Shown: piece by piece, positions 1 through 23,673 of the stretch
How the letters are laid out: each line of letters opens with the position of its first letter
How positions within the stretch are numbered: the first letter of the stretch is position 1
Source of the DNA: a virus
Length of the DNA: 23,673 nt
Virus record (IMG/VR): IMGVR_UViG_3300027736_002828
Span: 1-23,673 of that record
Reading direction: 5' to 3' (one strand)
The notes under the pieces: model-generated
Databases searched by the model: none
Seen by the model: the letters and a program-made list of their open reading frames with translations, nothing else
What the model was told of the DNA's origin: nothing
Translations under genes and position numbers: made by a program

Positions 1-2509
1 CACTGCTTCCGCTTTTTCCGCTCGTTCCGCTGCTTCCACTAGTTCCAGAAGAACCACTGCTTCCACTAGTTCCAGAAGAACCACTGCTTCCACTAGTTCC
101 AGAAGAACCACTGCTTCCGCTGGTTCCATCTGTTCCACTAGATCCACTGCTTCCGCTTTTTCCGCTCGTTCCGCTGCTTCCACTAGTTCCAGAAGAACCA
201 CTGCTTCCACTAGTTCCAGAAGAACCACTGCTTCCACTGCTTCCGCTTTTTCCGCTGGTTCCGCTGCTTCCACTAGATCCTGAAGTTCCGCTTGAACCGC
301 TGCTTCCACTAGAAGAAGCAGGTCCAATTATAAATCCACGATACGTTAAAACATTAGCACTTGAGCTTGTTAAAGCAAAATAAACTGGTTTTGAAACTTC
401 TCCAGAATTACTTGGTTCTGTAACGGTAACTGCTCCAGCGGTATTTGGTGATAAAAAATAAACAGTTCCTGCCGTTAAACCGCTTAATCCTTCAATTAAT
501 CCATCGTATACCAATTCAAAAGTATTTGCATCGACTATATTTCTTACAACACCTTGTACTTCAGCATGTTCGGCGCTATCCGCTTGAGCTTTATACCAAT
601 TAGAACCATCAAACCTAACAACATTTCCAACTATAAATCCATGATTATTTTCAGTAAAAGTATTTATTAATGAAGTTCCACTACCACCAGTTCCACTAGA
701 GCCAGCAACTATTTGTCTTTTAATTATATTATTTTCAACTACTAAAGAATATAAACCATTAGTATTAGTTGTGTTCGGCAATTCAGTAAATACTAAATTA
801 TTACTACCACTATAATATAACGTACCTGTTGTTAAACTATCTGAATCAGAGAATTTTGGTATATATCCACTAACACCAGATCCATCAATTACTTTTTTGC
901 CACTTAATGGACTAAGATTAATTATGTTATTTATGTAACCAGAAGTTATACAAATAGGATCGGAAAATTCAGAAACCGTTTCGTCAGAATTTATTGCTCT
1001 TATTTTTACAAAATAATTAGAACCCTCTACAACTGGAAAAACAAAAGATGGATTATATAAACTATGAACAAAATCAGTAAATCCAGTAATTCTTCTTGCT
1101 AAACAAATACCTGTAAAATCAGAATTAAGATCTAAAAAACCTGAATTACTATTTAATAATAAATTTGTGTATCTTGAACCTGAATAAAAACCAGTATATA
1201 TATTACCGCTATATAGACCTCCCGAAGGTAAAAATTGAAAACTATTTCCTCCAGTGTAACCATAATTCAAAAATATTTCAGAACTGTTTAAATAACCAGA
1301 AGGTATTCTTATTTCAGAAATATAATTTAAATTATTGTAATTATTTGAATATAGACCTGTAGGATATGATCCAAAATTATCCACATAAATTGTATGATCA
1401 ATCCATTGAATACCAGAAGCTCCAAAACTTTTAAAAACATCTCCTGTTATAGAATACACACTCGTACCTGTTCCACCAGCAATAGAATCTATATTTTCAA
1501 CAAAGAAGTTTTGTAGATAATAATCATATTTAGTATTGTTTTTTCCGCTTTGTTCAATAAAAACATGAAATGAACTGTCTTGAGATGATCGAATAGCGTC
1601 CCAAGACACAAAAGCTTGCAAATTTAAATCTTTATCCCTCTCATTAAAATCGTAAAAAGCGTAACCCGTTAAATTTGTTATATTTAACGGAAACAAATTT
1701 GAATTATAAGATAAAGGTTTTATTCCTGAAGAAACTATAGCTTCACCACTATGGAAATAATTATAAGGAACAACGTGAATAAAATACGGAATTCTAAGCG
1801 AGTTGTCTGTAAAAATGCTTTCGTTATTTAGAGTATTTAAATCAGGTATTTCAATGTTTGAAATATTAGGATAAAAATAACTTTTATTATACAAGTAATT
1901 ACCACTATCAAAATTAAAAGAACTTCCTGTAGTTACATATACATCAACATAATTAATCGCATCAAAATTAGAATAATCTAATTTTAAATTAACATTATTG
2001 TTAATTGATATATTTGTAATAGAAACGTCTACATCACTAAAGTCCACCAAAGCAACACCAGTGCTTTTTAAACCTCCATTATCCGTTGAAACTATATCAA
2101 TAAAAAAACTGTTTAAAACGCTGATATTTTGTAAACCAGTTATGTTCTCAAAACTATTATATAAATCATCTACAGATATATTATAAGAAGTTGAAGAAAA
2201 GGAACTCGGACCATTGAATAAAAAATTTCTATTTTTATCGTAAAATGCAATAGAAAAACCAGAAAATCCTTCTTCGGTTATTTCATTAGATAAAACATTT
2301 TTAGTTATTGGTCTAACGACTTCCCAAGTTAAACTAACTTCATTTTCTCTCAAAATCCCACTAACAAATGAAATCGACGGGTCAAGACCAAAAGTTGAAG
2401 CGGGTTGACTGTAATCAGCAACAGATAAAGAATTAGCAAAATTAAATTTTACATTGTCAATAACAAAAGGATCAAAATAAGATACAGAACTATTTGTTAA
2501 TAAAGCCAT
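1..2509 (-). CDS. Large tail fibre / tip adhesin with collagen-like Gly-X-Y tail (partial, runs off left edge)
   Basis: An open frame begins at ATG 2509-2507 (MALLTNSSVSYFDPF) and continues without a stop to base 1, so 836 residues are visible and the C-terminus is missing. Residues 1 to about 560 look like repeated beta-sandwich (FN3-like) domains, rich in Asn, Ser and aromatics, with motifs such as LTWEVVRP. Residues about 612-728 form a domain of a kind common in phage fibres (HGFIVGNVVRFDGSNWYKA, then AEVQGVV, GLTAGTVYFLS, YRGFIIG). Residues 735-836 are 34 uninterrupted Gly-X-Y triplets with Ser, Thr and Lys and no Pro, which suggests a trimeric collagen-like or flexible shaft. The gene starts 8 bases after the central tip protein, where lambda-like phages carry side fibres and their assembly genes. 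There is no Shine-Dalgarno before the ATG. Role in host receptor binding is inferred from position and domains; the receptor-binding end lies outside the window. Confidence 0.82.
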   Translation of the reverse strand, partial: MALLTNSSVSYFDPFVIDNVKFNFANSLSVADYSQPASTFGLDPSISFVSGILRENEVSLTWEVVRPITKNVLSNEITEEGFSGFSIAFYDKNRNFLFNGPSSFSSTSYNISVDDLYNSFENITGLQNISVLNSFFIDIVSTDNGGLKSTGVALVDFSDVDVSITNISINNNVNLKLDYSNFDAINYVDVYVTTGSSFNFDSGNYLYNKSYFYPNISNIEIPDLNTLNNESIFTDNSLRIPYFIHVVPYNYFHSGEAIVSSGIKPLSYNSNLFPLNITNLTGYAFYDFNERDKDLNLQAFVSWDAIRSSQDSSFHVFIEQSGKNNTKYDYYLQNFFVENIDSIAGGTGTSVYSITGDVFKSFGASGIQWIDHTIYVDNFGSYPTGLYSNNYNNLNYISEIRIPSGYLNSSEIFLNYGYTGGNSFQFLPSGGLYSGNIYTGFYSGSRYTNLLLNSNSGFLDLNSDFTGICLARRITGFTDFVHSLYNPSFVFPVVEGSNYFVKIRAINSDETVSEFSDPICITSGYINNIINLSPLSGKKVIDGSGVSGYIPKFSDSDSLTTGTLYYSGSNNLVFTELPNTTNTNGLYSLVVENNIIKRQIVAGSSGTGGSGTSLINTFTENNHGFIVGNVVRFDGSNWYKAQADSAEHAEVQGVVRNIVDANTFELVYDGLIEGLSGLTAGTVYFLSPNTAGAVTVTEPSNSGEVSKPVYFALTSSSANVLTYRGFIIGPASSSGSSGSSGTSGSSGSSGTSGKSGSSGSSGSSGTSGSSGSSGTSGSSGTSGKSGSSGSSGTDGTSGSSGSSGTSGSSGSSGTSGSSGSSGTSGSSGTSGKSGSS
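2..307 (-). repeat. Gly-X-Y coding repeat (34 triplets, 9-bp period)
   Basis: Read on the minus strand in the fibre frame, every third codon is Gly (GGA or GGT) for 34 triplets, giving GSS, GTS, GKS and similar. Nested periods occur at 9 and 27 bp. Bases 1-94 are repeated identically at 145-238. The tract is clearly more GC-rich than its surroundings. It continues past the left edge, so its full length is unknown. Confidence 0.95.
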
Positions 2510-2517
2510 AAGTTATT

Positions 2518-5500
2518 TTACACGTTTATTATTTTATGATTACTATCAAAAGCATAAAAATCAATGTCTGTTTTAGCCACAAAAGAACCTACAGAAGTCT
2601 CTCCAAGAAAAATTTTGACAATAAATGCATTTTCTTTTAAAATATTGAATTTCATTGTTTTACCATTTCTATTAATTACACACATCAACCCAAAAGTATT
2701 ATAATTCCCTTTTTTACTTAATACGTCAAATAAAAACTTAAAATTAATATCCACTTCATCATAAATACAGTTATTAAACTGATCGTTCAACACTTCTTTT
2801 TCAATTGTAAAACTATAATCATATTGAGTGTTTACAGACTGAGCAAAACTAATCGCCCTTGTTTGACCAGTACCGTCATTAATTGCTGAATTTACTTCAC
2901 CATTTGTAAATAATTGATTGATAAAGTTGTCCGTAGAAAAAACAATTTGTTTTTGTTTGTTTTGTTGATTATTAACGTATTCATTGTTTTCAACAATATT
3001 GAATTTCTCTTCATCATACTTCATAGCTGTAACAGCATATTCGTTAGAAGACACTTCATTTATATTTACTATTCTATACAAATCATGATCAGAATAATCT
3101 TCCTCTAAATAAACCACGAAATTCGCATCAGATCTTAATGAAGCATATTTACCATATTCATAATCCGGAAATTTTGAAAAACTAAGGTCAGATATCTTAC
3201 TAACAGATCTTTTAAACAAAGCTACTACACCATATAGTGGTTTACTTTTCACATTAAAACCGGGACTGACTGGACTGTAAACCGCAATATTATTTTTTAA
3301 AAAATTTATATATTTACCATCATAAGTTATTTTTAAAATATCTGTTGATTTTACCGTGTTATACTCAACAGCTATGGAATAAGTCGTACCATCCATAATT
3401 ACAGACAGACTGCCTCCAACAATTAAAAAACCATAATCAATATCCTGTTGATCTTTGGATATGTTTTCAACTGTTGATAAACCTACAACATTTTGATCTG
3501 ATGCCGCATTTGGACTGGTGTAAACAATTTGACAAGCACCCACATAACTTTTATTTGTATAAGCTTTTTTATCCCAACTAGTTAAAGAAGAAGATGCTGA
3601 TGGCGTTAATGTAGAACCGTTATCAGCGACTACTATATTACTTACATTATTCCAACTCATATAAGCCGAAGGAATGATTGACAGTTTTAAATTTTTATTA
3701 TCAACCCCAATAATAGAAAATATCAATTCGACAGGATTACCATTTATTAAAGAAAATATTCTTATTAATTCGCCCAAGCAATCTTCAGAAACCTCTCTAT
3801 CAATATGTATAGATTTATTAGCAAAATCCAATTTTGTCAATTTTCCATATATAATTGATGATGTTTTTAGTGAGTCTGATATACGAACTACATTTCCAAT
3901 TTGTAAAATAGAAGCTTCAAATCCCGATATGAAATTTACTATTTCCGATTCTAATTTGCTAGTTGCCAAATACCATTTACCTACTCTTTGAGCTTCGTAT
4001 TTCGAAGTGACACCAAAACCTAAAATTTCTTTTTCTACAATACCTATTTGTCTTATCAATTGAGGATCTTCCACATATATAATTTTATCTTTAAAATTAT
4101 CATTTTTATCAGAATATTTAACTTTTACAACAGTAAATAAATTATTTAAATCTCCAGATGAATATGTAAATAAACCATCCTTCACATTTGAATTTGTAAA
4201 CACATAAACACTATTTTGTTTTATATCGCTTGTTAAATTTAACATTCCATTTTTAAAATAAAACATTCCTCTAAAAATAGACGCCAAATCAGTTAAAGCT
4301 TTCAAACCTTCGTTTTCGCTATTCAAAATTAAATTACAAGAAAATCGAGGCTCTAAAAAATCTTGATCATCGCTATGTTTTGCAACACAATAACCACTTC
4401 TAACATTTAAAAATTTTTCAAAAATAGGTTTTGACGTATGGTTAACAGATACTTGCAACGCTTCTGAACCGCTTGAATTGATACCAGGAGTAGCATCAAC
4501 AAAAAATGATGCTATTATATTTTTGATTATATTTTCTATATTTAAACTAGGGGTAGCAGTAACTATTTTTTGCAAAGTTGAAAATAAAACGCCGCTAACA
4601 TCCGATTCTAAAATTTTTCTTGGCCCAAAATCGTTGCATAAAAATAAAGTAGCAATATTAGATGAAACCCTAGCTGTTAAAATAACTTTTTTAAAATTTT
4701 GATTAATATATTCACCTGAAGTATTTTTTAAATCATAAACATATAAAGTGTATCCTATGGGATATTTTTGTTGTATTTGAGCTTCTGTTAATCCCGTGGA
4801 AAAAGTTATTGTATTAAATTTAAAATCACCATAGGTCAAAGAATTTTCAAAATAGAAATAATCAGCATCGTATTTTGTACCAACATTAGTTTTAACTAAT
4901 TCATCACAATATTTAGATATAGATAATAATTGAAATTTGTTCAAATCCGTTTCATTCAATTTACCTTTCGCCATTCCATAACGACTGTTTATACAAAGAT
5001 CATAAAAAATCCACGCTGGATTATCTGTCCATTTTAAAGTTCTACTAAAATTACCTGACCAATATTCATCATATTCCCTTGCTTCGCCATCATAATTATC
5101 TGGAACTTTAATTTTTAAAAGCTTGCAATCATATGATCTAGTAGGTACATTATTAAAATGCTTTGAACTTACGGTGTTTCTGCATAAAGCGGAATAAGGA
5201 TAAGAGAATGGATAATCTATTTTTTCCACAATAGATTCAACATGAAAACTTCTATTTTGATTAGTACTATAATTTATTTTTTCAGATAAACTATAAACAC
5301 TTACGACAATTTCTGGAAACAAATTTGTTTTTTTATCTATGTCTTCAATAATTATTTCAAACGGTAGAACTATAGTGCCTCCTTTAGCAACAAAAGAACC
5401 TTGAACATAAAGATAAAAATTTTCTTTTTGTGTTAAATTAGAAACGTTTATTATAAAACGTAAATTATTAGAAAGAATAGATCCACCATCGTGAACATCA

Positions 5501-6081
5501 TATAAGGTTTCAACACCAATATTTAAATTTAAAGAAGTTGTATATTTGTTTTTTATATAATGAGAAAATGCGCGAGAATAGTTTCTATAAGCAATAAACA
5601 CCTTTTGATCTGAATTCGCTTGTTTATCGGTAAAAAAAGTAGAAGTTATACTTGGACTACCTTTTGAAATAATTGGCGGTAAATAGAAATTATTTTTTTT
5701 CGCTAAAAGAATAGCGCCTAATGAAACATCAGAAATTTTGCTTTTATAAGCATAAATAGCCGTACTTGGAGATACAGAATTTTTAGTTTGATCGCCTGTA
5801 GTAAAAAAAATCTTAGAACCAGAAAAATTATACAAATCTGTGTTTTTGTCTCTTATCGGAACGTCATTATAATAAATACCATACCCCAATGCCTGAACAT
5901 TAGAAGTGTTAGTGTTAATATAATTTACTGCTTGACCATCTGAATTAACCAAACCTTCTATTGGTCCTTCTGATATCACATCTAAAGCGTCATAAAAAGA
6001 TTCAGTTTCTAAATTATTATTTTGACTTTCACGGGACGAATCAAAAGCCTTTTGCAAGGTAGACGAAAGTGTTATTTTCAT
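2518..6081 (-). CDS. Central tail tip / host specificity protein, lambda gpJ-like, with inserted lectin-like domain
   Basis: Forms the central tip that closes the tail tube and contacts the host. The 1187 residues match lambda gpJ length (about 1130). Signature stretches are DVISEGPIEGLVN near residue 33, WTDNPAWIFYDLCINSRYGM near 351, followed by YCDELV near 391, and the region 540-800 with FRGMFYFKNG and a long beta-rich core. Residues about 808-972 interrupt the core with a beta-sandwich domain (WNNV, GLSTVEN, DIDYGFLIVGG, ITYDGKYINFLKNN) resembling ConA/SPRY-type lectin modules. The core then resumes (YRIVNINEVSSNEYAVTAMKYDEEKF, near 1002). A further beta-rich C-terminal part follows from about 1045. 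It starts at ATG 6081, 7 bases after the gpI-like gene; an AGAAGG lies 11 bases upstream but is within that gene's coding end. The gpJ assignment is strong; the lectin role is inferred. Confidence 0.9.
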   Translation of the reverse strand: MKITLSSTLQKAFDSSRESQNNNLETESFYDALDVISEGPIEGLVNSDGQAVNYINTNTSNVQALGYGIYYNDVPIRDKNTDLYNFSGSKIFFTTGDQTKNSVSPSTAIYAYKSKISDVSLGAILLAKKNNFYLPPIISKGSPSITSTFFTDKQANSDQKVFIAYRNYSRAFSHYIKNKYTTSLNLNIGVETLYDVHDGGSILSNNLRFIINVSNLTQKENFYLYVQGSFVAKGGTIVLPFEIIIEDIDKKTNLFPEIVVSVYSLSEKINYSTNQNRSFHVESIVEKIDYPFSYPYSALCRNTVSSKHFNNVPTRSYDCKLLKIKVPDNYDGEAREYDEYWSGNFSRTLKWTDNPAWIFYDLCINSRYGMAKGKLNETDLNKFQLLSISKYCDELVKTNVGTKYDADYFYFENSLTYGDFKFNTITFSTGLTEAQIQQKYPIGYTLYVYDLKNTSGEYINQNFKKVILTARVSSNIATLFLCNDFGPRKILESDVSGVLFSTLQKIVTATPSLNIENIIKNIIASFFVDATPGINSSGSEALQVSVNHTSKPIFEKFLNVRSGYCVAKHSDDQDFLEPRFSCNLILNSENEGLKALTDLASIFRGMFYFKNGMLNLTSDIKQNSVYVFTNSNVKDGLFTYSSGDLNNLFTVVKVKYSDKNDNFKDKIIYVEDPQLIRQIGIVEKEILGFGVTSKYEAQRVGKWYLATSKLESEIVNFISGFEASILQIGNVVRISDSLKTSSIIYGKLTKLDFANKSIHIDREVSEDCLGELIRIFSLINGNPVELIFSIIGVDNKNLKLSIIPSAYMSWNNVSNIVVADNGSTLTPSASSSLTSWDKKAYTNKSYVGACQIVYTSPNAASDQNVVGLSTVENISKDQQDIDYGFLIVGGSLSVIMDGTTYSIAVEYNTVKSTDILKITYDGKYINFLKNNIAVYSPVSPGFNVKSKPLYGVVALFKRSVSKISDLSFSKFPDYEYGKYASLRSDANFVVYLEEDYSDHDLYRIVNINEVSSNEYAVTAMKYDEEKFNIVENNEYVNNQQNKQKQIVFSTDNFINQLFTNGEVNSAINDGTGQTRAISFAQSVNTQYDYSFTIEKEVLNDQFNNCIYDEVDINFKFLFDVLSKKGNYNTFGLMCVINRNGKTMKFNILKENAFIVKIFLGETSVGSFVAKTDIDFYAFDSNHKIINV
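3166..3660 (-). other. Lectin-like domain inserted in the gpJ-like tip protein
   Basis: Residues about 808-972 of the tip protein. Motifs WNNVSNIVV, VVGLSTVEN, DIDYGFLIVGGSLSV, ILKITYDGKYINFLKNNIAVY and PLYGVVALF follow the order of a small ConA/SPRY-like sandwich. The flanking segments join into the continuous beta-core expected of gpJ, so this reads as an insertion rather than a terminal fusion. Confidence 0.6.
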
Positions 6082-6088
6082 AAGATTA

Positions 6089-6643
6089 TTAACCTTCTGT
6101 TACAATAATAAAGTTTTTATAGTACTCCAATAACTCAGAACTTATATTTGCAGTAACATACGTTGAAAATGATATATTATTAGATAAAACAATTGACCCA
6201 ACTTTACATCTTCCATAACCTATTGGAACAGCAACATTTCTCATTGTAACGTTTTCATAATTACTAAATAGCCGAGAAGTTGTTTTGACATCTGTAGGAG
6301 ATTTTGGTGTTAATAATTTTGTTATTAACATTTGAATTCCAGTGCTTATTAACATTAAAGCTATACCGATAGCCAATTCAGCAGAACCAAAAATAAATGG
6401 AACGACTTCAACTTTTGAATTTTTCTTCAAAATTGGAGAATTCAAATACTCTGGAGGCATGATTTTATCATCTACGTAAATAATAAAATGACTTAAATAT
6501 TCATTTAAAGTTCCTAAAGCCGATACCAATTTATTACTATTCGCTTCAATAGCTTCAAAAATTTCTAATACAGAAAAAACATTTAAATTCCATTCTGTTC
6601 TTATAAAATCTTCAAAGATACCATGTAATTTTACATTAACCAT
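6089..6643 (-). CDS. Tail assembly protein, lambda gpI-like (ubiquitin-fold N-domain plus hydrophobic segment)
   Basis: A 184-residue protein lying between a JAB protease and the gpJ-like tip gene, the lambda position of gpI. Residues 1-85 fit the beta-grasp (ubiquitin-like) domain known from gpI proteins: MVNVKLHGIFEDF, a helix around SVLEIFEAIEA, then HFIIYVDDKIM and SKVEVVPFIFG. Residues 86-112 are a Gly/Ala/Leu/Ile hydrophobic helix (GSAELAIGIALMLISTG), also typical of the family. The C-terminal part (about 113-184) contains NVAVPIGYGRCKVGSIVLS, a segment commonly seen near the end of gpI or the beginning of tip proteins. In lambda, gpI is needed for tip assembly and is not found in the finished virion. 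It starts at ATG 6643, 4 bases after the upstream stop, without a Shine-Dalgarno. Assignment rests on order plus fold-like pattern. Confidence 0.75.
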   Translation of the reverse strand: MVNVKLHGIFEDFIRTEWNLNVFSVLEIFEAIEANSNKLVSALGTLNEYLSHFIIYVDDKIMPPEYLNSPILKKNSKVEVVPFIFGSAELAIGIALMLISTGIQMLITKLLTPKSPTDVKTTSRLFSNYENVTMRNVAVPIGYGRCKVGSIVLSNNISFSTYVTANISSELLEYYKNFIIVTEG

Positions 6644-6647
6644 ATAC

Positions 6648-6980
6648 TTATTTACACTTTATTTCTTTAAATTCGTCAGAATCTAGCACATATAATAACA
6701 TATTCATATTATGATATTTTTGGTAATAAAGATCAACATTAGAAAAAAATCTCTCAGATTTATGATTATGGAATAAATATTTTATTTTATATTTTTGTTT
6801 TATATCGAGATAATCTCTAGGAGAAATTACAAAATAATTCACAGAATCAGGATGTTTATTAACGACAGGTAAAAAAATTAATTCTCCAGCATCCTCAACA
6901 ATAAAGCCGCAGTTTTCAACTAAAGGGTTTTTATTGCAATACGATTTAATGTGATGCAATAACTCAGGATTTATTGTCAT
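6648..6980 (-). CDS. JAB/JAMM metalloprotease, N-half of lambda gpK (no NlpC/P60 domain)
   Basis: A 110-residue protein with a full JAMM zinc site: Glu22 in VENCGFI, then His71 and His73 in FHNHKSERFFSNVD, Ser80 and Asp83. The HxH-to-Ser spacing is one residue shorter than the most common form. Lambda gpK joins a JAB domain to an NlpC/P60 domain; here only the JAB part exists and the gene ends with a short EIKCK tail. Next to a ubiquitin-fold gpI-like protein, the enzyme may process that partner or another tip protein, as has been proposed for JAB/beta-grasp pairs in phages. I chose ATG 6980, which overlaps the gpL-like gene by 17 bases. A TTG at 7007 in the same frame would add nine residues (LVVFRRHFN) unlike the family and enlarge the overlap. 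Confidence is high for the fold, moderate for the function. Confidence 0.86.
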   Translation of the reverse strand: MTINPELLHHIKSYCNKNPLVENCGFIVEDAGELIFLPVVNKHPDSVNYFVISPRDYLDIKQKYKIKYLFHNHKSERFFSNVDLYYQKYHNMNMLLYVLDSDEFKEIKCK

Positions 6981-8031
6981 ATTGAAATGTCGACGGAAAA
7001 CCACCAAACGGTAAAGCTTTATTAGATATTACATTACTGTCTTTAACGATATAATCTTGAAATCTTAATAAACAACCCCTTAAAGTTTTAGAGCATTGAT
7101 CTTGTTTCCATACGTCTGTATTCATATCTGGCTGTTTATTGATAACATTGCTTTCTATGCAAACAAAGAAGTTTTTAGATTTATTCGATAAACTTACAGT
7201 TGAAATATTAGCTTCATTAGTTAATACATTAGGTAAATAATCTAAATAAACAAAATCACCAGAATTATAATCTACTGTTGGAGACCATTGACCACTATAT
7301 TTTAATGTAGATAAACCATATGAATTATTTGCTAAATCAGTTTTATAAGTAGATAAAAATGTTTTATCGTTTTCATCTGCTATTGGAATCCCAATATCAT
7401 AAGAATTTAATGATAAAAAATAGTTTTTACTTGGTGATGCGTTAGGTGAAAATTGAGGAATAATCACAACTGGACCTTCATAATCTGAAGTGTTTCCATA
7501 ATTACATCCATGACATCTATAAGACCAAGAGCAAGTATCGTTTGTTATTTTTCTTGCTGGTATATTCAAATTTTGTAAATCAATTTTCGTTGACAACTCA
7601 ATTTCAACGTGTTCTTTATTTTCAAATTTCTTTAAATTTACAATAAATTCATCAAAAGCAATATAAGTTTTAAAATTAGAAACGCCAAATGGATTTATTC
7701 CATCATCAAAATTTTCAATATCCAAATCTTTAGCCAATATTTTTTTTCTAATAAAAGAATTTCCAATTAAATCAGATCTGTCTTTTAAAATATATGAAAT
7801 ATAATTATTTACATTTGCAATTTTAATTGTTGATTTAGATTGTTTTCCGTTTGAAGAAGACTCTATATTAGATAATTCACACGGAATGAACACATAAGGT
7901 TGACCTTGAAATATTATATCGCGAGAAAAATTCTTTGAACCATGAAATCTTAAATAACCCTCTGTGGCTTCTAATTGTAATTCAAAAAGATCTAAAACGA
8001 CATAATTATCTAATTTAAAAAAAGTGTTCAT
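6964..8031 (-). CDS. Minor tail protein, lambda gpL-like Fe-S tip protein with inserted carbohydrate-binding-like module
   Basis: Lambda gpL (232 residues) is a tip protein whose C-terminal domain binds an iron-sulfur cluster. This protein has 355 residues. Residues 1-155 form the beta-rich N-domain, with YVFIPCELSN and a central DEFIVNLKKF. The C-domain has Cys167, Cys173 and Cys176 (DTCSWSYRCHGCNYG) and then Cys313 and Cys320 (QCSKTLRGCLLRF), the two cysteine clusters expected of gpL. Between them about 135 residues are inserted. Residues 246-312 (QWSPTVDYNSGDFVYLDYL ... FVCIE ... WKQD) resemble the CBM5/12 chitin-binding module pattern, with its Trp, Tyr-x-x-Gly-Asp and final Trp. The order gpL, JAB, gpI, gpJ supports the call. 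It starts at ATG 8031, 4 bases after the previous stop. Fe-S binding and sugar binding are inferred, not shown. Confidence 0.82.
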   Translation of the reverse strand: MNTFFKLDNYVVLDLFELQLEATEGYLRFHGSKNFSRDIIFQGQPYVFIPCELSNIESSSNGKQSKSTIKIANVNNYISYILKDRSDLIGNSFIRKKILAKDLDIENFDDGINPFGVSNFKTYIAFDEFIVNLKKFENKEHVEIELSTKIDLQNLNIPARKITNDTCSWSYRCHGCNYGNTSDYEGPVVIIPQFSPNASPSKNYFLSLNSYDIGIPIADENDKTFLSTYKTDLANNSYGLSTLKYSGQWSPTVDYNSGDFVYLDYLPNVLTNEANISTVSLSNKSKNFFVCIESNVINKQPDMNTDVWKQDQCSKTLRGCLLRFQDYIVKDSNVISNKALPFGGFPSTFQYDNKS

Positions 8032-8035
8032 GAAA

Positions 8036-10795
8036 TTAAGATTTGCCAGCTAAATTAAAAATATTTGGTAATTTATAAGTATACGCGTTAGACTTGAGAT
8101 CCAATTCTGCAACTGATCCTCCTGTGAATAAATTTAAATATGAATTGGTTAAGTAATTATGAACTTGCTGTCTTTCCGTAGAAGTAAGAACTCTGTTATA
8201 AAATAAAATATCAAAATAATTAACATAGAAAGTTGATGAATTAACTAATTTCAATGTAGTTGAATTTAAATTTGTTATTGAATTTGCACTTGAAGTTAAC
8301 ACGTTGCCAGAATCGCCTAATGAATTTGTTGTTTTCATTAATAAACCATTAACATAAATATAATAAGTGTTTGAAGATCTAACGATATTTATTATAAAAG
8401 GTCTAAAACTTCCACTTCCACTTAAAGGTTTCGATATTTTTTGAATATCTTTTGTAGCCATCCCCATAAAAGCGAAATTTGTTATTGATGTCTCATTTTT
8501 TTGATTAACTAATGGCAATAAACTAAAATCAAATATTATATCGTCTTTGGACGTATAAGTTGTTTGGTTTTCTGCAAGTCTAAAAACTGTAATTTGATTT
8601 TTTACTGTATTACCTGGAAAATTAGTTAAAGTCCAATCAAATAATTTTGCAACAGTATTCTCCGTTTTATTTAAAGTTATATCATCAAAAGCACAAACAA
8701 AAAACATATCGAAATTAATACAATTTTTATTTATTGAACTTGAAAAGTCAATATGGATATCTTTGCCATTTTTTAGTCTTAAAGCTTTATATGACGAACT
8801 TTCAAAATTAGCAGTATGAACACCAGCGTTAGAACTAAGTAAAGTATATAAACTTGGACTGGCTAATGTTCCACCTGTCCAATTTGTTGCGCTAGTGAGT
8901 CCACTATTTGCAAATCTAAAAATATAATCAGTTGGTATATTAGAAGAATTAGTTATAAATAACTTTACAGAGCTTTCAGACAATGATTCAACAAGTGATC
9001 CCGGTTGACGATTATTAGTTGAAGTATTTACTGGTAAAAATTCGTAACGAAAATTACTAATCTGATCCCCATAAAAATTAACGCCTAAATAAGCAGGGGC
9101 GCTATTTATAACAGTAGAAAACAAGTATTCATTTATACCACCCATACCTTCACTTATATAGATGTTTCTATTCAAAAATATAGTTTTATTTAATCCTACT
9201 TCTCCCCAATATGGATATGCAGAATACACATTACTAGACTTGGCTTTTCCACCAAAATTATTACGAAAATAAATATTCCAACTTGCATATAAACCATTGA
9301 TAGAAAGATTTCCATTTACTGGAAAAAATACTGGATACATATTATCATTTTGTGCATCTGAAACTTGATATCCTAAGAATTGATACGAGTCTGCAGCATT
9401 ACCCCCTACTATATGAATACCAGCTTTAGTACCTCCTCCTCCAGAATATATTCTAGAACCAACTTGTGAATGAATTTTATATTTTATATCTTTTCTGATT
9501 CCTTGACTTGCGTTATTACTTTGCAACTTTAATGAAATAGCTGGTCCTCCACTTGAAGTATCGTGTATATCTTTTTGATTTTGATTGGCATAAGCTTGAG
9601 TCGTATTGGTTTGTTGCGTTGTTATGTCTTCCGTTATATTATAATATTGCCAAGTATAACCGTTTAAAGCGTTATTAATTTGTATATTATTATTAAATTT
9701 AAATTTACCACCTTTTCCGTGTTGACCAGCTATAGTAGTAGTAGAAGGAATATATATATTAACAACAGTATCATTATTAGGTAATAGTGTTGTAGAACCA
9801 GTAAAATTTAAATAAGTACCATTTAATTTAATAGCTGGCAAATCAGTATTATCAGATCTAAAAACAGAATTTTCAGGCAAATATATATTTATACCAGAAT
9901 AAAAGGACATATTTGTATCGTTGTTAAGCAAACTTAATATTTTTGAATCTAAATCATAAGTCGATGAATATTGATTAGCTTGAATATATACATTTAATGG
10001 TTGTTTTTCTATTTTTATTGCAATAGGAGCGCCAGAATATCCGACAACTATTTCAGACGGCAATGATTGTGTTTTTGAATTTACTCCACTAGCATAAACG
10101 CTTACACCCGTATTATTAACAGTCGATGTGTATAATCTTGCATAATAATCTGTATCCAGCTCTAAAGAAGAAAAATCTTTTTTAGTTATTGATGTAAAAA
10201 TATCCTCCTCGCCAAAACCATAATAACTAGCGTATTTAGGATTTAAATTAGTATTTGACGGGATGTTTATTTGTTTTGCATGAGCTATGCTTGCAAAATT
10301 AGAAACAGTAGAAATTTGCAAATTATAACCAGTTATAAAATAATTACGCAAATTAGATCCAGTTATTCCTGTTGGATGTTTCCAATAAAAATCAAATTGC
10401 GGACCATCATTTGCAGAAAAACCTCCGACTACTCTAAACGACCTCGGATTACCACCTGTTATATTAATAATACTACGTCCAGTAGCTTTAATCGTTATGA
10501 TACCACTAGGATCAGTTGAGTCATCTTCAGTTGATAAAGAATCTATTGTTATATCAGAAATCTCATCTTGTACTGACCCTTGTATTGTTGGTTTATAAAA
10601 AATATCCAATACACCAGAGTTACTTGGATACAAACTTATTGAAGAATTTGATAAAGAAAAATTTGTAGAATTAGTAACATTAAATGAATACGAGACTTCA
10701 GAATTACCGTCATTTATAATAGTAACTGGAAAATGGATACCAAAACCAGTTAAACAATCACCTATATTAACTCCTGTAATATTTGTATATGTCAT
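8036..10795 (-). CDS. Tail tip-associated multidomain protein (Ig/ASH-like, FN3-like, LamG-like)
   Basis: A 919-residue protein built of beta-sandwich modules. Residues about 5-108 read like an ASH/HYDIN-type Ig domain (FPVTIINDGNSEVSYSFNV, LDIFYKP, IITIKATGRS). Residues about 115-245 resemble an FN3 domain (FDFYWKHP, YNLQIS, LDTDYYARLYT). The middle (250-650) is Asn/Gly-rich, with Gly runs at HGKGGKFKF and YSGGGGTKAG, of the kind seen in phage adhesins. Residues about 660-890 resemble a LamG/ConA-like lectin domain, closing with FDILFYNRVLTSTERQQVHNYL. There is no signal peptide. The start codon overlaps the upstream stop as ATGA, so the two proteins are likely translated together. I recognise no single family for the whole protein. 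A host-surface binding or tip-decoration role is inferred from modules and position. Confidence 0.7.
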   Translation of the reverse strand: MTYTNITGVNIGDCLTGFGIHFPVTIINDGNSEVSYSFNVTNSTNFSLSNSSISLYPSNSGVLDIFYKPTIQGSVQDEISDITIDSLSTEDDSTDPSGIITIKATGRSIINITGGNPRSFRVVGGFSANDGPQFDFYWKHPTGITGSNLRNYFITGYNLQISTVSNFASIAHAKQINIPSNTNLNPKYASYYGFGEEDIFTSITKKDFSSLELDTDYYARLYTSTVNNTGVSVYASGVNSKTQSLPSEIVVGYSGAPIAIKIEKQPLNVYIQANQYSSTYDLDSKILSLLNNDTNMSFYSGINIYLPENSVFRSDNTDLPAIKLNGTYLNFTGSTTLLPNNDTVVNIYIPSTTTIAGQHGKGGKFKFNNNIQINNALNGYTWQYYNITEDITTQQTNTTQAYANQNQKDIHDTSSGGPAISLKLQSNNASQGIRKDIKYKIHSQVGSRIYSGGGGTKAGIHIVGGNAADSYQFLGYQVSDAQNDNMYPVFFPVNGNLSINGLYASWNIYFRNNFGGKAKSSNVYSAYPYWGEVGLNKTIFLNRNIYISEGMGGINEYLFSTVINSAPAYLGVNFYGDQISNFRYEFLPVNTSTNNRQPGSLVESLSESSVKLFITNSSNIPTDYIFRFANSGLTSATNWTGGTLASPSLYTLLSSNAGVHTANFESSSYKALRLKNGKDIHIDFSSSINKNCINFDMFFVCAFDDITLNKTENTVAKLFDWTLTNFPGNTVKNQITVFRLAENQTTYTSKDDIIFDFSLLPLVNQKNETSITNFAFMGMATKDIQKISKPLSGSGSFRPFIINIVRSSNTYYIYVNGLLMKTTNSLGDSGNVLTSSANSITNLNSTTLKLVNSSTFYVNYFDILFYNRVLTSTERQQVHNYLTNSYLNLFTGGSVAELDLKSNAYTYKLPNIFNLAGKS

Positions 10796-12795
10796 AAGGA
10801 TAGTAGCGTATTAAAATATACATCAGAAGTTGTTTTCCCTTTAAACTCTAAAAATTTAACAGATATATCATGATTATCTTTAAATTTATATGTATGATTC
10901 CATTCTGGACAATAAACATTTATATTTTTATTATAAGGTTCTGGAAGAATAAATTCAAATAATTTAAAACCACAATGAGCATCTAAAAATTTTAAAATAG
11001 CGATAGCTTCTTTATCGGAACGCCCATTAAATTTTAAAGAAAGATCTAAAATGTTTTTATTTATACCGTCTTGTTCATAAGCGACAGATGTTAACTCATA
11101 TTCATTTTTTAAAAATCTAGGTTTTATAGGTATAGAAAAATCAAGATCCGGTTTGAAATAAAAATTTCTTGTAAATAAACTGTTTGCACCTGTTGGACTT
11201 TGTTGCGATGTAACTAAAGTTGCATTTTGTCCAGTAAACCAATAATAACCACGTTCTGATGATGAGCTTTTATAATAAACAACGTCATTGTAATCATAAA
11301 TCTTACTAAAATCAAAAAACCTTATAACTTCTTCGTTTGTAACTAAATATCCTTTATAGTCTAAATTTGAATCATATGCGGTTGTGCAATTTATTGCAAT
11401 ATTATTTATATTTGAGTCAACACATTTTTGATCTAAATCTTCAAAATAAATCTTAGCGTTATCTTTATAAGGGTAAAACAAACTCATTTCGACATTTTCG
11501 TAAGAAGATGTTAATGTCAACGGTTGATATTCAAAACTGTTTTGGAAAAAACCAATTAAAGAGTTCGCTTGTTTATCTGTTAGACCATCATAATTTAAAT
11601 TAAAATTAGTAACAAGATTATTTATATTAGGTATAACGTTTGTATAATAACCGTCTCCATAATTTGCTTTTATAGCTTTTGTCGAAAAACTAGCTGTGCA
11701 ACCATATGTTTTATTAAAAAGATTATCAATATTTTTTGTTAAATGTAAAGACCCAGTTAAATTGATTGGAGCATAAGCATAACTTGCAGAAGTGAAATCG
11801 TCACTTGCGATATACAAGTTGTCATCGTTTTTAAAATATTTTTTAAATAAATATTTTTCTAACTTTAGAACCTCTTCATCTGTTGGCATTTTTGAATAAC
11901 CAATTATTTCATAATACGATATATTACTAGCATCATAATTATAAGGAGCGCTTAAACCAGCATTTCCATGACCATTGCCAGCAGTTCCAATTCTTAAACT
12001 AGCACAACCACTAGCAAAATAATTTGTATTCAAATTTAATAATTCGCAAGCATTATTTCTGATTCTTAAATTAGTGGTTGTATTGTTTTTTAAAATTGAT
12101 ACTATATTTTTATTAAATAAATTACCAGCAGAAAAAGCTGAATTCAATGTTGAGGGTGTTGGATATAATTGTGCAGCATCATTAGCAACAATTACAAATT
12201 CTTGAGATCCAGCTAAAACATTTGGATTCAATGAATTATCTATATTATTTCCATATACGCCAAAAAAACCAGTAGATGCTGTTGAAGTATTTGCATTGTC
12301 CGTATTTATAATTGTTGAATAATTAGCATAATAATTTGATGGAGTTGTTAAACTACCTTTTCTTAAAGAATCGAATTCATAAACTACAAACCAACATCTA
12401 TCTCCAGTTAAAAAACCACTAAAATTTGGAGAACTTGGATTTGGATATAATTGATTATACAAACCAAGATCAGCATCAGCTTTGCACTTTACATTATTTT
12501 CATCAAAATTATATGCTGGTTTAGTTTCTGATGTGTCATAATTATATAAATTTTCCGTTGAATGACCTGGAGCAGAATTATACCAAATAGAAATTTTACC
12601 CGAAGAATCTATATCAAACTTGTTTAAATCATCAGTTCTGAACCAAGCGAATAACCCAGACACATCTGTCGGATATATGCTATTCCCAGTATAATATTGA
12701 TAATCAACTAAATCATATTTTTCATAAGATTGATTATTAACATCAAAATCTTTTATACCTGAAACTGAAAACTGTGTATTTATAAACTTACTCAT
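10792..12795 (-). CDS. Minor tail protein with LamG-like lectin domain and two lambda gpM-like domains
   Basis: A 667-residue protein. Residues about 40-320 resemble a LamG/ConA-like lectin domain (GLFAWFRTDDL, ISIWYNSAPG, and the family-typical end YYEIIGYSKMPTDEEVLKLEKYL). Residues about 365-470 look like lambda gpM (KANYGDGYYTNV, NLNYDGLTDKQANSLIGFFQ). Residues about 485-550 (SKIYDYNDVVYYKSSSS ... YYWFTGQ ... SPTGANS) form a short module with carbohydrate-binding-like spacing. Residues about 553-655 are a second, clearer gpM-like domain (LSLKFNGRSDKEAIAILKFL, then HCGFKLFEFILPEPYN and NVYCPEW, matching the HGGWKSFLWTPPY and CAKW region of gpM). Lambda gpM is 109 residues and acts between tape measure and gpL at the tip; the order here agrees. 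Start and stop form ATGA overlaps on both sides. The gpM relationship is seen by eye and is good for the C-terminal copy. Confidence 0.75.
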   Translation of the reverse strand: MSKFINTQFSVSGIKDFDVNNQSYEKYDLVDYQYYTGNSIYPTDVSGLFAWFRTDDLNKFDIDSSGKISIWYNSAPGHSTENLYNYDTSETKPAYNFDENNVKCKADADLGLYNQLYPNPSSPNFSGFLTGDRCWFVVYEFDSLRKGSLTTPSNYYANYSTIINTDNANTSTASTGFFGVYGNNIDNSLNPNVLAGSQEFVIVANDAAQLYPTPSTLNSAFSAGNLFNKNIVSILKNNTTTNLRIRNNACELLNLNTNYFASGCASLRIGTAGNGHGNAGLSAPYNYDASNISYYEIIGYSKMPTDEEVLKLEKYLFKKYFKNDDNLYIASDDFTSASYAYAPINLTGSLHLTKNIDNLFNKTYGCTASFSTKAIKANYGDGYYTNVIPNINNLVTNFNLNYDGLTDKQANSLIGFFQNSFEYQPLTLTSSYENVEMSLFYPYKDNAKIYFEDLDQKCVDSNINNIAINCTTAYDSNLDYKGYLVTNEEVIRFFDFSKIYDYNDVVYYKSSSSERGYYWFTGQNATLVTSQQSPTGANSLFTRNFYFKPDLDFSIPIKPRFLKNEYELTSVAYEQDGINKNILDLSLKFNGRSDKEAIAILKFLDAHCGFKLFEFILPEPYNKNINVYCPEWNHTYKFKDNHDISVKFLEFKGKTTSDVYFNTLLSL

Positions 12796-13598
12796 AATGT
12801 ATTTCTAAGTGGTGCTAAACGTTGCGTTATTGCTAAAGAGCTTTGTAATAGACCATCTATTTCTGCATTTAATGAACGAGATTCAATCACACCAGAAACA
12901 TTAAAAGTCTTTAAAAGATTAGAGTTATAATCTTTTAAATATAATTCACAATTAGTTGTCGTTCCTTGTATATCTAAAATATTTGATTTTTTTGCAAAGT
13001 TACCTTCAACAGAGACAGATTTTGTTTTGTTAGTCTTGGCGACTCTAAAAGGAGTTATTTGATCATTCGCAAAAAAAGGAACTCTATCTACAGTTTCTGA
13101 ATAACTAAAATTAAATATTTCTGAAAAACCAAAAACCTTATTTGTATCAATTAAATATGTATTATTAGCGTGAGATATTTCTGATAAAGTAGGATTTCTT
13201 GTTGAATCAAATGGCCGTATATCATTTGTACTATTAGTTGAATTTATTTTTCCATACCAATCGAAATTAACTTTCAAAACAATTGGTAAAAAGTTTGAAA
13301 CATCAAAAGATATAGATTTTAAAAAACAATTTGTTATTTTAATACCAGCAAAAATACATTCAATCGGAGATTCTGAACTTGATGTAGGTTCTAAAAATGA
13401 AGGCAAAGTTCCAGTTAAATAAAAATCTGTATTTAAAGATCCAACTATAGTATTTTCTGGCGCATATCTTAATAAAGATCCATCTGATAAAAGAATAGGT
13501 GAAATATTAGCGTTTAGCGAAATTTGCACAGATTTAGAATAAAATATATTATTATTAATTCGAAAATCTATATTTTCATATTTTATATATTTACTCAT
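12792..13598 (-). CDS. Tail tube-like beta-domain protein (paralogue of the 304-residue protein upstream)
   Basis: A 268-residue beta-rich protein without catalytic motifs, signal peptide or membrane segment. It shares a layout with the 304-residue product encoded at 16310-15396. Both open with a YENI..-type strand, carry a central SISFDV/SFSLSC strand followed by an aromatic strand ending in YGxI/YGDL, and end with an IESRSLNA/MISQEFNS strand. The second half has the pattern FNFSYSETVDRVPFFANDQITPFRV and KSVSVEGNF, like tube-type domains in which a strand with Pro-x-Tyr/Phe is followed by a long loop. Probably a ring-forming protein of the distal tail tube or tip, comparable to distal tail proteins. 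The start overlaps the upstream stop by one base (TAATG) and the stop overlaps the next start (ATGA). Family not recognised with certainty. Confidence 0.65.
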   Translation of the reverse strand: MSKYIKYENIDFRINNNIFYSKSVQISLNANISPILLSDGSLLRYAPENTIVGSLNTDFYLTGTLPSFLEPTSSSESPIECIFAGIKITNCFLKSISFDVSNFLPIVLKVNFDWYGKINSTNSTNDIRPFDSTRNPTLSEISHANNTYLIDTNKVFGFSEIFNFSYSETVDRVPFFANDQITPFRVAKTNKTKSVSVEGNFAKKSNILDIQGTTTNCELYLKDYNSNLLKTFNVSGVIESRSLNAEIDGLLQSSLAITQRLAPLRNTL

Positions 13599-15394
13599 TA
13601 AGTTATGGTGTATGCAATAGTTGAAACTACCGTAAAATCAACTGCCACGCTTTTACCGCCGGTTGGCTCACATAATCTAAATTGTAAAAGTTGACCTGCG
13701 CTAAAACTAGTTGATCCGCTTATGTTAGCTTTAGTTTTTGAATATATAACGTTTGAATTTATAGTATTAAAATAAGTAGCACCAATAATACCACTAGTAG
13801 GATAACTAACAGGATCACTTGGTGGGCTTAAACTAAAACCCGGAACAAATTCACTTGGAACCGCAGGATTATAAGCTGGAGTAATCGCAGATATCTCAAA
13901 TCTATATGCACTTGATAGCGCATCAGTATCAGAAGTAAAAATAGAAATTTTTTCTACAGAACCCGCATATGGAGTTATTGTAAAAGGAGCATGTAAAGAA
14001 TTATTTCCACTTGGAATTATATCTGAATTAGGATTTATCGCACTAAAATAAACATCAAAACCAGTAACTCTAGTTTGATATGTTTGAATAAATTTTCCTT
14101 TACAATAACTATCACTACTGGTATAACTTCCATCAATATCTAAACTACCTGCTGGACTTAATTTTGCAACCACATCAGGAGAAATCCCACCGTAACCATT
14201 TTTGACAAAAACAAAAAAATCATTTAATCCTACGAATGTAGTATCATTATATAAATTCCCAATAGACCATTTTTGAGTATCAGGGGTAGCATCATATCTT
14301 GAAAACGTAACCAAACTATTTCTTGGTCCAGTATCACCACCACCAAAAGCTTTATTACAAGCTACAAATATCTGACAATATCCTTGTGTATTAGTATTTT
14401 GAAATGAAGCTGGTGTACTATCAGTAGGATCTGTAGTTCTAACATCTAATTTATAATTAGGGCCTGTAGTACCCAAACCAAGAGAACCGCTGCCAGCAAT
14501 AGAATATACTAAATTTTTTTCACTTAATATACTTTCTGATCCAAAATATATTTTATTAGTCTGCATTCCATAATATGAAGTTGCAGTGCTATTTTTATAA
14601 CTTACATAAGATTGAGCGTTACTAGATTGAAATCTAGCTAATTGACCTATGCCACTAAGATGCAATAAATATGCTGGAACATTATGTCCTATTCCTATTT
14701 TTGGCGCACTAACATTATTATCTACAAATATTGAATTATAACCTATATTTATATCACCAATATTATTATAATTTAATAATAAAGTTTCATCATTAGCGCT
14801 TGTTTTTATTTCAGTGTTATATGGATCAAAAAGTATTGCATTACCTGAATTTTGAAACTGAATTGATGCGCCGCTTACTAAGAATTTATTACTTAAAACT
14901 CCAGTAGAATTGGTAACACCAAAATTACCACTTTGATCTACTACAAATAAATTAGTAAACGTCGATCCACTATTAATAGAAGATTCAAGATATAATTTAG
15001 TATCATTAGGTTTTTTGCTAAATTGATAGTAAACATTTGGATCAGATAAGGAAAAAGCTATTTTTCTTCCTGAATCTAAGGTGCTTAATCTAATTTGACC
15101 TGAACCATTTGTAGCTGTTAAATTATCTACCACATCTAATGAAACAAATGGAGTTCTATCATTAATGCCAACAAAACCATACGCACCGCTTATTGATAAA
15201 CCATAATTTTCAGTATTTTCAAATATTGTAAACCCTTGAGCCGTTTGTGCGTATAAACCCGTGAAAGCTTTTGAAAGCTCTTCGGTGGTTATCTTATTGT
15301 TGTTTGCGGATGTTGAATCTGATATAAAAAATATATCACTTGAAACAACGCTTGAGCCTAGTTTTGCTGGAAATGAAGCTAATGGTGTACTCAT
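13598..15394 (-). CDS. Fibre-like tail protein with VGIGTTSP-type repeats
   Basis: A 598-residue protein. The N-terminus (PAKLGSSVVSSDIFFISD, then NNKITTEELSKAF) is typical of phage fibre proteins whose first domain attaches to the virion. Three copies of the motif often written VGIGTTSPxxKLDV occur: FVGINDRTPFVSLDVV near residue 74, IGIGHNVPAYLLHLSG near 233, and LGLGTTGPNYKLDV near 305. They separate beta-rich stretches, as in trimeric beta-helical fibres. The C-terminal 160 residues (TGFDVYFSAI, HAPFTITPYAGSVEKISIFTS) look like a beta-sandwich tip. No C-terminal chaperone domain is recognisable. Its place between two tube-like genes rather than after the tip genes is unusual. The start is ATG 15394, one base after the previous stop. 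A receptor-binding or decorating fibre is the best guess. Confidence 0.72.
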   Translation of the reverse strand: MSTPLASFPAKLGSSVVSSDIFFISDSTSANNNKITTEELSKAFTGLYAQTAQGFTIFENTENYGLSISGAYGFVGINDRTPFVSLDVVDNLTATNGSGQIRLSTLDSGRKIAFSLSDPNVYYQFSKKPNDTKLYLESSINSGSTFTNLFVVDQSGNFGVTNSTGVLSNKFLVSGASIQFQNSGNAILFDPYNTEIKTSANDETLLLNYNNIGDINIGYNSIFVDNNVSAPKIGIGHNVPAYLLHLSGIGQLARFQSSNAQSYVSYKNSTATSYYGMQTNKIYFGSESILSEKNLVYSIAGSGSLGLGTTGPNYKLDVRTTDPTDSTPASFQNTNTQGYCQIFVACNKAFGGGDTGPRNSLVTFSRYDATPDTQKWSIGNLYNDTTFVGLNDFFVFVKNGYGGISPDVVAKLSPAGSLDIDGSYTSSDSYCKGKFIQTYQTRVTGFDVYFSAINPNSDIIPSGNNSLHAPFTITPYAGSVEKISIFTSDTDALSSAYRFEISAITPAYNPAVPSEFVPGFSLSPPSDPVSYPTSGIIGATYFNTINSNVIYSKTKANISGSTSFSAGQLLQFRLCEPTGGKSVAVDFTVVSTIAYTIT

Positions 15395-15395
15395 A

Positions 15396-16310
15396 TTAAC
15401 TATTTAAATAACCTTTATAATTAAGTTTTACACTCAAAATATCATCTGCTGATGAATTAAATTCTTGCGATATCATTTTAACGTTAGAAAAACTCTGATT
15501 AAATATGGTAACTCCGTTATTCGCGTTATAACCCTCTAAGTCAGCAGTCACTAAAGTAGTAGTTTCAAATATTTTTCCTTTTATAGTTATATTAAAACTT
15601 GTGTCTATATCATTAGTTAATATATTATATAATGATTTACTTTGATAATCGTCCACTTCTAATCCAAAACTTGCATTTATTTCTATTGGAGTGTTTAATA
15701 ACACTTCGCTTGGAATATAGTTTGGAATTGGTGCTACTGGACCTGTGGGACCAGAAAAAGAAATTCCACTTTGATTTAATGTGTATATTGGTTGTTTCGG
15801 ACAATTAATAGAATAGTCAAAGCTAGTCACTCTATTTGAAGAAGATCCACTACAAGTTAATGTAATGTCTTTGACTTGTGGAACAAATAATTCTGGCGGT
15901 TTAAAATTACCTGACGCATCATAACTTGGACCCAAATCTCCATAAACAATTATATCTGCTGTTGTTGAAGGTATTTCACCAACAGAACACGATAAAGAAA
16001 AAGAATTTAAATAACCAGATAAAAAACCTAATTTTTTTCCATTATAATTTATACTCCCTTTGAAGGATTTTGCAGTTTTATTGGCGTTTTCACCAGTAAA
16101 AGGCAAAAAAGGATCATTATATAATAAATATTTATTAATAGAAAAATTTGCAATCGGCACTTCAGCAATTACTTGTTTATTATATCCAACACCTATTGTT
16201 TTGATAGGTTCATATTTTATATTATAACTACCATCAATAGATGTTATTCCAGAAATAGTGGTATTATTCAAATAAAATATATTTTCGTAATTAAGTAATG
16301 CGCTTTTCAT
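15396..16310 (-). CDS. Tail tube-like / distal tail structural protein
   Basis: A 304-residue beta-rich protein immediately downstream of the tape measure gene, where siphoviruses place distal tail proteins. It appears to hold two related beta-domains. The first (about 1-130) contains SFSLSCSVGEIPSTTADIIV and ends in YGDL. The second (about 145-304) contains RVTSFDYSINCPKQPIYTL, a PSEVLLNTPIEINASFGLEV strand, ITIKGKIF and a final KMISQEFNSSADDILSVKL. This second pattern is like tube proteins, where a strand with P-I-Y is followed by EV...P-I-E and a Ser-Gln-x-Phe-x-Ser-Ser strand near the end. A short proline/glycine linker (SGPTGPVAPIPNY) lies between parts. The start is ATG 16310, one base after the tape measure stop. 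Distal tail or additional tube ring is the likely role; the exact family is uncertain. Confidence 0.68.
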   Translation of the reverse strand: MKSALLNYENIFYLNNTTISGITSIDGSYNIKYEPIKTIGVGYNKQVIAEVPIANFSINKYLLYNDPFLPFTGENANKTAKSFKGSINYNGKKLGFLSGYLNSFSLSCSVGEIPSTTADIIVYGDLGPSYDASGNFKPPELFVPQVKDITLTCSGSSSNRVTSFDYSINCPKQPIYTLNQSGISFSGPTGPVAPIPNYIPSEVLLNTPIEINASFGLEVDDYQSKSLYNILTNDIDTSFNITIKGKIFETTTLVTADLEGYNANNGVTIFNQSFSNVKMISQEFNSSADDILSVKLNYKGYLNS

Positions 16311-16311
16311 T

Positions 16312-19300
16312 TTAATTTCTTATTCCTGCTAATGAACCTCCAAATTGTTTTTCTTTTCTTATGACCTCAGTTACTACAGCATACATTCTAGTATTTAAGT
16401 TCTTAGAAAGCTCAATATCTTGTTGCTGATAACTTGTAGTATTAGCGCCCATTTTTATTGATCCATCTCTTTGGACACTTGTATTGAAGTTAAATGAATT
16501 ATTTGCATTCGTATTATTATTAACTGTAGAGTTACTATTTCCAGCGCCGCTAATTGATGAACCACCGCTTTGCATACCAGTTCCGTATCTTTTCACCATT
16601 GGAGAATCATATAGTCCGCCTTCCATATAACCAGGAATTGTATCTGATAAACGAGAACCTATTAATCCACCAGTTTGTCTTCCATTCTTTTTAAAATCTG
16701 GCGCATATGGATTAGCACCATAAATATTTGAACTATAAAATGGTTTTGAAGTTAAACTTCTAAAACCAGTTTGTGGAGCGCCACCAGTATATTCGAAATT
16801 TTTACCCAATAACCCTGACTTTTGATAACTAGCTAATTTTCCCATTTCTGAATTAGTCATGCCAGTTCCTCCTGTTGCTTGAACTTTTGCAGATAATTTT
16901 TGTGCATTAGTCGCTTTCATATTAGAAGCCACATTAGAAATCCCTGCGCCAATAGCTATTGTTGCAGCAGCAGCTACTAAACTACCAATCATTGCTGCTT
17001 TTTGTTTTTTTGCTTCTAATTTTTTGGCTCTATCTTCTGCGGCTTTTTGTTTTGCAACATCTGATAATTCATTATATAATTGACTATTATCCAATCCTTC
17101 ACTAGTCATATACTTTTCCATATTTGCAAGATTATCTTGATCTGATTTAGAACTTGCTAAATCAAAACCAAAAGAACCACCAGAAGCAAAACGAGGCGCA
17201 GCGCTAAAATTAAGAGAATCTAAAGCGGAAGGACCGCCCATTGCCATTACCGCATTTCTATTTAATACATATTCACCATTCTCAAGCATAGCTGGATATT
17301 TATCGCCAGTTCCAGCGCCTGATATATACATACCTGATTGAGCGCGAATATAACCTCCAGTTTGCGCTCCAAAAATACTTCCCAAGCCAGATCCACTTAT
17401 TATTTTAGATATTCCAGTATTCATTAACTGGGTACTAAATGTATCTAAAAATTTAGAAGCAACACCCATTAATGCTGCATCTAGATTATCAGTTTCTCTT
17501 ATTGTAGCTTTAATAGCATCAACCATTCCATCTCTAAAAAGCATAGGCGTATCTTTTGCCAATCTATTTAATCCAGTATCAGCATCTTCTTGTATTTGAT
17601 CGAAACCTTCTTTGAATCCCATTCTTATTGACTGTCTATCTTGAGCTTCTTGTCTAACTTTGCCATTTAAAATTTCTTGTAATTTTTGTTGTTTATCAAG
17701 TTCAGAAGTATTATCTTGCAAAGTTTGTCTTATTTGATATTCGAAGTCTGCTAATTTTTTAGCTTCATCAGATCTTGGATTTACTAATTGTCTCGCTGTT
17801 CTAAGCTCATCTGCGACTCTTTTAGCATCTTCAAGATTATTAATTGTAGGATTAATGTTAGAAATAGCATTTTTAGCGGCATTCTGGTCTTTAGTTAAAG
17901 GCTCTGTTAAATTTTCTATACCGCCACGATACATTGCAAATTCATTTAGAGACCCTCTGGCTTTAGTTAGACTATTTAATCTTGTTTGTTGTTGATTAAT
18001 ACCTAGGTTTTCGTTATTTTTTTGAATTTCAAGATTCGCTTTACCAGTGACGCCAAGTCCATAAAAATTAGCGTCTCTAGATTTAAAAGCATCTATTCGT
18101 TGCGAGTCAATTTCTAAACTATTACGAAAATTTTGCTCTGCACTGGCGGTTTCAAGAACGATTCTTAATCTATCATTATATAGTTTATTAGCTTCACCAA
18201 GTTGTTTTGCAGCTTGTTCACTAACGCTTAAATTAGCTTTTAAAGTTTGCTGTTCTACTTCTTGATCATTTTTTAATTTATCTATAATTCCTAATTGAGC
18301 GACCATTGCATTATTGACGTCTTGATTACCTAAAACAACGTCTTTTGTAATATTTCGGATTTGCTGTAATTTTGCTTCATATGTATCAATGTCTTTAAAT
18401 TGAGGAATACTAACAGTTGACAATTGATTTAATCTAGCAGAATTTTTTGTATATGAATTAATATCAAAATCTTGTGGAATTAAATCTTTGAATAAATCAG
18501 GTCTTAATAGTACATCTTGAACAGAACCTTCAAATGTACTAGGTATAGATAATGATAATTTATCTAATTGAGTTTGTTGAGCGTCTTCTAAATTTTGTTT
18601 TATTGCAGTAATTTGTTTTTTTAAAAAATCTTCTCCCGGTGCAAAAACCGCTTCTCTACTTGTTAGTTGAGTACTATCCAAAGCGTTCTGATCAATTGCT
18701 GCTTTCTTGTCATTAATTTGTGATGGCGACAGTGCAAATCCAAAACCAGCTTTTTCAGAATTAGCTTTTTCTCTCGCCGTTTTAATTTGCCTTACTGCGC
18801 TTGATGCATTTAAAATTTTATTTCTTTCAAGCTCTCTATTTATGAGTTGACCTTCTAATTCAATTAAAGCTTGAGTGCTTTCGGCTCTTCTTTGCGACAT
18901 TTTTATTTCTAACTCTACTAATGTCAATTGTTGCTTTTGTTTTGCGGACAAAGAAACCGTACTTTTTAGTTGTTGAATTAATTGTGCATTAAATTCAGCT
19001 ATTTTTTCTGGGTCTCCTACAAACCCAGCGTCTTTTGCATTTTTTGTGGAAGACGTTTTTGTTATTAAATCTTCTAGTGCTTGTTGTTGTGTTTCAGGAT
19101 TTTGTAAATTAGCCAATATAGGTTTTAAAGTTTTTTCTATAATATCTTGATTTCCGCCTCCTAATCTTTCGAATATTTGTTTTCCTGATGTGTTAATTAC
19201 ATCTGAAGACAAACGCGTTCTTTCGTTTTGCTGAGACATCGCTGTCTGTCTCAGTTTAACTTCAGCTTGCCTTCCTGCGACTTCCAAAGGACTAGTAATT

Positions 19301-22300
19301 TTATCAATAAACTCTCCAACCGCACTGTCCAATACGTCTAGTCTAGCAGAATCAAATTCTTTTTCTTGAATCTGCATGGACGCATTAAAAATATAATCAT
19401 CTATTCCTTTACGAAGATTCAACAATAATTCGCGAGAATTAAATTGAATAGCTTTTGATTTATCGATAGTGGTTTTAAAATTTTGCTGGGTTTTATCAAA
19501 ATATCTTTGAGTTATTTCTTGCATGTTATCAATAAAAAATGTACCCTCTGTTCCCATTTCTTGTATTCTGTTGTCCCCTAAAACGGCGAATTCTTCTGCT
19601 ACTTTTTTAGACATACCATTTTTTAAACCAATATTTGTTAAAGCCGTTTCACCTGTAACTCCAGCTTGCAGTTCTTTTTGATAATCCGTCGCGAAAGATT
19701 TAGTTTGATTTTCATCTAATCCGCTTTGTTTAAGCATATCAAAAAACCCTTGAAATTGAACAAAAGAAGTTTGTAAATTAGCTTCTGTGACTTTTTCTAT
19801 TTTTGCGGTGCTTTCGTTAACGTCATAACCTTTCTTTTTTAACTCATTAACCCTTGTCGCAGTTAATTCGACAAATGGTCGTTCTTGTTTTTTGTAACTA
19901 GAAGATAAACTTTTAATTCCAGAGATTAAAGAAGCTTCTTTTGTAAATTCTTGAATTGCTTGTTGCATTTTTCCTACATCGCCAGAAGCTTCATTAAATT
20001 TTCTAGCCAACTCAGGAGAACTTTCACTTAATTTTTGAAAAGTCTCTGATAATTTATATGTGGCTTGATTTAATAAACTTTCATCTTTTACACTTCCTAT
20101 TTGAGACAACTGATCAATGTAAGATTTAGCACCCTCTACCGTCTGTGTAGATGCAGCTCTGTACGATTCCGCTGCATTAGCTAAATCCGAAATAGAATCT
20201 TGAGCGCTAAGAGCCGCTTGCCCTAGTCCAACAATAGCTCCAACAGCCGTTCCTATTCCAGGACCACCAAGTGCAGTGCCAACAAAAGCGCCTGTTGATA
20301 ATCCAGTTAAAATTGAACTCGGAGCTGATGAAGCAAACCTTTCTGAAACGGACATGTCTTCCCTTCCTCTTCCTCTAGACACTATCTGCTCTAACATACC
20401 ACCAATCATTGGCGCTGCTAATTGAAAACCAACTCCGCTTAAAGCTTTTACTGACTGATTAATTCTAGTCCCCCTTCTTCTACCTGCGAATCCCCCAAAA
20501 ACGCCTCCAATTTGCTCTTCTAAAGAACCACCGTTTGATCCAAATCTTTTTTGATATCTAGCTGCTGTTTTTGGATCATTCGCTAATTCTTGCTTAATAC
20601 GCTGTTCTCTTTGTTCGCTAGAAAGATTCTTTAGATCTTGACGTCTAGTCTTTTTAGCTTGTGTTTTTGCTGCTGCTGCCGCTTCTGCTGTTGCTTTCGA
20701 CGCTGCTGCCGACGCTGCTGCCGACGCTGTTGCTGCTGTTGCTGCTACTGCTGCCGCTGCTGCTTGATCTCTAGTTTTCTGTGCTAAGAGCGCTTGAGCT
20801 GTGGCGTTGTCTGTAATTGATTTTCGAAGAGCTGTATTAGCCAGTGTAACAATATTTGCAGATCCAGTATTAACCTGTAGAACGCGAGCGTTTTGCATTA
20901 TCTGAAGCTTAAGAGCATTTTGTTCTTTACTCGTTAAAGTTAAATCTTGTGTTAACTTCTTTAAAGCCTGATTCATTTCAACAAACGCTCTACGATCTAC
21001 GTCGGGTAAAGCTTTAGATGATACGCCAAAAGCATCTTGAGATTTAACTGTCGCAAAATTAGGCACAAATCCTCTATTCATTAACCCAGCATCTTTCTGC
21101 CCTCTCATTGAATCACTTAAAGCGTTACTTAAACCACCATGATCAGATATTGCGGAACTGAATGTTGGCTGACTCTTGTTTCTAATGTGTGGGAAAGGCT
21201 TATTATCGAATACGGCTTTTTCTCCGCTCATGCTTTCTTCTAAGCCCATTACTGCTTGTTTATACGCAAAGTTAGGAAGAAATCCTTTAGCGAAACCAGC
21301 GAAGCCGTTTCTTCCTTGAGAATTCATAAATCCATTTAATACGTTTAGACCGTTTGGACCGTTTAACTTTGATAGATTTGTTTTTGGATGTGTTAAAAAC
21401 CTTAATTCTCCAGAAGTTAAATGACGACCAAAAGAAGATTCAATATCTTTTATCAACTTCATCAAGTCGCCAGAATAATGAACTGAATTTTGACTCAAAG
21501 TATCTACGTCAATTAAATCAGCAAAATTAGGTATAAAACCTTTGCTATGTGTTGTTGTCAATTCTAATAAAGAATCTCTAAGATATTGTTGTTGCTTGGG
21601 ATCTATAAGTAAATTTAATAATTGTTCTTTATTTAATTTTTTACTAGCTCCTTTAGGATCAACTAAATTACCAATAGCTGTTTTAGCTAATTTAACTCTG
21701 CTTAAACCTTGTGGAAAAGCTAAACCTTTATCTTGAGGTAAAAGTTCTCCAGTAATAAATAAATCTTTATCTTTGCCAATTATTTTTTTAGCTTTTTCAA
21801 TAATACCAGAATAAAGAATATTAGAAACACTACGTTTTTTAGATGCTGGATCTTTTATAGGATAATTGCCGCGATCCATTGACTCAATTGATAATTTGTT
21901 TTTATTTAATTCTCCATAAATAGATGAGCCATAACCAGCAGTGGCTTGTAATTCTTTTGCAAAATTAGGAATAAAACCTCCAGAAGCTTCTGCTCTATAA
22001 AAACGAGGATTATTAACATATGAAGTTAATAATTCATTTGTTTTTTGTGAAAGTACTTTAAGTAATTCAGGACTATTTTTAGCAATCTCATCATAATTTG
22101 TTGCTGCTAAAGGTAAAAACTCTTTACCTAAAGCGCTCATATATTGTAAATGCTGTGGATTTCCAGGTTCGTTAAAAACACCCAATAACTCTCTTAATCT
22201 AGCAGCAGCTTTTGGATTTTTTTTAACAAAATCATTATATTTTTTAGTAATAATTCCTGTTGCACTGCCTCCACTTTGTGAATCTTTACGACCACCTTTA

Positions 22301-23673
22301 ATTTCTATACCAACTAAATCAAGTAAATCTGTAGGATCAGTATTAACTAATTCCATAACCAAATCTAAAGACGCTTGGCCTTCTATAGTATCTGGTTCAA
22401 GAGATTGACCTGAAATTAAAGATTTTATTTTAGATTTATTAGCTTGTAAACTCATAGAAGAACGAACAAATTTCTCATATATTGGACCAAAAACATTTCC
22501 GTCACCAGCTTTTTTATTATAATCTGTTTTATTAGTTCTGAATTGTGTGGAGCTAAAAGTATCTGCCACGCCTGCCCCTGCAATATTTAATGTTGGCTGT
22601 TTTGCGTCGAATGATGGATTAGCGTATTTTTTAAACCAAGGTATTCTCAATATGCTTATAGGAGGAGCAAAGTTTGGAATAAAACCATTAGCAGAAGCTC
22701 CGATTTCGCTTCCAAATGGTTGATAAACAGGAAGAGTTCCAAAGTCTAAATCTTTTTGCGCCACATCTTCCGCTCTGCCATTAATATTTATTCTAACTGC
22801 TTTTTTAATCAACTGACTTAAATACGCCTCACCTGCTTTAACTTCAATACCTTGAATAGCATTCGGCCCCGTTGGTATTAAGTCTGCGGCTGACGTTGAT
22901 TTGTCACTTATTGTATACGCTCCAGATATTCCTGGAAGTTTTGAAATTAATTTTTCATAAGCGTCTCCGACAAAATTTTGATAATCTCCATTTAAAGAGT
23001 TTTTAAAACCTTCCGAAGTTGTAATTAATTCACCCTTTTTAGAGCCACTTTTATATTTAAAAAGGTTATTGTTTTTAGCGGCTTCTTCATTTTGTGATAG
23101 TTCATATTTCTTTTGTAAGTCTTTTAATGTAAATCCAACTTTAGATGTAGTTGTCTTAAAAACTGCCTCTAAATCAGCATCTGTTAAACCAATACTTTGG
23201 CCTGTTTTAATTAAATTTTGGTTCCCTTGAATCGAACCAAACCACATAGCAGACACGGCTGAATCAACATCTTTTTTTTGCAAATATTTTATAACATCTA
23301 TTTTTCCAGAAATCCAATCATAGACAGCATTTGGTTTTTTAGTTTTATTGTCAAAACCAGAATCTAAATTTTTTCCTACTAAATCTAAATTTTTTTCAGC
23401 ACCAATATCCGATGAACTCATTTGCATTATCTTTATAGCATGATTACTATAAGCTCTTTGTTTTTTGTCAACGCCGCCTCCATTTGGAAGCTGAAAAGTA
23501 TAATCTTCTTTATTTAATTTTGCAAAATTAGGTATAAATCCACCAGCCGTATACGGATCAACACCTGTTCTACTTATAGAATTCTGTCTATGTGCGCGGC
23601 CAGCTTTTGATCCAGCAGGAGGATTAATAAAAGGTTGAGCAAAACCGGGGACGTATTTAACATCTTCCGCAGT
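16312..23673 (-). CDS. Tail tape measure protein, very large, with motif-delimited N-terminal module array (partial, runs off right edge)
   Basis: The frame is open from the TAA at 16312 to the right edge, giving 2453 visible residues. The Met at 23427 is internal; 82 residues precede it and the true start lies outside. Numbering from that Met: residues 1-800 are an array of modules separated by GFIPNFA-type motifs (also one before the Met); residues 885-930 are an Ala-rich, charged linker; 997-1075 are hydrophobic and Gly-rich (GFQLAAPMIGGML, GAFVGTALGGPGIGTAVGAIVGLG), as expected for a membrane-inserting segment; about 1090-2000 are heptad-like, Gln/Glu/Lys-rich coiled coil. The C-terminal part has the tape-measure signature PAMLENGEYVLNRNAV (near 17247-17298), another hydrophobic helix (near 16935-16997) and the ending VVTEVIRKEKQFGGSL. 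It sets tail length and helps DNA delivery. The N-terminal array is not part of any tape measure family I can name. Confidence 0.9.
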   Translation of the reverse strand, partial: TAEDVKYVPGFAQPFINPPAGSKAGRAHRQNSISRTGVDPYTAGGFIPNFAKLNKEDYTFQLPNGGGVDKKQRAYSNHAIKIMQMSSSDIGAEKNLDLVGKNLDSGFDNKTKKPNAVYDWISGKIDVIKYLQKKDVDSAVSAMWFGSIQGNQNLIKTGQSIGLTDADLEAVFKTTTSKVGFTLKDLQKKYELSQNEEAAKNNNLFKYKSGSKKGELITTSEGFKNSLNGDYQNFVGDAYEKLISKLPGISGAYTISDKSTSAADLIPTGPNAIQGIEVKAGEAYLSQLIKKAVRININGRAEDVAQKDLDFGTLPVYQPFGSEIGASANGFIPNFAPPISILRIPWFKKYANPSFDAKQPTLNIAGAGVADTFSSTQFRTNKTDYNKKAGDGNVFGPIYEKFVRSSMSLQANKSKIKSLISGQSLEPDTIEGQASLDLVMELVNTDPTDLLDLVGIEIKGGRKDSQSGGSATGIITKKYNDFVKKNPKAAARLRELLGVFNEPGNPQHLQYMSALGKEFLPLAATNYDEIAKNSPELLKVLSQKTNELLTSYVNNPRFYRAEASGGFIPNFAKELQATAGYGSSIYGELNKNKLSIESMDRGNYPIKDPASKKRSVSNILYSGIIEKAKKIIGKDKDLFITGELLPQDKGLAFPQGLSRVKLAKTAIGNLVDPKGASKKLNKEQLLNLLIDPKQQQYLRDSLLELTTTHSKGFIPNFADLIDVDTLSQNSVHYSGDLMKLIKDIESSFGRHLTSGELRFLTHPKTNLSKLNGPNGLNVLNGFMNSQGRNGFAGFAKGFLPNFAYKQAVMGLEESMSGEKAVFDNKPFPHIRNKSQPTFSSAISDHGGLSNALSDSMRGQKDAGLMNRGFVPNFATVKSQDAFGVSSKALPDVDRRAFVEMNQALKKLTQDLTLTSKEQNALKLQIMQNARVLQVNTGSANIVTLANTALRKSITDNATAQALLAQKTRDQAAAAAVAATAATASAAASAAASKATAEAAAAAKTQAKKTRRQDLKNLSSEQREQRIKQELANDPKTAARYQKRFGSNGGSLEEQIGGVFGGFAGRRRGTRINQSVKALSGVGFQLAAPMIGGMLEQIVSRGRGREDMSVSERFASSAPSSILTGLSTGAFVGTALGGPGIGTAVGAIVGLGQAALSAQDSISDLANAAESYRAASTQTVEGAKSYIDQLSQIGSVKDESLLNQATYKLSETFQKLSESSPELARKFNEASGDVGKMQQAIQEFTKEASLISGIKSLSSSYKKQERPFVELTATRVNELKKKGYDVNESTAKIEKVTEANLQTSFVQFQGFFDMLKQSGLDENQTKSFATDYQKELQAGVTGETALTNIGLKNGMSKKVAEEFAVLGDNRIQEMGTEGTFFIDNMQEITQRYFDKTQQNFKTTIDKSKAIQFNSRELLLNLRKGIDDYIFNASMQIQEKEFDSARLDVLDSAVGEFIDKITSPLEVAGRQAEVKLRQTAMSQQNERTRLSSDVINTSGKQIFERLGGGNQDIIEKTLKPILANLQNPETQQQALEDLITKTSSTKNAKDAGFVGDPEKIAEFNAQLIQQLKSTVSLSAKQKQQLTLVELEIKMSQRRAESTQALIELEGQLINRELERNKILNASSAVRQIKTAREKANSEKAGFGFALSPSQINDKKAAIDQNALDSTQLTSREAVFAPGEDFLKKQITAIKQNLEDAQQTQLDKLSLSIPSTFEGSVQDVLLRPDLFKDLIPQDFDINSYTKNSARLNQLSTVSIPQFKDIDTYEAKLQQIRNITKDVVLGNQDVNNAMVAQLGIIDKLKNDQEVEQQTLKANLSVSEQAAKQLGEANKLYNDRLRIVLETASAEQNFRNSLEIDSQRIDAFKSRDANFYGLGVTGKANLEIQKNNENLGINQQQTRLNSLTKARGSLNEFAMYRGGIENLTEPLTKDQNAAKNAISNINPTINNLEDAKRVADELRTARQLVNPRSDEAKKLADFEYQIRQTLQDNTSELDKQQKLQEILNGKVRQEAQDRQSIRMGFKEGFDQIQEDADTGLNRLAKDTPMLFRDGMVDAIKATIRETDNLDAALMGVASKFLDTFSTQLMNTGISKIISGSGLGSIFGAQTGGYIRAQSGMYISGAGTGDKYPAMLENGEYVLNRNAVMAMGGPSALDSLNFSAAPRFASGGSFGFDLASSKSDQDNLANMEKYMTSEGLDNSQLYNELSDVAKQKAAEDRAKKLEAKKQKAAMIGSLVAAAATIAIGAGISNVASNMKATNAQKLSAKVQATGGTGMTNSEMGKLASYQKSGLLGKNFEYTGGAPQTGFRSLTSKPFYSSNIYGANPYAPDFKKNGRQTGGLIGSRLSDTIPGYMEGGLYDSPMVKRYGTGMQSGGSSISGAGNSNSTVNNNTNANNSFNFNTSVQRDGSIKMGANTTSYQQQDIELSKNLNTRMYAVVTEVIRKEKQFGGSLAGIRN
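20638..20775 (-). repeat. Ala-rich low-complexity segment in the tape measure gene
   Basis: Codes for about 46 residues, mostly Ala with some Thr, Ser, Lys and Arg (for example AAAVAATAATASAAAS). On the plus strand it appears as runs of gctgct and gccgac units, locally much richer in GC than the rest. It marks the boundary between the motif-delimited module array and the coiled-coil ruler, and is likely a helical linker. Confidence 0.85.
22228..22506 (-). other. PD-(D/E)XK nuclease-like module 2 within the tape measure protein
   Basis: Residues 308-400 counted from the Met at 23427. It repeats the layout of module 1: NVFGPIYEKFV (Glu318), ASLDLVMELV (Asp355) and LVGIEIKGGR (Glu375, Lys377). 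The two modules lie on either side of the GFIPNFA copy at 22686-22666 and share the G-x-x-Y-E-K and G-I-E-[VI]-K-[AG]-G patterns, which suggests an old duplication. Confidence 0.5.
22783..22995 (-). other. PD-(D/E)XK nuclease-like module 1 within the tape measure protein
   Basis: Residues 145-215 counted from the internal Met at 23427. The stretch has GDAYEKL (Glu158), then AADL (Asp182), then GIEVKAGE (Glu195, Lys197), the order and spacing of the core of PD-(D/E)XK nucleases: a helix with Glu, a strand with Asp, and a strand with E-x-K. All the predicted acidic and lysine residues are present. Assignment is by motif only. Confidence 0.5.

Follow-up and report, generated by a model that had tools for sequence, protein, structure and literature searches.

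Tape measure proteins (TMPs) are usually taught as rulers and pore formers. Among described systems, the polyvalent proteins of phages and conjugative elements (Iyer et al. 2017, PMC5512222) are, according to the accessible text of that paper, long multidomain proteins encoded in virion gene neighborhoods, in which conflict enzymes (GNATs and others) are strung together and thought to be injected and then separated. They resemble the TMPs examined here, in which variants of the heptapeptide GFIPNFA border one cassette after another (hereafter motif TMPs), in combining several enzyme domains in one polypeptide among virion genes. In the accessible text TMPs go unmentioned and separation is inferred from built-in metallopeptidase domains, whereas motif TMPs have a fixed peptide at the borders of nearly all their cassettes, and no such peptidase is general among them.

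Mycobacteriophage TMPs such as TM4 mt3 (Piuri and Hatfull 2006, PMC1796659) share with motif TMPs the presence of a catalytic domain inside a siphovirus TMP, but the available part of that report describes a single peptidoglycan hydrolase that aids entry, with no array, no border peptide and no nucleic-acid or acyl-transfer enzymes. The Sle1-type effectors of actinobacterial contractile systems (PMC13277306) likewise pair a TMP-like carrier with exchangeable functional domains; as far as the accessible portion of that source goes, they belong to a bacterial contractile nanomachine and have one C-terminal domain and no border motif, while motif TMPs belong to sheathless phages (no sheath in 40 contigs) and carry internal arrays. 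In polymorphic toxin systems (PMC3482391), toxin-type domains are also swapped as cassettes on a conserved delivery backbone, but these are systems of bacterial secretion with one C-terminal toxin and its immunity gene, in contrast to the several internal cassettes of motif TMPs.

Neither arrays of exchangeable enzyme cassettes in phage TMPs nor this border peptide are described in the accessible text of PMC5512222, PMC1796659 or PMC13277306, and a literature search confined largely to open-access journals found no description of GFIPNFA. According to a 2023 survey of mosaicism in phage proteins (PMC10684548), genuine recent mosaicism could not be confirmed in TMPs; motif TMPs would supply clear examples. 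They look like cargo carriers of the tail, and the very recent swapping of their cassettes is visible as a change in identity from ~30% to 98% within one 21-base motif. The border motif also offers a simple search key for many uncharacterized, potentially injected phage proteins, as well as a tag for testing cargo loading.

The GFIPNFA motif and its setting

The window, the whole stretch of DNA analyzed here, is a 23,673-nucleotide fragment of an uncultured virus (IMG/VR record IMGVR_UViG_3300027736_002828, positions 1–23,673). Its minus strand encodes a lambda-like siphovirus tail module, with the TMP followed by tail genes through to L-, K-, I- and J-like proteins. The PhageMin_Tail part of the window TMP lies off the contig, and the protein was assigned via L152, an IMG/VR relative with the full gene (2726 aa) that also carries a homologue of the second gene downstream of the window TMP. 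The N-terminal part of L152 (first 629 residues) matched PF10145 PhageMin_Tail in Pfam (E 6.1e-28) and was 24–28% identical to annotated TMPs of cultured phages. Because the first motif of L152 stands at residue 630, after PhageMin_Tail, the motif zone occupies the middle of the TMP; the initial annotation had placed it on the N-terminal side of an ORF that runs off the contig. The window protein is a siphovirus TMP, and a cargo bay in its middle appears fairly probable. The features of the window TMP, from its visible N-terminal end, are as follows.

16312–23673, minus strand: TMP ORF with 2453 visible aa, its 5' end lying beyond the contig
23542–23673, minus strand: C-terminal end of the gamma module (...NTAEDVKYVPGFAQPFINPPAGSKAGR...), nearly identical in L152 and also present in L127 and others
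23521–23541, minus strand: border motif 1, GFIPNFA, in frame
22687–23520, minus strand: cassette 1, 278 aa, nuclease-like set E240, D264, E277-x-K279
22666–22686, minus strand: border motif 2, GFIPNFA, in frame
21979–22665, minus strand: cassette 2, 229 aa, nuclease-like set E400, D437, E457-x-K459
21958–21978, minus strand: border motif 3, GFIPNFA, in frame
21541–21957, minus strand: cassette 3, 139 aa, no assignment
21520–21540, minus strand: border motif 4, GFIPNFA, in frame
21286–21519, minus strand: cassette 4, 78 aa, no assignment
21265–21285, minus strand: border motif 5, GFLPNFA, in frame
21073–21264, minus strand: beta module of 64 aa, a recurrent element that in most cases stands before the last motif
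21052–21072, minus strand: border motif 6, GFVPNFA, in frame, the final copy, followed by the motif-free C-terminal part
16312–21051, minus strand: C-terminal part, motif-free, with coiled-coil and hydrophobic stretches by eye

All six copies of G-F-[ILV]-P-N-F-A reported in the initial annotation were confirmed in frame on the minus strand, with start-to-start spacings of exactly 285, 236, 146, 85 and 71 residues. The shrinking of module length that had been read as a pattern is a coincidence of the window TMP (no such order exists in its relatives), and the supposed degenerate seventh copy (...VKYVPGFAQPF...) was rejected. It is instead an internal part of the gamma module, a small recurrent module of ~75 aa that precedes a motif and likewise stands ahead of the first motif in L152 and L127.

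A degenerate DNA pattern for the motif gave six matches in the window versus none in 100 dinucleotide shuffles, ruling out a chance repeat. A DNA-level repeat is ruled out by codons that differ between copies: the motif itself is conserved, as had been proposed, but as protein and not as DNA, with all four codons of Gly, Pro and Ala in use. This free variation of motif codons from copy to copy shows that selection maintains the peptide.

The earlier impression that the motif occurs in other environmental phages proved correct. A scan of IMG/VR for DNA encoding GFIPNFA recovered at least 110 motif-bearing ORFs of at least 300 aa; among the matches listed (at least 120 stretches), 96 ORFs hold the motif more than once and the logo reads A-[AS]-x-G-[FYH]-[IV]-P-N-[FY]-[AS]. 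In 40 long contigs, 39 of which contained PF10145, a relaxed pattern gave 109 matches, 108 of them in frame inside the ORF with PF10145 and the remaining one on a contig whose TMP start lies off its end; the reversed control pattern gave none. The motif is confined to TMPs. Its first copy usually falls at residue 530–650, the conserved N-terminal part being ~540–650 aa long, and the last copy is followed by a motif-free C-terminal part of ~900–1800 aa. No tail sheath gene was found in the 40 long contigs, and the three small modules had no match in 50,697 cultured-phage records. A longer motif pattern matched bacterial genomes 27 times, and only L127 and L139, both metagenome bins, look like such TMPs.

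Searched against 50,697 phage records, the window TMP had one match (Synechococcus phage S-BM3), limited to a short C-terminal stretch of a protein without the motif; no relatives of the window's C-terminal part were confirmed. The C-terminal element common to the window TMP and the S-BM3 protein, GDKYPAMLENGEYVLNRNAVMAMGG (17248–17307, TMP residues ~2123–2142), resembles by eye the small modules that end in GFIPNFA.

Exchange of cassettes at the motif

Homology connected 83 of 94 N-terminal parts and 81 of 99 C-terminal parts of these proteins, whereas the zone between was not connected. We located the ends of strong matches in an all-versus-all alignment of the ORFs, with motifs masked and breaks made unique per ORF. 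For matches of at least 70% identity, 94% of breaks lay within 10 residues of a motif, compared with 23% when points were placed at random in that zone; at a threshold of at least 60% identity the figure was 82%, and unmasked alignments agreed with the masked result. Among close relatives (L087, L101, L109 and L018), the N-terminal parts are 94–98% identical, yet the cassettes differ in kind and order.

The comparison of the window with L152 resolves these seams further. Amino acid identity is 97% at the gamma edge, ~20% in cassette 1, ~91% in cassette 2, low in cassettes 3 and 4, above 90% in the beta module and ~20% beyond it. Nucleotide identity, measured over 60 bases on each side of the motifs, changes from 28% to 98%, 97% to 30%, 28% to 93% and 83% to 37%, and the change falls within the 21 bases of the motif codons. 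Synonymous divergence is 0.05 in cassette 2 and 0.40 in the beta module, and such unequal values indicate that the shared pieces have different histories. With homology breaks and identity switches both falling at motifs, the array of motif-bordered modules described in the initial annotation stands: the motif zone is a cassette array, GFIPNFA is the border peptide of nearly every cassette, and TMPs that otherwise differ have exchanged cassettes along seams at the motif.

Enzyme signatures in the cassettes

Pfam matches in the cassettes comprised GNAT acetyltransferases, a staphylococcal nuclease (SNase, 1.9e-9), a cytidyltransferase-related region and HATPase (3.7e-5). The GNAT and cytidyltransferase-related matches exceeded Pfam cut-offs; Acetyltransf_1 scored 22.8 bits in L152 and 30.7 in L063 versus a gathering score of 20.7, and the L152 GNAT cassette is not in the window, where cassette 3 sits in its slot with no significant homology between the two. 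A P-loop cassette family was recognized by its conserved residues and by matches to P-loop proteins of the PDB, and a HAD family by the conserved residues DxDxT...T...K...D; PDB searches with the HAD and SNase cassettes returned no match. Most cassettes had no family match. In L063 a single inter-motif segment (L063:428-1939) seemingly combines a GNAT with a zincin-like stretch (HELFH) and a HAD-like start (DWDGT); of these, the GNAT alone was confirmed. An ART-like reading of an L040 cassette, made by eye, gained no support from a PDB search.

The commonest cassette family, present in 57 of 114 ORFs, has a nuclease-like residue set of the form E...D...[DE]xK. G103, E107, D128 and K154 are invariant in 38 sequences with a mean identity of 16%, and D or E stands two residues before the K in every displayed alignment row. 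In PD-(D/E)XK nucleases, an alpha-beta core fold bears the conserved catalytic residues E, D and (D/E)xK in this order. The residue set is of this type, but a confident structure model of the family (pLDDT 80) matched no solved fold, and we therefore call it nuclease-like only; when profiles of the nuclease-like families were searched against the PDB, the result was either nothing or short matches of low score to lectins and proteins that similarly come from seeds. The signature is also present in window cassettes 1 and 2, which may be considered nuclease-like by their residue sets. Their structure model was poor, with a pLDDT of 39, cassette 1 had no family match and no confirmed relatives, and the family of cassette 2 (91% amino acid and 96% nucleotide identity to its L152 counterpart) was not significantly related to the large nuclease-like family by hhalign.

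Selection on most cassettes is purifying, with dN/dS of 0.06–0.40 in eight of nine cassette pairs; the exception, window cassette 2 versus L152, had a dN/dS of 0.82 on few changes. Across the TMP family, with its GNAT, SNase, nucleotidyltransferase, P-loop and HAD cassettes, several unrelated enzyme domains are encoded in one polypeptide among virion genes, while the window alone has only nuclease-like residue sets.

A proposed cargo carrier and the role of its border peptide

The explanation we favor, with moderate confidence, is that the TMP acts as a polyvalent carrier of injected cargo, with GFIPNFA as its border peptide. Folded or foldable domains, many with enzyme signatures, are strung between the conserved N-terminal part and the C-terminal part, with G[FYH][IV]PN[FY][AS] marking the edge of nearly every cargo domain. 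In other phages the TMP exits the tail before the DNA, so cargo of this kind would reach the host first: the cassettes would travel in the tail lumen, precede the DNA out of the tail together with the TMP and act on the host as putative early effectors. Delivery into the host along with the DNA is thus predicted from TMP ejection in other phages. If motif TMPs are trimers, as TMPs are in other phages, the tail lumen may be too narrow for three folded copies abreast.

The least certain step is that the motif would act as a specific recognition peptide. Cleavage that frees the cargo, at maturation or after ejection, is the role to which we incline, tentatively. A processing site best explains why the border peptide stands on either side of cargo of any kind yet does not occur in the ruler parts. 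Cleavage would thus be slightly favored over docking to a dedicated assembly factor, with docking close behind and a mere solubility or unfolding spacer, which seems improbable, below both. A dedicated protease gene was not identified beside the TMP, and no protease was common to all contigs. JAMM (Prok-JAB) turned up in 14 of the 40 long contigs at E ≤0.001, with a Pfam library that missed the window's own divergent JAMM-like gene; a JAMM protease as universal partner of the motif is not supported.

Docking, which we regard as possible though unlikely, would make the motif a binding peptide for a tail chaperone or tube protein that keeps the cargo-loaded TMP soluble or threads it into the tube, with no cleavage. 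Tail assembly chaperones are usually encoded directly upstream of the TMP, and two uncharacterized proteins of ~259 and ~337 aa hold this place in 20 of 20 contigs (contig set L153–L192; e.g., L171:5154-5891 and L171:5947-6960). Neither had an informative family match, nor any match in 50,697 cultured-phage records. The pair is a candidate for both tail assembly chaperones and motif partners such as docking would require, but this chaperone role is a prediction from gene order. The recurrence of [IV]PNFA inside small modules, where no G[FYH] precedes it, also speaks for docking and is unpredicted by a pure cleavage-site model. However, the motif is absent from both the ~550 aa N-terminal part and the C-terminal part of 900–1800 aa, where chaperones or the tube would bind too; this absence speaks against tube-docking sites spaced generally along the ruler and links the motif to cargo borders.

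It is quite improbable that the motif is a neutral linker or recombination seam that persists since crossovers there preserve the reading frame. Such a seam would account for the swapping of cassettes at the motif and for nucleotide identity that switches exactly within its 21 bases, but the residues are fixed while codons differ freely between copies, which indicates that the peptide itself is selected. Nor would a bare seam require one and the same peptide in TMPs of ~20% identity, and only two of the 27 genome matches to the longer pattern look like such TMPs. Least probable of all are inserts that serve as structural spacers tuning tail length or rigidity, their enzyme-like residues being relics of domestication: the lack of a family match for most cassettes and the slight constraint on window cassette 2 versus L152 would fit, but the retained GNAT, SNase, P-loop and HAD signatures, the E/D/[DE]xK set invariant across 38 diverged sequences and the purifying selection on most cassettes would not.

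Returning to the cargo-carrier explanation, we suggest, with some hesitation, that its fullest form would be a phage delivery system not described before: a cassette-built effector polyprotein, the borders of which are read by a dedicated phage factor, such that changing host-directed enzymes are loaded into the tail and released at infection.

Several minor features of the window's tail module complete the description. The gene after the window TMP (15396–16310) falls in the same blast cluster as a gene lying upstream of the TMP in most relatives, which suggests that tail proteins may be duplicated on both sides of the TMP. The K-like protein (6648–7007) is reduced to a JAMM-type domain, with a phrog_30 match, no Pfam match and an HxH...SxxD-like stretch; the adjoining I-like protein (6089–6643) has a weak match to ThiS (ubiquitin-like). 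At the left edge, a tail protein (2–700) closes with an extended repeat of GSSGTSG type, cut off by the contig end; the remaining frames of this repeat yield spurious ORFs.

Follow-up and report, generated by a model that had tools for sequence, protein, structure and literature searches.

The locus described here raises the question of what two nuclease-like modules do inside a phage tail protein. They are part of a giant open reading frame (ORF) on the minus strand (16312-23673) of a 23.7 kb virus fragment (IMG/VR IMGVR_UViG_3300027736_002828, 23,673 nt), which in its full length is referred to as the window. The ORF encodes 2453 aa within the window and is open at the window edge, so that the tape measure protein (TMP) is 5'-truncated and its N-terminus lies beyond the edge. 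The Met at 23427, taken as the protein start in a preliminary description, is therefore internal, as also seen from the relative L002, whose complete TMP copy (2723 aa) contains ~600 residues upstream of the window-covered part.

Since the core of the window protein itself falls beyond the window edge, TMP core homology was tested via L002, which is matched by the linker, modules and C-terminus of the window protein. The N-terminal core of L002 matched the tail length tape measure annotation in PHROG (best E 2e-45), with 12 PHROG TMP families matched, and a search of the whole window TMP against Pfam and PHROGs returned nothing useful. The window genes downstream of the TMP ORF match minor tail, tail assembly and J tail-tip proteins, which together with the L002 TMP core indicates a lambda-like siphovirus tail region. 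Judged by this core homology and by its position before the tail-tip genes, the window ORF is a tail tape measure protein. The last window gene (2-2509, minus strand) is cut by the window edge within a long repeat, GSSGTSGKSG (window 1-330), that is collagen-like, and it probably encodes a tail fibre. Genome matches were obtained only from metagenome-assembled bins (Halobacteriovorax, Flavobacteriales and one proteobacterium), in which phage contigs may be misbinned.

Six copies of the peptide GF[IVL]PNFA split the window protein into five modules, all encoded on the minus strand. The constant linker end before the array (TAEDVKYVPGFAQPFINPPAG...DPYTAG, 23542-23673) shows a DNA identity of 94% to L002 and of 85-91% to other relatives, and it ends at motif 1 (GFIPNFA, 23521-23541). 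Module 1 (278 aa, 22687-23520) is followed by motif 2 (GFIPNFA, 22666-22686), module 2 (229 aa, 21979-22665) and motif 3 (GFIPNFA, 21958-21978). Module 3 (139 aa, 21541-21957) has no assigned family and is replaced by another module in L002; it is possibly a diverged relative of the L002 GNAT module, a weak link with an hhalign probability of 13% to L002_3. Beyond motif 4 (GFIPNFA, 21520-21540), the small module 4 (78 aa, 21286-21519) is also present in some relatives (L009, L018, L175, L178). Motif 5 (GFLPNFA, 21265-21285) precedes module 5 (64 aa, 21073-21264), the near-constant last array module of the clade, which belongs to a cluster of 38 members and in most relatives occupies the slot just ahead of the final motif. 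After motif 6 (GFVPNFA, 21052-21072), the C-terminal TMP part (16315-21051) shares homologous blocks with relatives at its C-terminal end, and a hydrophobic segment lies near the end of this part. A hydrophobic segment (~aa 428-448) precedes the array, and a second one follows it in most full-length TMPs of the clade. The preliminary description had reported two nuclease-like modules within 22228-22995. Both modules are real and their motifs do lie in this interval, whereas the units themselves are larger (22687-23520 and 21979-22665, each bounded by GFIPNFA) and belong to an array of five exchangeable modules, which in relatives includes non-nuclease kinds.

By scanning viral contigs for GFIPNFA-coding DNA, we obtained at least 120 stretches, nearly all of them located in long multi-copy ORFs; the motif is present in at least 133 distinct ORFs of environmental origin. 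Among the matches listed, 99/133 ORFs gave a hit to the TMP core profile, and almost all of the remainder are cut before the core; the motif is, among these matches, almost confined to TMPs. Its 231 listed copies use 99 different codon spellings of GFIPNFA, showing that the motif is kept as a peptide and not as DNA, with the context consensus A-[AS]-x-G-[FY]-[IV]-P-N-[FY]-A. A search with two linker types found no carrier among 50,697 phage records and no cultured phage. In the full-text literature, with subscription papers and preprints mostly outside the scope of the search, we found no description of GFIPNFA or of exchangeable enzyme arrays in TMPs. The linkers of L033, L036, L086 and L099 are of a different type and contain the related peptides IPNFAFG and VPNFAGG ahead of the first full motif, and these sequences may show the origin of GFIPNFA. 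The TMPs of L072, L187 and L188, with open frames of 4200 to 5143 codons and at least seven motifs, are among the largest phage proteins; two of these three giants were found in Halobacteriovorax metagenome bins.

The paired motifs pointed out in the preliminary description (G-x-x-Y-E-K, a strand Asp, and G-I-E-[VI]-K-[AG]-G) were both found where they had been placed. In module 1, assigned to PD-(D/E)XK family A, they comprise GDAYEK with E189 (codon 22954-22956), SAAD with D213 (22882-22884) and GIEVKAG with E226 and K228 (22837-22845), followed by K240. Close relatives of it occur in L009, L181 and L182; those in L002, L011, L074 and L045 are more distant. When all eight sequences are aligned together, with the relatives 17-30% identical to the window copy, only G72, G178, G185, E189, D213, E226, K228, G230 and K240 are invariant (8/8). 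The wider alignment is partly profile-guided because the hhalign links of module 1 to the L002_1 and L045_2 types are weak (51-83% probability); the four close members taken alone likewise keep E, D, E and K.

For module 2 (PD-(D/E)XK family B), the corresponding motifs are GPIYEK with E64 (codon 22474-22476), SLD with D101 (22363-22365) and GIEIKGG with E121 and K123 (22297-22305), followed by K142. This family includes 28 distinct sequences with 24-91% identity to the window copy, all on viral contigs. E64, D101, K123 and K142 are invariant in 28/28 sequences, and position 121 holds either E (23 sequences) or D (five sequences), a variation typical of a (D/E)xK active site, which supports the assignment to PD-(D/E)XK. 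Module 2 is near-constant within its clade, and selection on it is mostly purifying, with a dN/dS of 0.03-0.3 for most pairs. The pair formed by window 21979-22665 and L002:3548-4234 showed a dN/dS of 0.82 at a dS of only 0.05 (few substitutions), which could reflect a recent specificity change.

AlphaFold2 models of both modules were of similar quality (module 1, pLDDT 71.6 and pTM 0.75; module 2, pLDDT 71.7 and pTM 0.75). In the model of module 1, E189 ends helix 169-193, D213 lies just before strand 214-216, E226-x-K228 is located at strand 225-227 and K240 in helix 234-245, followed by strand 257-269. The model of module 2 places E64 in helix 56-74, D101 just before strand 102-106, E121-x-K123 in strand 116-123 and K142 in helix 135-149, again followed by a strand (157-164); model confidence is low where the first strand lies, between helix 1 and D101, and the core is matched by order, not by significant superposition. 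A plain Foldseek search with module 1 gave noise, and a second structural look was weak, with influenza PA residues 1-155 first (Z 3.0; the endonuclease part of PA, a PD-(D/E)XK domain) and AvaII at Z 2.3. The structural matches of module 2 were weak as well (Z at most 4.8, best Foldseek E 0.057), and the lists consist mostly of PD-(D/E)XK proteins, namely bunya- and arenavirus endonucleases, the Avs4 N-terminal region, Prp8 (~1579-1736) and MspJI, with Cap4, Card1, Can2, N.BspD6I, McrBC and Bse634I as further entries; the matched regions are PD-(D/E)XK domains of these proteins. Sequence-level searches revealed no match of either module to any described PD-(D/E)XK family. The FliG-like PDB matches of the module 2 profile, its only ones, were discarded as noise.

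Both models thus display the alpha-beta-beta-beta-alpha-beta order of the PD-(D/E)XK core with the catalytic residues in the expected elements, and both modules have the conserved Asp and (D/E)xK as well as an acidic residue in helix 1. On the basis of sequence conservation and of models of middling confidence (pLDDT about 72), modules 1 and 2 are PD-(D/E)XK-fold domains with intact predicted active sites. Since no single structural match is significant, this assignment relies on residue conservation and on the make-up of the module 2 lists. The preliminary description had proposed such a core in both modules and had argued that they are not mere structural relics. The predicted element order, which puts Asp, Glu and Lys where they are expected, agrees with the first proposal; the second is borne out by the predicted core and by the constancy of the catalytic residues among homologues (8/8 for module 1 and 28/28 for module 2, the acid of ExK always being E or D). 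By these sequence features, the two modules are not relics, and they are most likely nucleases, an activity that we infer from residues and models. A direct profile-to-profile comparison of the two modules (hhalign) gave no link; an origin by tandem duplication is therefore not supported, and they represent two separate families of one predicted fold.

The window and its closest relative, L002, share homologous DNA within the array and next to it at the coding-strand positions 1-155, 984-1715 and 2383-2628. The motifs of the window are located at 133-153, 988-1008, 1696-1716, 2134-2154, 2389-2409 and 2602-2622 on the same scale, and the ends of the homology blocks coincide with motifs, at most 6 nt off. 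Module 2 is 96% identical at the DNA level in the two phages, and modules 1 and 3 show no detectable DNA similarity between them. Beside the shared module 2, slot 1 is occupied by about ten different families among the relatives. Within the clade, the part before motif 1 is fixed at 629 aa and the array ranges from 477 to 1063 aa; relatives have both TMP flanks in common and carry different modules between the motifs. This pattern suggests that the phages swap payload by recombining whole modules at the motifs.

The module census comprised 381 modules among the matches listed, of which 117 are constant flank modules and 87 fall in clusters with an E..D..[DE]xK..K signature. Three of these signature clusters, from other phages (23, 16 and 9 members; mean identity 23-26%), have no fully invariant charged residues apart from E, D, K and K. 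The loose E..D..[DE]xK pattern alone was rejected as evidence, being present in 35/82 module representatives versus 29% in shuffles; the signal exceeds chance because of conservation, not because of pattern occurrence. Most modules had no match in Pfam. The matches found in other modules include GNAT acetyltransferases, HATPase, a HIGH-type nucleotidyltransferase, P-loop proteins and a staphylococcal nuclease homologue. Non-nuclease modules of the HATPase, HIGH-type nucleotidyltransferase and GNAT kinds are found at L048:5042-6748, L072:4886-6145, L085:1412-1939 and L002:4256-4663. By-eye readings as ADP-ribosyltransferase, zincin peptidase, HAD phosphatase or protein kinase were without Pfam support and were not adopted; the modules read by eye are located at L062:7921-8547, L110:517-1263, L027:2849-3829, L054:2209-2718, L049:3864-4439 and L045:10602-11282. 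PHROGs and PADLOC searches with 147 modules gave scattered matches only. The TMP of L002 combines two PD-(D/E)XK-type modules with a GNAT module and thus unites two or more disparate biochemistries in one polypeptide, as in polyvalent proteins; of the five modules in the window, the two nuclease-like ones alone were identified.

We consider it reasonably probable that the TMP is a carrier of an exchangeable, mostly enzymatic cargo array that is delivered together with the DNA. This reading builds on the computed catalytic-residue conservation, predicted core, array architecture, exchange at motifs, mostly purifying selection and TMP identity, and on the enzyme-family matches of other cargo modules. 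The array, placed between the N-terminal core and the C-terminal part of the TMP with each module bounded by GF[IVL]PNFA, would be assembled into the tail as part of the TMP, and at infection the protein would exit through the tube with the DNA to reach the inner membrane or the cytoplasm. The modules might then fold or be freed, possibly via cleavage at GFIPNFA, and could act on host nucleic acid, resident elements or defence factors ahead of phage gene expression. A delivery route of this kind is conceivable because the lambda TMP becomes labelled at the inner membrane as injection proceeds (PMC13190303) and the injection of multi-enzyme proteins is an established idea (PMC5512222). Several points speak against it. 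A folded 25 kDa module beside other TMP copies should be too big for the tail tube and would need to be unfolded, compact or cut, and a nuclease accompanying the phage DNA needs a reason to spare that DNA. The dN/dS of 0.82 for the window/L002 pair of module 2 also counts against the support from purifying selection, though at a dS of 0.05. A broader claim, which we put forward tentatively and regard as somewhat short of probable, is that TMPs form a widespread and so far undescribed delivery system for swappable, possibly peptide-cleavable anti-host enzyme arrays, with GFIPNFA as universal joint and PD-(D/E)XK nucleases as main payload.

The short and strongly kept motif, in its context consensus, resembles a protease site, and the array varies in length (477-1063 aa) next to an N-terminal part constant at 629 aa in the clade. 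Both observations would fit a precursor polyprotein that is cut at GFIPNFA in the producing cell, so that the modules act late and only the flanks enter the tail. We regard this as unlikely: cuts at every motif would split the N- and C-terminal TMP parts and necessitate their separate assembly, no cognate protease was identified, and the motif is almost confined to TMPs. That modules are exchanged with sharp borders and that nuclease-like ones dominate (87/381 among the matches listed) could instead point to selfish, homing-like passengers, which would cut tmp alleles without them and spread from slot to slot. However, the same slots hold many non-nuclease modules, the motif DNA with its 99 GFIPNFA spellings is too varied for a single recognition site, and module 2 is near-constant in the clade, like a retained function, which leaves homing a quite improbable account.

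Equally improbable, in our estimate, are non-enzymatic modules that serve as spacers or provide surface variation for escape from TMP-recognising host systems. Great module variation and the existence of such systems, as in the case of the host nuclease SNIPE (PMC13190303), agree with this idea, but conservation peaks at the catalytic residues in several independent families, where spacers need none, and other modules match enzyme families. PD-(D/E)XK enzymes include phage DNA-processing nucleases, and the nuclease modules might process the phage's own incoming DNA (e.g. its ends) rather than host targets. The TMP meets phage DNA during injection (PMC13190303), yet a core step would be expected to employ one conserved enzyme, and slot 1 holds about ten families among close relatives; we attach only a very slim chance to this alternative.

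Of the concepts described so far, polyvalent proteins (Iyer et al. 2017, PMC5512222) come closest to the proposed cargo array: in them, disparate enzyme domains with overlapping types (GNAT, ParB-like) occur in one polypeptide proposed to be co-injected with DNA. In contrast to these proteins, the array described here is located inside a TMP, and its modules are set apart by a fixed peptide at which they are exchanged as whole units; packaging of the array into the virion would be expected by analogy with the TMPs of other phages (PMC13190303). Tape measure proteins are not mentioned in the text of the polyvalent-protein paper (PMC5512222). TMPs with built-in cell-wall enzymes (lytic transglycosylase/peptidase; SPbeta-like annotations) likewise have an enzyme within a TMP with a homologous core, but theirs cut the cell wall, whereas the modules here are nuclease-like or of protein- and nucleotide-modifying kinds, and exchangeable. 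T4 Alt and the N4 virion RNA polymerase (PMC5512222) are virion-borne enzymes injected at the start of infection, as proposed for the modules here, but they travel in the head and do not form exchangeable arrays within a tail protein.

With the PD-(D/E)XK superfamily (Avs4, Cap4 N-terminal regions, MspJI and cap-snatching endonucleases), the two modules share the secondary-structure order and the positions of E, D and (D/E)xK, and their structural matches to members are weak, none of them significant; they differ in lacking a sequence-level match to described families and in residing inside a TMP. Polymorphic toxins and the cargo of contractile injection systems usually have one C-terminal effector and an immunity gene. 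They resemble the TMP array in combining a constant delivery part with swappable effector modules, but here several modules are internal, and no immunity gene was seen in the window.

Although enzyme-bearing TMPs and injected multi-enzyme proteins are already known, there is a fair chance that the TMP array is a new kind of delivery system. If so, many uncultured tailed phages would deliver quickly changeable enzymes via the tail ruler before phage gene expression, which would account for the great variation of giant TMPs. The arrays would be a source of numerous new enzyme families, most of them unmatched in Pfam, as candidates for anti-defence or host-takeover roles, and they would represent a natural route for protein cargo through siphovirus tails. 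The long-standing question of which TMP portion gets into the host, and how it acts there, would thereby become testable.
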